A DNA stretch of 64,000 nt from Thalassospira sp. MCCC 1A01148 (GTDB taxonomy: Bacteria > Pseudomonadota > Alphaproteobacteria > Rhodospirillales > Thalassospiraceae), in NCBI RefSeq assembly GCF_001613795.1, contig NZ_LPVZ01000013.1, positions 1 to 64,000 of the forward strand, written 5' to 3'. Shown here piece after piece: positions 1-64,000 of this stretch (its first letter is position 1; each line of letters begins with the position of its first letter). The translations under genes were made by a program, and so were the position numbers. Under the pieces are notes generated by a model. That model had not been told where the DNA came from. It saw only the letters and a program-made list of their open reading frames with translations, and made no database searches.

Positions 1-5
1 GGGAA

Positions 6-82
<77 letters not shown>

Positions 83-98
83 ATGGTGCGTGGCGCGG

Positions 99-127
99 TT
101 TTTAGCAGTCGCATACAGGTGGCGCAA
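99..127 (-). promoter_or_regulatory. Probable sigma-70 promoter of tRNA-Asp
   Basis: On the minus strand TTGCGC (positions 127-122) and TAAAAA (104-99) are separated by 17 nt. A CC-rich discriminator follows, and the tRNA starts about 17 nt later. The same -10 hexamer with a following CC occurs in front of the tRNA-Glu cluster at 45.97 kb, which strengthens the call. GC-rich discriminators are typical of stringently controlled stable-RNA promoters. Confidence 0.6.
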
Positions 128-429
128 GCGGTTTTTGACCCCGAAATTCAATTTTCGAAATCATTCCTCTGCCGGTAGAAACCAAGGGTGCTTTGGGTGC
201 GTCAAGGTTCCGGGGCGCTGGCATGGATCAGAGGCACGAGGGCGATGGATTTCGCCTCGAACGGATCGGTAGGGGAAGGTTCAGTTGGGTTGCCGCAGAT
301 GTCAGCTTGATGGGATGCGCCAGCTGACTTGGTGGTTTTGTTCGGCATAACGTTGGCAACAACAATACCGTTACCCAGCCCGTTGGTTATGTCGGGCGGC
401 CTTGTCGGCAGAATATGCGTAGTGAGCAG
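128..429. other. Intergenic, no gene seen
   Basis: About 300 nt lie between the tRNA-Asp promoter and the 3' end of the pseudo-Hpt gene. The short open frames here lack a ribosome site and coding character. I see no strong terminator for the minus-strand gene that ends at 430 and no repeat. Confidence 0.5.
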
Positions 430-984
430 CTATTCGCGCGGGGATTCGTAGCGTTCGGTCAGTTTGGTAAGGGCGGCGACAGTTGCCTGTTCGACGCTTG
501 AGCCAAAACCGGTGACGCGACCAGCCAAAATGACATAAAGCGAGTCGATATGAAGCTGTGCGACCAACAACTGCTTTTCGTTTGCCGTTGTTCGGTCCGC
601 CATGAAGGTTTCCATCGACTTGGCGATTTGGGTCATCAGCGGATACTGGAACGTACCACCCAGCGCCTTTACCGAATAAGCGAGGTCGGCGGCTGCTTCG
701 ACAGCAGCAGGACGTTTGGATTTGTCGTTAAGGGCGGTGATGATGGTTTTGCGGCATTCCATCAACTCGGTGCCAATATCACGGACAAAGGTTTCCGAGC
801 TTTTCTGAACAACTTTTTCAAGCTCTTCGAGTTGCTCGGGCGACAGGTTGATGTCAAAGCCCTTGATGAAATTTACAGCACGGCGCTTAAGATCCGTTTG
901 GGCGGGGATAATTTGGACGTTCTTTTTTTTCTTTGGTTCTTCAGGTTTCACGACAGCTCCGCTTCCCCAATCAAAATGGGTCAT
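430..984 (-). CDS. Degenerate Hpt-like protein (pseudo-phosphotransfer)
   Basis: This is a 184-aa soluble protein. Residues about 65-130 match the helical Hpt pattern of an alphaproteobacterial family whose core reads roughly H-D-[IL]-[RK]-G-x-x-G-T-F-G-Y-P-L. Here the core is YSVKALGGTFQYPL, with Tyr103 where the phosphorylatable His should be. The N-terminal 40 residues are charged and disordered-looking, with a KKKK run. The start has GGAGGA 10 nt upstream and overlaps the stop of the upstream receiver gene by 4 nt (ATGA), so the two are translationally coupled. Likely role by inference: a binding partner or sink in a phosphorelay rather than a phosphotransfer enzyme. The Hpt assignment rests on pattern recognition only. 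Confidence 0.75.
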   Translation of the reverse strand: MTHFDWGSGAVVKPEEPKKKKNVQIIPAQTDLKRRAVNFIKGFDINLSPEQLEELEKVVQKSSETFVRDIGTELMECRKTIITALNDKSKRPAAVEAAADLAYSVKALGGTFQYPLMTQIAKSMETFMADRTTANEKQLLVAQLHIDSLYVILAGRVTGFGSSVEQATVAALTKLTERYESPRE

Positions 985-1475
985 TCGTCTGGGCTCCTCC
1001 GATCAGGACCATCAAACTGGACCTGTCTGCGACGTCTATCCGGACCAAAATACGTTCCCGTGTTTACAAAGACACGTGGACGCGTGATGACCGACACCAA
1101 ACGACTATAAAGTGCCTTAGCATTGAAGGGTTTGGCAAGAAATTCTGTTATGCCAAGGTCGCGTGCCGTCGTCACATAGCGCATCTCGGAATGTGCCGTC
1201 AGCATGATCACCGGAATAAACCTGTTTGGTGAATTGGTCGAGTTGCGCATCACGTCGAGAAACTCCAGACCATCCATGCCGCGCAAGCGCCATTCACAGA
1301 TCACAATATCAATCTTCTCAGTGCGCAAAACGTCAAACGCATCGTTTGGCGCTTTTACACGTTGTATATGACTGGCACCCAAATAGGCGAGCGTGTCATA
1401 GACCACCTGAGCTGAAATCTTGTCCCCGTCAACGATCAGAAAACTAATCTTACTAAAGTCTATTTTCGCGTTCAT
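981..1475 (-). CDS. CheY-like receiver with Asp-to-Glu at the phosphosite
   Basis: A single receiver domain of 164 aa. Recognisable receiver features are FLIVDGD near residues 12-18, Thr93 in MLTA and Lys115 in AKPF. The expected acceptor Asp is Glu61 in VICEWRLRGMDG, and one residue of the usual acidic pair is Gly17. The C-terminus carries two GPDRR motifs, a tail common on alphaproteobacterial receivers. I chose the ATG at 1475, preceded by GAGG about 9 nt upstream; an in-frame GTG at 1502 is the alternative. It is the first gene of a two-gene operon with the pseudo-Hpt. Glu may mimic a permanently active state; that is inference. Confidence 0.85.
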   Translation of the reverse strand: MNAKIDFSKISFLIVDGDKISAQVVYDTLAYLGASHIQRVKAPNDAFDVLRTEKIDIVICEWRLRGMDGLEFLDVMRNSTNSPNRFIPVIMLTAHSEMRYVTTARDLGITEFLAKPFNAKALYSRLVSVITRPRVFVNTGTYFGPDRRRRQVQFDGPDRRSPDE

Positions 1476-1498
1476 CCGGCCTCGGTTCCTGAGCATCA

Positions 1499-1720
1499 TC
1501 ACGAAATGCGTCGCTGTTCAGGAGAATACAGCAGCAAATCATACCCCGTTGCTGACTTGTAAATCCTTATACCTTTGTCTGGTTCCCAGCAAGACCAAAC
1601 CGCAAAGGTTGGGTTCTGGAAATCTGACAAATACTGACCCCGGGCCAGCGTGGAATATGAAACAGACGACGTTTGCGTCTTCTTGTTTTTGTTGCTCGTG
1701 TCCGGTGTGAACACACCCAA
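1499..1720 (-). CDS. Possible small ORF upstream of the receiver gene
   Basis: A 73-codon frame from a TTG codon whose stop overlaps the GTG at 1502 in the pattern GTGA. The translation is rich in aromatic residues (FAVWSCWEPDKG, YDLLLY) and matches no family I recognise. There is no convincing ribosome site before the TTG, and the start lies inside the 12-bp palindrome CCCAATATTGGG (1716-1727). It may be leader sequence rather than a gene. Confidence 0.2.
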   Translation of the reverse strand: MGVFTPDTSNKNKKTQTSSVSYSTLARGQYLSDFQNPTFAVWSCWEPDKGIRIYKSATGYDLLLYSPEQRRIS

Positions 1721-1760
1721 TATTGGGCATTTTTTCCAAGAGTAAAGAGGAAGATCGTTT

Positions 1761-2234
1761 TTATTTCATAGGCTTGGTGTTGCCCTCGTCGTCAATCACC
1801 TTAACGGCGACACCCGATTCCTCGAACATTTCGGTGGATATTTTCATATCCTGTTCCCAGCGTTCGAGGAAGTCTGCAGTCAGCTTGGACTTGTCGACAT
1901 AGACCTCTGCGATGCCAGCCTGAATGATGGCGCGCGCGCAATCGCAGCATGGGAAGTGCGTGACATAGAGTGCGCAGCCATCAAGCGACGTGCCGGTATA
2001 GCTGGCGTTATAAATCGCGTTGCGTTCGGCATGTTCGGTATAGGCGTATTTTTCCGGGCGCTGGTGGCGGCTTTCGATTTCGTCATCGACCCCGCGCGGA
2101 AAACCGTTATAGCCGACCGCGCGAATTTCCTTTTTCGGGCCGATGACAACCGCACCGACCTGCGTGCTGCGGTCTTTTGACCAGTCTGCAATATGGGCTG
2201 CAAGTCCAAGAAAACGGTGGTGCCATTTGCTCAT
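1761..2234 (-). CDS. Deoxycytidylate (dCMP) deaminase family protein
   Basis: Zinc-dependent deaminase of the cytidine/dCMP fold, 157 aa. The zinc site is visible as HAER (His68, with the proton-shuttling Glu70) and PCCDCARAI (Cys96 and Cys99). N-terminal residues DRSTQVGAVVIG and GYNGFPRG are typical of dCMP deaminases, which convert dCMP to dUMP for thymidylate synthesis. I chose the ATG at 2234 because AGGA lies 8 nt upstream; the longer frame from 2294 adds 20 unlikely residues. It is divergent from pyk across a 286-nt gap. A ComEB-type deaminase of other specificity cannot be excluded. Confidence 0.85.
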   Translation of the reverse strand: MSKWHHRFLGLAAHIADWSKDRSTQVGAVVIGPKKEIRAVGYNGFPRGVDDEIESRHQRPEKYAYTEHAERNAIYNASYTGTSLDGCALYVTHFPCCDCARAIIQAGIAEVYVDKSKLTADFLERWEQDMKISTEMFEESGVAVKVIDDEGNTKPMK

Positions 2235-2520
2235 GAAAAGGGTCCTGTCTGCGCCAAGGGGTCGGTCGGCCGGAGGCTCGAATATGACCGGCATGTTTTA
2301 TCGATATGGCTCCTTTAAAGAAGGGGCTTCTTGTAATTGTCCAGCGAAAAATCACATTTTTGTAAAGGCATTTAATGAAAAGTCCCTGTTCAAATAGGGG
2401 CTGATTGATTATTAAGGGGATACCCCCAGAAAAAGATCAGGATGCCTTTTCGTCTCGCCGCAGATGCAGGCCGAAGCGGGAAGGCTCATGTGTAAACCGA
2501 ATAACAAGAGGTAGTAGCCG

Positions 2521-3942
2521 ATGCGCCGTCAACGTAAGGCGAAGATCATCGCGACACTGGGGCCAGCAAGTTCAAAGCCGGAAGTCCTCGAGAAAATTGT
2601 CGAGACAGGCGTGGATGTATTCCGCCTGAATTTCTCGCATGGGGAACACTCAGAACATCTGGCCCGTTTTGAAGCGATCCGCGCCGTCGAAGAGAAAATC
2701 GGGCGCCCAATCGGTATTTTGATGGACCTTCAGGGGCCGAAAATCCGTGTTGGCACGTTTGCCGACGATGAGGTCGTGCTTGCCGCGGGCGACAAGTTCA
2801 AATTCGACATGGACAAAACGCCGGGCGACAAAAAACGTGTTTCGCTTCCGCATCCGGAAGTATATGCCGCGATCAAGCCCGGTGCGAACCTGCTGCTTGA
2901 TGATGGCAAGCTTCGCATGCGTGTCGAGAAATGCGACGACAAGTCCGCAGAATGCACCGTCATCACCGGTGGGCCCCTGTCAAACCGCAAGGGTGTCAAT
3001 CTGCCCGACGTGATGTTGCCGCTTTCACCCCTGACCGACAAGGACCGTGCAGACCTTGATTACGGTCTGGAAATGGGTGTTGATTTCGTGGCGCTGTCGT
3101 TCGTGCAGCGTCCAGAAGATGTCGCCGAAGCACGCAAAATCATTCAGGGCCGTGCGGCCATTGTTTCGAAACTCGAAAAACCGCAGGCGATTGATCATCT
3201 TGATGAGATTGTCGATCTGTCGGACATGATCATGGTGGCCCGTGGTGACCTTGGCGTTGAATGCCCGCCAGAAGATGTGCCGATTCTGCAGAAGCGGATC
3301 ATCAAGTCATGCCGCGAAGCGGGCAAGCCGGTGATCGTTGCGACCCAGATGCTTGATTCGATGGTTTCCAACCCGGCACCGACCCGTGCAGAGGCATCAG
3401 ACGTTGCAACGGCGATCTATGATGGTGCCGATGCCGTGATGCTTTCGGCCGAAAGTGCGGTCGGTAAATATCCGATTGAAACCGTGTCGATCATGAACCG
3501 GATTCTGGTGCGCGTCGAGCAGGACGAGCTTTATTACCGGATGCGCGATGCCAACCGCCCGGATCCGGAGCACAATGCCCCGGATGCGATCAGTGCGGCA
3601 GCACGTCAGGTGGCGACGACGATTGGTGCCAAAGCGGTTGTGAACTATACATCGTCCGGGTCAACGGCCTTCCGTGCCGCGCGCGAACGTCCGGAAGTTC
3701 CCATTCTTGGTCTGACACCGCGTATTCAGACTGCTCGTCGGCTTGCTCTTTGCTGGGGCGTGCATCCGGTCTTTACCCGTGATGCCACCAACTTTGCCGA
3801 AATGGTGGGGATTGCCACCGAAGTGGCAAAGCGCGAAGAATTTGCTGGTCCGGGTGACTCGCTTGTCATTACGGCAGGTGTGCCGTTCGGTACGCCGGGT
3901 GCGACAAACATTCTGCGTATTGCGTGGGTCAGTAATAACTAA
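2521..3942 (+). CDS. pyk: Pyruvate kinase
   Basis: Glycolytic enzyme converting phosphoenolpyruvate and ADP to pyruvate and ATP. Its 473 aa match the bacterial family length (about 470). The N-terminal RRQRKAKIIATLGPAS, the barrel motif FSHGEHSEH, the metal site MVARGDLGVE, and the TQMLDSM and TRAEASDVA stretches are all diagnostic. The C-terminal domain (about 350-473) has the usual YTSSGSTA and VITAGVPFG elements. AAGAGG lies 8-10 nt before the ATG. It appears monocistronic, with its own terminator downstream and a divergent deaminase upstream. Confidence 0.98.
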   Translation: MRRQRKAKIIATLGPASSKPEVLEKIVETGVDVFRLNFSHGEHSEHLARFEAIRAVEEKIGRPIGILMDLQGPKIRVGTFADDEVVLAAGDKFKFDMDKTPGDKKRVSLPHPEVYAAIKPGANLLLDDGKLRMRVEKCDDKSAECTVITGGPLSNRKGVNLPDVMLPLSPLTDKDRADLDYGLEMGVDFVALSFVQRPEDVAEARKIIQGRAAIVSKLEKPQAIDHLDEIVDLSDMIMVARGDLGVECPPEDVPILQKRIIKSCREAGKPVIVATQMLDSMVSNPAPTRAEASDVATAIYDGADAVMLSAESAVGKYPIETVSIMNRILVRVEQDELYYRMRDANRPDPEHNAPDAISAAARQVATTIGAKAVVNYTSSGSTAFRAARERPEVPILGLTPRIQTARRLALCWGVHPVFTRDATNFAEMVGIATEVAKREEFAGPGDSLVITAGVPFGTPGATNILRIAWVSNN

Positions 3943-3974
3943 GGCAATTCGCAAGACATCAAGAGTTTTGGTTG

Positions 3975-4004
3975 ACGGGCGTCCTTTTGGGGCGCCCGTT
4001 TTCG
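3975..4004 (+). terminator. Rho-independent terminator of pyk
   Basis: ACGGGCG pairs with CGCCCGT around a 10-11 nt loop, followed by TTTTCG. It lies 33 nt after the pyk stop. Confidence 0.8.
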
Positions 4005-4306
4005 TTCGGGTTTTGTGCAGACTGGACAGGTGAATGATGGATATTTCACGCGTAAGGGGCAGGTGCAGGCACAGCACCCTGTAACGTTAATGTTTTTTTG
4101 AGTCTTTGCGTCGATAGTCAGTCTGTAATCAAGGCTTTGTCCAAGGATGTGGGTCTTGAAGTTGGGTTATAAAATTTAGACGCCTTGTCTGGTTGCGCTT
4201 CGTTGTCAGTTTCGTTTAAGTTATTCTGACAAAACACAAAAATAAGGTGCCACAGGGTTGGTGCCGAGCTGCCACCAGGCATGGGATCAGGGGAATAGCT
4301 GCGATA
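4005..4306. other. Intergenic, no gene seen
   Basis: About 300 AT-richer bases between the pyk terminator and the DUF2336-type operon. It presumably carries that operon's promoter, but I cannot place -35/-10 boxes with confidence. Open frames here are short and lack ribosome sites. Confidence 0.5.
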
Positions 4307-5830
4307 ATGCTGAGTTGGATGTTCAATCGGCAGAAAAATGCGGGCAATGGGGGGCTTGAGGACAAAGCCTCGGAAAAGCTGCGTGATCTTGCCGATACGG
4401 TCCGTACCATCGCACCTGAGACGTTTGGATCTGAAACAGGTCGCGCTCAGGGGCGCGCGATTCCCCGAAAACATATCTCTGAAAACAATGCTGATGCGGC
4501 GGGTCTTGAACACGCAGCACGCCTGTCATCCGAATTGGATGCGCTTGACGAAGCCGAGGACGCCCCGGACTTTGACAGCGATGTGCGCATGGATGTCGCG
4601 CGGCGTTTGCGCCGTCATTTGACCGACCTTAGCCCGTCGGAACGTCTGGAAATGGTTGACGAGTTCGTCGCTGCCATTGCCAATATGGGGGATTGTTATC
4701 GCCCGCAGGTGATTGCCCTGATCGAGCAGGAACTGGGCCATACCCCTTATATGACGCGTCAAGCCGCGACACGGCTGCGCCAGGACATTCAGGCGATTGG
4801 TCGTGTGTCGATTGCCGATTATATCGAACTTCTGAGCGACGCCGATTTCCTTGATATCATGCGTGGTCGCAGTGAGTTTGTGCAGACCGCCGCCGAGCGC
4901 GAACGTGCCGAGCTTGAGGCCGCAGCCAAAGCGCGCCTGATCGAGCAGCAGGCCGAAAAGGAAAAGGGCGGGTTGCTTAACCGGTTGCTGTCGTCTGATG
5001 ATGCGCCGCGAAACGTTGTGCCGATGACGCCGCATCTGTCCGAGAACAAGGTGGCGAAGCCGAAAGTGCCGGAGAACGACATTCTGGGTGGCCAGAACCG
5101 CATTTCCCGACAGGCACAACGCCGTGTCGCCCATTTCATTATGGCGTCGCTGTTTGACACGCTGGTCGAACAGGGCCGAATGCGCACCGAGGTTGCCCGT
5201 GCGCTTCGCCAATCTGTGCGCCAACGGATTGAAAAAGCCCGTTTCGAAAACCGGATGCACATGCCCGCACGCGATGGCGAGATGGACATCGAAATTGCCG
5301 ATAACGAAATGGTCGAGAACGATGTCGTAGAGGCCAGCGATGCCAATATGACGATGGACCAGTATGTGCTTGATGCGCTGTCGCGCAACGACGATGCGCT
5401 GGTGGTACAGGCCCTGGCCCAGTATGCGCAAATTCGCGCCAATGCCGTTTCCAAAATTCTTGATTCCGGCAGTGCCCGGGCGATCACCGCCCTTGCATGG
5501 CGCGCAGGCATGACCGCGCCGGCAGCTGTTGTCTTGCAGATCAGCAACGGCATTCCGGAATCGGCGATCGAAAGCCCGGCAGTTGGTGGCCGCTATGCGA
5601 TGGCCGCAGCTGATATGGACTGGTATATCGACTTCTTTAGTGACATGAAGCCGGTGGTTTCACGCGCGAAAGCCGAAAAAGAAAGTGAACCGACCCCCGC
5701 ACAGCAGAAGAAGCCGACCGCACGGAACCCAGGACGCAGTCATGGTATCCGTCCACGGGCCGGGCGCAACAGCAGCGGGCTTGAAGGCTTGGTCTCGGAC
5801 CGGCGATCCAAGGGCCGTAAAGAGGATTGA
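4307..5830 (+). CDS. DUF2336-like HEAT-repeat protein
   Basis: Cytoplasmic, mostly helical protein of 507 aa with no signal peptide or membrane segment. Residues about 95-200 and 320-460 contain repeated amphipathic helices. The second block (NDDALVVQALAQYAQIRANA, then KILDSGSARAITALAWRAG) resembles the C-terminal part of DUF2336 proteins, an alphaproteobacterial HEAT-like family of unknown function. The C-terminal 50 residues are basic and low complexity. I chose the ATG at 4307, with AGGGG 12 nt upstream; an ATG at 4319 lacks a site, and the longer frame from 4247 is GTG/ATG-poor. It is the first gene of an operon with the next gene, 5 nt apart. Confidence 0.7.
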   Translation: MLSWMFNRQKNAGNGGLEDKASEKLRDLADTVRTIAPETFGSETGRAQGRAIPRKHISENNADAAGLEHAARLSSELDALDEAEDAPDFDSDVRMDVARRLRRHLTDLSPSERLEMVDEFVAAIANMGDCYRPQVIALIEQELGHTPYMTRQAATRLRQDIQAIGRVSIADYIELLSDADFLDIMRGRSEFVQTAAERERAELEAAAKARLIEQQAEKEKGGLLNRLLSSDDAPRNVVPMTPHLSENKVAKPKVPENDILGGQNRISRQAQRRVAHFIMASLFDTLVEQGRMRTEVARALRQSVRQRIEKARFENRMHMPARDGEMDIEIADNEMVENDVVEASDANMTMDQYVLDALSRNDDALVVQALAQYAQIRANAVSKILDSGSARAITALAWRAGMTAPAAVVLQISNGIPESAIESPAVGGRYAMAAADMDWYIDFFSDMKPVVSRAKAEKESEPTPAQQKKPTARNPGRSHGIRPRAGRNSSGLEGLVSDRRSKGRKED

Positions 5831-5835
5831 GTGCC

Positions 5836-6819
5836 ATGAGCAGCAATCACGGCATCTCATATGAAGGGTTGAAACATGCCCTTACCATCAAGGAAAGCTA
5901 TCTATCGGGCGAGCCGCTTACTGTCATGGGGGCGGCCAAGCAACAGCGTCTTTTGATGCCGGAACATTTGCTCAGCAATGATCTTGCCCTGATGCAATAT
6001 GACGATCCGCTGGCGCTGGCCGTGATTGCAACCAGAGACCCGGAAAGCCCGATGGCGCTGGCAGCGGCCATTCGCATGGGGCCGCATGCAAAATGCAAGG
6101 AATTGATCACCGGGGTCTTTGAAGTCGTATCCGAGGCAACCAAGCACGAACTGGTCGCCGATTGCGCCAATCTTCTGACCAAAAACGCCTTTAGCCCCGA
6201 AGCCTTCCATCTGGTGCGCACGCGTGCGTCCAACCACGTGGTCGAAATCCGCGAGGCCTATCGCCGGGCGATGGGCGATAACCTGCGTGCATTGCTTGAT
6301 GGCAAAATGGAAGCCCGCGAATTCGTCGAGGAATTTATTGAACTGGCCTCGAACGGCAATCTGCGTATCGACATTTATCGTCGTCTGGTGATGAAGCTGA
6401 TGCGGTCCGACGCGGTACGGCCGAGTGTGAAATTCATGCTGCTTGAACGGCTTGATCGTTTCCCGCAGATGGTAAAGCTTCAGATCGTCAATGAGGTCAA
6501 TTCCGCACCCGATACGCCGGAATACCAGACCCTGAAGCAGGAACTGCGCTGGATTTACGAGGCAAAGCAGAAACAGCAATTGCCCCAAGCTGCGCAAACG
6601 CCGATCAATGCATCCGGCTCGGTAAAATCGCCCGGACCGCAGATCAAGGCGGCCGATCTTGTCGGGCGTTCGCAGATCGATTTCGGGGCTGCTGCGGGCA
6701 TGCATCGCCGCAACAGCATCATCAAGCCGGCCGAGCCTACCCTAAAGCGCAATACCAGCCCGAACATCATGACCAGTGGCGGGTTCAGTACGCGTGAACT
6801 TTCATCCTGGCTGAACTAG
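5836..6819 (+). CDS. Conserved hypothetical helical protein, DUF2336 operon partner
   Basis: A 327-aa soluble helical protein that I do not recognise. Residues 45-230 form regular helices (for example DDPLALAVIATRDPESPMAL and FLLERLDRF-type segments) that could be HEAT-like. The last 90 residues are proline- and basic-rich and look disordered, ending in FSTRELSSWLN. The start has AAAGAGG about 10 nt upstream and lies 5 nt after the previous stop, so the genes are co-translated and probably act together. A TTG at 5827 would overlap the upstream gene and is less likely. Confidence 0.7.
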   Translation: MSSNHGISYEGLKHALTIKESYLSGEPLTVMGAAKQQRLLMPEHLLSNDLALMQYDDPLALAVIATRDPESPMALAAAIRMGPHAKCKELITGVFEVVSEATKHELVADCANLLTKNAFSPEAFHLVRTRASNHVVEIREAYRRAMGDNLRALLDGKMEAREFVEEFIELASNGNLRIDIYRRLVMKLMRSDAVRPSVKFMLLERLDRFPQMVKLQIVNEVNSAPDTPEYQTLKQELRWIYEAKQKQQLPQAAQTPINASGSVKSPGPQIKAADLVGRSQIDFGAAAGMHRRNSIIKPAEPTLKRNTSPNIMTSGGFSTRELSSWLN

Positions 6820-6855
6820 AACCAGTCTGTGCTACCAATCAGCCCTGACAGCGGC

Positions 6856-7170
6856 CTAGTTGTGCATCGCTGATGTTGCAGCATTGTCTGGCACATGCAC
6901 ATGCAAGCCGGCCTGTTTTTCCAGATAGACGGTGCAAATCACACGGACAAGTGACGCAAAATTGGGGATGTCGCCGCGCTTTGCGACGACTTCATCGTGA
7001 ATTTTGCCCAGAAATTGTGGTGTGGTGAAACCTTCGCCTGCGGCGATTTCATCCAGAATCTGCCAAAAGCGCAATTCAAGACGCAGGCTGGTTACCACGC
7101 CATTGATCCGTACAGATCGACTGACAGATTGATAAAGTTCGGGGGCAGTTCCGGAATAGATCTGACACAT
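6856..7170 (-). CDS. Ribbon-helix-helix protein (RHH_4 type)
   Basis: Small 104-aa protein. Residues about 18-90 (SRSVRINGVVTSLRLELRFW then ILDEIAAGEGFTTPQFL) match the RHH_4 family, a ribbon-helix-helix fold widespread in alphaproteobacteria that probably binds DNA. I chose the ATG at 7170, with AGGAAAGG 8 nt upstream; the longer frame from 7239 lacks a site. It is convergent with the DUF2336-type operon and monocistronic. Targets are unknown. Confidence 0.75.
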   Translation of the reverse strand: MCQIYSGTAPELYQSVSRSVRINGVVTSLRLELRFWQILDEIAAGEGFTTPQFLGKIHDEVVAKRGDIPNFASLVRVICTVYLEKQAGLHVHVPDNAATSAMHN

Positions 7171-7289
7171 TTGGACGGCCTTTCCTGTTGGTGCCACTGT
7201 TACAAGATGTCCAGCGGTCTTCTTTTTGGTTTGGCGCAATGGTCAAACAAATAGCGCCCAAACGCAATGAACGTTTGGGCGCCTGAGCA

Positions 7290-7871
7290 TTACAGATTGA
7301 TTTCAGTGCCCAGAACCTTAAGGAAGGCGGCCATCCATTTCGGATGTGCAGGCCATGCCGGAGCCGTCACCAGATTGCCGTCGATGCAGGCTTCATCAAT
7401 GGCAATATCGGCATAGGTGCCGCCACCCAGTTTGACTTCCGGTGCACATGCCGGATAGGCCGAGACTTTGCGATCCCGGATGATATCAGCCGCTGCAAGA
7501 AGCTGTGCGCCATGGCAGACGGCCGCAATCGGCTTGTTGGCGTCGTGGAAGTCGCGGACCAGTCGAATGACATCTTCGTTCAGGCGCAGATATTCCGGTG
7601 CCCGGCCACCCGGGATGACCAGCGCGTCATAGTTTTCCGCGCGTGCCGTCGCAAAATCGGCGTTCAGCGCAAAGTTGTGGCCGCGCTTTTCGCTATAGGT
7701 CTGATCACCTTCGAAATCATGGATCGCGGTCGCCACCGTATCGCCGGCCTTTTTATCCGGGCAGACGGCATCGACCTGATGGCCAACCGCCAGAAGCGTC
7801 TGAAATGGCACCATGGTTTCGTAATCTTCGGCATAGTCGCCGGTGATCATCAGAATTTTTTTCGCAGACAT
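7290..7871 (-). CDS. DJ-1/PfpI family protein
   Basis: A 193-aa protein of the class I glutamine amidotransferase-like fold. The nucleophile elbow [10 protein letters not shown] contains Cys119 followed by His120, as in PfpI/YhbO proteins reported as proteases or glyoxalase/deglycase-type stress enzymes. Other family features are the N-terminal [14 protein letters not shown] and [14 protein letters not shown]. The start has GGGAGGA 6 nt upstream; residues before it in the open frame are not coding. Specific substrate unknown. Confidence 0.88.
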
Positions 7872-8011
7872 ATTTATCCTCCCGATTGTTTTGTTTTGCC
7901 GCCTTTGGGCAAGGCAGGAACTATACGCCTGATGCAAGTCTGGCGGGTAACAGCGGGGTACTACGTGCAAAGAAGACAACCGCACGGAACAAGGTGATCG
8001 AACTTGCAGAC

Positions 8012-8039
8012 AAAAAAAGAGGCCCGACCGGGCCTCTTT
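8012..8039 (-). terminator. Terminator of the mscS-like gene
   Basis: A perfect 11-bp stem (AAAGAGGCCCG with its complement at 8016-8039). On the minus strand it is followed by a run of seven T. It lies 27 nt after the channel gene stop. Confidence 0.9.
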
Positions 8040-8065
8040 GCAGATGATGGTTGTTGGTAAAAAGA

Positions 8066-9034
8066 TCAGCTTTTGGTGGCGGGAGTCTTTTTCGCAGTCG
8101 TCGATTTTGCAGCCGTTGACCGCGCACGGGTGGCCGGTTTTTTGGCCGCCGTTTTTGCTGCGGGTTTGGTTGCTGCCTTTGCCGCCGGTTTTGCAATGCT
8201 GGCGGTTTCTGCATTTTCGATAACGTGCAGGTCGCGCTGCGGGAACGGAATAGAGAAGCCGGCGGCTTCGAGTTCTGTTTTTGATTTGCGGGTAAGATCG
8301 AAGAAGGTCGGCCAGAATTCGCTGGTGGCGACCCAGCCACGTGCCGTCAGATCGACCGAGCTTTCGCCAAGGTTGGCGACGAAGCTCATGGGTTCCGGAT
8401 CCTTGAGAACACGTTCATCAGAGGCGACCAGGTTTTTGAGGAACTCAAGCGCCGCATCGACATCATCATCATAGGCAATACCAACCTTGATATCGAGACG
8501 ACGGGTCGGGTTGCGCGAGTAGTTTTTGATCGCGCTGTTCCAGATTTGTGAATTCGGTGCCGAGATAAAGACACCATCCGGCGTCTTAAGCAGGGTGGTA
8601 AACAGCGTGATTTCGACAACGGTACCCGATACCGAACCCGCTTCGACAAATTCGTCGACCTTGAGCGGGCGCAGGATCAGGATCATGACACCAGCCGCGA
8701 TATTGGACAGCGTACCTTGAAGCGCGAGGCCAATGGCCAGACCGGCGGCACCGAGGACGGCGATGATGCTGGTGGTTTCAACGCCGAAGTTCGAGAGCAC
8801 GGCGATGATGACAAAGATCAGTACGGCATAGCGCGCAATGCTTGCTGCCAACGGTTTCAGAGTCGAGTCGACGAATTTTGCATTTTTAAGGGAGTGGCGG
8901 ACCAAAGCCGCAGTCCGACCGGCAATCCACCAGCCGATAACAAGTATGAGGACAGCGCCAAGAAGGTCGAGGCCAAAGCCCAAGGCAAACCCTTTCAGCA
9001 TTTCGGTTATGGTCGCGACATCGGTTTCGATCAT
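8066..9034 (-). CDS. MscS-family mechanosensitive channel with Ala/Lys-rich tail
   Basis: Small-conductance mechanosensitive channel of 322 aa that releases solutes on hypo-osmotic shock. Three N-terminal membrane segments (about 15-40, 60-85, 90-110) are followed by the pore helix ([20 protein letters not shown]) and a cytoplasmic beta domain ([17 protein letters not shown]). From about residue 275 the C-terminus becomes a histone H1-like tail of Ala, Lys, Pro and Thr repeats ([18 protein letters not shown]), which most MscS proteins lack. GAGGA lies about 6 nt before the ATG. It is divergent from the OmpA lipoprotein gene. Confidence 0.92.
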
Positions 9035-9259
9035 GAGATCCTCGTCTGCTCAGTGTCATAATTGTGTTGATTGCAAACCATACATCTGTATGAGACAATT
9101 AGCATTACAGGTTTGAGCGTGCTTGAAAAGCACGATGCAATCACCAACTCTTTGTAGGTGTATGGAACAAACCAAGTTTTCGTTCGTTAAGGACCATAAT
9201 ATCACCATTATTGGTGTTAAAGTGTTATTCGAAGAACAACCTAAAGACAGGGGTAAGAC

Positions 9260-10159
9260 ATGCAGATTCGTCCGAAAATTCTTGTTGCTCTTGGGGGCGT
9301 TGCGCTTCTGAGTGCATGTAGCACAGTCGATAACGCTGGCACTGCTGTTCCATATGGCGGTAACCCGCTGACCTACAGCAGTTCGGTTTCTTCTGCGGTT
9401 TCCTCCGAAGCACCGACCACGGACTTCGGCATGGCACTTAAGGAAGAGTATCTCGCCTATGCGCAGCGTGAAGCTGATGAATGGTATGACTACTTTGATG
9501 CCGACTTCTTTGCGAAGAAAGCCGGTCGCGTGAGCGGTGATACCATTGTACTTCCGGAAGACCCGGCAAACTGGCGTTTTTCAGATGAAGAAATTGCCCA
9601 GAAGCGCGTCGTTCGTGACGAACTCCTGGCGCTTCTTGATGATGGCAAGCGCGAAGAAAAGCCGGCTGTCGCCGCTGTCGCGCAGGCCCGCTATGACTGC
9701 TGGGTCGAAGAAAGCGAAGAAGGCTGGCAGACCGAACTGATCAGCCAGTGCTGGAAAGACTTTGAAGCAGCAATGGCCGAACTTCGTGCGGTAGAGCCGG
9801 AGCCGATGGCGGCACCGGTTGCTGTTGTTGAGCCGCGTTTGTTCACCATCTTCTTCGATTTTGACAGCGCTGCGATCACCCCGGTTTCCGAGCGTGTTCT
9901 TGATGCTGCTGCAGAACAGTGGGCGTCCTCGATGGGCGATATCTCTGTTGTCGGTCACGCCGACGCAGCGGGTTCAGCCGCTTATAACCTGGGTCTGTCC
10001 GAACGCCGTGCATCAGCTGCGCTTAGTGAGCTGACCGAGCGTGGTATTAAACGTGACATGGTCGAAACCGACGCCGTTGGTGAAGGCGATCTTCTGATCC
10101 CGACTCCGGATGGTGTTCGTGAGCCGCGTAACCGTCGTGTGACGATCTCGGTCGACTAA
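9260..10159 (+). CDS. OmpA-family lipoprotein
   Basis: Outer-membrane lipoprotein of 299 aa. The signal ends in the lipobox LLSAC (Cys20). The middle region (about 60-180) is acidic, with no recognised fold. Residues about 185-299 form an OmpA/MotB peptidoglycan-binding domain, with FFDFDSAAITP, VVGHADAAGSAAYNLGLSERRA and the terminal EPRNRRVTISVD. It probably tethers the outer membrane to the cell wall. AGGGGT precedes the ATG by 7-8 nt. It is monocistronic with a strong terminator. Confidence 0.93.
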   Translation: MQIRPKILVALGGVALLSACSTVDNAGTAVPYGGNPLTYSSSVSSAVSSEAPTTDFGMALKEEYLAYAQREADEWYDYFDADFFAKKAGRVSGDTIVLPEDPANWRFSDEEIAQKRVVRDELLALLDDGKREEKPAVAAVAQARYDCWVEESEEGWQTELISQCWKDFEAAMAELRAVEPEPMAAPVAVVEPRLFTIFFDFDSAAITPVSERVLDAAAEQWASSMGDISVVGHADAAGSAAYNLGLSERRASAALSELTERGIKRDMVETDAVGEGDLLIPTPDGVREPRNRRVTISVD

Positions 10160-10184
10160 TCACCGACATTTACCAAATCTTTGG

Positions 10185-10218
10185 CAACGAGGTGGCATTA
10201 TGCCACCTCGTTGTTTTT
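10185..10218 (+). terminator. Rho-independent terminator of the OmpA lipoprotein gene
   Basis: A perfect 13-bp stem starting CAACGAGGTGGCA with loop TTA, followed by TTTTT. It begins 25 nt after the stop codon. Confidence 0.92.
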
Positions 10219-10329
10219 ATATGTGCTTTTGACCATGCCGCGATTTTTCGCGGAAACAGGTGTTGAATTTGGGATTAATGTGAATAATCTCTGGATTGTA
10301 TTCCTGATTTAAGTGAGAGGCGGGGACAT

Positions 10330-10983
10330 ATGCTAAGGGCCATCAAGTCGGTCTTTTCGAAGCGCTCGGGGGGCGTTTCTCTTGCAGTTGCGACACTGGC
10401 GGTCATGACCACCGCCGTTTTGTCCGCAGCCCGTGCGGCGGACAAAACACCCATTGTTCCGTTCGAACGTTATTACGCCGACTTGCGCGGTGATGGAAAA
10501 ACCCTGCGCTTTAATGCGTTTTCGGGCGAAATTCCGGGTAAACGAATCAAGGAACTTCTGCGGTCCGGTCAGGTGATCGGGGATCGTATTCTGCTGGCAG
10601 AGGATGTCGCAGTGTATTTCCCGGATGGCTATATCGTTCAGTCGCAGACCCATTTCTCAAAATATGTGCCCAAGCGCGGTGTGAAACCAAGTGCGGTGTC
10701 TGGCCGCAGCGACTTGGTGGAAAATCCACGCTATGTACTGGTCGAGCGTTTCGACACCATTCTGGGTCATGAATGCGCACGCACCGAATATGCAAACGGG
10801 TTTGCCGCTCTTCGCCTTAAATCAGACGGTGTGATGTCGCTTGTTCTTGAAACGGCGGGTCATTTTGACTCGATTGTTGGCGAACAGACAAAGGCGTATG
10901 CCGTGACCAGCGCCGTGCAGCCGGTCTTTATCGGCAATCAGGGGCTTGTTCCGGATCTGATGTCGCAGTGCCGACGCGGCTAA
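10330..10983 (+). CDS. Predicted periplasmic protein, unknown function
   Basis: A 217-aa protein with a classical signal peptide: basic n-region, hydrophobic core LAVATLAVMTTAVLSA, and a cleavage site near ARAAD (about residue 37). The mature part begins PIVPFERYYADLRGDGKTLRFNAFSGE and then seems beta-rich, with two Cys (in GHECARTEY and MSQCRRG) that could form a disulfide. I do not recognise the family. It has its own terminator and no operon partner. Confidence 0.75.
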   Translation: MLRAIKSVFSKRSGGVSLAVATLAVMTTAVLSAARAADKTPIVPFERYYADLRGDGKTLRFNAFSGEIPGKRIKELLRSGQVIGDRILLAEDVAVYFPDGYIVQSQTHFSKYVPKRGVKPSAVSGRSDLVENPRYVLVERFDTILGHECARTEYANGFAALRLKSDGVMSLVLETAGHFDSIVGEQTKAYAVTSAVQPVFIGNQGLVPDLMSQCRRG

Positions 10984-11010
10984 AACCGCTACGGCAGCGC
11001 AAAAAGAACA

Positions 11011-11038
11011 AAAGCACCGGGCATCCGGTGCTTTTTTT
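11011..11038 (+). terminator. Rho-independent terminator
   Basis: AAAGCACCGG, loop GCAT, then its complement and seven T. It serves the periplasmic protein gene ending at 10983. The A-rich left flank could let it also serve the convergent CoA-binding protein gene. Confidence 0.9.
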
Positions 11039-11065
11039 ATGAGATGACGCTGATGACGCTGAAGC

Positions 11066-11488
11066 TTACGACAGGCGAGGTAGTTCGATAGCGGGGCAGC
11101 GATCCATCACCGCGACCATGCCATTGGCCTTGGCCTTTGCGAAAGCGTCGGGATTAATGACCCCAAGCTGCATCCAGACAGATTTGGCGCCAATGGCAAT
11201 CGCATCATCGACAACCCCGGCCGCGTCGTTGCTGTTGCGGAAAACATCAACCATATCAACAGGTCCGGTTATATCAGACAGTTGTGCCACAACGGTCTGA
11301 CCATGAATGGTGCCGCCCGCCTGACCTGGATTGACCGGGATGACCTTGTAGCCATGATCAAGCAGGAACTTCATCACACGGTTTGACGGGCGTTCGGGTT
11401 TTGGGCTGGCACCGACAAGGGCGATTGTCCTGGTCGTGTCGAGCAGGTCCTTGATTTCCGCATCGGTAGGATTTGTAAATTCGGCCAT
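11066..11488 (-). CDS. CoA-binding domain protein (YccU type)
   Basis: A single Rossmann-like CoA-binding domain of 140 aa, related to the N-terminal domain of succinyl-CoA synthetase alpha and to E. coli YccU. Diagnostic features are TIALVGASPKPERPSNRVMK, VIPVNPGQAGG, and the C-terminal WMQLGVINPDAFAKA and MDRCPAIEL. It has no catalytic domain of its own; function in the family is unknown. It is monocistronic and convergent with the preceding gene. Confidence 0.88.
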   Translation of the reverse strand: MAEFTNPTDAEIKDLLDTTRTIALVGASPKPERPSNRVMKFLLDHGYKVIPVNPGQAGGTIHGQTVVAQLSDITGPVDMVDVFRNSNDAAGVVDDAIAIGAKSVWMQLGVINPDAFAKAKANGMVAVMDRCPAIELPRLS

Positions 11489-11701
11489 TCGGTTTCATCC
11501 GCTTTTGGTGGTCACTGCATATGATAGTTATATGGTCCGGGCCATGTCGCAACTTTGATATGCGTCATCGGACCTGTTAGGGCGCTGGTTTCTGATGCTG
11601 AGCCCTTTCTACTCGCGGAAAGTTGATGGCAATTTAGGTGACGGTTGCTTGCAGATGCGCTTTGACTTGGGGATTGATAAAATCTGACAGGTTCGCTTCG
11701 A

Positions 11702-12583
11702 ATGTATCCATGGCTTGATCCTTCCGGACGATTTTCAGTTTTCAAACTGGCGGTTTTCATCGCGCTTCTGGTGCCGGGCATTGTGTTGTTGTGGCCGGTG
11801 ATTGCCGAGGGCGGGGCAACCATCCCGGTCAAGGAAGCCATTCTTGAAAGCGGTGAATGGACCATCCGGATTTTGCTGATCACGCTTTTGGTCACACCGC
11901 TTCGCCGGATAACGCGGTTTTCAAAACTGGTACAGGTGCGTCGTCAAATCGGGGTGGCGGCGTTTTGCTATGTCATGGTGCATTTTGCGCTGTATGCGAT
12001 CAGTCAGAATCTTGATCCGGTCCGGATCGCAAGCGAGATCGCATTGCGGATTTATCTGACGATCGGTTTTGTTGCAGTTGTCGGGCTTGCTGTATTGACC
12101 GCGACCTCGACCAAATCAGCAATGCGCAAATTGGGCGCGAAATGGGGGCGTCTGCACAAGCTGGTCTATCCGATTGCCGTCCTTGGCGTGGTGCATTTCT
12201 TTTTGCAGTCAAAAGTCGACGTCAGTGAAGCGACGCTGATGGCGGGACTGTTTGTCGGTTTGATGCTGTATCGTTTTGCCCATTGGCGTGGCTGGTCGCT
12301 TCGATCTGCGGTGACGTTGTCAGTTGTTGCTGTGGTGGCCGGGGCGGTCACGGTCGGAATTGAGTATGCATGGTATGCGCTTGCGACCGGCATTCCGGCC
12401 GAACGGGTGGTGGCGGCCAATCTTGAATGGATGTGGCCGCTGCGTCCGGCATGGAACGTGTTTCTGGCAGGGATGTTCATGGTCGTGATCCTGCCGTTTG
12501 GCAAGGACGGCACGATGCGTGTGTTCTTCGCCAATCTGATGGCTGTAAGACGCCTTAGGCCGCAGCACTCGCGCGGCGGGTAA
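11702..12583 (+). CDS. msrQ: MsrQ/YedZ-type heme-binding membrane protein
   Basis: Membrane b-type cytochrome of the ferric reductase-like superfamily. It passes electrons to MsrP, the periplasmic methionine sulfoxide reductase. The family core is visible: TPLRRITRF, RRQIGVAAFCYVMVHFALY, and GRLHKLVYPIAVLGVVHFFLQ with heme-ligand His residues. The protein has 293 aa against about 210 in E. coli; the extra C-terminal part adds about two membrane helices, as in some alphaproteobacterial members. No msrP is in the window. The ribosome site is weak (ACAGG). Its 3' end overlaps the convergent LysE-type gene by 29 nt. Confidence 0.85.
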   Translation: MYPWLDPSGRFSVFKLAVFIALLVPGIVLLWPVIAEGGATIPVKEAILESGEWTIRILLITLLVTPLRRITRFSKLVQVRRQIGVAAFCYVMVHFALYAISQNLDPVRIASEIALRIYLTIGFVAVVGLAVLTATSTKSAMRKLGAKWGRLHKLVYPIAVLGVVHFFLQSKVDVSEATLMAGLFVGLMLYRFAHWRGWSLRSAVTLSVVAVVAGAVTVGIEYAWYALATGIPAERVVAANLEWMWPLRPAWNVFLAGMFMVVILPFGKDGTMRVFFANLMAVRRLRPQHSRGG

Positions 12584-13190
12584 GGGCGGTTAGCAAGCCA
12601 GCGCCGATCATCACCCCACCACCAATACGGGTCAGGCGACGCAATGCGGCTGGATGGCGGAACCGTTCACGCAAAGCACTGGCCATAATTGCCCAGATCG
12701 CCACATTGATTGCTGCCAGAATGACAAAGGTTGCCGTCATGATGATGAACTGCGGCAAAAGCGGGTCGCTGGCAGTGACGAACTGCGGCACAAAGGCGAT
12801 GAAGAATACGATGCCCTTGGGATTAAGCGCAGTGACGACATAGGCCTGCAGGAACATGCGCGACGGACGGTTGCGCTTGGCATCGGGATTGTCGTGCAGG
12901 GCTTCGGGTTTCTCGCGCCACATCTTGATCCCGAGATAGATCAGATAAGCCGCTCCAACGAGTTTCAGAACCGTAAACGCCTCTGCCGAGGCGGCAAGCA
13001 GCGCCCCGGCACCGGCCAGCGAGATCGTCATTGCTGTAAGATCGCCCAGGGCGACGCCCGGGACAGTCGCCCACGCGGTTTGTTTGCCCTTGCCCAAGGC
13101 ATAGCTGACGACAAGCATGATGGTCGGGCCGGGAATGGCCAAAACAATGGCGCAAGCAAAAGCGAAGGCAAGCCAGATTTCAAACGACAT
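12555..13190 (-). CDS. LysE/RhtB-family amino-acid exporter
   Basis: A 211-aa inner-membrane protein with six predicted helices. Family hallmarks are the N-terminal AIPGPTIMLVVSYALGKGKQ, GVALGDLTAM, LIYLGIKMWR and ALNPKGIVFFIAFVPQF. Members export amino acids such as lysine, homoserine or threonine; the substrate here cannot be read from sequence. It overlaps the msrQ 3' end tail to tail. Confidence 0.93.
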   Translation of the reverse strand: MSFEIWLAFAFACAIVLAIPGPTIMLVVSYALGKGKQTAWATVPGVALGDLTAMTISLAGAGALLAASAEAFTVLKLVGAAYLIYLGIKMWREKPEALHDNPDAKRNRPSRMFLQAYVVTALNPKGIVFFIAFVPQFVTASDPLLPQFIIMTATFVILAAINVAIWAIMASALRERFRHPAALRRLTRIGGGVMIGAGLLTALTRRASAAA

Positions 13191-13287
13191 GGGACGATCT
13201 CCAAGCTGAGGTATCTTTGATTAGAATGCCTGATCGCGGATCAAATGCAAATGCGGTCATGCATTCTCAGGCGCGGTTTGGGGCAGG

Positions 13288-14082
13288 TTATTCGTGACGC
13301 CAGCTTGGATGGCGCTTTTCAACAAAAGCACCGATCCCTTCGCGGGCATCGTGCTTTTGCATGTTCGCTGTCATCACATCGGATGCATAGGAATAGGCCT
13401 GCGAAAGCGGCATTTCGATCTGTTTGTAGAAGGCCTGTTTGCCAAGTCGCACGGTCATGCCCGATCGGGCGGCGATTCCGGTGGCCAGTTCATTGGTCCG
13501 TGTTTCAAGATCATCATCTTCGACGACATCAGACACCAGCCCCATGGAAAAGGCTGTTTCGGCATTGATCGGGTCGCCGGTCAAAAGCATGCGCATGGCG
13601 TGTTTGCGCGCGATATTGCGGCTAAGTGCAACCATCGGCGTGGAGCAGAACAGGCCGATATTCACACCGGGCGTCGCGAACCTGGCTGTGCTTGCGGCAA
13701 CCGCCAAATCGCAACTGGCGACCAGCTGGCAGCCGGCAGCGGTTGCCATGCCGCGCACCCGCGCGATGACGGGTTGCGGCAGGCTGACAATTGTCATCAT
13801 CAATTCGCTGCACTGGTTGAACAGGCTGGCATGTTGATCGCATTCGGTGATGCCGCGCATTTCCTTAAGATCGTGGCCAGCACAAAAAACCGGGCCTTCT
13901 GCCGCAAGAATGACACATCGGATATCGGTTTCATTGGCGATCTGTTCAAACGCTTTCTGAAGGGCAGTCATCATCGCGCCTGACAAGGCATTGCGACGTG
14001 ACGGGTTGTTCATGGTGATCGTGACAAACCCATCATGGTCTGTGCTGGCGACAAGCGGCATATCGGTTGCGGTATCAGGCAT
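13288..14082 (-). CDS. Enoyl-CoA hydratase/isomerase-family protein lacking catalytic Glu
   Basis: Crotonase-fold protein of 264 aa. It keeps the CoA-binding and oxyanion elements (FCAGHDLKEM and ATAAGCQLVASCDLAVA). The two glutamates of classical enoyl-CoA hydratase are replaced: Gln119 in GCQL and Gly139 in TPGVNIGLF. It resembles the ECHDC3-like subgroup, so hydration of enoyl-CoA is doubtful; another CoA-ester reaction or a binding role is possible. It is monocistronic and divergent from the next gene across an inverted repeat. Confidence 0.85.
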   Translation of the reverse strand: MPDTATDMPLVASTDHDGFVTITMNNPSRRNALSGAMMTALQKAFEQIANETDIRCVILAAEGPVFCAGHDLKEMRGITECDQHASLFNQCSELMMTIVSLPQPVIARVRGMATAAGCQLVASCDLAVAASTARFATPGVNIGLFCSTPMVALSRNIARKHAMRMLLTGDPINAETAFSMGLVSDVVEDDDLETRTNELATGIAARSGMTVRLGKQAFYKQIEMPLSQAYSYASDVMTANMQKHDAREGIGAFVEKRHPSWRHE

Positions 14083-14141
14083 CGTGTTTCTCCCGGCGAA
14101 ACGTATGAACGTGATGTTTTTTTTTGATTTTTAAATTACGG

Positions 14142-14173
14142 TAACCCGTAGTAGAATTGCACGTAACGGGTTA
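14142..14173. promoter_or_regulatory. Inverted repeat, possible operator
   Basis: TAACCCGT at 14142-14149 and its exact complement ACGGGTTA at 14166-14173 are separated by 16 nt. The repeat lies between the divergent crotonase-fold gene and the membrane-anchored protein gene. Spacing and position suit a dimeric repressor site. No regulator is adjacent. Confidence 0.4.
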
Positions 14174-14252
14174 AAAATAAAACCCTGGAGATGAGCCGAA
14201 TTTTCTAGTGTCTGTGCGCGATAGATAAAATTCATTCGGCAAGTGGTTGTGG

Positions 14253-15215
14253 ATGAGCGAAGACTTACCGCGTCGGCGCGGACGTGCGCCGGGTCGTTTT
14301 GTACCGACCCGCAAAGTCCGGGAAGCCGTCAGAGTGACAAAGCCTGTGCGTGAAACGCCCATCAAGCGTTTTGACCGCAAGGACATGATGGAACGCGATC
14401 TTGAAAAGTATCGCGCAGAGGCACGTGCGCGACTTTTAAGGAACGGCTTTGATATCCCGGCCTTTCTGATGCCCAAACCCAAAGTTGAGCCAGACGAAGA
14501 AGAGGGCGATGATATCCCCGATCCAGTGATCGAGGATGATTTGAACCCGCCGGCTTTGTCAGGACCGAAACCGACGCTTTTGGTCAGCAGTGCGGCACTT
14601 GCGGATGCCAAGACCGAGCGAGTTTTGGAAGCCAAAACCAAACCGCGTCGCCATGTCTACGTTCAGAACAAGACGAGCGGGCTGGTATCGATGTTCTTGC
14701 CGCACGATGCCCGGCAGACCATGACGTCGTCCAACCCGTCTGGCATTGCCCAAACGACCCGTCAGGACCCTGCGGCCCATGCCGCTGCCCAGCAAGCCGC
14801 CATTGCCGAGGAGCGGAGTGCATATGACGAGTATATCGAAAGCCTGAATGGCGGGAAAACGCTGCTGGATCGCGCACGCGAGCGAGATGATGGCGCGGGC
14901 AGTGGCGGCCAGGGTGATATTACAGGCCGGGTGGATGACCTTAAGGAAGCCGAAGTTCGCCAGTCACGCATCAACCTGCCTGACAGTGAGTCGAACTGGG
15001 CGATGCAAGAAGACCTTGATGCCAAGCGCCGCGCGATTTTGCAAAAGCAGGAAAAGTCGAAGGGGCGGGCACCCAGGGGACGCAAACAGTCCGGAGAACC
15101 ACTGAGCTGGAACAAGATGATTGCTCGGTTGGCAGCCTATATGATTGCGGCTGTGGCTGTTGGGTATGTACTGGTTCTGACAGTTAACGAGTTCTCGGCA
15201 ATTATCGGCAGATAA
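14253..15215 (+). CDS. Tail-anchored hypothetical protein
   Basis: A 320-aa protein that I do not recognise. The N-terminal 60 residues are strongly basic (RRRGRAPGRFVPTRKVREAV). The middle is acidic and low complexity (PDEEEGDDIPDP) with a helical segment about 180-270. The only membrane helix is at the extreme C-terminus (RLAAYMIAAVAVGYVLVLTV), leaving almost nothing outside. I chose the ATG at 14253 over a TTG at 14247. The ribosome site is weak. The topology, a cytosolic body on a C-terminal anchor, is shared with the next gene. Confidence 0.65.
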   Translation: MSEDLPRRRGRAPGRFVPTRKVREAVRVTKPVRETPIKRFDRKDMMERDLEKYRAEARARLLRNGFDIPAFLMPKPKVEPDEEEGDDIPDPVIEDDLNPPALSGPKPTLLVSSAALADAKTERVLEAKTKPRRHVYVQNKTSGLVSMFLPHDARQTMTSSNPSGIAQTTRQDPAAHAAAQQAAIAEERSAYDEYIESLNGGKTLLDRARERDDGAGSGGQGDITGRVDDLKEAEVRQSRINLPDSESNWAMQEDLDAKRRAILQKQEKSKGRAPRGRKQSGEPLSWNKMIARLAAYMIAAVAVGYVLVLTVNEFSAIIGR

Positions 15216-15470
15216 CACAGTTACCAAACTATTGCCGAATGATTGCCTTAATCCCCATATACCAGACAGGTAATTAATGACGTGATGCCCAAGACATTTT
15301 GGTCGGGCATTGCCAAACAGAAAAGGCGAAGGTTCGGGGGAACGCAGAGCGACATAATCCGAGGCGGGGGCACCGCGATCATGGCATGACGTAACAAGTG
15401 CCGGGATCAAGGTGGGGAAATGAGAGTTCACCCTTGTTGCAGGAGCCAGCGAATGACGCTGTGAAGTCAC

Positions 15471-15758
15471 ATGATGTATGACGAAACCGGTCAGGAAGAC
15501 CGCCAGCCTGTTTATTTGCCCGAGAACCGACATCACTGGGCATCCAATAACGAAGTACCCAAGCCGCTGCATGATCTTTCGCGCGGTCCCGTCCGTGCAC
15601 GGTTCAAGCGCAAAACCGATAATGCACAGGGCATGTCCATGAGTGAATGGATGACGCAAAACCTGCCCGGGATCGGGGCAACGGCGATTGTCGCGATTGT
15701 CATTCTGTGTGTGGTGGTGGCGATTTATACCGATGTAGTGGGGATTTTGACCCGCTAG
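15471..15758 (+). CDS. Small single-pass membrane protein
   Basis: A 95-aa protein of unknown function. The N-terminal 55 residues are hydrophilic and basic near the membrane (RGPVRARFKRKT). They are followed by one C-terminal helix (IGATAIVAIVILCVVVAIY) and a short end. It repeats the tail-anchored layout of the gene at 14253-15215, 255 nt upstream. Confidence 0.55.
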   Translation: MMYDETGQEDRQPVYLPENRHHWASNNEVPKPLHDLSRGPVRARFKRKTDNAQGMSMSEWMTQNLPGIGATAIVAIVILCVVVAIYTDVVGILTR

Positions 15759-15804
15759 ATGTTGCGCTAATGCGGCAAAGAAGCATGTTTGGTGGCGCAA
15801 ATTA

Positions 15805-15822
15805 TTGACGTTAACGTAAACG
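15805..15822. promoter_or_regulatory. LiuR-like MerR-family operator candidate
   Basis: TTGACGTTAACGTAAACG, followed by TTATGTCA, lies 73 nt before the thioesterase start. In reverse it closely fits the TTTACGTnnACGTCAA-type palindrome that I associate with LiuR-like MerR regulators of branched-chain acyl-CoA breakdown. That match is from memory. The regulator is not in the window. Confidence 0.4.
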
Positions 15823-15894
15823 TTATGTCAGGCTGTCTTCCGGTAATAAAATGACTGTACCAGAATCAGTCATAACGGGGAGACCAACCAAGTC

Positions 15895-16335
15895 ATGAAC
15901 AGTTCCGAAACCCGAACCGGGGTAACGCCGGCCGACTTTGACGCCATCATGCGCCAAAAGGTACCGTTTGTCGGCGATATGGGGGTGGTAACAGAAAGCC
16001 TGTCTGAAGACACGGCCATTCTGCGTTTGCCATTTAACGAACGTTACTTGCGCCCGGGCAATGTGGTAACAGGGCCTGCCATCTTTGCATTGGCCGACAT
16101 TGCGCTTTATGCGGTTGCTTGGCTTGTGGTTCCCAAGGCTGATCTGGCGGTAACGACAGAAGCCACGGTTCACTTCCTGTCAGGCGCGAAGCCGGGGGAT
16201 TTGATCGCAGAGGCCAAAATCCTCAAGGCTGGCAGGCGGCTTTTGATTGCAGAATGTCATATTCGATCCGCAGTTGATGACAGTTTGTGCGCCCATGTCA
16301 TCGGGACATATGCCATGCCACCGGCCGAAAAATAA
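15895..16335 (+). CDS. PaaI-type hotdog thioesterase
   Basis: A 146-aa hotdog-fold protein of the PaaI family, which hydrolyses acyl- or aryl-CoA esters. The central helix region reads LRPGNVVTGPAIFALADIALY, where the Asp in ADIA sits near the usual catalytic acidic residue. VTTEATVHFLSGAKPGDLIAEA is the typical following strand pair. GGGGAGA precedes the ATG by about 12 nt. The upstream LiuR-like site suggests a link to acyl-CoA catabolism. Confidence 0.88.
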   Translation: MNSSETRTGVTPADFDAIMRQKVPFVGDMGVVTESLSEDTAILRLPFNERYLRPGNVVTGPAIFALADIALYAVAWLVVPKADLAVTTEATVHFLSGAKPGDLIAEAKILKAGRRLLIAECHIRSAVDDSLCAHVIGTYAMPPAEK

Positions 16336-16401
16336 TGCAATTATGTGTGGTAAAATAATACCGCGCATCATAAAGCATTGATTTGAAACGAAATATTCCT
16401 G

Positions 16402-16429
16402 TTGTTTTCCTGTTGAATGCTGGCATAAT
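16402..16429 (+). promoter_or_regulatory. Probable promoter of rplM-rpsI
   Basis: TTGTTT (16402-16407) and CATAAT (16424-16429) with a 16-nt spacer lie about 60 nt before the rplM start. Confidence 0.5.
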
Positions 16430-16444
16430 GCGCCGACTTTCAAC

Positions 16445-16460
16445 GAGGGAACAATCCCTC
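16445..16460 (+). promoter_or_regulatory. 5' UTR hairpin before rplM
   Basis: GAGGGA, loop ACAA, TCCCTC forms a 6-bp hairpin about 30 nt before the rplM ATG, within the transcript expected from the promoter. In E. coli L13 represses its own operon through the mRNA leader, so a similar role here is plausible but unproven. Confidence 0.4.
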
Positions 16461-16490
16461 CGTGGAACCCAGTTTTCGAGTATAGAAATA

Positions 16491-16958
16491 ATGAAAACCT
16501 TCACTGCGACACCGAGCGACATCGAGCGCAAATGGTTCGTGGTCGACGCAGAAGACGTCGTCCTTGGCCGCCTTGCAGCCGTTGTTGCCAACCGTCTTCG
16601 TGGTAAACACAAAGCGATGTTTACCCCGCACATGGATTGTGGCGATCACATCGTCATCGTCAATGCCGAAAAAGTCAAACTTACTGGCCGTAAACTTCAG
16701 AACAAGAAGTTCTACTGGCACACCGGTTATCCGGGCGGCATCAAAGAACGCACCATGGACAAGCTCCTGAACGGTGAGCACCCGGAACGCGTTATCATCA
16801 AAGCTGTTGAGCGTATGATGACCCGTGGCCCGCTGCGCAGCCAGGTTCTTTCCAAACTGCACGTCTATGCTGGTACCGAGCATCCGCACGAAGCTCAGAA
16901 GCCGGAAGTCCTCGACGTAGCGGCTATGAACGAAAAGAACAAGCGGAGTGCTAAATAA
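16491..16958 (+). CDS. rplM: 50S ribosomal protein L13
   Basis: Large-subunit protein that binds 23S rRNA early in assembly. It has 155 aa, near the family's usual 142-150. Diagnostic segments are [46 protein letters not shown], and [21 protein letters not shown] chose the ATG at 16491, because the upstream in-frame residues from 16383 do not belong to the family. It overlaps rpsI by one base (TAATG), so the pair is translationally coupled. Confidence 0.98.
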
Positions 16959-17446
16959 TGGCCGACACCAAAACTCTTGAAGATCTCAAGGATCTGGCAC
17001 AGGGCGGCGAAGTTGCTGCAGCTGCAGAAGGCACCCTGCCGGAGCCGAAGATCGACGCACAGGGCCGTTCCTATGCAACCGGCCGTCGTAAGAACGCAAT
17101 TGCACGTGTCTGGATCAAACCGGGCTCGGGTAAAGTCACCGTCAATGGCCGCGAATTCGAAGAGTACTTCGCACGTCCGGTTCTGCGCATGGTGATCAAC
17201 CAGCCGTTCGGCGCAACCGATCGCAAAGATCAGTTCGACGTTGTCTGCACCGTAACCGGTGGCGGTCTTTCCGGTCAGGCCGGTGCCGTTCGTCACGGTA
17301 TCTCCCGTGCGCTGACCATGTTCGAGCCGGCACTGCGTCCGTCACTCAAAGCTGGTGGGTTCCTCACCCGTGACTCGCGTGCTGTTGAACGTAAAAAATA
17401 CGGTCGCGCCAAAGCTCGTCGTAGCTTCCAGTTCTCGAAACGTTAA
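16958..17446 (+). CDS. rpsI: 30S ribosomal protein S9
   Basis: Small-subunit protein whose C-terminal tail reaches the P-site tRNA. The conserved body starts near residue 38 with [14 protein letters not shown]. It includes [19 protein letters not shown] and ends [13 protein letters not shown], with the basic tail and terminal Lys-Arg typical of the family. At 162 aa it exceeds E. coli (130) by an acidic N-terminal extension, as in other alphaproteobacteria. Its start overlaps the rplM stop. Confidence 0.98.
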
Positions 17447-17482
17447 GTCGTTTTCGGGCACACGGCTCGCGATACTGTTTGG

Positions 17483-17516
17483 AAAAGCGTCACCTTCGGG
17501 TGGCGCTTTTTCTTTT
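17483..17516 (+). terminator. Terminator of rplM-rpsI
   Basis: AAAAGCGTCACC, tetraloop TTCG, then its complement with one G-T pair and a T-rich run. It starts 37 nt after rpsI. Confidence 0.9.
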
Positions 17517-17554
17517 TGCGGTTTTGCTATCGGGCCTAGATTTGCATTTCAGAT

Positions 17555-17594
17555 AAAAAAGCGGCGTCCTTACATTGAAGGACGCCGCTTTTTT
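17555..17594. terminator. Bidirectional terminator, mainly for lldD-like gene
   Basis: A perfect 17-bp stem (AAAAAAGCGGCGTCCTT and complement) with loop ACATTG. A and T runs at the stem ends make it functional on both strands. It lies between rpsI and the convergent flavoenzyme gene. Confidence 0.9.
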
Positions 17595-17620
17595 GTTTCG
17601 TATCAAGACGTGTCTGTTGC

Positions 17621-18784
17621 CTATTGCCAGCGGTCCGAGAAATCGCGCGGGATCATCAGAATATCGCGATCCACCTTGGTAATGTCGGTATGCCCGCAAA
17701 GCGCCATGGAAACTTCAAGCTCCTTGTGAATGAGCTCCAGCGTTTTGGTCACACCCGCTTCACCCATCGCACCCAGGCCATAGACATAAGCACGGCCGAT
17801 ATAGGTGCCCTTGGCACCAAGCGCCAGGGCCTTCAACACGTCCTGACCAGAACGGATCCCGCTATCAAGGTGGACTTCGATCTTGTCCCCGACGGCATCC
17901 ATGATCGCTGGCAGTGCGCGAATAGAGGACAGGGCACCATCAAGCTGGCGACCGCCATGGTTGGAAACGATGATGGCATCTGCGCCGACATTCAGCGCCT
18001 CGAGCGCATCGCGCGGATCCATGATCCCCTTGATGATCAGCGGCCCGTCCCACATCTTGCGGAATTCGCGAATACGATTCCAATCAAGCGATACATCAAA
18101 CGCCTCGGCCGTCCAGGTGCTCAGCGATGACGCATCGGCAACCCCCTTGGCATGGCCGACAATGTTGCCAAAGAAGCGCCGCTTGGTGCCGAGCATGCCA
18201 AGGCCCCATTGTACCTTGGTCATCATGTTGGTGACCGATTTGAACGTCAGCTTGGGCGGGGCGGACAGGCCATTTTTGAGATCCTTGTGGCGCTGGCCCA
18301 GCATCTGAAGATCCACCGTGATGACCGCGGCCGAACATTTGGCGGCTTTGGCGCGGTCAAACAGGCGCTGCATGAAGTCATCGTCTTTGAGCGTGTAGAC
18401 TTGCAACCAGAATGGCTTGGAAGTGTTTTCGGCGACGTCCTCGATCGAGCAGATCGACATGGTCGACAGCGTATAGGGGACGCCGAACTTCTCTGCGGCG
18501 CGGGCGGCCTTGATCTCGCCATCAGCACTTTGCATCCCGGTCAGTCCGACCGGGGCAAGGGCGACGGGCATGCTCACATCCTGACCGATCATCTGGCTTT
18601 TGGTGGAGCGTCCGGCCATGTCGATTGCGACGCGCTGACGCAGGTGAATTTCCTGAAAATCCGTGGTGTTTTCACGGAATGTCTGCTCGGTCCAGCTTCC
18701 GGATTCTGCGTAATCATAAAACATCCGCGGTGTGCGTCGTTTATAGATACGTTTCAGGTCTTCGACGCAGGTAATCACTGGCAT
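17621..18784 (-). CDS. lldD: FMN-dependent alpha-hydroxy-acid dehydrogenase (L-lactate type)
   Basis: A 387-aa enzyme of the glycolate oxidase/L-lactate dehydrogenase family, close in length to E. coli LldD (396). It oxidises an L-2-hydroxy acid, probably lactate, to the keto acid and feeds electrons to the respiratory chain. The active-site motif SNHGGRQLDG (base His), FYDYAESGSWTEQTFREN at the N-terminus and HLDSGIRSGQDVLKALALGA for FMN phosphate binding are all present. I chose the ATG at 18784, with GGAG 9-10 nt upstream. Specificity (lactate, mandelate or another acid) is not settled by sequence. No lactate permease is adjacent. Confidence 0.88.
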   Translation of the reverse strand: MPVITCVEDLKRIYKRRTPRMFYDYAESGSWTEQTFRENTTDFQEIHLRQRVAIDMAGRSTKSQMIGQDVSMPVALAPVGLTGMQSADGEIKAARAAEKFGVPYTLSTMSICSIEDVAENTSKPFWLQVYTLKDDDFMQRLFDRAKAAKCSAAVITVDLQMLGQRHKDLKNGLSAPPKLTFKSVTNMMTKVQWGLGMLGTKRRFFGNIVGHAKGVADASSLSTWTAEAFDVSLDWNRIREFRKMWDGPLIIKGIMDPRDALEALNVGADAIIVSNHGGRQLDGALSSIRALPAIMDAVGDKIEVHLDSGIRSGQDVLKALALGAKGTYIGRAYVYGLGAMGEAGVTKTLELIHKELEVSMALCGHTDITKVDRDILMIPRDFSDRWQ

Positions 18785-19165
18785 GAGCTCAACTCCGAAT
18801 AAAATGTGCCTTGTATTGGTAATACCAGTTTCCGACATCGCAGCAAACCGAATTGAGGTTCAGTTTTTGATTTGTGACTATCGGCTGCCAGAATTCGGGC
18901 GATGTTGTTGTCATCAAAGAATTTTAAAAAGAGGGATCGAAAATTCGCAAGGGTGTGATAATAACACTCCTCTGACGCGATAATTTTCTGAATTTAAGGT
19001 GTGATCCAATGGTTGGAACGATGCGACGAGTTTTCAAAACATAATTGTTTGAACCTCTGTTGGATGACCTTGTGATGTATGAAGGGCCGCTAATGGAGCG
19101 GTCTTTTTTTATGCCAATTTGATTGGTTGGCAATGACCTGAACCCCAAAGAAAGGGACCCCTGAT
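18785..19165. other. Intergenic region with an orphan terminator
   Basis: Lies between lldD (minus strand) and the GNAT gene (plus strand). It has no convincing ORF. It contains an imperfect dyad AGGGTGTGATAATAACACTC near 18950 and a strong + strand terminator at 19085-19110 with no + strand gene in front of it. This suggests a small RNA or a leader attenuator ending near 19110. Confidence 0.5.
19085..19110 (+). terminator. Orphan Rho-independent terminator
   Basis: GGCCGCT pairs with AGCGGTC (one G-T) around AATGG, followed by seven T. The nearest + strand gene upstream, rpsI, has its own terminators 1.5 kb away. The hairpin lies 55 nt before the GNAT start. Confidence 0.75.
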
Positions 19166-20065
19166 ATGCAGTACAGAAAGCTGCACGACGCCGATTTTGA
19201 TGCCGCAACCGCATTCCTTGCCAACCATGCTGCGACTTGCATGGTGCTGCGCGGGAACATGCGCACTGCCGGTATCGAACGACGTCGTCATCCGCTTTCT
19301 GGAAACTGGTTCGGGGAAGTTGCCAGCGATGGCAGCATCAGTGCGATTGTTGCGCAGTTTGCCAATGGCAATGTTTTTGTCGAGGCGGGGGATCAAGATA
19401 CGGTTCCGGCTGCTTTGACAGAGGTATTTGTGTCTGATCCGCTTAAACCGGTGGCGGGTGTCTTTGGTGATGCTGCCCCGGCGCAAGACATGCTGTGCCA
19501 ACTTGGGTTAAAGGATGCGTCCTATGCGATCAATGCATCGGATGTGCTTTACGAGCTTGATCTGGAAAGCCTGATCGTGCCGCAAAATGCACGTGCTGAT
19601 GATTTTCAGATGGTCGATGCAGAAAAGATCGAACGCAATACCTTGCTGCGCTGGTTGCGCGCCTATGAGATCGAGGCCTTGGGGGCGGCAGACACCCCGA
19701 GCCTGGACAGCAAGATCGCCTCACGCCTTGTCCATGCGCTTGATGCACGGACGATGTGGGGGCTGATCGTTGATGGCAAGGCAGTGTCGCTTTCGGGCTT
19801 CAACGCAACCTTGCCCGATATGGTCCAGGTTGGCCCCGTGTGGACGCCGCCCGAAGAACGCTCGAATGGATATGCCCGTATTCTGGTTGCCAAGACGCTT
19901 CTGGCTGTGCGTGCCCGTGGCGTTAAGCGCGCCATCCTCTCAACCGATAGCGAAGCGGCGGCAAAGGCCTATGAAGCGCTTGGTTTTAAAAAGGTCGGGC
20001 ATTACCGGTTGGCTTTGTTGAAGTCGACCGTTTCAGTCGGTTTTGAGCAGGTTAAACTTGCTTAA
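19166..20065 (+). CDS. GNAT-family N-acetyltransferase
   Basis: A 299-aa protein with an N-terminal half of no recognised identity (1-160) and a C-terminal GNAT domain. In the latter, VGPVWTPPEERSNGYARILV is the acetyl-CoA-binding motif A region, with the R/G pattern degenerated to RSNGYA. AAAKAYEALGFKKVGHYRLAL is motif B. It probably acetylates an amine on a small molecule or protein; the substrate is unknown. AAGGGA lies 8 nt before the ATG. Confidence 0.82.
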   Translation: MQYRKLHDADFDAATAFLANHAATCMVLRGNMRTAGIERRRHPLSGNWFGEVASDGSISAIVAQFANGNVFVEAGDQDTVPAALTEVFVSDPLKPVAGVFGDAAPAQDMLCQLGLKDASYAINASDVLYELDLESLIVPQNARADDFQMVDAEKIERNTLLRWLRAYEIEALGAADTPSLDSKIASRLVHALDARTMWGLIVDGKAVSLSGFNATLPDMVQVGPVWTPPEERSNGYARILVAKTLLAVRARGVKRAILSTDSEAAAKAYEALGFKKVGHYRLALLKSTVSVGFEQVKLA

Positions 20066-20152
20066 AGGGTCGGCTGGCACAATGTGGGCAGATGAAAACA
20101 CATCCTGACGCGATCATGTATCGTGCCGTTCAAGGTGCCAGAAAGGAAAGTT

Positions 20153-20926
20153 ATGAAGAACTATTTTGTCATTACCGCCGGTCGCACGGGCTCTGCCTGG
20201 TTGGCGGATTTCCTTTCTGAAAATCTGAAAATAGACGCGATACACGAACCGCTTGGTATAGATGATTTTGGCGTCCGCATGCCCGATATCCGTACCATGC
20301 GGAATTTCAACAACTACGGTAACAATGCATTCGTCAAAGATTTCTGGACCCGCAAGTTTGACAGCATTCCAGACGGTATATATGCCGAGACCAACCATAC
20401 CCTGTGCAAATGCGGCTTACTGGAAAACCTTGCCGAAAGTGACCGGACAGATTTCACGACACTGATCATTCTGAAGCGCGACATCGTCAAACAGTGCGTG
20501 AGTTACCTTGTTCGAAGTGATTTTGGTAATATCACGCTGGCTTGGCAGTGGTATCTGCACCCGTCCTATCAAAAGAAGCTGGTCAATTTCCAGCCTTTTG
20601 CCCAGTTGGGCGGATTGGGCATGCCGCTTTGGTATTGTTACGAAATGCAGGCCCGTCAGGAGTACTACCGCCAGAAATATTCTGACCAGATCGAGATGAT
20701 TGATGTCACTCTTGATGATGCTATCAAGGAAGAGGGTGCGAAAGCCTTCCTTAAAGACCTTGGCATTGACGGTGACTGCATCATGCCGCCCAAGAAGAAT
20801 GCCAACAAGGCAAAGCCGCCCCAGCAGCTTGTTGATCAGGTTTCGGACATTATCAGCAAGATCAGCTTTGACAGTAGCAAGATTGCAAGTGAAGCCATCA
20901 ACGGTGGCTTCACTTTTGATGCCTGA
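20153..20926 (+). CDS. Sulfotransferase-like protein
   Basis: A 257-aa protein. Its N-terminal ITAGRTGSAWLADFLSE fits the 5'-phosphosulfate-binding loop of PAPS-dependent sulfotransferases. A later LIILKRDIVKQCVSYL fits the 3'-phosphate-binding R-x-x-x-x-x-x-S region. It would transfer sulfate from PAPS to an unknown acceptor, perhaps a surface glycan or lipid. I chose the ATG at 20153, with AAAGGAAAG directly upstream. No glycosyltransferase or PAPS-synthesis genes are adjacent. Confidence 0.72.
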   Translation: MKNYFVITAGRTGSAWLADFLSENLKIDAIHEPLGIDDFGVRMPDIRTMRNFNNYGNNAFVKDFWTRKFDSIPDGIYAETNHTLCKCGLLENLAESDRTDFTTLIILKRDIVKQCVSYLVRSDFGNITLAWQWYLHPSYQKKLVNFQPFAQLGGLGMPLWYCYEMQARQEYYRQKYSDQIEMIDVTLDDAIKEEGAKAFLKDLGIDGDCIMPPKKNANKAKPPQQLVDQVSDIISKISFDSSKIASEAINGGFTFDA

Positions 20927-21019
20927 TACGGTTCGGGTGGCAACGATGCTTGGCGCTTTGGGGCGTAACTAAAACGTGGATCGTTTCTTTGATGCCCTAA
21001 ACATATAACGAGGCCGGTC

Positions 21020-22369
21020 TTGACCCGTCGCCTGCTTTGTCAGTTTAGCTTGAACTTGTTTTTGGTGCTTGCCGCGTCTTTCGTGTGTGGCATGCGCATT
21101 GAGGTTGCACGTGCGCAAGATGATGCGCTTGATCTTTCACAAGTTCTCTATCGCTTCGAAAATCGCGCGCTTACGCTTGGGCGTTATGGTGCGGTGGCCG
21201 TTTTTCAGGAGCGTCTTTTTGCGCGGGCGGGGAATTGTGCGGGTAAGTCCGCCAGCAATTATGGCTCGGCCGATGGGATTGTCGGGGCGAAGACGCGTCA
21301 GGCGATTGTTGATTTGCAGCCTTGCCTGAATGCGTCTGTGCGCGCAGCGGTCGGGGCCGAGAGTTACGGGGCGATCACGGTCGGTCTTTGGCGGTTGTTG
21401 ATGCCAGCACAGTTACCGCCGCCTGATGCGATCACACGGGCCAACCATCTGACGTTTGCGTTGGAAGGCACGGATTATGACGTGATCCAGTTCAATTTCT
21501 GTCAGTCAAAAAATCCCCGCAGCGGAAAGACCTTTCTGGAGGGAGATCCGTACTGCCACACCAATGATCCGCGTGCCTATCTGACATGGGGGCCGCGCGG
21601 GGCGACAGCCGGGGCGGGGGCGGAAATTCAGCAGATCCTGTTTGCGGCAGAACGGGCCAATCCGGGATTGCTGCAAAACGTGTTTGGCCCGTTTACCGAG
21701 GACATGCACAGGCTTGCCCTTGGCAATAATGACGCGGCCTTTGATGTGTTGTGTGCAATATGGGTCGATGACGCAAAACGTAATGCATTTAAGAAACGTT
21801 TTGCCGCCTATGGCGCAAGACCCGAAGTGCAGGCGGCCTATCATCGGGTCTATGATGCAGCCAATGCCGATGGCGGAAAAATAGCGCGATTTTTCAAGCT
21901 GTATGCCGCCCTTAAACCAGTCATCGGACGCGACCCCAGCGAGATTGATCTGGCATTCTTTATCGACCGTGCAACCCATGGATCAGTGCCGCCGGGTGAT
22001 ATCAGTTCGCTTGTCGAAAGGATGACAAAATTTGCGACCCGCACACGCGATGTGCCAAGCCCGGGCACGCTTCGTAAACAACTGGCCGCATGGTTGCCGA
22101 CCCACCACAAATATAATGACCGACTGGCGCGTGATGCCATTTTTCTGATTGATGACGCGGATGTGGTGTTATCGGATGCCCATCGGCGCATGTGGTTGCA
22201 GCGATCCGGATTGAAAGCCAGCGACTTCGGGCTTTCCGACGCGCGATACGTTGCAAGCTATCCCGTAGCAAGCCCAACCGGATACGAGAAGATCGAGAAG
22301 TTTTACACCGTACGGCCCGAAGATGCGCGCGCCTGTCCGGACACAGTGCGCCGTGCGCGCAAAAAATAG
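21020..22369 (+). CDS. Secreted protein with possible peptidoglycan-binding and lysozyme-like regions
   Basis: A 449-aa protein with a signal peptide ending near VARAQDD (about residue 33). Residues 45-105 resemble a PG_binding_1 repeat (YGSADGIVGAKTRQAIVDLQ). The central region (140-260) has FALEGTDYD, then LTWGPRGATAGAGAEIQQIL, whose glutamate-containing pattern recalls lysozyme- or chitosanase-fold hydrolases. That resemblance is weak. Several Cys residues suggest disulfides. The start is a TTG with GAGG about 8 nt upstream. I infer a cell-wall-associated secreted protein, possibly a hydrolase. Confidence 0.65.
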   Translation: MTRRLLCQFSLNLFLVLAASFVCGMRIEVARAQDDALDLSQVLYRFENRALTLGRYGAVAVFQERLFARAGNCAGKSASNYGSADGIVGAKTRQAIVDLQPCLNASVRAAVGAESYGAITVGLWRLLMPAQLPPPDAITRANHLTFALEGTDYDVIQFNFCQSKNPRSGKTFLEGDPYCHTNDPRAYLTWGPRGATAGAGAEIQQILFAAERANPGLLQNVFGPFTEDMHRLALGNNDAAFDVLCAIWVDDAKRNAFKKRFAAYGARPEVQAAYHRVYDAANADGGKIARFFKLYAALKPVIGRDPSEIDLAFFIDRATHGSVPPGDISSLVERMTKFATRTRDVPSPGTLRKQLAAWLPTHHKYNDRLARDAIFLIDDADVVLSDAHRRMWLQRSGLKASDFGLSDARYVASYPVASPTGYEKIEKFYTVRPEDARACPDTVRRARKK

Positions 22370-22530
22370 GCTTTGATGACCTGCTGCCATGATCAGGCCG
22401 CATGGGAATGTTGCAGATTATCAGGGATATTTGCCGCCTAATTGCTTGCATCTGCGGGCCTTGTTTGCCAACATCCGCGCGTTATCAATACCCGCAAATG
22501 GCGGGTGCCTAACTTGGAGCAAGATTTGAT

Positions 22531-23577
22531 ATGAGCGACGTTAAGGTCAAAGTCGGAATTCTCGGTGCCAGTGGCTATACCGGGGCGGAACTGGTTCGCA
22601 TTCTTGCGCATCATCCAGCTTCGGAAATTACCCTGTTGACCGCAGACCGACGCGCCGGACGTCCGTTCGGGGAAGTTTTCCCGCATCTTGCCCATATTGA
22701 TCTGCCAACCATGATCAAGATCGATGACGCGGACTGGTCGACTGTGGACCTGATTTTCTGCGCGCTGCCGCATGGCACGACACAGGAAGTCATTGCCGGT
22801 TTGCCGAGCCATGTGAAGGTTGTTGATCTGTCAGCAGACTTCCGCCTGTTTGATCCGTCGACCTACAAGGAATGGTATGGCGCGGACCATGCGGCACAGG
22901 ACCTGCAGAAGGAAGTGGCCTATGGCCTGACCGAACTGCACCGTGAAAAGATCAAGTCGGCCCGCGTGGTTGCCAATCCGGGGTGCTATCCGACCCCGGT
23001 GCAACTGGCGCTGACACCGCTTCTTGAAGGCAAGATGGTGCATGCCGAAGACATCATTATTGATGCCAAATCCGGTGTGACCGGGGCAGGGCGTTCGCCC
23101 AAGGAAATGACCCTGTTTGCCGAAGTGACCGAAGGCATTCATGCCTATGGCACCGGCGGGCACCGCCACGCACCCGAAATCGAGCAGGGCCTTGCCTGGG
23201 CGAGTGGCATTGATGTTGTGGTGAACTTTTCACCGCACTTGATGCCGATGAGCCGCGGTATCCTGGAGTCCATCTATGTCAAAATGACCGATGGCACGAC
23301 GCCCGAAGACATTCAGGCCGCCCTTGAAAAGCGTTACGCGGACGAGCCGTTTGTCCGTATTCTGCCGTTTGGTGTTACCCCCCAGACCCGTCATGTGCGC
23401 GGTTCGAACTATGTTCTGATGGGGGTGGTCAAGGACCGTGTGCCTGGCCGTGTGATCATTGTTGCGGTTGAAGACAACCTTGTGAAGGGTGCATCAGGCC
23501 AGGCGGTTCAGAACATGAATGTGATGCTGGGCCTGCCTGAAACCATGGGGCTTGAGATCGAGCCGCTGTTCCCGTAA
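22531..23577 (+). CDS. argC: N-acetyl-gamma-glutamyl-phosphate reductase
   Basis: Third step of arginine biosynthesis: NADPH reduction of N-acetylglutamyl phosphate to the semialdehyde. It has 348 aa, matching the long (type 1) form. It shows the NADP loop GILGASGYTGAELVR, the active-site ANPGCYPTP (Cys152) and SGVTGAGRSPKE, and the His-rich GTGGHRHAPEIEQ. GGAGC is close to the ATG. It is monocistronic with a terminator. Other arg genes are not in the window. Confidence 0.97.
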   Translation: MSDVKVKVGILGASGYTGAELVRILAHHPASEITLLTADRRAGRPFGEVFPHLAHIDLPTMIKIDDADWSTVDLIFCALPHGTTQEVIAGLPSHVKVVDLSADFRLFDPSTYKEWYGADHAAQDLQKEVAYGLTELHREKIKSARVVANPGCYPTPVQLALTPLLEGKMVHAEDIIIDAKSGVTGAGRSPKEMTLFAEVTEGIHAYGTGGHRHAPEIEQGLAWASGIDVVVNFSPHLMPMSRGILESIYVKMTDGTTPEDIQAALEKRYADEPFVRILPFGVTPQTRHVRGSNYVLMGVVKDRVPGRVIIVAVEDNLVKGASGQAVQNMNVMLGLPETMGLEIEPLFP

Positions 23578-23591
23578 CGGTGTGCGGCAAA

Positions 23592-23640
23592 GGCAATAAA
23601 AAAAGGGCGTCATTACCGAATGGCACCCTTTTTTATTGCC
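23592..23640. terminator. Bidirectional terminator between argC and a solute-binding protein gene
   Basis: GGCAATAAAAAAAGGG pairs with CCCTTTTTTATTGCC around a partly mismatched centre. A/T runs inside the stem suit both convergent genes. Confidence 0.75.
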
Positions 23641-23679
23641 TGCGCCCGGTGCTTGCTGGTCCGGCCAGTCCGACCTGTG

Positions 23680-24555
23680 TTAGTTGAGCTCCCCCGTCGG
23701 GTTGATTTCGGCAAGATCGGCGGCAGGCCAGTATTCCTGATGCACGCGGGCGATGAAGCCTTCGGCATGGAGGTCGGTCATGATCTGGCTGATCTGGTCC
23801 AGTCGGGTCATAAGCGATGAGTTGCGCGATACAGCAAGATGAATATCGTTGCTGTGATTGGTACGATAGGGGGCCTTGGCGATGATATTGCCAAGGCCGG
23901 CACGTCGAATTTGATAATCTGCATTGGCATCGGAACCGACCATCGCATCGACCCGTTTGGCCGCCAGCATCCTGAGCAAAAGGATTTCACTGTTGGCTTC
24001 GACTTTTTCAAGTCTGTCGTCACTGTCAAACGGTTCGAAATAGCGGGAATCCACCACAGCCCCCAAGGTGAGTTGATAGAGGTCTGAATAGGCGGAAATT
24101 GTCACCGGGTTTTTGCGATTATAGTAGAAAACAGGGGTGACACGACTATAGGCCGGTTTGATGAAACGGGCATATGTGGCCCGTTCCTGGGTGTAGGCGA
24201 TGCTGGTCATGATATCAATATCACCGGTTTCAAGCATCTTCAGGCACCGCCGCCACGGGCAAGTATGGGGTTGCAATTCAAGACCAAGACGCTTGGCCAC
24301 CTCTTTCATGATGGCGCGATCAATACCGTGCTGTTTGCCGTTGCGGTCTTCGATCGCAAATGGTTCCCAAACCGAGAACGTCACACGCAACACCCCGCGG
24401 GCATGATCGTGGTTTTCGCTTAGCATATGGCCATGCGAAACGGTGGAAAGCAGACATAAGACAAGGGCAAAAGCCGATATTGTGCAACCGCGTAACCAGT
24501 TGTCTGTCTGGCCTTTGACATTGATGCGCGCCTTTGTGGGCGATGGCATGAGCAT
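23680..24555 (-). CDS. Periplasmic amino-acid-type solute-binding protein (SBP_bac_3)
   Basis: A 291-aa protein with a signal peptide (hydrophobic ISAFALVLCLLSTVSH). The family-3 binding fold is shown by LRVTFSVWEPFAIEDRNGKQHGIDRAIMKE, CPWRRCLKMLETGDIDIM and RVDAMVGSDANADYQIR. No ABC permease or ATPase is nearby, so it may be an orphan sensor-type or scavenging protein. It shares a PW[KR]R motif with the proteins at 25.4 and 43.5 kb. The start may be the ATG at 24555 or 24549. Confidence 0.85.
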   Translation of the reverse strand: MLMPSPTKARINVKGQTDNWLRGCTISAFALVLCLLSTVSHGHMLSENHDHARGVLRVTFSVWEPFAIEDRNGKQHGIDRAIMKEVAKRLGLELQPHTCPWRRCLKMLETGDIDIMTSIAYTQERATYARFIKPAYSRVTPVFYYNRKNPVTISAYSDLYQLTLGAVVDSRYFEPFDSDDRLEKVEANSEILLLRMLAAKRVDAMVGSDANADYQIRRAGLGNIIAKAPYRTNHSNDIHLAVSRNSSLMTRLDQISQIMTDLHAEGFIARVHQEYWPAADLAEINPTGELN

Positions 24556-24668
24556 CTTTCTTTTCGATGAGTTTCCTTTTTGACATGTTAGGCCTTAAAC
24601 TTGAAAAACAAGATGTGCTGCGTCGTGGATGCATCCCCGAACTGTTGAATATGAAAGGTCCCATCATC

Positions 24669-25196
24669 ATGCGTTTGTCCTATCGCGGGGTAAAACCCAC
24701 CATTGATGAAACCGCGTTTATTGCCCCGAATGCGACCATCATTGGGGATGTCGAAATCGGGGCAGAGACGGGTATCTGGTTTGGATGTGTAGTTCGTGGC
24801 GATGTGCATGAAATCCGCATCGGTTCGCGTACCAATATTCAGGACCTGACCATGGTACATGTCGCCAAGGGGAAGTTTGGGACCTATATCGGCGATGACG
24901 TCACCATCGGGCATTCGGCCATCATTCACGCCTGTACGCTTGAAGATCGAAGTTTTGTCGGTATGGGCGCGACCGTCATGGATGGTTGCGTGATCGAGCA
25001 GGGCGGCATGCTTGGTGCCAATGCGCTTCTGGCGCCGGGAAAACGTATTCCCGCGGGCGAGCTGTGGGCCGGTGTGCCAGCACGCAAAGTGCGCGACCTG
25101 ACACAAGAAGAAATCGAGTTTTTCAAGGTTTCTGCGGATCGCTATGCTGATCTGGCGCAGGAATATGTCAAATCAATCCCCGAGGATCTGGCGTAA
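24669..25196 (+). CDS. Gamma-carbonic anhydrase family hexapeptide protein
   Basis: A 176-aa left-handed beta-helix protein of the YrdA/PaaY group. Hexapeptide turns run from GDVEIGAETGIWFGCVVRGD through NIQDLTMVHV and VTIGHSAIIHACTL to LGANALLAPGKRIPAGE. His residues at the expected metal sites (in VHVA, GHSAIIHA) support zinc binding. Carbonic anhydrase activity varies in the family. I chose MRLSYRG (24669), with AAAGG about 11 nt upstream; 24651 is the alternative. Confidence 0.88.
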   Translation: MRLSYRGVKPTIDETAFIAPNATIIGDVEIGAETGIWFGCVVRGDVHEIRIGSRTNIQDLTMVHVAKGKFGTYIGDDVTIGHSAIIHACTLEDRSFVGMGATVMDGCVIEQGGMLGANALLAPGKRIPAGELWAGVPARKVRDLTQEEIEFFKVSADRYADLAQEYVKSIPEDLA

Positions 25197-25408
25197 CCGT
25201 CATTCGCGCCCGTCACAAAAATCAAACCATCTGCAACAGCCTGAGAAGGCTTTCACCGCAGAATGTTTTCAGGCATCATCATATCGTATGAGGGGAACAA
25301 TACGTCTTGTCTGATGAATAAAGTTCGATAGACACACCCGCGAAAAACGCAAGAAAACGACAAAAAATCAGGTGTGCAGATCAGAAACTGGGTGCGGGGA
25401 TTAACCAT

Positions 25409-26218
25409 ATGACTGCCTGGCGTTTTGTGCCATGCGCCGTCGTCTGTTTGTTTGTTCTGTTGCTTTTGGGGATGCAGTCAGGGCAGGCAAAGCCAATGGA
25501 TGACTGTTCGCGACCGCTGCTTGTTCGCGCGTCGGAAACATACAGTCCGTTCAGTATGAAGGATGAAAACGGTTTCGCTATTGGAATCGACAACGCCTTC
25601 ATTTCCAAGGTTTTGAAATCAGTTGGCTGTGATGTTCGGTTTGCCTTCATGCCATGGAAACGTTCGCTTTATGCAATAAAGCAGGGGAATGTCGATATTC
25701 TGCCATCGGCCTCCCTTACCGCGGAGCGGGCAAAATACGGTTTGTTTTCCGTTCCCTACCGAGATGACGTGATCGGTTTTGTCGTCCGTAACGGCGATGC
25801 CGGGCGTATTGGGCTTTCCAGTCTGAAAGATGTGATCGCACAGGGTCTTGTGATCGGACATGTGCGGGGTGCTTATCGCGGCGAGGCGTTCGAGAACTTC
25901 ATGAACAGTCCCGAAGGGGCAAGGCACGTAAGCGACGTGCCGCTTGGTCCGCATGGGCTGCAATTGCTGTTAGCCAACCGGGTGGATTTGCTGTTGGGGA
26001 TACCGGCGGCCTATGTTGCACAGGCCGAACAGCAAGGGCATGGACATAGTGTGGAGGGGCATCCCTTCATTCTGGCGCGTGAACCGGTGCGTCTGATGTT
26101 TTCGGCAAAGACCATCGCCCCGGAACTGGCGCGCAAGATCAGTGACGCGATCCTAAGAGAAACCCAAACCGCAGAATATAAGGTTTTGTATGGCAACCAG
26201 GGTGTTGACCTGAACTAG
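25409..26218 (+). CDS. Periplasmic solute-binding protein (SBP_bac_3)
   Basis: A 269-aa protein. The signal peptide (AVVCLFVLLLLGMQSGQAKP) is followed by a family-3 binding fold with RASETYSPFSMKDENGFAIG, FMPWKRSLYAIKQGNVDILP and a C-terminal AEYKVLYGNQGV. It has no adjacent transporter genes. It is similar in layout to the proteins at 23.7 and 43.5 kb. GGGGA precedes the ATG. Confidence 0.85.
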   Translation: MTAWRFVPCAVVCLFVLLLLGMQSGQAKPMDDCSRPLLVRASETYSPFSMKDENGFAIGIDNAFISKVLKSVGCDVRFAFMPWKRSLYAIKQGNVDILPSASLTAERAKYGLFSVPYRDDVIGFVVRNGDAGRIGLSSLKDVIAQGLVIGHVRGAYRGEAFENFMNSPEGARHVSDVPLGPHGLQLLLANRVDLLLGIPAAYVAQAEQQGHGHSVEGHPFILAREPVRLMFSAKTIAPELARKISDAILRETQTAEYKVLYGNQGVDLN

Positions 26219-26363
26219 GTATGGCAACCTGGTTTCGGGATACTGATGCAAGCGTTGACTTTCATCAAGGCAGAAGGCAACTGTGTAGGTGTAAATGAAT
26301 AGCGTTCGCGATTGAGTGTTCTGCGCTCCGCATTCCTGGACCTGTTGAAGTAAAGTATTGCCG

Positions 26364-27644
26364 ATGTCCTGTATGATCCGTTCTTCGTTGCGTTTTGCCG
26401 TTCTGGTTGCCGTGTTTGGTGGGGGCATGGCAGCACCTGCGGTGGCCGAAGAAGATGCGTCTGCGATGCTGCGTCGTTTGGCTGTTGATGCGCAAAACCA
26501 CAGTGCAAAGGTTTCTGAAATTGCGGTGGCATCCGCAAAGGAGACGCCTTTCGCCAATCTGGCCCAGCTGGGCGAGGCGCTTTATTTCGATACAAATCTC
26601 TCAGCCAATCGCACGATGTCGTGTGCGACATGTCATGATCCTTCGACGGCGTTTCGTGACCCCAGAATTGATGTCGCAGATGGGGCGTTTTCATTGGGGG
26701 ATGATGGCAAAAGCCTTGGTGATCGCAATGCGCCGACCGCAAGTTATGCCAGGTTTTCCCCACCATTTCATGTCCGCGACGACGGTGTCGCTGTTGGCGG
26801 GCAGTTCTGGGATGGTCGCGCAATGGATCTGGCGGAGCAGGCCGGTGGCCCGCCGCTAAATCCGATTGAAATGGGCATGCCGGACAAGGCCAGTGTGGTG
26901 AAACGCCTGCGCGAGGACGAAGATTATGTTGCGGGCTTCAAGGCGCTGTTTGGCGATGATGTCTGGTCTGATAGCGATCAGGCATATGGCGCAATGACCA
27001 AGGCGATTGCGGCCTTTGAAGAAAGTGATCAGTTCGCACCGTTTGACAGCAAATATGACCGTTTCCTGCGTGGCGAATACAAGATGACGCCGCAGGAAGA
27101 GCTTGGTCGTGTCCTGTTCTTTTCGCAGCAATTTACCAATTGCAATACCTGCCACATGCTGAAAACCAGCCCGACGGCAGAGGGCGAGACCTTTACCAAT
27201 TACGAGTTCCACAATATCGGCGTGCCGCGCAATGTTGCGACGCGTGATGCCACTGACAAGGATGTCGGTTTTACCGATAACGGGTTGCTTGATAACGCCG
27301 CCATTGAAGACCCGGCCTATCGTGGCAAATACAAAACCCCGTCACTGCGCAATGTTGCCGTGACAGGGCCCTATATGCATAACGGCGTCTTTGCGGACTT
27401 GGAAACCGTGGTCAGGTTTTATAACAAATATAACAGCAAGGCCGAGGTCAACCAGACCAACCCTGAAACCGGCAAGCCGTGGGGGGAGCCGGAAGTCGCG
27501 GACACGATTTCGATCAAGGAGCTTGAGCAGGGCGATGCCCTTGATGACAAGCGCATTGATGCCATTGTCGCCTTCCTCAAGACACTGACCGACGCGCGCT
27601 ATGAGCCGTTGCTTGCCGATCACGAAACGGCAAGCAACGACTAG
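26364..27644 (+). CDS. Di-heme cytochrome c peroxidase (MauG/CcpA family)
   Basis: Periplasmic enzyme that reduces hydrogen peroxide with electrons from cytochrome c, or a MauG-like oxidase. It has about 427 aa with a signal peptide (FAVLVAVFGGGMAAPAVAEE). Two c-heme motifs are visible, CATCH near residue 87 and CNTCH near residue 260. The family signature FWDGRAMDLAEQA and NPIEMGMP lies between them, and TPSLRNVAVTGPYMHNG lies near the C-terminus. An ATG at 26373 is an alternative start. It is convergent with the dehydrogenase gene, 3 nt from its stop. Confidence 0.92.
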   Translation: MSCMIRSSLRFAVLVAVFGGGMAAPAVAEEDASAMLRRLAVDAQNHSAKVSEIAVASAKETPFANLAQLGEALYFDTNLSANRTMSCATCHDPSTAFRDPRIDVADGAFSLGDDGKSLGDRNAPTASYARFSPPFHVRDDGVAVGGQFWDGRAMDLAEQAGGPPLNPIEMGMPDKASVVKRLREDEDYVAGFKALFGDDVWSDSDQAYGAMTKAIAAFEESDQFAPFDSKYDRFLRGEYKMTPQEELGRVLFFSQQFTNCNTCHMLKTSPTAEGETFTNYEFHNIGVPRNVATRDATDKDVGFTDNGLLDNAAIEDPAYRGKYKTPSLRNVAVTGPYMHNGVFADLETVVRFYNKYNSKAEVNQTNPETGKPWGEPEVADTISIKELEQGDALDDKRIDAIVAFLKTLTDARYEPLLADHETASND

Positions 27645-27647
27645 CCG

Positions 27648-28520
27648 CTAGCGTTTGAGCGGTTCGATCACCGCACTTTGCGCCAGATCGCCCAAGCCTT
27701 CGGCCGTTGCATTTTCAAACACGCCATGCGCGGCCTGTCCCACCGGAAGGGTAAGGCCGTATTCCTTGGCCAATAGCATGGCATAGCCTGCGTCTTTGGT
27801 GCGCAGGCCGGTTGTGAAATGAATGCCTTCGTTGTGGTTGCCGCCGATCAGACCCGGCAAAACCATCAGGCCGGTCGGACTTGCATTGGCACCAATTTCA
27901 AAGGTCTCGGCGACCTTGTTGCCATCCAGCCCGGCCTTTTGCGCAACAGCAACCAGTTCGGCGGCGGCGGCAATGTGAACTGCGCCCAAAAGATTGTGCA
28001 TCAGTTTATAGACCGTCCCCGCGCCAACTGTGCCGAAATGAACGATTTTCTTGCCGGTGGCTTCCATGAGCGGGCGGGCGCGTTCCAGATCACTGGTTTC
28101 GGCACCAATCAAGAACACAGTGTTGCCTGCTTCGACATCGGCGGGGACGCCTGTAACGGGTGCGTCGATATATCGGCAACCGGCAGCCTCGATCTTTTGG
28201 GCAAGATCCAAGACAAAGGCGTGCGAAAGGGTGGAACATTCAATCGCAAGCGCACCTTTGCCCATTGCAGCAAGCGCGCCGTTATCACCCAGCCACACAG
28301 CTTCGGAGGCGCTGTCATCAGCCATAAAGGAAATGACGATGTCGCAATTTTGCGCTGCTGCGGCCGGGGTGCTGTAACCAGTGGCACCAATGGCGGCAAG
28401 CGGTTCGATCTTGGCCTGGTTTCTGTTCCAGACTTTGATCTCATAGCCCTTTGAAAGCAGGCGTTTGATCATTGCAGCAGCCATGCGGCCCGCACCGAGA
28501 AAACCGATTGTCTGTGTCAT
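27648..28520 (-). CDS. NAD(P)-dependent 3-hydroxyisobutyrate dehydrogenase-family protein
   Basis: A beta-hydroxyacid dehydrogenase of 290 aa. The Rossmann motif GFLGAGRMAAAMIKRLL, the substrate-binding DAPVTGVPADVEAGN and the catalytic Lys in GAGTVYKLMHNLL are as expected. It oxidises or reduces a short beta-hydroxy acid, or an aldehyde in the succinic-semialdehyde reductase branch; specificity is open. AGGAG lies about 11 nt before the ATG at 28520. Confidence 0.88.
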   Translation of the reverse strand: MTQTIGFLGAGRMAAAMIKRLLSKGYEIKVWNRNQAKIEPLAAIGATGYSTPAAAAQNCDIVISFMADDSASEAVWLGDNGALAAMGKGALAIECSTLSHAFVLDLAQKIEAAGCRYIDAPVTGVPADVEAGNTVFLIGAETSDLERARPLMEATGKKIVHFGTVGAGTVYKLMHNLLGAVHIAAAAELVAVAQKAGLDGNKVAETFEIGANASPTGLMVLPGLIGGNHNEGIHFTTGLRTKDAGYAMLLAKEYGLTLPVGQAAHGVFENATAEGLGDLAQSAVIEPLKR

Positions 28521-28582
28521 CTTGATTTGTCTCCTGGCATTCCCGTTTGGGTCGGGAATTGCTTGTTTTTGATAAAAGAATA

Positions 28583-28607
28583 CGGCCTGCCATATGATGG
28601 CAGGCCG
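28583..28607 (-). terminator. Terminator of phaC
   Basis: An 11-bp stem CGGCCTGCCAT with its complement around ATG. On the minus strand it is followed by TATTCTTTTATC, 27 nt beyond the phaC stop. Confidence 0.75.
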
Positions 28608-28633
28608 CATTAGAATGAATTACGCGTCACAAA

Positions 28634-30436
28634 TCAACTGAGTCTGACTTTGACATATTCGCCCGGTGCCGGGCCAAGCACTTCAAGCTTGCCATCGCCC
28701 GGTTTGCGGGCATCGACCTTGCCGCCAGCCCTGCGGCTGACCCAGTTTTGCCAGTCGGTCCACCAGGAACCGTCATGCTGGACGGCCTTCGCCATCCAGT
28801 CTTCTGGATTGGCCGGATTACGGTTATAGGTCCAGTAGCAATATTTATTGGCTGCAGGCGGGTTGACCACACCGGCAATGTGACCGGACGCCGAGAGCAC
28901 GAACTTTACCTGTCCCGACATCAGCTGGGTGCCAGCATAGGTTGCCTGCCACGGTGCGATATGGTCTTCGCGGGTGGACAGGAAATAGACCGGGATCTTG
29001 ATGTCGCGCAGGTCAATCGGTTCGCCAAACAATGTAATGCCGCCCGGTTCGCGCAGCAGATTCTTGTTATACATGTTGCGCAGATAAAAACTGTGCATGG
29101 CTTTGGGCATGCGCGTGGAATCGGAATTCCAGTACAGCAAATCAAACGGGAAGGGATCCTTGCCCAGCATGTAGTTGGACACCACAAATGACCAGATCAG
29201 GTCATTGGCGCGCAGCATGTTAAACGACATCGACATATCGCGCCCGTCAAGGTAGCCCTCTTTGGACATCTTGTTTTCAAGGCTTTTGATCTGTTCGTCA
29301 TCAACAAAGACCGAAAGCTCGCCCGACTTTTCAAAGTCGGTCAACGTGGTCAGGAAAGTCGCGGATTTGACCCGGTCATCCCCGGTTTTCGCCATGTAAG
29401 CCAGAGTTGAGGACAGAAGGGTGCCACCAAGGCAATAGCCGATGGCATTGACTTCTTTCTCGCCAGTGGCCTGTTCGATCATGTCGAGTGCCGCAAGTAC
29501 GCCGTCCTTGGCGTAGTCTTCAAACGATTTTTCGGCAAGTTCGCTGTCGGGGTTAACCCAGGACAGGACAAACACCGTGTGGCCCTGATCGACGGCCCAT
29601 TTGATGAAGGAGTTTTCCGGGCGCAGATCAAGAATGTAGTATTTGTTGATCCATGGCGGCACGATCATCAGCGGGCGCTTGGCGACCTTGTCCGTGCTGG
29701 GCTTGTATTGCAAAAGCTCCATCAGGGGGGTCTTGCCGATCACCGATCCTTCGGTGGTGGCAACGTTTTCGCCGACCTTGAAGGCATCAAGGTCTGTCAT
29801 GCGGATTTGAAGTTTTCCCTTGCCGCGCTCAAGGTCGTCCAGAAGGTTTTGCAGACCTTTAAGCAGGTTCTCGCCACCAGATTCAATCGTGGTGCGCAGC
29901 ACTTCCGGATTGGTCATCAGGAAGTTTGTCGGCGAAATCGCATCGACGAACTGGCGGGTATAGAATTCGACTTTCTGGGCGGTTTTGTCATCCAGACCAT
30001 CAACATCATGGACAACATTTTGCATCCATTGCGAGGACAGCAAATATGACTGCTTGATGAAATCAAACAGCTCGTTGTTTTCCCATGCCTCGTCACGAAA
30101 ACGACGATCGCCCTTTTGGGGGGAGGCGACGGGTTCGGCTTCTTCGCCAAACATTCGCAAGGTCGTGTTGTGCCACAGCGTATAATATTGTTGCCAGAGT
30201 TCCATCTGCGCTTCGACCAGCTTGGCCGGGTTTTGCATCATGTGGCTGGTCAATTCGGCAAAGGCAGAGCCGATATTGAGTGGATCCGGGTCCGAAATTT
30301 CCGGGTCTTCTGCCTGTTTTGCAAGGAATTCCGAGACAAGTCGTTGACTTCTTTCGGCGATTTCAGCCATTGCTGCAGAGAGTTTTTCGGGATCCGGGTG
30401 ATTGTTTTCAGTTTCGATGGCCTGTTGATCGCTCAT
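28634..30436 (-). CDS. phaC: Class I poly(3-hydroxyalkanoate) synthase
   Basis: Polymerises hydroxyacyl-CoA into storage polyester on granules. It has 600 aa, the class I size. The lipase-like box GYCLGG contains the nucleophile Cys335. The catalytic Asp lies in STREDHIAPW and the His in SASGHIAGVVNPP. The N-terminal domain (about 1-200) is the usual PhaC_N. No phaA, phaB or phasin genes are adjacent, so the monomer pathway is elsewhere. AAGGGA lies about 8 nt before the ATG. Confidence 0.97.
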   Translation of the reverse strand: MSDQQAIETENNHPDPEKLSAAMAEIAERSQRLVSEFLAKQAEDPEISDPDPLNIGSAFAELTSHMMQNPAKLVEAQMELWQQYYTLWHNTTLRMFGEEAEPVASPQKGDRRFRDEAWENNELFDFIKQSYLLSSQWMQNVVHDVDGLDDKTAQKVEFYTRQFVDAISPTNFLMTNPEVLRTTIESGGENLLKGLQNLLDDLERGKGKLQIRMTDLDAFKVGENVATTEGSVIGKTPLMELLQYKPSTDKVAKRPLMIVPPWINKYYILDLRPENSFIKWAVDQGHTVFVLSWVNPDSELAEKSFEDYAKDGVLAALDMIEQATGEKEVNAIGYCLGGTLLSSTLAYMAKTGDDRVKSATFLTTLTDFEKSGELSVFVDDEQIKSLENKMSKEGYLDGRDMSMSFNMLRANDLIWSFVVSNYMLGKDPFPFDLLYWNSDSTRMPKAMHSFYLRNMYNKNLLREPGGITLFGEPIDLRDIKIPVYFLSTREDHIAPWQATYAGTQLMSGQVKFVLSASGHIAGVVNPPAANKYCYWTYNRNPANPEDWMAKAVQHDGSWWTDWQNWVSRRAGGKVDARKPGDGKLEVLGPAPGEYVKVRLS

Positions 30437-30698
30437 GGGGCATTCCCTTATGATACCGCCGCAGATACCTCGTAACTTCGGAACGTTTTAACGTCTTTGC
30501 GATATCGCAAGACTTTTAACGTTCTATGCTACGGGCATCTGATTGACGCTCCGGGTTGAAACTTTGCTTGATCCCAAGCTTATCATGGCCTTAGCCTAGC
30601 GCGTCGTTTAGGGGTAGTACAAGAATTATAAGGTGACGTTTTTGCGGAACATGTTTGCAGCAAACGTCGTCCAACTGAATTTGGAGCAGCGAAAACAA

Positions 30699-32024
30699 AT
30701 GGGCGTTCTGAAATCGACGACTGCGCAGGGGTCGTGGCAGGAGACTGCAAGGGGGAAGTTGCGGGGACTGCTGCAGACGGGTTCTGCGTTGGCGGTGGTG
30801 CTGGCACTTGGCGCATGTTCTTCTGTTCCGGATGCGGTTAATCCGGTCGAGTGGGGCAAATCCGTCGGTGACATGTTTGATGGTGACGATGAAGAAGCCG
30901 CCGTCAAATCCGACGAGGCCATTCCCGGCGAAGACGGCGAATACCCAAGCCTTGCAGATACCCCGGCCAAACCGGTCGTGACCGGTGATGCAGAACGTGA
31001 TGCGCTGGTTGCCGGTCTGGCAGCTGATCGCCAGAACGCACAATATACCCAGAGTGGTCGCCGTCAAAGCAGCCCACCGGTAAACGCACTGCAGAGTGCG
31101 CCGGAAGCACCGGCGTCAGAGCCGGCCATCAACCCGGCACCGACGACGCCGGTTACGAGCAGCTCCATGGCAGATGCCGGTACTGCGGCAACAGCCACGG
31201 CCACCACCAGTGCTGTGACCTCGGCACCAAGCGGCTCTTCGATTGCGGACGAATGGAACGCCAAGGCGCCGGTCAGCGGCCCGGTTCCAACGCCAGAAGC
31301 CGCGCCGGCAGCGCCGAGTGCTGCATTGTCAGAGGACGAAGCACGTCAGCAACAGCTTGCTGCCTATGAAGCCGCACAGGCGGCCAATGCAGGGATGCCC
31401 GGATCATCTGGCAGCGATCCGGTAATGGATCAATATCAGCGCCGCCTTGCCGAAGGGCAGGGTGTCTTCGCCAACGAACCGGCAGCTACAGAGCAATTTG
31501 ATTACTCGATGTATTCCGACAATGGTTCGGTGATTGTCGATGAAAGCCAGTTTGGTGGTTCGGAGCCGATGTACGGCGACTCCGTATCGGTTGACATGAC
31601 CGCGACCAATGATGCACTGGCAGCGCGCCTTGGTGTGCGTTCAATTGATCAGGTCGGCCCGGCGGTCAATGAAGTTCAAATCGCCCAGATCCAGTTCGGA
31701 CATGGTTCGACCAAGCTTGGTGGTTCCGATTACAACGTACTTGAACAGGTGGCAGCGACCTGGCAGCAGACCAGCGGCTTTATCCGTGTGATTGGTCATG
31801 CATCTATGCGTACCGGCAATATGTCGCTTGAACAGCACATGGCGGTAAACCGTCGCGTATCCGAAGGCCGGGCTGCGGCGGTGGTATCACGTCTGCTGTC
31901 GCTTGGTGTCAGTCCGGATGCGATCTTTGTCGGTGCAGATGGTTCTGCCGATCCGCGCTATTACGAGGGTGTTCCGGCCGGTGAGGCGGGCAACCGCCGT
32001 GTGGAAATTTATCTGGATTACTGA
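30699..32024 (+). CDS. Large OmpA-family lipoprotein with Ala/Pro-rich linker
   Basis: About 441 aa. The lipobox LALGAC (Cys near 40) follows a long basic n-region. Residues about 60-290 are a low-complexity Ala/Pro/Ser/Glu linker. The OmpA-like peptidoglycan-binding domain occupies the last 120 residues (QIQFGHGSTKLGGSDYN, VIGHASMRTGNMS, AGNRRVEIYLDY). I chose the ATG at 30699, with GGAG about 11 nt upstream; in-frame GTG 30633 and ATG 30651 are possible. It is divergent from phaC and likely spans periplasm to outer membrane. Confidence 0.88.
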   Translation: MGVLKSTTAQGSWQETARGKLRGLLQTGSALAVVLALGACSSVPDAVNPVEWGKSVGDMFDGDDEEAAVKSDEAIPGEDGEYPSLADTPAKPVVTGDAERDALVAGLAADRQNAQYTQSGRRQSSPPVNALQSAPEAPASEPAINPAPTTPVTSSSMADAGTAATATATTSAVTSAPSGSSIADEWNAKAPVSGPVPTPEAAPAAPSAALSEDEARQQQLAAYEAAQAANAGMPGSSGSDPVMDQYQRRLAEGQGVFANEPAATEQFDYSMYSDNGSVIVDESQFGGSEPMYGDSVSVDMTATNDALAARLGVRSIDQVGPAVNEVQIAQIQFGHGSTKLGGSDYNVLEQVAATWQQTSGFIRVIGHASMRTGNMSLEQHMAVNRRVSEGRAAAVVSRLLSLGVSPDAIFVGADGSADPRYYEGVPAGEAGNRRVEIYLDY

Positions 32025-32058
32025 TCGCGCCGATCAGATATTTTCAGAGCGCAACAGC

Positions 32059-32092
32059 AAAACGCGGAGGGAGAAATCCTTCCGCGTTTTTT
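32059..32092 (+). terminator. Terminator of the OmpA-family lipoprotein gene
   Basis: AAAACGCGGA pairs with TCCGCGTTTT around a purine-rich loop and is followed by TT. It lies 35 nt after the stop. Confidence 0.85.
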
Positions 32093-32344
32093 GTGTTTCT
32101 GGCCGGGGTTGCGCGAAAATGGTCGGGTTTGTGCTCTCAATCCGTCCTGACCATGCCGCAAATCGCGTTTATGCGTATTTTCCGCGCATTAATTCGTTGT
32201 GTCGGATTTCAAGAAACGGTACATCCTTCGAATTGTACGCTATTCATGACCCAAATATGGGGTCTAAACGCAACTTTCGAGAAATCGAGGATATGCTTTT
32301 CGCATAAAATTCGAATTTCGGTAATTTGACGAGGAAACAGGATA

Positions 32345-33586
32345 ATGTCTCAGGAGTTCCACCGCATAAAACGTCTTCCGCCTTATGTATTCGCAGAAGT
32401 AAATGCGATGAAGGCGGCTGCACGTCGAGCGGGGGAGGACATTATCGATTTCGGCATGGGCAACCCGGACCCAGCCACACCGCAGCATATTGTCGACAAG
32501 CTGGTTGAGACGGTCCAGAACCCCCGCACACACGGCTATTCGATGTCGCGCGGCATTCCCGGCCTGCGCAAGGCGCTGGCGGCCTATTACGACCGTCGCT
32601 TTGGTGTGGATATTGATCCCGAAACCGAAACTGTGGTCACTCTTGGTTCGAAGGAAGGTTTGGCAAACCTTGCTGCGGCGATCACCAGCCCTGGTGATAT
32701 CTTTTTGGTGCCCAACCCGTCTTATCCGATCCATGCTTTTGGTTTCATCATTGCAGGCGCAGCACTGCGCCATATTCCGATTGGCCATGATGATCAGGGT
32801 ACGTTCAATACCGAAAGCTTTATGGAGCAGCTCCATCGCGCGGTGAAACACTCGGTCCCGAAACCCAGTGCAGTGGTGCTGAACTTCCCGGCCAATCCGA
32901 CGGCCCTTGTTGTCGATCTGGCGTTTTATCAGGAAGTTGTCGATTTCTGCCGCAAGCATGAAATCTATGTTCTGTCAGATATTGCCTATTCCGAGATCTA
33001 TTTTGATGGCAACCCGCCGCCCTCGATCTTGCAATGCAAGGGGGCAAAGGATATCGCCGTTGAATTCTATTCGCTGTCGAAAACCTATTCGATGGCGGGC
33101 TGGCGTATCGGGTTTGCGACGGGCAACAAGAAGCTGATCAATGCGCTGACCCGCATTAAATCCTATTTGGATTATGGCGCATTTACCCCGGTTCAGGTGG
33201 CCGCAACCGCGGCCCTTAATGGCCCGCAGGACTGCGTTGAGGAGTTCCGCAACCTGTATCGTGAACGCCGCGATATCTTTATCGAAGGGGCGCAAAGTGC
33301 GGGTTGGGAAATTCCAAGCCCTGCGGCAACGATGTTTGCCTGGGCGCCGATCCCCGAAGCCTTTGCCGAGCTTGGGTCACTTGATTTTTCCAAACTGCTT
33401 TTGCAGGAAGCAGGCGTTGCGGTGGCACCGGGTCTTGGCTTTGGGGAATATGGCGATCGCCATGTGCGTATTGCGCTTGTGGAAAACAAGCACCGCATTC
33501 GTCAGGCCAACCGCAACATCAAACAGTTCTTTGCTAAGTGCCCCGATGCAGAATCTGCACGTGAACTGTTGAAGAAATCCGTCTGA
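32345..33586 (+). CDS. alaC: Alanine-forming aminotransferase (AlaC-like)
   Basis: Fold-type I PLP aminotransferase of 413 aa, close to E. coli AlaC (412). The N-terminus FHRIKRLPPYVFAEVNAMK and IIDFGMGNPDPATP are typical of AlaC. The PLP lysine is Lys246 in SLSKTYSMAGWR. It likely makes alanine from pyruvate and glutamate; related enzymes act on methionine or aspartate family substrates. GAGGAAACAGG precedes the ATG. hom follows 122 nt later, a common alphaproteobacterial arrangement. Confidence 0.9.
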   Translation: MSQEFHRIKRLPPYVFAEVNAMKAAARRAGEDIIDFGMGNPDPATPQHIVDKLVETVQNPRTHGYSMSRGIPGLRKALAAYYDRRFGVDIDPETETVVTLGSKEGLANLAAAITSPGDIFLVPNPSYPIHAFGFIIAGAALRHIPIGHDDQGTFNTESFMEQLHRAVKHSVPKPSAVVLNFPANPTALVVDLAFYQEVVDFCRKHEIYVLSDIAYSEIYFDGNPPPSILQCKGAKDIAVEFYSLSKTYSMAGWRIGFATGNKKLINALTRIKSYLDYGAFTPVQVAATAALNGPQDCVEEFRNLYRERRDIFIEGAQSAGWEIPSPAATMFAWAPIPEAFAELGSLDFSKLLLQEAGVAVAPGLGFGEYGDRHVRIALVENKHRIRQANRNIKQFFAKCPDAESARELLKKSV

Positions 33587-33610
33587 TATCTCATAAAGCA
33601 TTCTGTGTTT

Positions 33611-33632
33611 CGCCCGGGACATGTCCCGGGCG
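33611..33632. repeat. 22-nt palindrome between alaC and hom
   Basis: CGCCCGGGAC, AT, GTCCCGGGCG is a perfect 10-bp inverted repeat 25 nt after alaC. There is no T run, so it is either a weak terminator, an mRNA stability hairpin or an operator before hom. Confidence 0.7.
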
Positions 33633-33708
33633 TTCTGCTATCAGGGCTCTGTGATCTTTTTTGGTCACGGGTGAAACCAAAAATGCAACCACGCGACAAG
33701 GAGTTATC

Positions 33709-35013
33709 GTGAAAGACGTCGTCAAAATCGGTGTGGCAGGCCTGGGTACGGTCGGTGCCGGAACCGTTAAACTGCTGAGTGAACATCGCGACCTTCTGAC
33801 CGACCGTTCGGGTCGCCAGATCGTCGTCACAGCGGTATCGGCGCGTGATCGAACTCGGGACCGTGGTTTTTCGACCGAAGGTCTGACCTGGTACGACGAT
33901 GCCCGTGATCTTGCCGCGGACAAGGATATCGACATTCTTGTCGAGCTGATTGGTGGATCGGATGGCATTGCCTATGACACCTGCAAGGCGGCCCTTGAAA
34001 ACGGCAAGCATGTTGTGACCGCCAACAAGGCGCTGATCGCACTTAAGGGCGCGGAACTGGCCCAGGTTGCCGATGCCAACAATGTCACCATCGCCTATGA
34101 GGCGGCGGTTGCCGGTGGGATACCGGTGGTCAAGGCGCTGCGTGAAGGTCTGGCAGGTAACGAAATTTCGCGTGTGACCGGTATTCTGAACGGCACGTGC
34201 AACTTTATCCTGACCACCATGCGCGAGCAGGGGCGCGACTTTGCCGATGTTCTGGCAGAGGCACAGAAACTTGGCTATGCCGAAGCCGATCCGACCTTTG
34301 ATGTCGATGGTATTGATGCCGCGCACAAGCTTGCGATCCTGGCAAGCCTTGCCTTTGGCGTCGAGGTGGACTTTGACGCAGTCGCGGTTGAAGGCATTCG
34401 CAGTGTTTCAGCCCTTGATATCCAGCTTGCCGAAGAACTTGGTTATCGTATCAAGCTGCTTGGCATTGCCAAACAGACCGCCGAAGGAATTGAACAGCGC
34501 GTGTCCCCGGTCATGGTGGATCGTGCGACCCAGATTTCCAAGGTCGAAGGCGTGTTTAACGCGGTTGCCCTTGAAGGCGACTATGTCGGGCCGGTGGTGC
34601 TTCAGGGCCGTGGGGCGGGTGAACGCCCGACCGCATCAGCAGTGGTCGCTGATATCGTTGATATCGCCGCCGGCCGTGCCGCACCCGTCTTTGGCGTGCC
34701 GGCAGATCGCCTGAAGAAAAACGTGCGTGCGTCGCTCGAAAAGCATATTGGCGCCTATTACCTGCGTCTGATGGTATGGGATCGCCCGGGTGTCATGGCC
34801 GAGGTTACCGCAACCCTTGCCAAGCACGGGGTGTCGATGGCGTCCATGATTCAGCATGGCCGGGCCGAAACCGAAGGCGGCGTTGTGCCTGTGGTGATCG
34901 TGGCTCACGAAACGACTGAGTCCGCCATGTCGGGTGCGGTGAATGATATTGCAGCTTTTGAAAGCAATTCACAGCCGCCGGTGCTGATGCGGATTGAAAG
35001 CTTCGCATCTTAA
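33709..35013 (+). CDS. hom: Homoserine dehydrogenase
   Basis: Reduces aspartate semialdehyde to homoserine for threonine and methionine synthesis. It has 434 aa with the NAD loop KIGVAGLGTVGAGTVKLL, the catalytic GILNGTCNFIL and EADPTFDVDGIDAAHKLAI. A C-terminal ACT domain (about 350-434, YYLRLMVWDRPGVMAEVT) probably binds threonine for feedback control. The start is GTG at 33709, with AAGGAG 5 nt upstream. A structured element begins 11 nt after the stop. Confidence 0.97.
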   Translation: MKDVVKIGVAGLGTVGAGTVKLLSEHRDLLTDRSGRQIVVTAVSARDRTRDRGFSTEGLTWYDDARDLAADKDIDILVELIGGSDGIAYDTCKAALENGKHVVTANKALIALKGAELAQVADANNVTIAYEAAVAGGIPVVKALREGLAGNEISRVTGILNGTCNFILTTMREQGRDFADVLAEAQKLGYAEADPTFDVDGIDAAHKLAILASLAFGVEVDFDAVAVEGIRSVSALDIQLAEELGYRIKLLGIAKQTAEGIEQRVSPVMVDRATQISKVEGVFNAVALEGDYVGPVVLQGRGAGERPTASAVVADIVDIAAGRAAPVFGVPADRLKKNVRASLEKHIGAYYLRLMVWDRPGVMAEVTATLAKHGVSMASMIQHGRAETEGGVVPVVIVAHETTESAMSGAVNDIAAFESNSQPPVLMRIESFAS

Positions 35014-35023
35014 CAAAATGAAC

Positions 35024-35290
35024 AGGGTCAGGACCTGAGCAATATGACAGAATTGGTCGATCAGATTTGTGCGGATACGCGGAGCAAAAACGCAGGAAGA
35101 TCCATATCTTTCAAGTTTTTGCGACAAAATAGCCCGTGCAAATCTGATCGATCCGAAGGACAGTTGAGAAACTTGCGAACTTTGACGTCAAACGTCTTGA
35201 CCGGGATTGCGACCCGCTCTTCAACGTTTTTCTTAAATTTCACAAGTTTCTCAACGGCCAATTCTATTATATTGCTCAGGTCCTGACCCT
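35024..35290 (+). repeat. 267-nt terminal-inverted-repeat element folding as a three-way junction
   Basis: A perfect 22-bp inverted repeat bounds it (35024-35045, starting AGGGTCAGGACCTGAG, and 35269-35290). Pairing continues inward to 35056/35258, with one G-U and one C-A in 33 positions. Inside are two arms. Arm 1 is 35057-35074 with 35134-35151 (18 pairs, two G-U); it carries an inner hairpin of GCAAAAAC/GTTTTTGC plus GGAAGAT/ATCTTTC with loop CCAT. Arm 2 is 35163-35175 with 35243-35255 (13 perfect pairs), continuing through smaller helices to CGGG/CCCG at 35202-35216. The dinucleotide AC flanks both ends, a possible 2-bp target duplication. No protein-coding frame is credible. Confidence 0.85.
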
Positions 35291-35292
35291 AC

Positions 35293-35322
35293 GCGCCCCT
35301 CATCTGTCATGATGCGGGGCGC
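35293..35322 (+). terminator. Probable hom terminator displaced by the element
   Basis: GCGCCCC pairs with GGGGCGC, with an inner TCAT/ATGA, followed by TGTTGTAT. It starts 2 nt beyond the element. If the element is an insertion, this hairpin would originally have lain about 12 nt after hom. Confidence 0.55.
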
Positions 35323-35419
35323 TGTTGTATAGTTCGGGCATAAAACCGAGCGTAAAAATAAAAAGACAACAATGAGATGGGGCCCCCAGACCCCACATCA
35401 GCAATACGAGGAAGAAGAT

Positions 35420-36379
35420 ATGGATCGAAATCTTGCGCTTGAAACGGTTCGCGTGACCGAGGCGGCAGCACTTGCGTGCTCTGGCCTGATGGGACGCGGC
35501 GACGAAAAGGCAGCCGATCAGGCCGCCGTGGACGCCATGCGCAATGCGCTCAACAGCATGGACATCAAAGGCACGGTCGTGATTGGCGAAGGCGAACGCG
35601 ACGAAGCCCCGATGCTGTTTATCGGCGAAGAAGTTGGCTCCGGCGAAGGCCCGGAAATCGACATTGCGCTTGATCCGCTTGAAGGGACGACCATTTGTGC
35701 GACCGGTGGTCCGAACTCTTTGGCTGTTGTTGCCATGGCCGAAAAGGGTGGCTTCCTGAACGCGCCGGACACCTATATGGACAAGATTGCCGTTGGTGGT
35801 GGTCTTCCCGATGATGTTGTTGATCTTGACGCCAGCCCGGCCGAAAACCTTAAAAGCCTTGCCAAAGCCAAGGGCTGCGATGTTGCTGATCTGGTTGTTT
35901 GCATCCTTGATCGCCCGCGCCATCAGGACATCATTGCCAAGACCCGCGAAGCAGGTGCGCGCATCATGCTGATCGGGGATGGCGATGTTGCCGGTGTGAT
36001 CGCAACTTCGCAGAAAACGTCGGGCATTGATCTTTACATGGGGACAGGTGGCGCACCGGAAGGTGTTCTGGCAGCAGCAGCCCTTCGTTGCATCGGGGGT
36101 CAGTTCCAGGGCCGCCTTGTTTTCCGCAACGATGATGAAATCGCACGCGCGAAAAAATGGGGCATCGCAGACCTGACCCGCAAATATAAACTGGGCGAAC
36201 TTGCCAGCGGCAACGTCATGTTTGCGGCAACCGGTGTGACCGATGGCGCGATGCTGCGTGGCGTGCGCCGCTTTGCCAATGGTGCGGAGACCGAAAGCAT
36301 CGTGATGCGCTCCCAGTCGGGTACCGTGCGCTATGTCCGCGCCGTGCACGATTTCAGCCGCAAGATCTGGTACAAATAA
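35420..36379 (+). CDS. glpX: Class II fructose-1,6-bisphosphatase
   Basis: Gluconeogenic enzyme hydrolysing fructose 1,6-bisphosphate. It has 319 aa. Characteristic metal- and substrate-binding segments are VIGEGERDEAPMLFIGEEVG, ALDPLEGTTICATGG and YMGTGGAPEGVLAAAAL. I chose the ATG at 35420, with GAGGAAGA upstream; the extra residues from 35372 are non-homologous. It sits after hom, and in related alphaproteobacteria recJ follows, but here 5 kb of other genes intervene. Confidence 0.96.
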   Translation: MDRNLALETVRVTEAAALACSGLMGRGDEKAADQAAVDAMRNALNSMDIKGTVVIGEGERDEAPMLFIGEEVGSGEGPEIDIALDPLEGTTICATGGPNSLAVVAMAEKGGFLNAPDTYMDKIAVGGGLPDDVVDLDASPAENLKSLAKAKGCDVADLVVCILDRPRHQDIIAKTREAGARIMLIGDGDVAGVIATSQKTSGIDLYMGTGGAPEGVLAAAALRCIGGQFQGRLVFRNDDEIARAKKWGIADLTRKYKLGELASGNVMFAATGVTDGAMLRGVRRFANGAETESIVMRSQSGTVRYVRAVHDFSRKIWYK

Positions 36380-36424
36380 GCTGCGCAACCAAAGGTTTAT
36401 GTTGCGCATATGTTTTCTATGTTT

Positions 36425-36456
36425 AAAGTCCCCGCTCAGTCGGGGACTTTTTCTTT
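36425..36456 (+). terminator. Terminator of glpX
   Basis: A 10-bp stem AAAGTCCCCG with its complement around CTCAGT, followed by TTCTTT. Confidence 0.9.
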
Positions 36457-36465
36457 GGTGCTGAC

Positions 36466-36858
36466 ATGATTGCGAAGATTGCAATATATCTCGGGATGTC
36501 CGCATTACATGCGGTTAGATTCCTGCCCAGCGTCATTATTTTTGCGCATTATTCTTGGGGGCTGGCCGGTGCAGATGTTCCAAAAGGCGTCATGTTGGGG
36601 ATTTCCTATGTAGTGATAGCTTTGATAGCTATCTCTGTTCTGGATTTTTGGCTGTTTGCAATAAGTACCGTACTCTTTGTCGCCGCAGATTTGGCTTTGA
36701 TGTGGGGGCTCGCCATTCTTGTTACCAAGGTACTGTTTCAGTTTTCTTGGTCCCTGTATTTTTTTAACGGTTTTGCATACTGGGTGCTGCTGTATGGTCT
36801 TGGCTTGGGGACAATGCTGGCGATGCGTAAATTCTTCGGCTTATCAAAGGCGATGTGA
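36466..36858 (+). CDS. Small multi-pass membrane protein, unknown
   Basis: A 130-aa protein with about four hydrophobic helices (for example VMLGISYVVIALIAISVLDF and LFVAADLALMWGLAILVT). I do not recognise a family. Base composition is visibly more AT-rich than glpX and recJ, and the ribosome site is poor. It begins right after the glpX terminator, at the left edge of an apparent accessory block. Confidence 0.55.
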   Translation: MIAKIAIYLGMSALHAVRFLPSVIIFAHYSWGLAGADVPKGVMLGISYVVIALIAISVLDFWLFAISTVLFVAADLALMWGLAILVTKVLFQFSWSLYFFNGFAYWVLLYGLGLGTMLAMRKFFGLSKAM

Positions 36859-36936
36859 GTTTGCTGCTTGTATACCGGTCTGCGTTGCGCTAAACCCTGC
36901 GGCCCAATTCATTGACCCAGTGCCGGAGGCTGCCTG

Positions 36937-38229
36937 ATGTCTGAAATTATTGCCCTCGATTTCGGAACGACGAACTCTGTCCTTGCCGTGGCAGACAGCG
37001 CAGGCAATGTGCAATCGGCAAAGTTCGAAGTGGGTGCCAACAGCTTTGATACCTATCGGACCATTCTGTATTTCTGGGAAGATCAGGATCTGACGGCGCC
37101 GAATGCGCCGACCCATACCAAAAGCTGTTCCGGTCCGTTCGCGATTGAGGAATACCTTAAGGAAAGTCATGACTGCCGCCTGATCCAGTCGATGAAGTCT
37201 TATCTGGCGGCCAAGGACTTTGAAGGGACGGATATCTTCGGGACGACCTATTCCATCGAAGACCTTGTGGGTACGTTTCTGACACAAATCCATCACTTCG
37301 CGCAGCACAGCCTTGGCTGGCTTGGCCAGCGGGTGATTTCCGGGCGTCCTGTGGCGTTTGCGGGCAATAATCCGGACAACGACTTTGCTGAAAGGCGCCT
37401 GCGTGCAGCGTATGAACAGGCCGGTTTTGATGTCGAGGCCATGGTGTTCGAACCGCTGGCGGCATCCTATTATTACGGGCGAGAGCTCGATAAACCGGAA
37501 ACCGTTCTGGTCGCTGACTTTGGCGGTGGTACCAGTGACTTTTCGCTGATCCGCTTTACGCCGGGATTGGGCATTCGCGGGGTGCAGCCGCTCTCGCACA
37601 CAGGTCTTGGCGTTGCAGGCGACCGGTTTGATTATCGCATCATCCAGAAGGCCGTGTGGCCGCGTCTGGGCTTTGGCTCCGAATATAAATCCATGGGCGC
37701 GACCCTGCCGGTCCCGCGGCAATATTACACGGCGTTCTCGCGCTGGCACGAACTTGCCATGATGAACCAGCCCAAAACCATCAACGAAATCAAAAGCCTG
37801 ATCAGATCCGCCACCAAGCCCGATGATATCGAGGATCTGGTCACCATCATCGAGGATGAAATGGGCTTCCACCTGTATCAGACGGTCTCGAAGGCCAAGG
37901 CAGAGCTTTCTGAAAAGGACAGCACCATTTTGCAATTCGCCCATGGCGGGGTGGAGATCGAAGAAAAGCTGACCCGTGCCGATGTCGAAGCCGCAATTGC
38001 GCCAGACATGGCCGAGATCGAACTGGCGGCCAAGAACTGCCTTGATCAGGCTGGCGTCGATGCGCGTGATGTCTCGCGCGTCTTCATGACCGGCGGCACA
38101 TCCTATGTCCCGGCGGTGCGCAAGCTGTTCGAAGACCGCTTTGGCAAGGACCGCATTGAAATTGGCCAGCCGTTCCTGTCAGTTGCACATGGCTTGGCGT
38201 TGATTGCGGCGGATGAGGGGATTGTTTGA
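36937..38229 (+). CDS. Hsp70-family actin-like ATPase (YegD type)
   Basis: A 430-aa protein with only the Hsp70 nucleotide-binding fold and no substrate-binding or lid domain, like E. coli YegD (450 aa). Phosphate-1 ALDFGTTNSVLAVAD, phosphate-2 VLVADFGGGTSDFSL and the adenosine motif VFMTGGTSYVPAVRKL are intact. It is probably an ATP-dependent chaperone-like or signalling protein; function in the family is unclear. No DnaJ or GrpE partner is nearby. Confidence 0.92.
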   Translation: MSEIIALDFGTTNSVLAVADSAGNVQSAKFEVGANSFDTYRTILYFWEDQDLTAPNAPTHTKSCSGPFAIEEYLKESHDCRLIQSMKSYLAAKDFEGTDIFGTTYSIEDLVGTFLTQIHHFAQHSLGWLGQRVISGRPVAFAGNNPDNDFAERRLRAAYEQAGFDVEAMVFEPLAASYYYGRELDKPETVLVADFGGGTSDFSLIRFTPGLGIRGVQPLSHTGLGVAGDRFDYRIIQKAVWPRLGFGSEYKSMGATLPVPRQYYTAFSRWHELAMMNQPKTINEIKSLIRSATKPDDIEDLVTIIEDEMGFHLYQTVSKAKAELSEKDSTILQFAHGGVEIEEKLTRADVEAAIAPDMAEIELAAKNCLDQAGVDARDVSRVFMTGGTSYVPAVRKLFEDRFGKDRIEIGQPFLSVAHGLALIAADEGIV

Positions 38230-38359
38230 TGTTGGAAGCGTGTGTGTAGACTTTGTACGAATTCTGGTTTAATCCAAGAAAAATTCCGAACAAAATCAGG
38301 AAACGCATACAGCGGTCTGAAAAGGAATAATTGCTTGTTTGAAGACAGAGGGGCTGGCT

Positions 38360-39886
38360 TTGCTTTTTCATGAACTTGCGTTCTTGTACTTGTTCATGCC
38401 TGTGACAATGTCGATCGCGATATGGGCAGGTCGAAAAGACAGCAAGACTTTCTTCATTTATTTCTTGTGTGTGGCTTCGCTTGTCTTTTATGGATGGTGG
38501 AATCCAGATTTTGTCCCGCTTCTCGTGGCATCAATTGTTTTCAATTACTTTCTTGGAAACTACCTTGTTCAGTGTAAAAATGTTCGACGCCGCAAGGTCG
38601 CCCTATTTTTTGGTGTGTCGGCAAATCTGCTGGTGCTAATCAGCTTTAAATATCTTGGTTTTATTGCGGGAGTTGTTGGCGAGGCTTTTTCGGTAGAACT
38701 AGATGCGCCTTCACTTGAACTACCTTTGGGCGTATCATTTTTTACGTTTCTACAAATCGCATATATCGTAGACGCGGCAAAAGGCGAAACCAGCAAGGAT
38801 GAATTTGCGCCATACTTTCTTTTCGTGACGTTTTTCCCGCATCTGATTGCTGGCCCGTTGGTTCATCATCGCAGCCTGATAAGGCAGTTTTCGGACAAGA
38901 TGACCAATGTTTCCGAGAACCTCGCGGTAGGCTTTACCATCTTTGTGATAGGACTGTTTAAAAAGCTCGTCCTAGCTGATTTTGTTGTTTACTGGTCTGA
39001 CTCCGTATTCAACGGTGCTGTAAACGGAATTGCACCAAGTATGATCGATAGTTGGGTTGGAGCTATTTCATTTACTCTTTTGATTTATTTTGATTTTTCA
39101 TCATACTCTGATATGGCAATCGGGCTGTCGAAAATGTTGGGAATCCGACTGCCGGAGAACTTTAATTCTCCCTACAAGGCAACTTCGATTATTGATTTCT
39201 GGCGGCGCTGGCATATTACGCTTTCAAGTTTCTTGAGGGACTATCTCTACATCCCGTTGGGCGGGAATAGGAAAGGTCCTTCACGACGATATCTAAATCT
39301 TACTATTGTGATGTTGCTTGCAGGGCTGTGGCACGGAGCAAGTTGGCAGTTCGTTCTGTGGGGGGGGTTGCATGGTGGATATTTGCTCGTAAATCATCTT
39401 TGGCGGGCACTAAAGCTGTTCGAATTTCCGAAAGTTTTAGGGTTCTTGATAACATTTCTGGCAGTGGTCTTTGCTTGGGTTCCATTCAGAGCGCAAACGT
39501 GGGACGCGTCTGTTCTGGTTTTCAAGGGCATGATTGGATTGAACGGAGTTGTGTTGCCTGTGCACTATAAAGGACTTTTGCCAAGTGCGTTTGGAGATAC
39601 TCTGGCGTCGATTGGGGTGAAGTTTGGTTCTTTGTCTGTTTATGGTGGTGGTATGCAGCTCTTGCAGCTTAGCTTGCTACTGTTGTTTGTTTGGTTGCTG
39701 CCTAATACGCAACAAATCATGGGACGGTATGATGTGGTGCTAGATAAGCGGGCCGAGCCGGTCGCTCTGTGGATGTGCTGGAGGCCTTCTGTTGCTACTG
39801 GCTGTGTGATTGCAGTACTAAGCGCCTATCTTTGGATGTTGGGTATGCAAGGAAAAGCTGGTGAGTTTATCTACTTCCAATTCTAA
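38360..39886 (+). CDS. MBOAT-family O-acyltransferase (AlgI-like)
   Basis: Multi-pass membrane acyltransferase of about 508 aa that moves acetyl groups across the membrane onto exopolysaccharide. The start MLFHELAFLYLFMPVT matches AlgI-type proteins and uses TTG at 38360, with AGAGGGG upstream; the frame continues to 38339. The conserved SFLRDYLYIPLGGNRKG and the active-site His in LAGLWHGASWQFVLWGGLHG are present. It overlaps the SGNH gene by 26 nt, so they form a unit. DNA is about 45% GC, below its neighbours, suggesting transfer. Confidence 0.92.
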   Translation: MLFHELAFLYLFMPVTMSIAIWAGRKDSKTFFIYFLCVASLVFYGWWNPDFVPLLVASIVFNYFLGNYLVQCKNVRRRKVALFFGVSANLLVLISFKYLGFIAGVVGEAFSVELDAPSLELPLGVSFFTFLQIAYIVDAAKGETSKDEFAPYFLFVTFFPHLIAGPLVHHRSLIRQFSDKMTNVSENLAVGFTIFVIGLFKKLVLADFVVYWSDSVFNGAVNGIAPSMIDSWVGAISFTLLIYFDFSSYSDMAIGLSKMLGIRLPENFNSPYKATSIIDFWRRWHITLSSFLRDYLYIPLGGNRKGPSRRYLNLTIVMLLAGLWHGASWQFVLWGGLHGGYLLVNHLWRALKLFEFPKVLGFLITFLAVVFAWVPFRAQTWDASVLVFKGMIGLNGVVLPVHYKGLLPSAFGDTLASIGVKFGSLSVYGGGMQLLQLSLLLLFVWLLPNTQQIMGRYDVVLDKRAEPVALWMCWRPSVATGCVIAVLSAYLWMLGMQGKAGEFIYFQF

Positions 39887-40766
39887 ACTGTTCTTGAAAA
39901 CAGCCTTCCTCGGTGGAAGTTTTCTTCTTGCGATAATCCTTCTCAGCTTGGAAATATTTCTGCGTTCGCAAGCAACTGATGCTGCGAACGATCAAGCTTA
40001 TCGTGATAGATTCCTGAATGGGAGTGCACCGTGGGTCGCCTTCGGAGATTCTCATGTCGAAGGCGGATTATTGTCGTCTGATTGGTTGGACAACTTAGGT
40101 CAAGCCTCTGACAATCTTGAAGCCATAAGTGGGAAGGTATCCTTGCGATTGGAGCGGGGAGGAGTGCAGGGGATAATACTGCCAGCAGATCCGCAAATAT
40201 TCTCTTTCTATCGTTTGTCAGCTAATCAAACAGGCAGAATTGATGCTTTAAAGTCAGAACCGGCAATTCGTTTGCTTATTCTGGATCCACGCTATCGCCA
40301 GTATCTCAAACGAATGTTTTGGACTCTGCTTGGAAAACCTCTCGAGATGCTCAAAGGTCAAAAGGGAGATACCCGACATAATGATGGGCAATCAGAGGAA
40401 GGGGATTGGGATCGAACTGTCGCGATACGCGTACAATTACATACTCCGGTTCCAAATGTTTCCGAATTGCCTGCAGCAGACCAATATAGAAACATGGTTG
40501 AGCAAGTGAAGGCACAAGGTGCAGCCGTTTGCCTTGTGAGATACCCGGTTTCCCATGATTACCTGCAGGCTGCGCAAGCATTGGATGGCTTTAGAAGTGC
40601 TGAGAAATTTTTCAAGTCATTGGCTTCAAGCCTTGATATTCCACATGTCGATTTGTCCAATGTTCTGCCAAACGAGATCTATGATGATCCGGACCACGTT
40701 CCAGACACCGCAATGGAGCGGGTTACAGAGCTGGTACGGGATCGATGCAAAATCCATACGCCCTGA
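39861..40766 (+). CDS. SGNH-type acetyltransferase partner of the MBOAT protein
   Basis: A 301-aa protein with one N-terminal membrane anchor (TAFLGGSFLLAIILLSLEIF) and a periplasmic SGNH-hydrolase-like domain. The nucleophile block is AFGDSHVEGG, and the C-terminal catalytic pair lies in DDPDHVPD (D-x-x-H). It likely completes transfer of acetyl groups delivered by the MBOAT channel, like AlgJ/AlgX or DltD-type partners. The start is GTG, with AAGGAAAAG upstream. AT-rich like the preceding gene. The acceptor glycan is unknown. Confidence 0.8.
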   Translation: MSLSTSNSKLFLKTAFLGGSFLLAIILLSLEIFLRSQATDAANDQAYRDRFLNGSAPWVAFGDSHVEGGLLSSDWLDNLGQASDNLEAISGKVSLRLERGGVQGIILPADPQIFSFYRLSANQTGRIDALKSEPAIRLLILDPRYRQYLKRMFWTLLGKPLEMLKGQKGDTRHNDGQSEEGDWDRTVAIRVQLHTPVPNVSELPAADQYRNMVEQVKAQGAAVCLVRYPVSHDYLQAAQALDGFRSAEKFFKSLASSLDIPHVDLSNVLPNEIYDDPDHVPDTAMERVTELVRDRCKIHTP

Positions 40767-40807
40767 GCCCGAACTTCGACTTTGATTAAATGCATTCAGT
40801 GGTGACA

Positions 40808-40855
40808 GGCGCATTGGGAAATGATGTTTCCACAATGTGCAAACGCCTCTTCTTT
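40808..40855 (+). terminator. Probable terminator of the MBOAT/SGNH operon
   Basis: GCGCATTG pairs with CAATGTGC (one G-T), with an inner GAAA/TTTC hairpin. A T-rich stretch follows 10 nt later. Confidence 0.45.
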
Positions 40856-40930
40856 TCTACTTTTTAAATCCTAACTATCCTGAAGACCTTATGGACTTAA
40901 AAAGTTCTATTTTCTTCGGGAGAAATTCGA

Positions 40931-41467
40931 ATGGATGGCGAGAGTGATGTGCACGTAATTGTGCGGCTGACGGGGCAGATCCTGCCTGCGATGGGGTTGT
41001 CAGCAACCAATGACACATCGGTTGATTTGACGACATTGACGGGCCGCACGGTTGTCTATGTCTATCCACGCACAGCGGAGCCCGGTGTGCCGTCGCCCGA
41101 AGGTTGGGATGAAATTCCCGGGGCGAAGGGCTGCACACCGCAATCCTGCTCATTCCGCGATCATGCGGCCGAATTTCGTGCGGTTGGTGTCGCCAACCTG
41201 TTCGGGCTTTCAAGCCAGACGACTGATTACCAGAAAGATGCGGCCGAGCGTCTTCATCTGCCATTTTCGTTGCTGTCAGACGCCGATCATCGCTTCAAGG
41301 AAGCCATGGCGATGCCGGATTTCGAAGCCGATGGCATGCGCCTGTTCAAGCGTCTGACCATGGTCATTGATGACGGCAAGATCACCAAGGTGTTCTATCC
41401 CGTTGATGACCCGGCCGCAGACGCCGAGAACGTTTTGAAATGGTGTGGGGAAAACCGGGTCGACTAG
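40931..41467 (+). CDS. Peroxiredoxin (AhpC/TSA or BCP-like)
   Basis: A thiol peroxidase of 178 aa. The reactive-site region GCTPQSCSFRDHAAEF holds Cys68 and Cys73, four residues apart, as in BCP-type enzymes. The segment before it has an insertion (TAEPGVPSPEGWDEIPGAK) compared with the usual Y-P-x-x-x-T-P-G-C. FSLLSDADHRFKEAM and the C-terminal VFYPVDDP fit the fold. GGGAG lies 8 nt before the ATG. It is the last gene before recJ. Confidence 0.85.
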   Translation: MDGESDVHVIVRLTGQILPAMGLSATNDTSVDLTTLTGRTVVYVYPRTAEPGVPSPEGWDEIPGAKGCTPQSCSFRDHAAEFRAVGVANLFGLSSQTTDYQKDAAERLHLPFSLLSDADHRFKEAMAMPDFEADGMRLFKRLTMVIDDGKITKVFYPVDDPAADAENVLKWCGENRVD

Positions 41468-41550
41468 GGGTTGCCATGTCTTGGCGCGGTTTGATCGATT
41501 GGCAAAATATCCGGTTTCAGACCGCCCGAGATTGCGCTATTCCATAGGGC

Positions 41551-43341
41551 ATGACAGAGCATGCAGACGAAACGACCTTTATGGGTATTGAGCGATCCGT
41601 CACCGGAAAATGGTGGCGGGAACGCGCAAATAACGAGCGACTGGCAACCACGATAGCCCAGCGTTTTGGCGTACCCGAGATTGTGGGCCGGGTGATGGCC
41701 GCGCGCGGCATTGACCTTGATGACGCCGAAAGTTTCCTGTCACCGACACTACGCGATTTGATGCCCGATCCATCGACCTTGCAGGATATGGACAAGGCAG
41801 CCACACGCATTGCCGACGCCATCGAGGCGGGCGAGGGGATTGCTGTTTTTGGCGACTATGACGTTGATGGCGCGACCAGTACGGCTCTTCTGAAACGCTT
41901 TTTCCGCGCCATTGGTGTTGATGTTCCTGTCCATATTCCCGATCGCATGAAAGAGGGCTATGGCCCGAATGCGCCAGCCCTTCTGGAGCTGCAGCGCAAG
42001 GGTGCCAAGCTGATCCTGACGGTCGATTGCGGGGTAACGGCCTATGCGCCGCTGCAAGAAGCCCGCGATGCCGGGATCGAGATCATCGTTGTCGACCACC
42101 ACGCGGCAGAGCCGGAATTGCCGCCTGCGGTCGCGGTCGTGAACCCCAACCGGCTGGATGATGAAAGCGGACTTGGGCATCTCTGTGCGGCGGGTGTGGC
42201 GTTTCTGGTTTGTGTCGCGTTGCTGCGTGAATTGCGCAATCGCGGCTGGCTTGAAAAGCAGAGCGTTCGCGCACCCGATTTGCGCAACTGGCTTGATCTG
42301 GTTGCCCTTGGCACAGTGTGCGATGTGGTGCCGCTGCGCGGGTTGAACCGGGCATTCGTGACCCAGGGCCTTAAGGTGATGAAGCATCGCAGCAACATTG
42401 GCATTACATCGCTTGCCGATATTGCCGGGGTCAACGAAGTGCCCAGTGCCTATCACCTTGGTTATGTCCTTGGGCCGCGTGTGAATGCCGGTGGGCGCGT
42501 TGGCGAGAGTTTTCTGGGCACCACCCTGCTTTCGGGCGAGAACGCCGCAGAGGCGCAGGATATCGCCCGCAGACTTGATGACTATAACCGAGAGCGCAAG
42601 GCGATTGAGGATATCGTCCTTGATCAGGCGATCAGTGCGGTCGAGGGCAGGTCAAAGGTCGGCTCCATGGTGCTGGTTGGTGGCGAAGACTGGCACCCCG
42701 GCGTAATCGGTATTGTCGCAAGCAGGCTTAAGGATCGATATCACGTGCCGTCGCTTGTGATGGGGATGGTTGACGGGGTCTATAAGGGCTCTGCGCGATC
42801 TGTGCGGGGTATTGACCTTGGCGATGCGATCATTGCGGCGCGTCAGGCCGGGCTTCTGATCAATGGTGGCGGGCACCATATGGCGGCGGGCTTTACCCTT
42901 GATCCCGAAAAGCTTGAAGCGTTTGAAGCGTTTCTTGAAGAGCGCTTTGCCAAGATCATCGCCGAAAATGACATCCGCCCGACCATCACGGTCGATGGGG
43001 CGCTTCACGCCAAGGGCGCGACACTTGATCTTATCGACTCACTTGAAAAGCTGGGGCCTTTTGGTGCGGGCAATGCCGAGCCCCGATTTGCCTTTGTTGA
43101 TTGCCGGGCGGTCAAGGCCGACGTTGTCGGGCAGGATCATGTGCGTTGCATCCTGACCGGGTCAAACGGGCAGGGACGGCTCAAGGCGATTGCGTTCAGA
43201 TGCCTAGATAATGATATGGGCCAGACCCTGATCAAGCATGGTGGACGCCCGTTGCATGTTCTGGGGCATTTGCGCCGCGATAGCTGGCAGGGGCGTGATG
43301 GTGTGCAGCTGATCATTGATGATGTGGCATTACCCGTTTGA
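41551..43341 (+). CDS. recJ: Single-stranded-DNA-specific exonuclease RecJ
   Basis: A 5'-3' ssDNA exonuclease for RecF-pathway recombination, mismatch repair and base excision repair. It has 596 aa, near E. coli (577). DHH phosphoesterase motifs are present: FGDYDVDGATSTALL, LTVDCGVTA, IVVDHHAAEPELP, and the DHHA1 signature LINGGGHHMAAGFTL. The C-terminal OB domain ends in IIDDVALPV. The ribosome site is weak; an ATG at 41581 is possible. Confidence 0.97.
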   Translation: MTEHADETTFMGIERSVTGKWWRERANNERLATTIAQRFGVPEIVGRVMAARGIDLDDAESFLSPTLRDLMPDPSTLQDMDKAATRIADAIEAGEGIAVFGDYDVDGATSTALLKRFFRAIGVDVPVHIPDRMKEGYGPNAPALLELQRKGAKLILTVDCGVTAYAPLQEARDAGIEIIVVDHHAAEPELPPAVAVVNPNRLDDESGLGHLCAAGVAFLVCVALLRELRNRGWLEKQSVRAPDLRNWLDLVALGTVCDVVPLRGLNRAFVTQGLKVMKHRSNIGITSLADIAGVNEVPSAYHLGYVLGPRVNAGGRVGESFLGTTLLSGENAAEAQDIARRLDDYNRERKAIEDIVLDQAISAVEGRSKVGSMVLVGGEDWHPGVIGIVASRLKDRYHVPSLVMGMVDGVYKGSARSVRGIDLGDAIIAARQAGLLINGGGHHMAAGFTLDPEKLEAFEAFLEERFAKIIAENDIRPTITVDGALHAKGATLDLIDSLEKLGPFGAGNAEPRFAFVDCRAVKADVVGQDHVRCILTGSNGQGRLKAIAFRCLDNDMGQTLIKHGGRPLHVLGHLRRDSWQGRDGVQLIIDDVALPV

Positions 43342-43491
43342 CGGACGTGGTCTATACGAAAGTGTGGTCTTTGGATTGATAGCAAATTTCATTATTGGTA
43401 TGATGATTTAATTGCTTCTTTGATCCGCATGGCTTTCCCACAGGTGTATTGGTTGCATTACCCGCCAGAAACGTATGACAAGCGCCACAGC

Positions 43492-44385
43492 ATGTTCGCA
43501 ATAGATGGACCCGATCAGGCATGTGCGCGCAATCGTGACAAGCTGTGCGCACACCGCTTTGTGCTGCTGGTTCAGGCATTTTTTGTTCTTCTTGCGACGG
43601 TTATCGTCGCGGGGAATGCACAGGCGCATGCGTTGGAAAAGGCAGATCCGAGCCATCTTGTCGATGCGTTGGGCGTAACCCTGCTTACAGAAGAATACCC
43701 ACCGTTCAATTTCCTTGATGACCAAGGCCACCTGCGCGGCATCGGTGCCGAAGTCGTGCAGGCCATGGCAACCCGGCTGGGCTATGGCAAGGATATTGAT
43801 GTCTTGCCATGGAAGCGTGTTCTTCTGCGTATTGATGGCGAGGCGAATGTTGGCGTTTTCTCGATGACCAGAACGCCGCAACGTGAAGAGTCCTATCAGT
43901 GGGTCGGGCCGGTTGTGCCGATCAATGCGGGAATTTTTCAGCGTGCCGACTCAGCAAGTCCGGTGCACGACATCGAAGACCTGCGTCAGGCCGGTCTGAT
44001 CGGTGTGCAGGCAGGCGGTGCTGCTGAATTGGCCTTGCGCTCCTATGGGTTTGAAAACCTTGAACCCATCCATCATTCCGGCGGCGTTGTGGGCATGCTC
44101 GAAAAAGGTCGGATCGATCTTATTGTGTCATCAGATATCGAGTTGTACGAGCAGCTTAAAAACAGCACGCTTGAGCGTGATGATGTCGAGATGGTTTATG
44201 CGTTTTCGAGTGCTGATCTTTATTTGGCTTTCTCTGCGCAGACATCGCCCGAGATCGTCAGAGTCTGGCAGCATGCCTATGACGAAATTGTCAAAGACGG
44301 CCAGTTTGACCGGATTGTGTCGCAATATGGTGTTATCATGAACCAGTCCCCAAGGATTGAACGTGGCCTGCTACTAAGCCAGTAG
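43492..44385 (+). CDS. Periplasmic solute-binding protein (SBP_bac_3)
   Basis: Third orphan family-3 binding protein in the window, about 297 aa. A signal-type hydrophobic stretch (LVQAFFVLLATVIVAGNAQA) precedes LTEEYPPFNFLDDQGHLRGI, VLPWKRVLLRIDGEANVG and IDLIVSSDIELYEQL. No transporter genes adjoin it. The start is uncertain: ATG 43492 gives the most normal signal peptide, while the frame opens at 43420. Confidence 0.82.
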   Translation: MFAIDGPDQACARNRDKLCAHRFVLLVQAFFVLLATVIVAGNAQAHALEKADPSHLVDALGVTLLTEEYPPFNFLDDQGHLRGIGAEVVQAMATRLGYGKDIDVLPWKRVLLRIDGEANVGVFSMTRTPQREESYQWVGPVVPINAGIFQRADSASPVHDIEDLRQAGLIGVQAGGAAELALRSYGFENLEPIHHSGGVVGMLEKGRIDLIVSSDIELYEQLKNSTLERDDVEMVYAFSSADLYLAFSAQTSPEIVRVWQHAYDEIVKDGQFDRIVSQYGVIMNQSPRIERGLLLSQ

Positions 44386-44515
44386 GGCGGTGGATTAAGC
44401 TGCTGCTGGCGACTTTTCGGCGTGATGGTATCTGATTTCGGGGCATGTGTGCATGTTTGCCATGTCACGCAAAAGCTTGCCGCTTTGGCGTCTTGGCATT
44501 AAGCCAGATAGCACC

Positions 44516-45766
44516 ATGACAAAAAATCCAAGCCCCACACATACGCCGCACGGGATCGGAACGTTTCTGATCGTTCTGATGCCGATCATGCTGGCTTTTT
44601 CACTTAGTCAGTTTTTCCGTTCTGCCCAGGCCTTGTTGGCCGGGCCGTTGCGCGAGGAACTTGCCGTGACGCCCGAACAGCTTGGTCTGATTTCGGGCAG
44701 TTTCCATTTCGCCTTTGCCCTGATGCAGATCCCGGTCGGGGTGTTGCTGGACCGGTATGGGCCGCGGCTCACCAACGGTTTCCTGACGGTTATTAGCGTG
44801 ATCGGCGTGTTTGTCTTTGCCAATGCACAAAGTGTGCTGGGTCTGATGACCGGGCAGGCGGTGATTGGTATTGGCTGTTCGGCGGCTTTCATGTCTGCGC
44901 TTGTTCTGGCGGCGCGCTGGACCGCGCCAGAAAAATTTGCCGCGGCATCCGGGCTGATTGTGTCCTTCAGTCTGATGGGGGTTCTGGCATCGGCCACCCC
45001 GCTTGCAACACTGGTGGAGGCCTATGGCTGGCGGACAGTTTATTATGGCCTTGCCGGTATTGCGCTGATTGCGGTCGTGCTTGATTTCATTCTGGTGCGC
45101 GACAACCCGCCGGGCCATGCTGCCCATGCTCAGCGCGGCGAGAGCGTCATGGACGTCTTGCGTGGCATGATGTCGGTCTGGTCGAACCGGCAGGTCTGGT
45201 TGCTTTCAGGCGTCGCGTTTTTCAGCTATCCGACAATTTTGACCGTGCGCGGGCTTTGGGGCGGGCCGTATTTGCATGATGTATTTGATCTTGGCGCGGT
45301 CGAGGTCGGTAATATCCTGCTGGTGATGACAATCGGTATGATCATTGGTCCGCCAACCTATGGGCAATTGTCGCGCATGATGCCCGAAAATACCCGTGGC
45401 CTGATCACCTTTGCTGTTCTGGTTGGGGCGGTTGCCTGCTTGTTGCAGGCCTTTGTCGGGCCGCTGGGAACGGGTGTTGCCATGGTGTTGATGTTGCTGC
45501 ACGGGTTCCTGGGCAGCAGTGCGACGCTTAACTACGCCGCATCGCGCAAGGCTGTGGCCGAACATCAGATTGGCCGTGCACTGACCACGATCAATCTTGC
45601 GACCTTTGGCGGGCTTTTCGTTTTGCAGGGGATCGCCGGATTGATTGTCGGCCACTATGAGGCCGACCCGGATACCGGATACAAGGCGATGTTCGTGTTC
45701 CTTGGTTGCGGCCTTGCATTGGCGGGCGGTTGTTTCTGGTTCGGAACGCGGCGCCGGTCGCAATAA
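44516..45766 (+). CDS. Major facilitator superfamily transporter
   Basis: A 416-aa membrane transporter with 12 predicted helices. The MFS loop 2-3 motif reads GVLLDRYGPRLTNG. The N-terminus FSLSQFFRSAQALLAGPLREELAVTPEQLG is seen in small organic-anion and drug MFS proteins. Substrate is unknown and no regulator or enzyme is adjacent. I chose the ATG at 44516; the open frame upstream from 44447 is unlikely. Confidence 0.88.
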   Translation: MTKNPSPTHTPHGIGTFLIVLMPIMLAFSLSQFFRSAQALLAGPLREELAVTPEQLGLISGSFHFAFALMQIPVGVLLDRYGPRLTNGFLTVISVIGVFVFANAQSVLGLMTGQAVIGIGCSAAFMSALVLAARWTAPEKFAAASGLIVSFSLMGVLASATPLATLVEAYGWRTVYYGLAGIALIAVVLDFILVRDNPPGHAAHAQRGESVMDVLRGMMSVWSNRQVWLLSGVAFFSYPTILTVRGLWGGPYLHDVFDLGAVEVGNILLVMTIGMIIGPPTYGQLSRMMPENTRGLITFAVLVGAVACLLQAFVGPLGTGVAMVLMLLHGFLGSSATLNYAASRKAVAEHQIGRALTTINLATFGGLFVLQGIAGLIVGHYEADPDTGYKAMFVFLGCGLALAGGCFWFGTRRRSQ

Positions 45767-45946
45767 AGAAATGTAATCGGCCCTTGTCGGAGGGTGGGTG
45801 AAGCCTCATCTGTCCGTCCAGGGCCGGAAGGAAAGCGAATAAACCGTCTGGTTAAACAAGGTGGCAGGGTTTTTCAGTATTTGGTCGGGAATGGCATCAT
45901 TTCCGGCAGGGGATTAAAAAAAACGTCACAGGGGCGAAAAAGCCGC

Positions 45947-45975
45947 TTGACCTGACCCCACCCAATCGCTAAAAA
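45947..45975 (+). promoter_or_regulatory. Promoter of the tRNA-Glu cluster
   Basis: TTGACC (45947-45952) and TAAAAA (45970-45975) are spaced by 17 nt, followed by the GC-rich discriminator CCGGCC and the first tRNA 21 nt later. The architecture matches that before tRNA-Asp. The preceding 180 nt (45767-45946) hold no gene. Confidence 0.7.
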
Positions 45976-45996
45976 CCGGCCTCGTTAACGCGCTGC

Positions 45997-46072
45997 GTCC
46001 CCTTCGTCTAGAGGCCTAGGACACCGCCCTTTCACGGCGGCAACAGGGGTTCGAATCCCCTAGGGGACGCCA
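45997..46072 (+). tRNA. tRNA-Glu (anticodon TTC), copy 1
   Basis: A 76-nt cloverleaf. Acceptor stem GTCCCCT/AGGGGAC, anticodon stem CCGCC/GGCGG around CTTTCAC (anticodon TTC), T loop TTCGAAT, encoded CCA. First of three identical tandem copies. Confidence 0.97.
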
Positions 46073-46109
46073 CTCGTTAACATAGACTGACTTCGATTGG
46101 TGCGTATGT

Positions 46110-46185
46110 GTCCCCTTCGTCTAGAGGCCTAGGACACCGCCCTTTCACGGCGGCAACAGGGGTTCGAATCCCCTAGGGGACGCCA
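46110..46185 (+). tRNA. tRNA-Glu (anticodon TTC), copy 2
   Basis: Identical to copy 1 over all 76 nt. It is separated from copy 1 by a 37-nt spacer that is unlike the next spacer. Confidence 0.97.
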
Positions 46186-46229
46186 CCAACCGAACGTCAC
46201 GACATTCGCGCAAATTCTATTGTGCTTGT

Positions 46230-46305
46230 GTCCCCTTCGTCTAGAGGCCTAGGACACCGCCCTTTCACGGCGGCAACAGGGGTTCGAATCCCCTAGGGGA
46301 CGCCA
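46230..46305 (+). tRNA. tRNA-Glu (anticodon TTC), copy 3
   Basis: Identical to copies 1 and 2. It follows a 44-nt spacer and is followed by a T-rich hairpin. Confidence 0.97.
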
Positions 46306-46344
46306 TATTTTTTCGGAAATAACATTCTGTTATGTTGAAATGCT

Positions 46345-46371
46345 CGTCTGATGGTTCGGCGGGCGTTTTTT
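46345..46371 (+). terminator. Probable terminator of the tRNA-Glu cluster
   Basis: CGTCTG pairs with CGGGCG (two G-T pairs) around a 9-nt loop, then six T. It ends just before the convergent histidine kinase gene. Confidence 0.55.
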
Positions 46372-46374
46372 GAT

Positions 46375-47751
46375 TCAGGCCGCTTTTTCGTCTGGCAAGG
46401 GCGACAGGGTGAAGGTCGCGATCAGTCCGCCTTCGGGATTGTGTTCAAGCCAGATATCCTCGCCATCCTCGCGGCATAGATCCCGGCATAGCGACAGCCC
46501 GACGCCGGAACCGATTTCGCCATTGGTGCCGTCCTTGGAGCCATAGCTGGTCAAGCTGGCTGCAAAGGAAGCGATCATGTCATCGGATGCGCCGACACCG
46601 CGGTCGATAACCTGTAATCTGACTTTGCCATCCGCCTTTTGCGTTGCAATCGTGATCGAGCCATGCGGGTTGGAATACTTGATAGCGTTGACCAGAAGGT
46701 TGCGCAGGATCATTTCCGCATGCGGTGCGATGCCATAGGCGGTGTGTTCACTCACCTCGCTGATCACCCGGACCGACTTGGTTTCAAGAAGCGGGCGTGA
46801 CACCTTGATGGTGTTGTCGACCAGTTCATCAAGGTCGATGGCGCTCCGTTCGGGTTTGCCTTCGTCAAACAGGGTGCGTCCCCAAACCAGAAGATCATCG
46901 AGAAAGCGCATGGTTTCCGAGGTCGAGGAATGCAGTTTGCGGATATTGCCAAGCGCCTGCGCCGGATTGCCCGCCACCAGATCCTGCTGCGCCATCAGTG
47001 ACAGGCCGGCAAGCCCGTGGAACGGTGTTCTTAGGTCATGGGCAAGAACGGTAAACAGGCGGTTCTTGGCGCGTGCCTCTGCACGCAGTGACAGGTTGAG
47101 CGAGATAATGATCATCGCCGTAAACCCGACGGCAGTCAGCAGCAGGAACACAATCACATCAAGAAACGCCAGCATGTGAATGGTTGAGGCCGACATCAGC
47201 TTGGTCATCGCCTGATCATCAACAAGGGCGACGATACCGCGCGCCAGATGGAAAAGGCAGTGCGCGGCAAAGGTGATCGCCATCAGGATCTCCGGCGCGG
47301 TCAATTTCCGGCACCTTGATTGCGCCAGGACAAGGCAGCTTGCCAACGACACGGCCGAGATCGTCACGGAAATGACGACGACCCGCATGGCGAAATTCGG
47401 CACAAACACGCTGAAATAGACAAACAGTGCAGCATAAATCGCAAGCGCGATTCCGACAATCCGATAGCTTGGTTTCTTGTTGGTGTATACCTGAAGCCCG
47501 AACAGATAGAACGCGTGACCCGCCGCGATTAACGTATTGGCGGCCACCACTGATGCCAGGTCGGGGATAAATCCCCGCAATCCCAAAAGAATAAATCCGA
47601 TCGCATTGGCGATGCCACCAACGGCCCAAAGTGTGGTCGCGTTATCCCGGCGAGACACCATCCAAAGCGACGAAAAGGTCAGTGCCTGAATGATGGCTGA
47701 CAATGTCGCAACAAATGCCAGTGTCCGGATATCAAGTTCTACGCCAAACAT
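46375..47751 (-). CDS. Membrane sensor histidine kinase
   Basis: A 458-aa kinase with seven or so N-terminal membrane helices (about 10-220) and no obvious periplasmic domain. The phosphoacceptor is His238 in VLAHDLRTPFHG. The ATPase domain has LLVNAIKYSNPHGS (N box), VIDRGVGASDD and GSGVGLSLCRDL (G boxes). It probably senses a membrane or intramembrane signal. No response regulator is adjacent. The start at 47751 has GGAGA upstream; an ATG at 47763 is in frame. Confidence 0.92.
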   Translation of the reverse strand: MFGVELDIRTLAFVATLSAIIQALTFSSLWMVSRRDNATTLWAVGGIANAIGFILLGLRGFIPDLASVVAANTLIAAGHAFYLFGLQVYTNKKPSYRIVGIALAIYAALFVYFSVFVPNFAMRVVVISVTISAVSLASCLVLAQSRCRKLTAPEILMAITFAAHCLFHLARGIVALVDDQAMTKLMSASTIHMLAFLDVIVFLLLTAVGFTAMIIISLNLSLRAEARAKNRLFTVLAHDLRTPFHGLAGLSLMAQQDLVAGNPAQALGNIRKLHSSTSETMRFLDDLLVWGRTLFDEGKPERSAIDLDELVDNTIKVSRPLLETKSVRVISEVSEHTAYGIAPHAEMILRNLLVNAIKYSNPHGSITIATQKADGKVRLQVIDRGVGASDDMIASFAASLTSYGSKDGTNGEIGSGVGLSLCRDLCREDGEDIWLEHNPEGGLIATFTLSPLPDEKAA

Positions 47752-47890
47752 TGGGTCTCCCATTCGACGGTCTTCGGGGCGCGGAGGTGTTCTATAACGC
47801 CGTAACTATACTTTTGGGTTTTTTAGCCGTTCCGGGAGGTAATGCAACGGGAATATTACATTGGAATGATGCATCCCGGTCACAAGGTCC

Positions 47891-49258
47891 CTAGAAAGGA
47901 AAACGCCGTTGTTTTGCTTTGCCTTTGTGCTGGCGATAACGCCGTGTCAGGCTTTCGCGAAGCTGTTCTGCCGTGGGGCGCGGCAGGTCGATGACCTTGC
48001 GTACGGCATCTGACAGAGAAGACTCCATTTCCGCGTCATCATCTGTGCCGGTGGCACCATCCCCGGCAAAAAGATCAACCGGGTCGGCCATATCGGCGGC
48101 ATACAGATCGGCAACGCCGACCCCAAGCAGGCGATAGCGCGTGCCATCAGTTTCCTTTTTAAGCAGGGTCAGCGCAGCATCAAGAATGACCTCTTCGCGC
48201 AAGGTCGGATAGGTCAGGCGCATGTTGCGGGTACGGATTTTGAAATCCGATGATTTGAGCTTGAGCACAACCGTGTGGCCTGCGATTTCCTTGCGCGCGA
48301 GATCGCTTGCAACCCGCGACGTAAGCCGGGTGGCGATTTCGGAAAGCTCGGACAGGCTTGCGATATCTTCGTTAAAGGTGGTTTCCGAAGACAGGCTTTT
48401 GCGTTCCGTACTTTGTTCAACCCGCCGGTTGTCTTCGCCGCGTGAAAAGTAAAAGAACCGCTTGCCGATACTGCCATATCGACCTTGCAGGGCGTGGATA
48501 TCCATTTCCTGCAGCTGGCCGATGGTTGTAATGCCGTCTGTGTGCAGTTTGCGTTCCATAGCAGGCCCCACACCCCACATCATGCGCACTGGCTTGTCGG
48601 CCAGGAAATCAACCGCCTCGCGCCGTCCGATCATGGAAAAGCCGAACGGCTTGTTGAGGTCAGACGAGATCTTGGCGAGGAACTTGTTATAGGAAAGCCC
48701 GATAGAGACCGTAATCCCGACTTCGCGTTTGATCGTTGCCTGAAGGTCGGCCAAACATTCTGCCGCTGACTTGCCGTGGGTTTCAGCGGCGCCGGACAGG
48801 TCCATGAAGGCCTCGTCAATCGACAGCGGCTCGATGTCGGGCGTTAATTCGCGCATCATGTCACGGATACGATAGCCTTCTCGCTGATATTTCTTCATGT
48901 CTGATTTCAGAAACACAGCATCCGGGCAAAGTTCGCGTGCCTTGAAGGCGGGCATGGCGGAACGCACACCATATTTGCGCGCGACATAACAGCAGGTTGC
49001 GACAACACCGCGATGACCGCCACCGATAATCACGGGCTGATCAATCAGTTCCGGTCGATCACGCTTTTCGATCGAGGCATAAAAGGCATCGCAATCAAGG
49101 TGACCGATGGCAAGATCGGGGAGTTCGGGATGGGCAATGGCGCGCTTGCAGGAGCAAACCGGGCAGGGCACGTATGATCCGCCACCGCTTTTGGGAAGCG
49201 GTCGATCAAGATGCAGTCGCCATTTGTGATGGCAGTCCGGGCACAGCGCATACAGCAT
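47891..49258 (-). CDS. dinB: DNA polymerase IV (Y family) with N-terminal zinc ribbon
   Basis: Translesion polymerase of 455 aa. Catalytic acidic residues lie in HLDCDAFYASIE (Asp55 region) and PLSIDEAFMDLSG. The helix-hairpin-helix, little-finger and C-terminal regions follow. Residues 1-48 add a Cys4 zinc-ribbon-like module (Cys6, Cys9, Cys32, Cys35; also Cys37) absent from E. coli DinB. The extreme C-terminus QRRFPF may be a clamp-binding motif. I chose the ATG at 49258; the frame extends 91 codons upstream into sequence overlapping the next gene's end, with no coding character. Confidence 0.92.
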   Translation of the reverse strand: MLYALCPDCHHKWRLHLDRPLPKSGGGSYVPCPVCSCKRAIAHPELPDLAIGHLDCDAFYASIEKRDRPELIDQPVIIGGGHRGVVATCCYVARKYGVRSAMPAFKARELCPDAVFLKSDMKKYQREGYRIRDMMRELTPDIEPLSIDEAFMDLSGAAETHGKSAAECLADLQATIKREVGITVSIGLSYNKFLAKISSDLNKPFGFSMIGRREAVDFLADKPVRMMWGVGPAMERKLHTDGITTIGQLQEMDIHALQGRYGSIGKRFFYFSRGEDNRRVEQSTERKSLSSETTFNEDIASLSELSEIATRLTSRVASDLARKEIAGHTVVLKLKSSDFKIRTRNMRLTYPTLREEVILDAALTLLKKETDGTRYRLLGVGVADLYAADMADPVDLFAGDGATGTDDDAEMESSLSDAVRKVIDLPRPTAEQLRESLTRRYRQHKGKAKQRRFPF

Positions 49259-49368
49259 GCTTATTTGTACTGCTTTTGTTCCGAACTTGCCAAGAGATGA
49301 AATGAAGCTTTGTGATGCGTCATCGCCCCTCCTGACCAATTTGTCAGGAGATGGCGATTGTTTGGAAT

Positions 49369-50655
49369 TTATCTGGGGGCTGGTTTCTTGGCAGCGGGCT
49401 TGACCGGTTTGGCGCCATCGCGTTTGGCACGGCGCTGGCGAGCGATCATGTTGTCGATATAGCGGCCCTGGAACAGGGTAATGCCAAGCGACTGGCCGAA
49501 TTTGATCGCGGTTGGTGAATCGCAGCGGCACAGGATCACGCGTTCGCGGCCAGAATTCTTCACGAGGTTGTCCATCTCGGAGTACTTTTTGCGGATGACG
49601 TTATCGGTCATCTCTTCGCGCCAGGCGACCTTGATGAAGTCTGCTTTCAGGCGTTTGCGATCAACAAAGGACAGGGCCTCGACAGTCAGGTTATCGATCA
49701 GGATACGATAGCCGCGTTGATGGAAGTCATCGCGGACACTGAGATAGGTCTCCAGGTTCGAAAACAGATCAACCTGATTAAGCTCGATAATGACGTTCCC
49801 CGGCCAGTTGCGGCGCACGTTTTCATCAAACTTGTCAAAATCCTTTGACGTCAGGGTTCCAAGGTTGAGGTTGATCGAGAACGAGCTCGCATGCGTCTTG
49901 AAGGTTCGCTTGCACAGGTAATTGAGCATGCGTTTGTCGAGCGTCTCTGTCATGTGCTGGAACAGCCAGCGGTTGGACGCCAGATCGATATTGGGCATCA
50001 GCGCATTGCGCAGATCGGCAATCGAGACAAAGAACTCGTCAAAGACCGGATGCAGTTCCTTGGACCCGCCATGGGCAAAGACACACACCGGTTGTTGCCG
50101 GATATGTTCGGACAGATCAGCGGTGTGGATGGTTTCTTCAAGCTCGGCCAGGTTTTCAGCGGTGATCGGGCCCAGGGTGTTGTTGTCTTTTTCACGCTGG
50201 ACGGCGCTGCGCATGTTCAAGCTTTTCTGAAGCTTTTTGGCGCGATCATCAAGGTGCTGACACAGCAGCAGGAATTCCTGAAACTCGGTGTTCAGGTTGA
50301 ACCACGTGCAGAAACCGGTTTCTTCGCTGTCATCCTGCGACAGCGGATCATCGCGGAACAGATAGCGCAAGGTATCAACAGCCGGTTCGACATCGGCGAT
50401 TGATTTGTCTTTCCAGACAAAGATCAGGTCATTGTTGGTCAGAACAAAAATACGACCGACATAGAGTTTTACATAGCTTTCAAAGGTATTGGTCGCAACG
50501 CGGATATGATAATCGCGGCGGTGGAACGGCTTTAGGCGCGACAGGTGAATATGTACCGCCCGGTGCCCGTATTTTCGGGTCTCCAGTCGTTGCACATAAT
50601 CCAGCAACAGGTATTCCTGAAGGGCCTGCTGGCCATATTGCTGCGGTTCAATCAC
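49369..50655 (-). CDS. Degenerate EAL-domain-like protein
   Basis: A 428-aa cytoplasmic protein. Residues about 255-410 follow an EAL phosphodiesterase outline: SINLNLGTLTSKDF, VIIELNQVDLFSNL, GYRILIDNL, LKADFIKVAW and a terminal GITLFQGRYID. The metal-binding residues of active c-di-GMP phosphodiesterases are mostly missing; the DDFG motif reads IDNL. It is likely a non-catalytic c-di-GMP or protein-binding scaffold. The N-terminal 240 residues are unassigned. The tail is Lys/Pro/Ala rich. Confidence 0.72.
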   Translation of the reverse strand: MIEPQQYGQQALQEYLLLDYVQRLETRKYGHRAVHIHLSRLKPFHRRDYHIRVATNTFESYVKLYVGRIFVLTNNDLIFVWKDKSIADVEPAVDTLRYLFRDDPLSQDDSEETGFCTWFNLNTEFQEFLLLCQHLDDRAKKLQKSLNMRSAVQREKDNNTLGPITAENLAELEETIHTADLSEHIRQQPVCVFAHGGSKELHPVFDEFFVSIADLRNALMPNIDLASNRWLFQHMTETLDKRMLNYLCKRTFKTHASSFSINLNLGTLTSKDFDKFDENVRRNWPGNVIIELNQVDLFSNLETYLSVRDDFHQRGYRILIDNLTVEALSFVDRKRLKADFIKVAWREEMTDNVIRKKYSEMDNLVKNSGRERVILCRCDSPTAIKFGQSLGITLFQGRYIDNMIARQRRAKRDGAKPVKPAAKKPAPR

Positions 50656-50989
50656 GCGAAACCCCTGAAAGAGAGAACGTTTTTTTTGGCTCGTTATTGG
50701 CCGGTTGAATACACCGAAGACCCAAGTCTGATCAAATCATAATGTTCTGAAGGTCTGGTTAATGGTCTGGGTCCAGACTCTAAGACTATTCTATTTATAG
50801 AAACTATACGTATGGCAGTACAAGTGCCGCGTCAAAAGCAGTGTCGAAAATGCTTTAACGAATTGTTGGCAAGCAGGGTGCAAAATCAATGCTGTATGGG
50901 GGAAGTTCATGCTGGGTTTTGCTGGAATATTCTACGGCAATACAGCATGGTTTCTGATAACGGGATTTAAGGAATAGGGGATTGGCGCC
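50656..50989. other. Divergent intergenic region
   Basis: Between the degenerate EAL gene and the SPOR lipoprotein gene. It holds short dyads (GTCTGG-GT-CCAGAC near 50768 and TTCTA-TTTA-TAGAA near 50789) and AT-rich stretches suited to divergent promoters. No ORF is credible. Confidence 0.45.
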
Positions 50990-52378
50990 ATGCAGGTATC
51001 TGCAAAGCGGACCGGGAACTGGCTGAAGATCGGCAAAAGCATTGCTGTGATCGGTATGGTTTCATGGGTGTCGGCCTGTGCGCCGCTGCTGGATCAGGAT
51101 TTCTGGGACGAAGCAACGTCCTTTGCAGATGACAATTATACCGCACTTGGTCTGCAGCAACTGGCAAGTGGTGATTATGCTTCTGCGGAAAAACTGTTTG
51201 ACGAAGCATTGCGCAAGAATCCCCAGGATGGTCACGCAATGCTGTGGCGATCGGTCCTTTATCAAAACACCAACCGTCCGGATCGGGCGCAGGATGGCTA
51301 TGAAACGCTGATTGCGATGAACCCGCCCGGTACGGTCCTGATGTCGTCGGCGACGGGTACACAGCCGCGCCCCTTGCGTGATGCGGCAGAGTTCAATTTG
51401 TCGCGGCTCGAACGTGGTCTTCCAGGGTCGCTTAGCATCAATGATCAAATCATCAGTGGGCCTTCGGGACTTGGCAATGGGGCCGCCGCGGTTGCGGCCG
51501 GGCGTCCTGTAAGCCCGTCTCCGACAATGACCAGCGGCGCGACAAAGCCGATGGATATTCCGGCAGGGGCGGCATTGTCGGCAGGTGACGAAGCGATTGC
51601 CAAGCGGTTTGCCATCTTGCGTAACCTGCAGGCAACCGGACTTGTCACGCCCGAAGAATATTCCGCACGCCGTTCAGCCAACCTTGGTGCGCTGTTGCCG
51701 ATGAGCCAGCCGGCACCATCTGCGTTCTTGAATAATCCGCCGCCCGAAGGTGCGCAGGTCGAACAGCGTCTTAACCAGCTAAACCGTGCGCTTCAGATCG
51801 GGGCAATCACCGTGCAGGAACATGTTGCGGAACGCACCGCCATTCTTGATGCGTTGTTGCCGGCCCAGCCGCGTCAGCGCGCTACACCGCCACCGGCACC
51901 GCAAGGGTTGATGGATGCTGCGCGCCAAATCGCGCGCATTGAAGACCTGCAGCAGATGAAACTGGTCACACCTGATGAATTCAAACGTGAACGTGATGCG
52001 ATTGAGGCCGCCATTGTCGAACCGGCACAGGGTACGGCGATGACGCTTAACTCCGGTGAACCGGTCCGCCGGGTCGCAACCGGGGACAGCCGCCCGGTTC
52101 AGGCCGGCGAGGAAATGTCCAAAGCCGCACCCGCTGCAACCGGTTCGAAATCGGTGCATCTGGCATCTTATCGCAATGAAGCGCAGGCCGAACGTGGCTG
52201 GCAGATTCTGACTGGGCGCTATCGGCAGCTTGCCTCGATGCAGCATGGCGTCACGCGCGCCAATATTCCGGGCAAAGGTACGTATTATCGTCTGATGGCC
52301 ACGGGCCTGAGTGACAGTGCGGCCAACTCGCTTTGTGCGGAGCTGAAACGACGCGGTCAATTCTGCGAAGTTAAGTAG
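50990..52378 (+). CDS. SPOR-domain lipoprotein with TPR and three SHOCT-like repeats
   Basis: A 462-aa lipoprotein (signal VIGMVSWVSAC). A TPR-like pair spans about 45-110. Three related helical repeats follow near 205-240, 262-295 and 318-350, each of the form L-x-x-L-(6-8)-G/K-[LA]-[VI]-T-x-x-E-[YHF], the first two ending in ALLP. The last 75 residues form a SPOR domain (VHLASYRNEAQAERGWQIL), which binds denuded septal peptidoglycan. It is probably an outer-membrane protein acting in cell-wall organisation or division. It is monocistronic. Confidence 0.8.
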   Translation: MQVSAKRTGNWLKIGKSIAVIGMVSWVSACAPLLDQDFWDEATSFADDNYTALGLQQLASGDYASAEKLFDEALRKNPQDGHAMLWRSVLYQNTNRPDRAQDGYETLIAMNPPGTVLMSSATGTQPRPLRDAAEFNLSRLERGLPGSLSINDQIISGPSGLGNGAAAVAAGRPVSPSPTMTSGATKPMDIPAGAALSAGDEAIAKRFAILRNLQATGLVTPEEYSARRSANLGALLPMSQPAPSAFLNNPPPEGAQVEQRLNQLNRALQIGAITVQEHVAERTAILDALLPAQPRQRATPPPAPQGLMDAARQIARIEDLQQMKLVTPDEFKRERDAIEAAIVEPAQGTAMTLNSGEPVRRVATGDSRPVQAGEEMSKAAPAATGSKSVHLASYRNEAQAERGWQILTGRYRQLASMQHGVTRANIPGKGTYYRLMATGLSDSAANSLCAELKRRGQFCEVK

Positions 52379-52409
52379 CAGATCACGTTGTTCGACCCAT
52401 ATTCGAATT

Positions 52410-52456
52410 AATGACAACGCCGGTGGGATCAAAACGTTGCCACCGGCGTTGTCATT
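52410..52456 (+). terminator. Hairpin terminator of the SPOR lipoprotein gene
   Basis: A perfect 17-bp stem (AATGACAACGCCGGTGG and complement) with a 13-nt loop, ending in TT and CC rather than a full T run. Confidence 0.7.
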
Positions 52457-52497
52457 TCCGGAAATCTGAATTTCAACCGACGACCTGAGTATCAGCC

Positions 52498-53223
52498 ATG
52501 ATCTTTGTCTTTAGTGATTTTGGTGTGAATGGGCCATATAGCGGGACAATGCGTTCGGTGGTGATGCGACATGCGCCTGATGTGCCTGTATGCGATCTGA
52601 TGTGCGATGCCCCGGACCGAAACCCAAAGGCGGCAAGTTACCTGCTTGCGGCGCTGTGCCGCGAATTCCAGGAAGGCGACGTGGTTTTGGCCGTTGTTGA
52701 TCCCGGTGTGGGCAGCGCGCGCAACGGGGTTGTTGTCGAAGCGGATGGCGTTTGTTTTGTCGGGCCGGATAACGGGTTGTTTGAGATGGTGATCCGCCGG
52801 GCGAAAAACGTGACGCTCAAGGTGATCGACTGGATGCCCGATGGTGCATCGGCAAGTTTTCATGGGCGCGATATATTCGGCCCTGTGGCATCGTGGCTGG
52901 CAACAAATCAGGAATTTGACGCGCACGGCATTCCGCTTGATCAACGGTTCGGCCCGGCAAAGGAATGGCCAGATGAACTTGCCGAGGTGATCTATGTCGA
53001 TCCTTACGGCAATCTGATGACCGGACTTTTCGCACGATCAAAGGATGAAAAAATCACGATCAATAAACATGTACTGTCGGGTGCCCGGACATTTTCAGAT
53101 GTGCCGTCAGGAACGGCGTTTCATTACGATAACTCGGTCGGGTTATGTGAAGTCGCGGTTAATTGCGGGCGTGCCGATCAGATGATGGGGGCTGCAATCG
53201 GCACCAGGGTCGACGCGAATTGA
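52498..53223 (+). CDS. SAM hydrolase (SAM hydroxide adenosyltransferase family)
   Basis: A 241-aa protein of the DUF62 family. These enzymes split S-adenosylmethionine with water into adenosine and methionine, and are related to fluorinase. The family motifs FSDFG near the N-terminus, AVVDPGVGSARNG, VGPDNGLFEMV and FHGRDIFGPVA are clear. Physiological role is uncertain. The ribosome site is weak. The MBL hydrolase gene follows 110 nt later. Confidence 0.9.
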   Translation: MIFVFSDFGVNGPYSGTMRSVVMRHAPDVPVCDLMCDAPDRNPKAASYLLAALCREFQEGDVVLAVVDPGVGSARNGVVVEADGVCFVGPDNGLFEMVIRRAKNVTLKVIDWMPDGASASFHGRDIFGPVASWLATNQEFDAHGIPLDQRFGPAKEWPDELAEVIYVDPYGNLMTGLFARSKDEKITINKHVLSGARTFSDVPSGTAFHYDNSVGLCEVAVNCGRADQMMGAAIGTRVDAN

Positions 53224-53333
53224 CAGCAACTGATGCAATCAATGATTGGTTTATGGTGGTGTGATGTTATCGTTTCAAAGTGTGAAAACCGGGTATGACG
53301 ATCAACAGGCAATCCTTGGACAGGATTTGGTGA

Positions 53334-54158
53334 ATGGCAATCAAGGTTAAATTCTGGGGCGTTCGAGGCAGCATTGCCTGTCCATCACCGGATCATGTTG
53401 TTTACGGTGGCAATACCAGTTGCGTTGAGATGACGGTCGGCGACACGGTTCTGATCTTTGATGCGGGTACCGGCATCCGAAATCTGGGCAAGGACCTGAT
53501 CCGGCGAAATGTCACCGAGGCCAATATCTTTCTGACCCATACACATTGGGATCACATTAACGGCTTTCCATTCTTTGTTCCGGCCTATAACCCGAACGCG
53601 TCCTTTCGGGTTATGGCGGGGCATCTGACCAATCAGGGGGGTGTGGAACGGGTGTTTTCGGCCCAGATGGCAGACCCGACTTTCCCTGTGCCACTTTCGG
53701 CCATGAAATCAAAGCTGACATTCGAGGATTTCAATGTCGGTGACGAACTCCGCCCGGCGGCGGATATCTTGATCAAGACTGCACCACTGCGTCATCCCAA
53801 TGGGGCGACAGCGTTTCGCGTGGAATATGGTGGCCATTCAGTTTGTTATGTCACCGATACCGAACATGAACTTGGCAAACCCGATCAGGTCATTCTTGAT
53901 TTTATCAAGGATGCTGATCTGGTGATCTATGACAGTACCTACACTGACGAGGAATTCCCGCAGAAAGTCGGGTGGGGGCATTCGACATGGCAGGAAGGCA
54001 TTCGGCTTTGCCGGGCCGCCAATGCCAGACAGTTGGCACTTTTCCATCATGACCCGGACCATGACGATGCGACAATGACCGTCATTGAACAAAAGGCACG
54101 CGCCACCTGGTCAGGCGCCTTTGCGGCGCGTGATGAAATGGTGCTGCAGATCGAATAG
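53334..54158 (+). CDS. MBL-fold metallo-hydrolase (PhnP/RNase Z-like)
   Basis: A 274-aa metallo-beta-lactamase-fold protein. The metal ligands HTHWDH, PLRHPNGATAF and the terminal FHHDPDHDD are present. VRGSIACPSPDHVVYGGNTSC is typical of the branch containing PhnP phosphodiesterases. The substrate is likely a phosphodiester or a small signalling molecule, not determinable here. AGGA lies 9 nt before the ATG. A good terminator follows. Confidence 0.88.
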   Translation: MAIKVKFWGVRGSIACPSPDHVVYGGNTSCVEMTVGDTVLIFDAGTGIRNLGKDLIRRNVTEANIFLTHTHWDHINGFPFFVPAYNPNASFRVMAGHLTNQGGVERVFSAQMADPTFPVPLSAMKSKLTFEDFNVGDELRPAADILIKTAPLRHPNGATAFRVEYGGHSVCYVTDTEHELGKPDQVILDFIKDADLVIYDSTYTDEEFPQKVGWGHSTWQEGIRLCRAANARQLALFHHDPDHDDATMTVIEQKARATWSGAFAARDEMVLQIE

Positions 54159-54186
54159 GCGACTTGTGTGGAAGCAAGATAAGAAC

Positions 54187-54226
54187 GCGTCCCCGAAGGG
54201 TTGGTTTTCGGGGACGCTTTGTTTTT
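54187..54226 (+). terminator. Terminator of the MBL hydrolase gene
   Basis: An 11-bp stem GCGTCCCCGAA with its complement around GGGTTGGTT, followed by TTTGTTTTT. It abuts the end of the convergent sulfatase gene. Confidence 0.9.
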
Positions 54227-55763
54227 AGCGCGAATTGCCCCTTTGCATGTCCTGGACAATTTCATCAACATCGACCGTGAAGCTGGCCTGACGTGGGGGA
54301 TATTCCTCAAACGACTGGAAGAACTTGTTTACCACACCAATGGCCGGCGCAAGGGTCCATGAACGGTTTTCCTGCCATTCATCAAAACCGCGTGCGTCGT
54401 GGAACCGTTCGAACGGATCAAGTTTCAGGTTGGTGATCAATGGCGTGGTCAGGTTGTTGGTAACCCCATTGAACCATTGGTCCTGTTCGGTAAACAGGAA
54501 TTTCCAATCGCCATAGCGCAAGCCGTGGAACTTCGTTTCCGTGAAATAGAAGAACTCCTTGCGTTTGGTTGGGCCATCCTGGGTCAGAATATCGGTTTGA
54601 TCATAACCGTCCAGATGGACACGGTATTTGCGATCTCCAATCTTGTGACCATCAAGCAGCTTTTCCTTGAGATCCTTCTCACCCAACTGCGACATGATGG
54701 TTGGTACCCAGTCTTCCATGGTCATGAATTCGCCGGTAGTGGTGCCGGGGGGCACAACGCCGGGCCATTTGACTGCCATTGGAACCCTGAACCCGCCTTC
54801 ATAACCGCCAACACCTTTTTCACCGCGGAACGGCTGGTTGCCGCCATCCGGCCAGCTGTTGGACGCGGCCCCATTATCGGTCGAGAACATGACCATGGTG
54901 TTGTCTGCCACACCAAGTTCATCAAGAAGGTCAAGAAGTTCGCCAACATCGTCATCAAGTTCCTTCATGCCATCAGCATAAAGGCCGTAACCGGTGACAC
55001 CTTCATATTCGTCGCTCAGGTTGGTTCGGTAATGCATGCGCGTGGTGTTGTGCCAGACAAAGAACGGTTTGTCCTCTGAGACAGCATCGCGGATGAAGCG
55101 TTTTGATTTCTCAAGGACTTCCTGATCAAGTGTCCTTTGGCGTTCGCGCCCGAAATCACCAAGGTCTTCAATCGCCTGCGAACCGTCTTCCTGATGCACG
55201 GAATGGATAACGCCACGTTGGGCTATTTGTTCGGCGACTTTGCTGCCGGTGGGATAGTCATATTGTTCCACATATTCCCCGGCATTGAGGTGATACAAAA
55301 TGCCATAGAATTCGTCGAACCCGTGGTTGGTCGGCAGGTGTTCGTCCCGGTCGCCAAGGTGGTTCTTGCCGAATTGTCCGTTGGCATAGCCGTGTTCTTT
55401 TAGCATTTCTGCAAGGGTAGGGTCTTCTTCCTGCAAGCCAATGGGGGATCCTGGAATACCAACGGTGCTTAGTCCGAGACGCATCGGATATTGACCTGTC
55501 AGGAATGCCGCCCGACCAGCCGTGCAGGATGCCTGCGCGTAGTGATCCATGAACAGCATGCCGTCATTGGCGATACGGTCGATGTTGGGGGTGCTGCCCC
55601 CCATCATGCCGCGGTGATAGGCGCTGATATTCCACATGCCGATATCGTCACCCCAGATGACAAGGATGTTGGGGCGATCAGCCGTTTCCGAGGTCTGCGC
55701 AACAGCAGCGCAGGGCAGGGCCATCACGGCGGCAAGCGTTTGAAGAATTCGGGGCAGTTTCAT
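54225..55763 (-). CDS. Periplasmic arylsulfatase (Cys-type)
   Basis: Sulfate-ester hydrolase of 512 aa with a signal peptide (AAVMALPCAAVAQ). The metal-binding N-terminus reads NILVIWGDDIGMWN. The formylglycine site is Cys80 in ASCTAGRAAFLTG, the CxAxR variant of the C/S-x-P/A-x-R consensus. Further ligands are in FSTDNGAASNSWPDGG. The Cys must be converted to formylglycine; no FGE or anSME-type maturase is in the window. It suggests use of sulfated marine polysaccharides or sulfate scavenging. Confidence 0.92.
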   Translation of the reverse strand: MKLPRILQTLAAVMALPCAAVAQTSETADRPNILVIWGDDIGMWNISAYHRGMMGGSTPNIDRIANDGMLFMDHYAQASCTAGRAAFLTGQYPMRLGLSTVGIPGSPIGLQEEDPTLAEMLKEHGYANGQFGKNHLGDRDEHLPTNHGFDEFYGILYHLNAGEYVEQYDYPTGSKVAEQIAQRGVIHSVHQEDGSQAIEDLGDFGRERQRTLDQEVLEKSKRFIRDAVSEDKPFFVWHNTTRMHYRTNLSDEYEGVTGYGLYADGMKELDDDVGELLDLLDELGVADNTMVMFSTDNGAASNSWPDGGNQPFRGEKGVGGYEGGFRVPMAVKWPGVVPPGTTTGEFMTMEDWVPTIMSQLGEKDLKEKLLDGHKIGDRKYRVHLDGYDQTDILTQDGPTKRKEFFYFTETKFHGLRYGDWKFLFTEQDQWFNGVTNNLTTPLITNLKLDPFERFHDARGFDEWQENRSWTLAPAIGVVNKFFQSFEEYPPRQASFTVDVDEIVQDMQRGNSR

Positions 55764-55951
55764 TTTGCTACCTTCCTGTTTGTCGTGTCAGCGCAAACCA
55801 CTTGGGCGTCTGACCGAGCCAAAAGGAAAGAAGACTGAGCCCGGAGAAAACCAGCAGGAGAACATATTTCCTGGTTGCGCACCCGGAAATGGTATTGCTG
55901 CGCGGTTTTGCGGTCAAGTTATAGAGTTATGGCAACGCATTGGGGCCGAGA

Positions 55952-56644
55952 TTAGAACACGCGTGAATACTTCGGGAAGATGCGAATTTCGATCCGGCGG
56001 TTGGCTTGACGGTTTTCGGGGATTGGGTTTCCGAAATCATCGCGGTTGGGCAGTTTTGGTTTGGTATCACCATAGGAGATCGCACGCATGCGCTTGCTGT
56101 CGGGATCAACACCAAGGGCACCAAAGAAGCGGACAACAGCAATGGCCCGACCAGCGGCAAGGTCCCAGTTTGTCGGAAAGCGCGGGGAGCCGATTGGGCT
56201 GTCATCGGTATGACCGGCGACTTCGACCTGAAAACCAAGATAGCGGGGCTCCTGTAGCAGATCACCCACATCCTTGAGGAACAGAACCGCATCGTTGGTG
56301 AGGTTCGCAGAGCCGGGTTGGAAGAAGGACCCGCTGCCCATTTCCATCAAAATGCCTTCGTCGTCGGTCGAAACACTGACCGCGCTGTCCATTGCCATGT
56401 TGAAAACGACATCACGCAGATCGGTTTCAAGTACCTGGGTAGGGCGAACGACTTCGCGCTTGCCGATTTCTTCCGCAATACCGGCCTGTACCTTTTCGAA
56501 GATCGGGATTTCAACTTTGGAAAAGCTGACCAGCATGACAAAGAAGGCCATCAAAAGCGTGATGGCATCGGCATAGGTCGCAAGCCAATCTTCGTTGACT
56601 GGTTCTTCCTCTATGTGCTGCATGCGTCTTTTGCCGCGGGCCAT
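55952..56644 (-). CDS. MotB-like stator/OmpA protein
   Basis: A 230-aa protein. The single N-terminal helix TYADAITLLMAFFVMLVSFSK carries Asp26 at the ion-binding position of MotB/PomB. The C-terminal OmpA-like domain (VEVAGHTDDSPIGSPRFPTN, RQANRRIEIRIFP) anchors to peptidoglycan. With the upstream MotA-like protein it forms an ion-driven stator for flagellar rotation or another force-coupled process. AAGGGA lies about 10 nt before the ATG. It sits 12 nt after its partner gene. Confidence 0.9.
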   Translation of the reverse strand: MARGKRRMQHIEEEPVNEDWLATYADAITLLMAFFVMLVSFSKVEIPIFEKVQAGIAEEIGKREVVRPTQVLETDLRDVVFNMAMDSAVSVSTDDEGILMEMGSGSFFQPGSANLTNDAVLFLKDVGDLLQEPRYLGFQVEVAGHTDDSPIGSPRFPTNWDLAAGRAIAVVRFFGALGVDPDSKRMRAISYGDTKPKLPNRDDFGNPIPENRQANRRIEIRIFPKYSRVF

Positions 56645-56656
56645 TTCGGATATCCC

Positions 56657-57451
56657 TTATTTCGAAGATTTATCGATATTAAAGTGAATTGCCGGATCGA
56701 GGAAGGAATTCATCCGGTCCTGAATGGCGCGCGGGCCTTTGCGGTCGGCTAGCATGATCAAGCCTTCGGCAATCAGGTAATTGCGAAAACGCATGATTTC
56801 TTCACGCTGCTGGATTTTGCTGGCTGCGGGCAGGAAAAAGAACCGGGCCGCGACAATTCCGTAAAGGGTGGTGATCAGCGCGATGGCAAGACCGGCACCA
56901 AGGGACGTCGGGTCATCCGCCATTTTATCAAGCATGATGACAAGCCCGACAAGCGTACCGATCATCCCGAAGGCAGGTGCAGCAGCAGCCATACTCTTGA
57001 GGATAGCGACCGGGACAAGGTTGCGGCTAAAGGCATTGTCGATGGCATTATGAAGCATTTCGGCGGTTTCCTCGCCGTCATAGCCGGTTATGATGACTTC
57101 CATCGCCCAGCCAAGAAACGGTTCGTCCTTGCCAACCCGTTCGGCTTCCTGTTCCAAGGCGTTGATGCCCTTTTTCTGCAGCAGATAGCCCCATTTAACC
57201 ACACGGCCAACCTCGCCAGTCAGCTGGCCACGGCCCATTTGCGGGGCACGAAAAATCTTGAAAATCAGTTTGAGTGCAAGCAGCACATAGCGCGCCTCAT
57301 AGGCGATAAAGGTTGCAGCCAGAGTGCCACCAACCACCATCAGCGCGCTCGAAAGGCTTAAGAATACCAGATAGTTATCAGTCGAGATAAAGATTGACCC
57401 AATAAACAGGCCAAGGCCGACCATAATGCCTAAAATCGTCGTAAACGACAT
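56657..57451 (-). CDS. MotA/PomA-like stator protein
   Basis: A 264-aa inner-membrane protein with four helices and a large cytoplasmic loop. Family features are ILGIMVGLGLFIGSIFI, VGGTLAATFIAYE, and the channel helices MAAAAPAFGMIGTLVGLVIML and GLAIALITTLYGIVAARFFF. I chose the ATG at 57451, with GGGGA upstream; nine extra residues from 57478 are unlikely. It is the first gene of the two-gene stator operon. No other flagellar genes are in the window. Confidence 0.9.
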   Translation of the reverse strand: MSFTTILGIMVGLGLFIGSIFISTDNYLVFLSLSSALMVVGGTLAATFIAYEARYVLLALKLIFKIFRAPQMGRGQLTGEVGRVVKWGYLLQKKGINALEQEAERVGKDEPFLGWAMEVIITGYDGEETAEMLHNAIDNAFSRNLVPVAILKSMAAAAPAFGMIGTLVGLVIMLDKMADDPTSLGAGLAIALITTLYGIVAARFFFLPAASKIQQREEIMRFRNYLIAEGLIMLADRKGPRAIQDRMNSFLDPAIHFNIDKSSK

Positions 57452-57758
57452 TGTCCCCACAATCCCCCGGGGCGCCAAAACGGCGCTTGTAGCAGTAGAA
57501 CTACCAAATATTAGACGTAATCGTATTATTTTTTACGTAAGAATAGGCATGTTATCAGTTGTTTTGAAGCTAATTTTGTTCAATTGCCACGTAATCAAAT
57601 GTCTTGAATGCGGACACTTACAGCGATCTGTAGCCATAAAGCTATAGGGCTTCATTTTTTATCTCGACCTGCAAATACAAGACCGGCGGCAAAACAACTG
57701 TTTTGCCGCCGGGGTGTTTGATCGCGATTTCGGTCTTTGTTTTGGTCTATGTGTTGCG
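57452..57758. other. Intergenic between the stator operon and the chemoreceptor gene
   Basis: About 300 AT-rich nt that should hold the stator promoter on the minus strand and the chemoreceptor terminator. The only clear structure is the hairpin at 57683-57712. Confidence 0.5.
57683..57712 (-). terminator. Hairpin after the chemoreceptor gene
   Basis: A 13-bp perfect stem CCGGCGGCAAAAC with its complement around a 4-nt loop, 46 nt beyond the gene's stop. There is no strong T run on the minus strand. Confidence 0.55.
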
Positions 57759-59471
57759 TCAGCTGCTTCGAATATCGGTAAGGAACTGATCGACCTGTGC
57801 GCGCAGGTCATTTGAAAGCGTTCCGAGTTCTTCAGCAACATCAAGAACAAGGTGGGCGGCCTGATCGGTATCGGCCACGGTATTGCTTACCCGTTCAATG
57901 TTGCTGCTGACTTCCTGCGTGCCGATGGCGGCCTGTTCAACATTCTGGGCAATTTCGCCGGTCGCATCAGACTGTTCTCCGACAGCAGCCGAGATAGTGT
58001 TGACCATTTCGGTAATGCGGCTGATCACGTCCGAGATGTCGCCAATGGAGTTGACCGTTTTACCGGTTTCTTCCTGAATTGCCGTGATTTGTTCGGCGAT
58101 TTCGTTGGTCGCGCGCGCCGTCTGGTTGGCGAGGTTTTTGACTTCTGCCGCGACGACGGCAAATCCTTTGCCGGCTTCACCAGCGCGGGCCGCCTCAATC
58201 GTCGCGTTGAGTGCGAGAAGGTTGGTTTGACCGGCAATGTCGCTGATCAATTCAACAATTTCACCAATTCGGTTGGCGACTTCGGAAAGGCCCTGCACGG
58301 TGTCAGAGGATTGTGCAGCTTCGCGGGATGCTTCGGCGGCAATCTGGGTGGATTGCTGGGCCTGTTCGCCAATCTGGGAAATGGATTCAGACAGGTGATC
58401 GGCGGCGTCTGCTACGGTACGCACATTTACAGTGGCTTCTTCTGAGGCGGCGGCAACCGTGGTTGCGCTTTTGCTTGCGCGATCTGCGGACTCAACAAGC
58501 CCGCGTGCGGTGGTTTGCATGCGTTCGGCTGATGTCGAAACCGCGCCGACAATCTGCGCGATCACCCCTTCAAAGCTGCCAATATGGCGTTCAAGGCTTT
58601 GCATGCGCTCTTCCCGGCGTCGGGATTCAACTTCCTGTTCGGCTTCCATTTGCTTTTTGGCAATGGCGTTGGTGCGGAAAACATCCACCGATTTTGCCAT
58701 TTCACCGATTTCGTCGCGGCGCGACAGGGTGTTGATTTCAAAGTTGGTATTGCCTTCGGCAAGCGCATTCATGTCGTGACCAAGGTCGGAAAGCGGCCCT
58801 GTGACAATGCGCGACAGCAAAATTCGCATGCCAAGGATGGTGGCAACTGCAATGGCCAGCCCACCCAGAATAATGCCGATCAGAATACGGTTGGTCTTTT
58901 CCTGTTCCGGGGCGACCGACAGGCTTGACGACAGAACAGCAATCACGTCACCGGTATCGGCTTCCATCGCGCCATGACAACTGAAACATACTTCGCGATC
59001 CGCGCCACTGGTTTCACCCAGAACAATCGGCATCGAAAGGCGATAGGTGCCGTTGTCGGTGTAGCGTCCGATCATCTGGCCGGTTTCGATGGCTTCGATA
59101 TCAATCTCGTCGCGCGGGGTTTTAAGCGGCTTGTCACCAAATTCTTCCATATAGGAAAGTGTCGTTGGCCCCCATGCCGACCAAAGTTCGCCCGGATAAT
59201 CACCATTGCGGCTGTCAAACCAGTTGTTGAAAACCTGAATGCCGATGTCATCAACATCTTCCGGGCGCGCAGCCATGACATTGACAATGAGCGCGTGCAG
59301 GGATGTCAGTTCGTTCTCGCTGAGCTGATGAAGCTTCTGATCCATCGCTTTTTCTTCGACGATTGTCATCATCAAAAGCGCAATGATCACCGTGGACGAG
59401 ACGCCAAATGCAGACGCCCACATAAAGCGTTTTCGGATGCTCATGGCGTTGAAAGCGGACAGAATTGACAT
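57759..59471 (-). CDS. Methyl-accepting chemotaxis protein with c-type heme motif
   Basis: A 570-aa chemoreceptor with two membrane helices (about 15-35 and 196-218). The periplasmic part between them contains CFSCH (residues 162-166), a covalent heme c site, in a context resembling DUF3365/Tll0287-like sensor domains. A HAMP domain (about 215-270) and a full signalling region follow, with the hairpin tip [21 protein letters not shown]. It probably senses redox potential, NO, CO or oxygen through heme. It is transcribed in the same direction as the stator pair, just upstream of it. Confidence 0.9.
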
Positions 59472-59716
59472 GGTTATTCCCCGGTGACGAAGACTTCAAG
59501 GAACCCGATGAAGCAGGGTTCAACGATCCAGATTATGGGTGGATGAAACATGCATGTTCGCGCAGAAAGTGCTTTGATTTGCCTCAAGTGGTTTGAATTG
59601 AATCTATACAGTTCGCAATACGCGCAGGGATGTTTTGATTGGCGCGGGGCTTGCCAGCCATGCGTCAAGCAGGCATAAGCAGGCCAGAAAACACATCTGA
59701 TTTACAGGATTGTCCG

Positions 59717-59983
59717 ATGACGCTTTCCTACAGCGACACCCGCAAGAAGCTTGATCAGATCACCGCAGAAATGCTGGTGCTGATCCGGAAATATGATCTT
59801 GATGCGGCAAGCCCGTTTGACGTGATCGAAGTGGCACGTGCCAAGATCACTGATCAGAACGACTATATCCGCTTTCTGGAGCTGTCCTTGGAGGGACGGA
59901 TCTATGGGGAGTATGGTGATGCCCTGCAAAAGCAGATTGATGAAGAAGCCAAACAGGCAGAAACGGCCAGAAAGCTTAACTAG
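59717..59983 (+). CDS. Small conserved-looking hypothetical protein
   Basis: An 88-aa soluble, mostly helical protein (LDQITAEMLVLIRKYDLDAA and IRFLELSLEGRIYGEYGDAL). I do not recognise a family. The ATG at 59717 has AGGA 7 nt upstream, and a terminator follows, which supports a real monocistronic gene. The longer frame from 59639 has no site. Confidence 0.7.
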   Translation: MTLSYSDTRKKLDQITAEMLVLIRKYDLDAASPFDVIEVARAKITDQNDYIRFLELSLEGRIYGEYGDALQKQIDEEAKQAETARKLN

Positions 59984-60022
59984 GTTTTGAGCGGTCGCGT
60001 CCGCGCAAATCTGAAAATTTTT

Positions 60023-60055
60023 ACGGCCTGTCTTCGATTTTGAAGGCAGGCCGTT
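60023..60055 (+). terminator. Terminator of the 88-aa protein gene
   Basis: ACGGCCTG pairs with CAGGCCGT, with an inner CTTC/GAAG hairpin, then TTTTC. Confidence 0.85.
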
Positions 60056-60298
60056 TTCATGTGCCCATCATCAGGCAAACTGGCACAAATCTTCTAATAT
60101 CAGCGAAGGCTTTTGCGAGGCGTTTGGAAGAATTGGGCGCGCTGTCACAAATTCTTCCCGATCTTGTCACCGTGCTGCAGTTGAGAGGCCATGAAGATCG
60201 GACTATATGGCTGCTGTAAATGACGCATCCCCAAAAAGGTGCGCCGAATTTCGACGGGCAAAACCGTTGAAACCCCAACGAGCAACAGGATGGCTGAC

Positions 60299-60532
60299 AT
60301 GAAAAAGAGTTACGTCCAGACTCTGATGGAAGTCGAAAAAGTATTCGGTCAGATCAATGATCATGACTATCGCCTTTATCGGGCAGTGTGGGGCAACCGT
60401 CAGGCCGCCCAAACCGGCCTGCCACGGGGCACGCGCGCGGAAATCAGCAAGAAGCTAGCCAACGACTTCGTTGCGGCCGCAACGCCCGCCACGCGCACAG
60501 CACCGGGCACCTCAGTGCCACATGCGGCCTGA
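60299..60532 (+). CDS. Small hypothetical protein
   Basis: A 77-aa basic protein (MKKSYVQTLMEVEKVFGQIN, then RLYRAVWGNRQAAQTGLP). Family unknown. AGGA lies 8 nt before the ATG at 60299; an ATG at 60290 is less well placed. It ends about 190 nt before apt. Confidence 0.5.
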   Translation: MKKSYVQTLMEVEKVFGQINDHDYRLYRAVWGNRQAAQTGLPRGTRAEISKKLANDFVAAATPATRTAPGTSVPHAA

Positions 60533-60618
60533 GGATCAGGTTTCCATTCCGACAAACCGCTGCGTCAAGGCACGCTCCACCGGATGTGCCTTGCCAATCC
60601 GGTCGGTTTCAGGCATCT

Positions 60619-60637
60619 AGGGTCTGTTTCAGACCCT
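60619..60637. repeat. Short perfect hairpin upstream of apt
   Basis: AGGGTCTG, TTT, CAGACCCT; a further CAGGGTC follows at once. It lies 86 nt before apt and may end the upstream transcript or act in the apt leader. Confidence 0.5.
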
Positions 60638-60723
60638 CAGGGTCGCCGTATGTGATCTGGCTGTGATTTTCACGGCTGGTGATCTGCATTTGATCATTTC
60701 CTGATATCTGGCCGGAGTACCCC

Positions 60724-61251
60724 ATGTCGATCAAGTCGTTGATCCGTACCATTCCCGATTACCCGAAAAAGGGCATTATGTTTCGGGATATCACGACGCT
60801 GTTTGAGGACCCCTATGGTCTGAGCGAAGTGATCGACAGTTTTGCCGCCGAATTTCAGGACAAGAAGATCGACATGATCGCGGGTATTGAAGCCCGTGGC
60901 TTTGTCATCGGCCCGGCGGTTGCTGTTGCCCTGGGTGTCGGGTTTGTCACCATCCGTAAACAGGGCAAACTTCCCGCCGAGACAGTCGGTGTCGAATATG
61001 AACTTGAATACGGTTCCGACGTGATCGAGATCCACAAGGATGCGGTTAAACCCGGTAGTCGCGTTTTGATCATGGATGACCTGATTGCGACGGGCGGTAC
61101 GGCACTGGCCGCGATTGATTTGGTTGAAAAGATCGGCGCAGAGGTCGCAGGCTGTGCCTTTATCATTGATTTGCCCGACCTTGGCGGCGCACAGAAAATC
61201 CGTGATCGCGGTGTTGAAGAGTTCCACTTGGTCGAATTCGAAGGCGATTAA
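60724..61251 (+). CDS. apt: Adenine phosphoribosyltransferase
   Basis: Purine salvage enzyme joining adenine and PRPP to give AMP. It has 175 aa, close to E. coli (183). The PRPP-binding loop VLIMDDLIATGGTALAA, the N-terminal IRTIPDYPKKGIMFRDIT and GIEARGFVIGPAVA are diagnostic. GGAG lies 6-7 nt before the ATG. Confidence 0.97.
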   Translation: MSIKSLIRTIPDYPKKGIMFRDITTLFEDPYGLSEVIDSFAAEFQDKKIDMIAGIEARGFVIGPAVAVALGVGFVTIRKQGKLPAETVGVEYELEYGSDVIEIHKDAVKPGSRVLIMDDLIATGGTALAAIDLVEKIGAEVAGCAFIIDLPDLGGAQKIRDRGVEEFHLVEFEGD

Positions 61252-61378
61252 GACGCTTGGAAACTGAGGTGAACGGCAGGAATTGCGAATTTCCTGCCGT
61301 ATCACTATATATTCATGTATAATGCATGAGTTGAATTAGGTTTGCTCGACAGTCCGCTTTACGCTAGGGCAGAGGAAA

Positions 61379-61825
61379 ATGATCGCACCGGTCCATAACG
61401 CACAGACAGTTTCACAGGTTGGCCAATATGGCCGACTTGCGCCTGCTGGTGCGCGCGGACTGGCAACAGTGGATCGTGATAGCCAGGTTGAGGCGTCCTC
61501 TCAGAACTATACCTATGACCCTGATGACGACGGCATATTGTTCAATGCTTATGTCGATGGCAAAGACAAACGCCAGTCAGGACAGGGCAATAGTGGCGAA
61601 AAAAGTGATCAGCGCACCGAGCAGCGCAATCTGTCAGCCGCGCGCCGTGCCAGTGATCGCGAAGGCGCGGTCGATTTGGAAAGCGAAATTGATTTCGCAA
61701 GCTTGCTTGATCCGTCGATCCCGTTTGATCTTTCGGTCAACAGCGGAACGTCCTTTTATCAGGTGGTCAATGCCGTGACGCACGGGGTTGGTGTACGCGG
61801 TACGCATCTGGATGCGACGGTCTAG
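61379..61825 (+). CDS. Hypothetical low-complexity protein
   Basis: A 148-aa hydrophilic protein rich in Ser, Gln, Asp and Arg, with no signal peptide or membrane segment (for example YTYDPDDDGILFNAYVDGKD). The C-terminal 40 residues look more ordered (ASLLDPSIPFDLSVNSGTSF). I do not recognise it. AGAGGAAA directly before the ATG supports translation. Confidence 0.6.
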   Translation: MIAPVHNAQTVSQVGQYGRLAPAGARGLATVDRDSQVEASSQNYTYDPDDDGILFNAYVDGKDKRQSGQGNSGEKSDQRTEQRNLSAARRASDREGAVDLESEIDFASLLDPSIPFDLSVNSGTSFYQVVNAVTHGVGVRGTHLDATV

Positions 61826-61997
61826 GGGGCTGTTCGCGGCCCTCGTGGGCAGCAGGCATACGCGACCAAAACCTGATCAGATGCGGTATATTCCCGAAAA
61901 TTGAAAAACCTGCCGGTGGTGCTTGTTGGTGCCCGCCATAGACTTTATGATCCCCAAACAAACGACATGATCATTTTGCACGACCATCGGGCCCAGC

Positions 61998-62540
61998 ATG
62001 AAGAACAAGCCGGTTCTTAATACGGTATTTGAAGCCGCATTCAGGTTCATTGACCTCGCACTCAATGACAACGAATACCTGCAGCCGCAAAAACTGCATC
62101 GTCTGCTGTATCTGGCGCAGGCGTATTATGGCGCAAACTATCACGGCAACATGTTGATGCCCGCCATTTTTGTCGCAGAGGAATTCGGACCGATTGAGCC
62201 GAACCTTTATGCGGTGATGGAAGAATCCCGACCGGATGTACGCCTGAAACCGGTTGATCCGAAAACGGTTCACTTCCTTGAAAGCATCTGGTCGCAGTTC
62301 GGTCACCACACGGTCGAACATCTCAGCATGACCGTGCGCAATCACCCGCCCTTTACCAAGGCCTATAAGGAAGGGGTGGGGACGGTCATCCCGTTCACGG
62401 AACTGGTAGAATTCTATGCCTCGGTCCGCAAAAGCGCGACCACGCCAGAGGCAAAGGAGGTCGTGCGCCCGCGTGTCATGCGATCACACAAGGGCAAGCC
62501 GGTTGCGACAACAGACTGGCTGCCGCGCAAGATCAAATAG
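61998..62540 (+). CDS. Panacea-domain (DUF4065/SocA-like) protein
   Basis: A 180-aa protein. Residues about 25-140 fit the Panacea domain: LQPQKLHRLLYLAQAYYGAN, AEEFGPIEPNLYAVMEE and a later helix near NHPPFTKAYKEG. Panacea proteins are often antitoxins, and SocA of Caulobacter is a ClpXP adaptor. Here no candidate toxin gene is adjacent: the neighbours are a hypothetical gene and a convergent ChaN-like gene. A housekeeping regulatory role is therefore possible. Confidence 0.8.
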   Translation: MKNKPVLNTVFEAAFRFIDLALNDNEYLQPQKLHRLLYLAQAYYGANYHGNMLMPAIFVAEEFGPIEPNLYAVMEESRPDVRLKPVDPKTVHFLESIWSQFGHHTVEHLSMTVRNHPPFTKAYKEGVGTVIPFTELVEFYASVRKSATTPEAKEVVRPRVMRSHKGKPVATTDWLPRKIK

Positions 62541-62566
62541 GGTTTGGTAAATAGCCAAGGGTGAGC

Positions 62567-63619
62567 TTATTGCTCTGAGCGCATCTGATCGCAGGGGTCA
62601 CTGCGTTCAATATCAGTGGTAAACCACATGAAATCGATATCATCCGATGCACCAAACCGCATGGCGTAATCTTCGATCTGTGATGGTTCCGGGCCCGGAT
62701 CATCCGCCTCGATCAGGCTGACCACAGCAATCTCGGCCTCCGGCAGCTCCGGTTCATAGCGGCGCAGATGCCACGGGACGGCGATGGTCTGACGGACATG
62801 CATGGCCCCGGCAATCAGGAATGCCCCATCAATACCGTCAATGTTTGCCGTCTTGCTCATGGCCTGCGCAAGTGATGCGTCACGGGCAAACTGCACGGCG
62901 GAAAAGCCGCCCAGCATGCTCTCGGGCAGCATATTGCAATGCCCTTCGGCAATTTCGACGTTAAACCGTTCCAGAACCCCGGTCGGGATGGCGGGAAGAT
63001 CAAGCTGGGTCGCCAGTTCATCTGGTATGGCGGAATTCCCCTTGGTGATCATCGGGCGCAGGATGGCGTCGGGCAGGTTGCCAGCCACCATCATCAAACC
63101 ATTGTCGCGTGCGGCCTGCGCAATCGGCGCATAATCATGCCATGACGGCCAGCCCCGGTCTTCCCACGCCATGGCCGGTCCCAGTTCCGAAATCGGTAAA
63201 TCCTGCCAATTGTGGTCAAGGGATGTTTGCTGGTCACGGGTAAACATCTCCCAGACTATGGCACGTTCGCGTTTGTCTTCTTTGCTCAGCGCGTCGACCA
63301 GTTGGGCCTGATGATGGTGATGGATGGGATTGTCGTGCTTTTCGCCGATCAGAACGTATTTGCGCTCGGCAAGGCGGTCGACCAATGCATCAAACAGGAT
63401 GTATTCGCCCGCCTGCACGTCAAAAATCAGGCCCGGAGCCGGGGGCAGGGCATTGACATCGGTAAGTCCACCATTGGCATTTTCAGTGTCATGCGCTGAA
63501 GACTGTTTGGTGATGATGGCGGCGATAACAGTCGATGCCAAAACCAGCGCAGAAGCCGCACGCGTAAAGCTGCGTGCATGTGTCTTGCGTTTGTTATGTC
63601 CTGGCACCGACTTGGGCAT
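62567..63619 (-). CDS. ChaN-family heme-binding protein
   Basis: A 350-aa exported protein with a long basic n-region and the hydrophobic segment ALVLASTVIAAIIT. The body follows the ChaN (Cofac_haem_bdg) family: YVLIGEKHDNPIHHHHQ, ERAIVWEMFTRDQQ, EIAEGHCNMLPES and LIAGAMHVRQTIAVPW. ChaN of Campylobacter binds paired hemes and is linked to iron uptake. It lacks a clear lipobox. It is convergent with the Panacea gene. Confidence 0.85.
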   Translation of the reverse strand: MPKSVPGHNKRKTHARSFTRAASALVLASTVIAAIITKQSSAHDTENANGGLTDVNALPPAPGLIFDVQAGEYILFDALVDRLAERKYVLIGEKHDNPIHHHHQAQLVDALSKEDKRERAIVWEMFTRDQQTSLDHNWQDLPISELGPAMAWEDRGWPSWHDYAPIAQAARDNGLMMVAGNLPDAILRPMITKGNSAIPDELATQLDLPAIPTGVLERFNVEIAEGHCNMLPESMLGGFSAVQFARDASLAQAMSKTANIDGIDGAFLIAGAMHVRQTIAVPWHLRRYEPELPEAEIAVVSLIEADDPGPEPSQIEDYAMRFGASDDIDFMWFTTDIERSDPCDQMRSEQ

Positions 63620-63654
63620 TGCTTGTTTGTTTCCAGATTGAAAACCTGTGCTGC

Positions 63655-64000
63655 CTATTTGCTTAAGCGCAGTGACGTTTCAAGGTCGTTAACAAGATCG
63701 TCGCAATCTTCAATCCCCACCGACAAGCGCAAAAGGTCTGCCGGGACGGGACTGGTCGGTCCTTCGACCGAGGAACGATGTTCGATCAGGCTTTCAACCC
63801 CGCCAAGCGATGTGGCGCGTTTAAACAGTTTGCATTGGTTGTGGAATTCAACCGCACGCTTTTCACCGCCCTTGACGCGCAGCGACAGCATACCGCCAAA
63901 GCCACCTTGCATCTGCTTTTTGGCGATGTCGTGACCAAGATGGCTTTCAAGGCCAGGGTACTGGACCTGTTCGATTTCCGGGTGGTTTTCGAAATGTTTG
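63655..64000 (-). CDS. Cys/Met metabolism PLP enzyme, C-terminal part (truncated by window)
   Basis: The last 114 or so codons of a cystathionine gamma-synthase/beta-lyase/gamma-lyase-type enzyme; the rest lies beyond 64000. The segments GGFGGMLSLRVKGG, KRATSLGGVESLIEHRSSV and LLRLSVGIEDCDDLVNDL are characteristic of the C-terminal domain. The frame is open to the window edge. Which reaction it catalyses needs the N-terminal portion. Confidence 0.93.
   Translation of the reverse strand, partial: KHFENHPEIEQVQYPGLESHLGHDIAKKQMQGGFGGMLSLRVKGGEKRAVEFHNQCKLFKRATSLGGVESLIEHRSSVEGPTSPVPADLLRLSVGIEDCDDLVNDLETSLRLSK

Follow-up and report, generated by a model that had tools for sequence, protein, structure and literature searches.

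A transposase-less mobile element with IS427/IS711-type ends and a two-armed, covarying fold in Thalassospira and other Alphaproteobacteria

The 267 bp between hom and glpX of Thalassospira sp. MCCC 1A01148 (35024-35290 of the window, by which we mean the whole 64,000-nucleotide stretch analysed) constitute a mobile element without a transposase and not a locus-specific RNA. The evidence is strong that it may be classed as a mobile MITE of IS427/IS711-type IS5 elements, strong that its interior is structured, and good that this interior is under selection; as judged from sequence comparison, an IS427/IS711-type MITE with a selected structure is a highly probable reading. The interior is composed of two related, oppositely oriented hairpin arms with compensatory changes, set on a long terminal stem, a design that the first-pass annotation of this DNA did not recognise. 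The interpretation offered in that annotation is, overall, partly supported.

The element and its site between hom and glpX

The two ends of the element (Table 1) had been described as perfect 22-bp inverted repeats, and a sequence check confirms that the 22 nt at 35024-35045 are the exact reverse complement of those at 35269-35290; with mismatches allowed, the inverted repeat reaches 42 nt at 88%. AC is indeed present on both sides, as first reported, but it does not hold as a duplication, since the family duplicates TA. At hom-glpX the target duplication is not clean (CA on the left, TA on the right) and a few flank bases are missing. This copy is also among the more divergent ones, with 56 positions differing from its nearest relative in a set of 133 copies that was drawn from listed good matches and hence favours well-kept copies.

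Table 1. Features of the element and its immediate surroundings (positions in the window)
Feature	Position	Strand	Remarks
Whole element	35024..35290	no strand	267 bp; 265 in most copies
Left terminal inverted repeat (5′ side of terminal stem)	35024..35056	no strand	Same outer bp as the left end of IS427/IS711-type IS5-family elements (12-13 bp here; ~19 bp in many copies)
Arm 1 hairpin	35057..35151	+	Folding and tandem U-G/G-U wobble refer to + strand
Mini hairpin between arms	35152..35160	no strand	UCC-GAA-GGA
Arm 2 hairpin	35161..35257	-	Like arm 1 in structure when read on - strand
Right terminal inverted repeat (3′ side of terminal stem)	35258..35290	no strand
Left target dinucleotide position	35023..35024		CA here; TA in most copies
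Right target dinucleotide TA	35290..35291
Hairpin, likely original hom terminator	35293..35322	+	After hom in empty-site relatives

In the 14 relatives displayed with a close empty-site match, a hairpin equivalent to 35293-35322 is located directly 3′ of hom (11 further hom-glpX loci of relatives were unmatched by the search string in this comparison). Because the hairpin directly follows hom in these empty-site relatives, the element sits between hom and its likely terminator, in agreement with what had been proposed. Likewise, no transposase is encoded within the element, as first stated. A coding reading of the small minus-strand frame (66-80 aa), which is open in some copies, was rejected, given a stop inside 8 of the 14 copies with an ATGGC start; the start itself is absent from 2 of the 16 full-length copies. 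An Rfam search of positions 34500-35900 returned five matches, all far below the gathering score, nine loci with relatives gave no Rfam match up to E = 1, and no description of the element was found in the open-licence literature searched.

Copies and distribution

The same Thalassospira genome (4.31 Mb, 24 contigs) harbours 16 full-length copies of 263-267 bp, including that at hom-glpX, which lie in both orientations and are accompanied by partial and divergent copies; because several contigs end inside copies, the assembly breaks at them. Of the 28 relatives examined at hom-glpX, 27 leave no room for the element, the matching stretches of hom and glpX being separated by 5-202 bp; the remaining one (G007) yielded no hom-glpX match among the matches listed. 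The multiple copies and the empty site bear out the mobile MITE-like unit that the first-pass annotation suggested, and they differ from the pattern it had set against mobility, namely a single copy conserved at hom-glpX. A fixed locus-specific RNA or attenuator of hom-glpX, which would fit the strong fold described below, is thereby refuted for practical purposes, given the relatives without the element at this site and the many copies elsewhere.

Within the genus Thalassospira, the element was detected in 26 of 29 genomes by BLAST and in 27 of 29 by a covariance model. Beyond the genus, copies were identified in Nitratireductor, Brucella daejeonensis, Mesorhizobium, Phyllobacterium, Hoeflea, Henriciella, and further relatives, mostly 264-268 bp long with two at 278-280 bp; most of them adopt the same fold, and for three (L265, L271, L275) the best fold on the strand tried was a different one. 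Matches were present in at least 16 of 385 genomes of a class sample and at least 10 of 299 genomes of a phylum sample, Thalassospira included in both, the copy counts from these searches being lower bounds because only 5-6 candidates per genome were scored. One phylum-sample genome outside the class contained a full-length match (G745:C1:1407-1674, E 1.6e-25). The search of phages gave no match to the element, and two plasmid records matched it, both from Nitratireductor.

Target sites and empty sites

Of 98 sites, 51 have TA at both ends of the element, and the surrounding context is YTAR: position -2 is Y at 81 sites and position +2 is R at 77, although a few sites may have been counted twice. 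As a check less biased than the 133-copy set, the joined flanks of 17 sites of one Thalassospira genome (G003) were sought in three other genomes. Among the resulting 51 site-by-genome tests, 11 were filled (two pieces ~265 bp apart) and 37 gave a single spanning match without the full element, the remaining three comprising two weak or partial matches and one without a match. The junction was a clean single TA at 6 of the 15 sites whose junctions were displayed, and small local changes were seen at the rest.

Several individual sites deserve separate mention. At the site of L161, where G003 carries a full copy and G012 nothing, G016 and G017 (L411, L409) contain a 19-nt palindrome resembling two joined element ends, a stub that may be a deletion footprint; among 30 fetched loci, an end-like string in the middle occurred only in L411, at this same site. 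The spanning match at the site of L151 shows a 21-nt flank duplication. The copy at the site of L148 (G003:C1:490822-491086; also L393) is common to G003, G017, G013, and G002, is exactly absent in G016, and the site is unfilled in G012, which suggests either precise loss or allele replacement by recombination.

Regarding gene orientation, the 98 codon-scored sites comprised 43 tandem, 20 divergent, and 7 convergent intervals, along with 18 inside or at the edge of a gene, 8 without a neighbour, and 2 short ones. These 98 sites display no clear orientation preference compared with the window baseline (75% tandem, 16% divergent, and 9% convergent intergenic bases).

Insertion sequences sharing the ends

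The end sequence AGGGTCAGGACCTNTTAATNT was found in at least 120 stretches of species genomes, and the 80 loci listed carry names that we take to be those of Alphaproteobacteria, save one labelled only Proteobacteria. In four of these 80 loci (from Aminobacter, a Rhodobacteraceae MAG, Novosphingobium, and a Proteobacteria MAG), a matching end with no more than 6 mismatches in 21 positions lies at a distance of 828-846 bp; each of the four is flanked by TA at either end and contains two long frames. The three IS pieces scanned (two from Aminobacter, one from Novosphingobium) match DDE_Tnp_1, DUF4096, and NCBIfam transpos_IS5_3 (NF033580). Within Thalassospira, 848-855 bp elements of the IS427/IS711 type with similar ends were identified in G002 and G003 (TA on both sides) and in G026 (TA and TG), and G009 contains one IS-type end. 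In G026 the IS has open frames, but neither BLAST nor the covariance model found a MITE copy there.

The IS427/IS711-type copies found here share with the element the terminal repeat AGGGTCAGGAC and TA flanks, whereas the element lacks a transposase and has an interior that, by eye, is unlike that of the IS. Both MITE ends resemble the left IS end GGACCTATTAAT, and at the opposite IS end the sequence is similar to GGACTCATTAAT. Some MITE copies (L006, L010, L011, L017) and some IS copies (L367, L370) have ends of a second type, AGGCTCAG, as if matched MITE/IS end subtypes coexisted. IS711 of Brucella is described as an 842-bp element with 20-bp imperfect repeats, two overlapping ORFs, and duplication of the TA of YTAR (PMC2266754), and IS427-group elements of Paracoccus as being ~830-865 bp long, with mostly 2-bp repeats and two overlapping ORFs (PMC3281130). 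In view of the shared ends, the TA flanks, and IS711 as described, on which description the likeness to IS711 rests, the MITE follows the IS427/IS711 pattern.

The transposase gene with matching ends for which the first-pass annotation proposed to search thus exists in other genomes, in the form of the IS427/IS711-type elements, and was not found in the source genome. There, 78 end-like matches (at most 1 mismatch) included no facing pair 700-1000 bp apart; a look beside the unpaired terminal-repeat matches revealed truncated forms and stubs, but neither a transposase nor a second end; and a single related transposase was seen, which has 33% identity and shows no ends of this kind. An IS5-family transposase of the IS427/IS711 type would bind the shared outer ends and move the element in trans, and a related IS, now missing from the source genome, may have supplied it. 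For IS427-type transposases, the element becomes a clear candidate non-autonomous partner.

Other transposase families account less well for these ends. The link to Y1/RAYT transposases that was first suggested is not upheld, as the matching ends found belong to IS5-family DDE elements of the IS427/IS711 type, and a Y1 transposase would not be needed to explain the MITE. REP/BIME sequences with Y1 RAYT are not known to have DDE-type terminal repeats or a target duplication; membership in that group is not supported, given the TA duplication and the IS5-type ends. IS630 also duplicates TA, and this duplication would suit an IS630/Tc1-type MITE derived from an IS630-type source with AGGGTCAGGACC ends. 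Such an origin is nevertheless very improbable, because the ends match IS5-family elements instead and the DDE_3 model (PF13358) finds nothing in the source genome, with something found in 9 of the 29 genus genomes.

The two-armed fold

The predicted RNA fold of the 267 nt has an energy of -137.6 kcal/mol, compared with -65.1 +/- 4.6 for 200 shuffles (z = -15.9), so that the fold, Y-shaped overall, does not arise by chance. In a consensus compared by eye, arm 1 (plus strand) and arm 2 (minus strand) share one layout, with stem, wobbles, internal loop, 7-8 bp, small loop, and inner hairpin in this order, and their loop sequences are related. The interior resembles a single hairpin module of ~96 nt that is present twice, once in each orientation. 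The length of ~265 bp is near-constant across the class.

Covariation is extensive. In the 16 full-length copies, RNAalifold proposes 95 pairs, 47 of which have changes on both sides, and 95.7% of cells pair, whereas shuffles reach 85.0% and slid controls no more than 45.4%. A wider set of 27 copies from 24 loci (26 copies from beyond the genus; from 52 matches, the strand with the better score was retained for each) shows covariation at 85 of the 95 pairs and pairing in 94.9% of cells, compared with 52.8 pairs (highest 60) and 70.3% of cells in 200 shuffles of the same set, although this result leans towards the model because the alignment was fitted to it. Since matching mutations keep the folding across many Alphaproteobacteria, the folded shape itself seems to matter, which suggests that the interior is not mere junk.

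The tandem wobble of arm 1 is highly conserved, U-G and G-U each being present in 125 of 133 copies and both in 119. At the same places of arm 2, the plus strand reads C-A in 88 of 133 copies and A-C in 72, together in 61, which correspond to wobbles on the minus strand. The conserved wobbles support an RNA role. Counted on the other side are the less complete wobbles of arm 2 and the weakness of a polarity test on newly arisen wobbles (22 on the proper and 11 on the improper strand, p = 0.08; arm 1 against arm 2, Fisher p = 0.03).

Change of copies after insertion

Copies occupying the same site in at least two genomes form 27 groups, and when each group is represented by one pair, divergence is 3.6% in the element and 6.3% in the 60-nt flanks; the element is slower than its flanks in 23 groups and faster in 4 (sign p = 3e-4). 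Across all 44 pairs, the corresponding values are 3.6% for the element, 6.6-6.8% for the near flanks, and 8.7% further out. Gap columns number 1 in 11649 for the element and 50 in 5255 for the flanks, the latter figure being raised by end gaps of the fixed 60-nt pieces. Furthermore, changes in place amount to 0.0905 per position per group at family-variable positions and 0.0176 at conserved ones, and they are inversely correlated with family conservation (Spearman -0.42, p = 1e-12). Neutral decay of dead copies would not tie change in place to family variability, whereas gene conversion between copies might in part mimic this link.

Among the large classes of positions, the unpaired ones of arm 1 have the highest change in place (0.10, compared with 0.03 for arm 1 paired), and the terminal 12+12 bp, at 0.037 per position per group, do not stand out as slow; by these values, the strongest protection falls neither on the loops taken together nor on the ends. 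Close pairs differ in their stems mostly by one-sided changes, which level off near 5 while two-sided ones rise with divergence; some pairs treated as non-orthologous in this comparison (e.g., L150/L178) are probably orthologs. This is the pattern expected if pairing is maintained by compensation in steps. A concerted change of both sides during transposition is not supported, the close pairs being mostly one-sided.

Possible role of the arms

How the arms function is a matter of lower confidence. Because the two modules stand in opposite orientation, either strand, when transcribed from a neighbouring gene, would present its 5′ arm in the same sense. On our preferred reading, held tentatively and at somewhat below even chances, the arms would work as folded RNA when transcription of the flanking gene reads through them, e.g., as a processing, stability, or protein-binding site. 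Along the same line, the mobile element could be a class-wide carrier of a bidirectional RNA module, each copy being kept by host purifying selection as a putative cis-acting RNA part, possibly a portable mRNA processing or protein-binding site; we put this forward, both its parts jointly, as a possibility that is more doubtful than assured.

Two other explanations leave the MITE as it is and account differently for its interior. The arms could matter as DNA, in the form of hairpins extruded from single-stranded DNA and recognised by the transposase or a host factor, so that the structure would serve mobility only. The symmetry of the element, whose halves share one architecture, and its near-constant length across the class would be natural on these terms; however, constraint is seen on copies that stay put, the conserved tandem wobble would be G-T in DNA and weaken a cruciform, and one-armed forms of 161 bp with perfect ends and TA flanks, found in Mesorhizobium and a Rhodobacterales MAG, indicate that two arms may not be needed, unless an arm was lost after insertion. 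We regard a role confined to DNA as unlikely, if still to be reckoned with. Less probable again, and indeed improbable, is that pairing is maintained by a mutational process without selection, such as template switching in hairpins (quasipalindrome correction). One of two very similar copies in G008 does have its inner arm-1 hairpin made into a perfect palindrome, but such correction would erase the tandem wobble that is complete in most copies of arm 1, the stem changes of close pairs accumulate from one-sided to two-sided with divergence, and the overall rate lies below that of the flanks. The G008 copies in question (L128-L131, at contig ends whose pairing is inferred) are near-identical, with a paired terminal-stem change as a further difference, and the palindrome in one of them looks like template-switch correction.

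MITEs are usually seen as decaying passengers. Here, copies that stay in place change more slowly than their flanks, have most of their changes at family-variable positions, and share a class-wide covarying fold, and it becomes testable whether a bacterial MITE family is a portable RNA regulatory part, the role that we tentatively favour for the arms.

Comparison with known repeats and degenerate forms

RIME and the Caulobacter repeats are structured intergenic repeats of Alphaproteobacteria, and the Caulobacter intergenic repeats contain a conserved GANTC site. This site occurs in only 30 of the 133 element copies, which sets the element apart from the Caulobacter repeats, and RIME is like the element, by description alone, in class, intergenic position, and structure. 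Both are mentioned as intergenic repeats of Alphaproteobacteria in two reports (PMC2573895, PMC1273637). Bru-RS1 and Bru-RS2 of Brucella, palindromic intergenic repeats linked with IS711 (PMC2266754, PMC2267715), are given as 103-105 bp (PMC2267715), and the element, at 265-267 bp, is set apart from them by its length. MITEPye1 of Paracoccus yeei, which has IS1182-type ends and is thought to be mobilised in trans by the IS (PMC11578231), resembles the element, as described, in small size, terminal inverted repeats, direct repeats, lack of a transposase, and long stem-loops; it belongs to another IS family, and the element differs in its two related arms, its class-wide near-constant length, and its measured covariation.

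Shortened forms of the element were also encountered. L052:609-781 (G000:C20:793608-793780) is a deletion derivative of 173 bp with both ends kept, and L058 is one of ~55 bp in which the left end is retained together with the final 7 bases at the right. Solo stubs such as TAGGGTCAGGACCTA, with the second end not nearby, occur at L053, L055, L057, and L061 and could be deletion footprints. Finally, three very divergent relatives (L132:3987-4253, L133:4113-4299, and L134:1800-1985) have other end sequences and a similar arm motif, roughly AAGGAAA ... CTACG.TCAAG ... TGACGC, two of the three with one full arm only.
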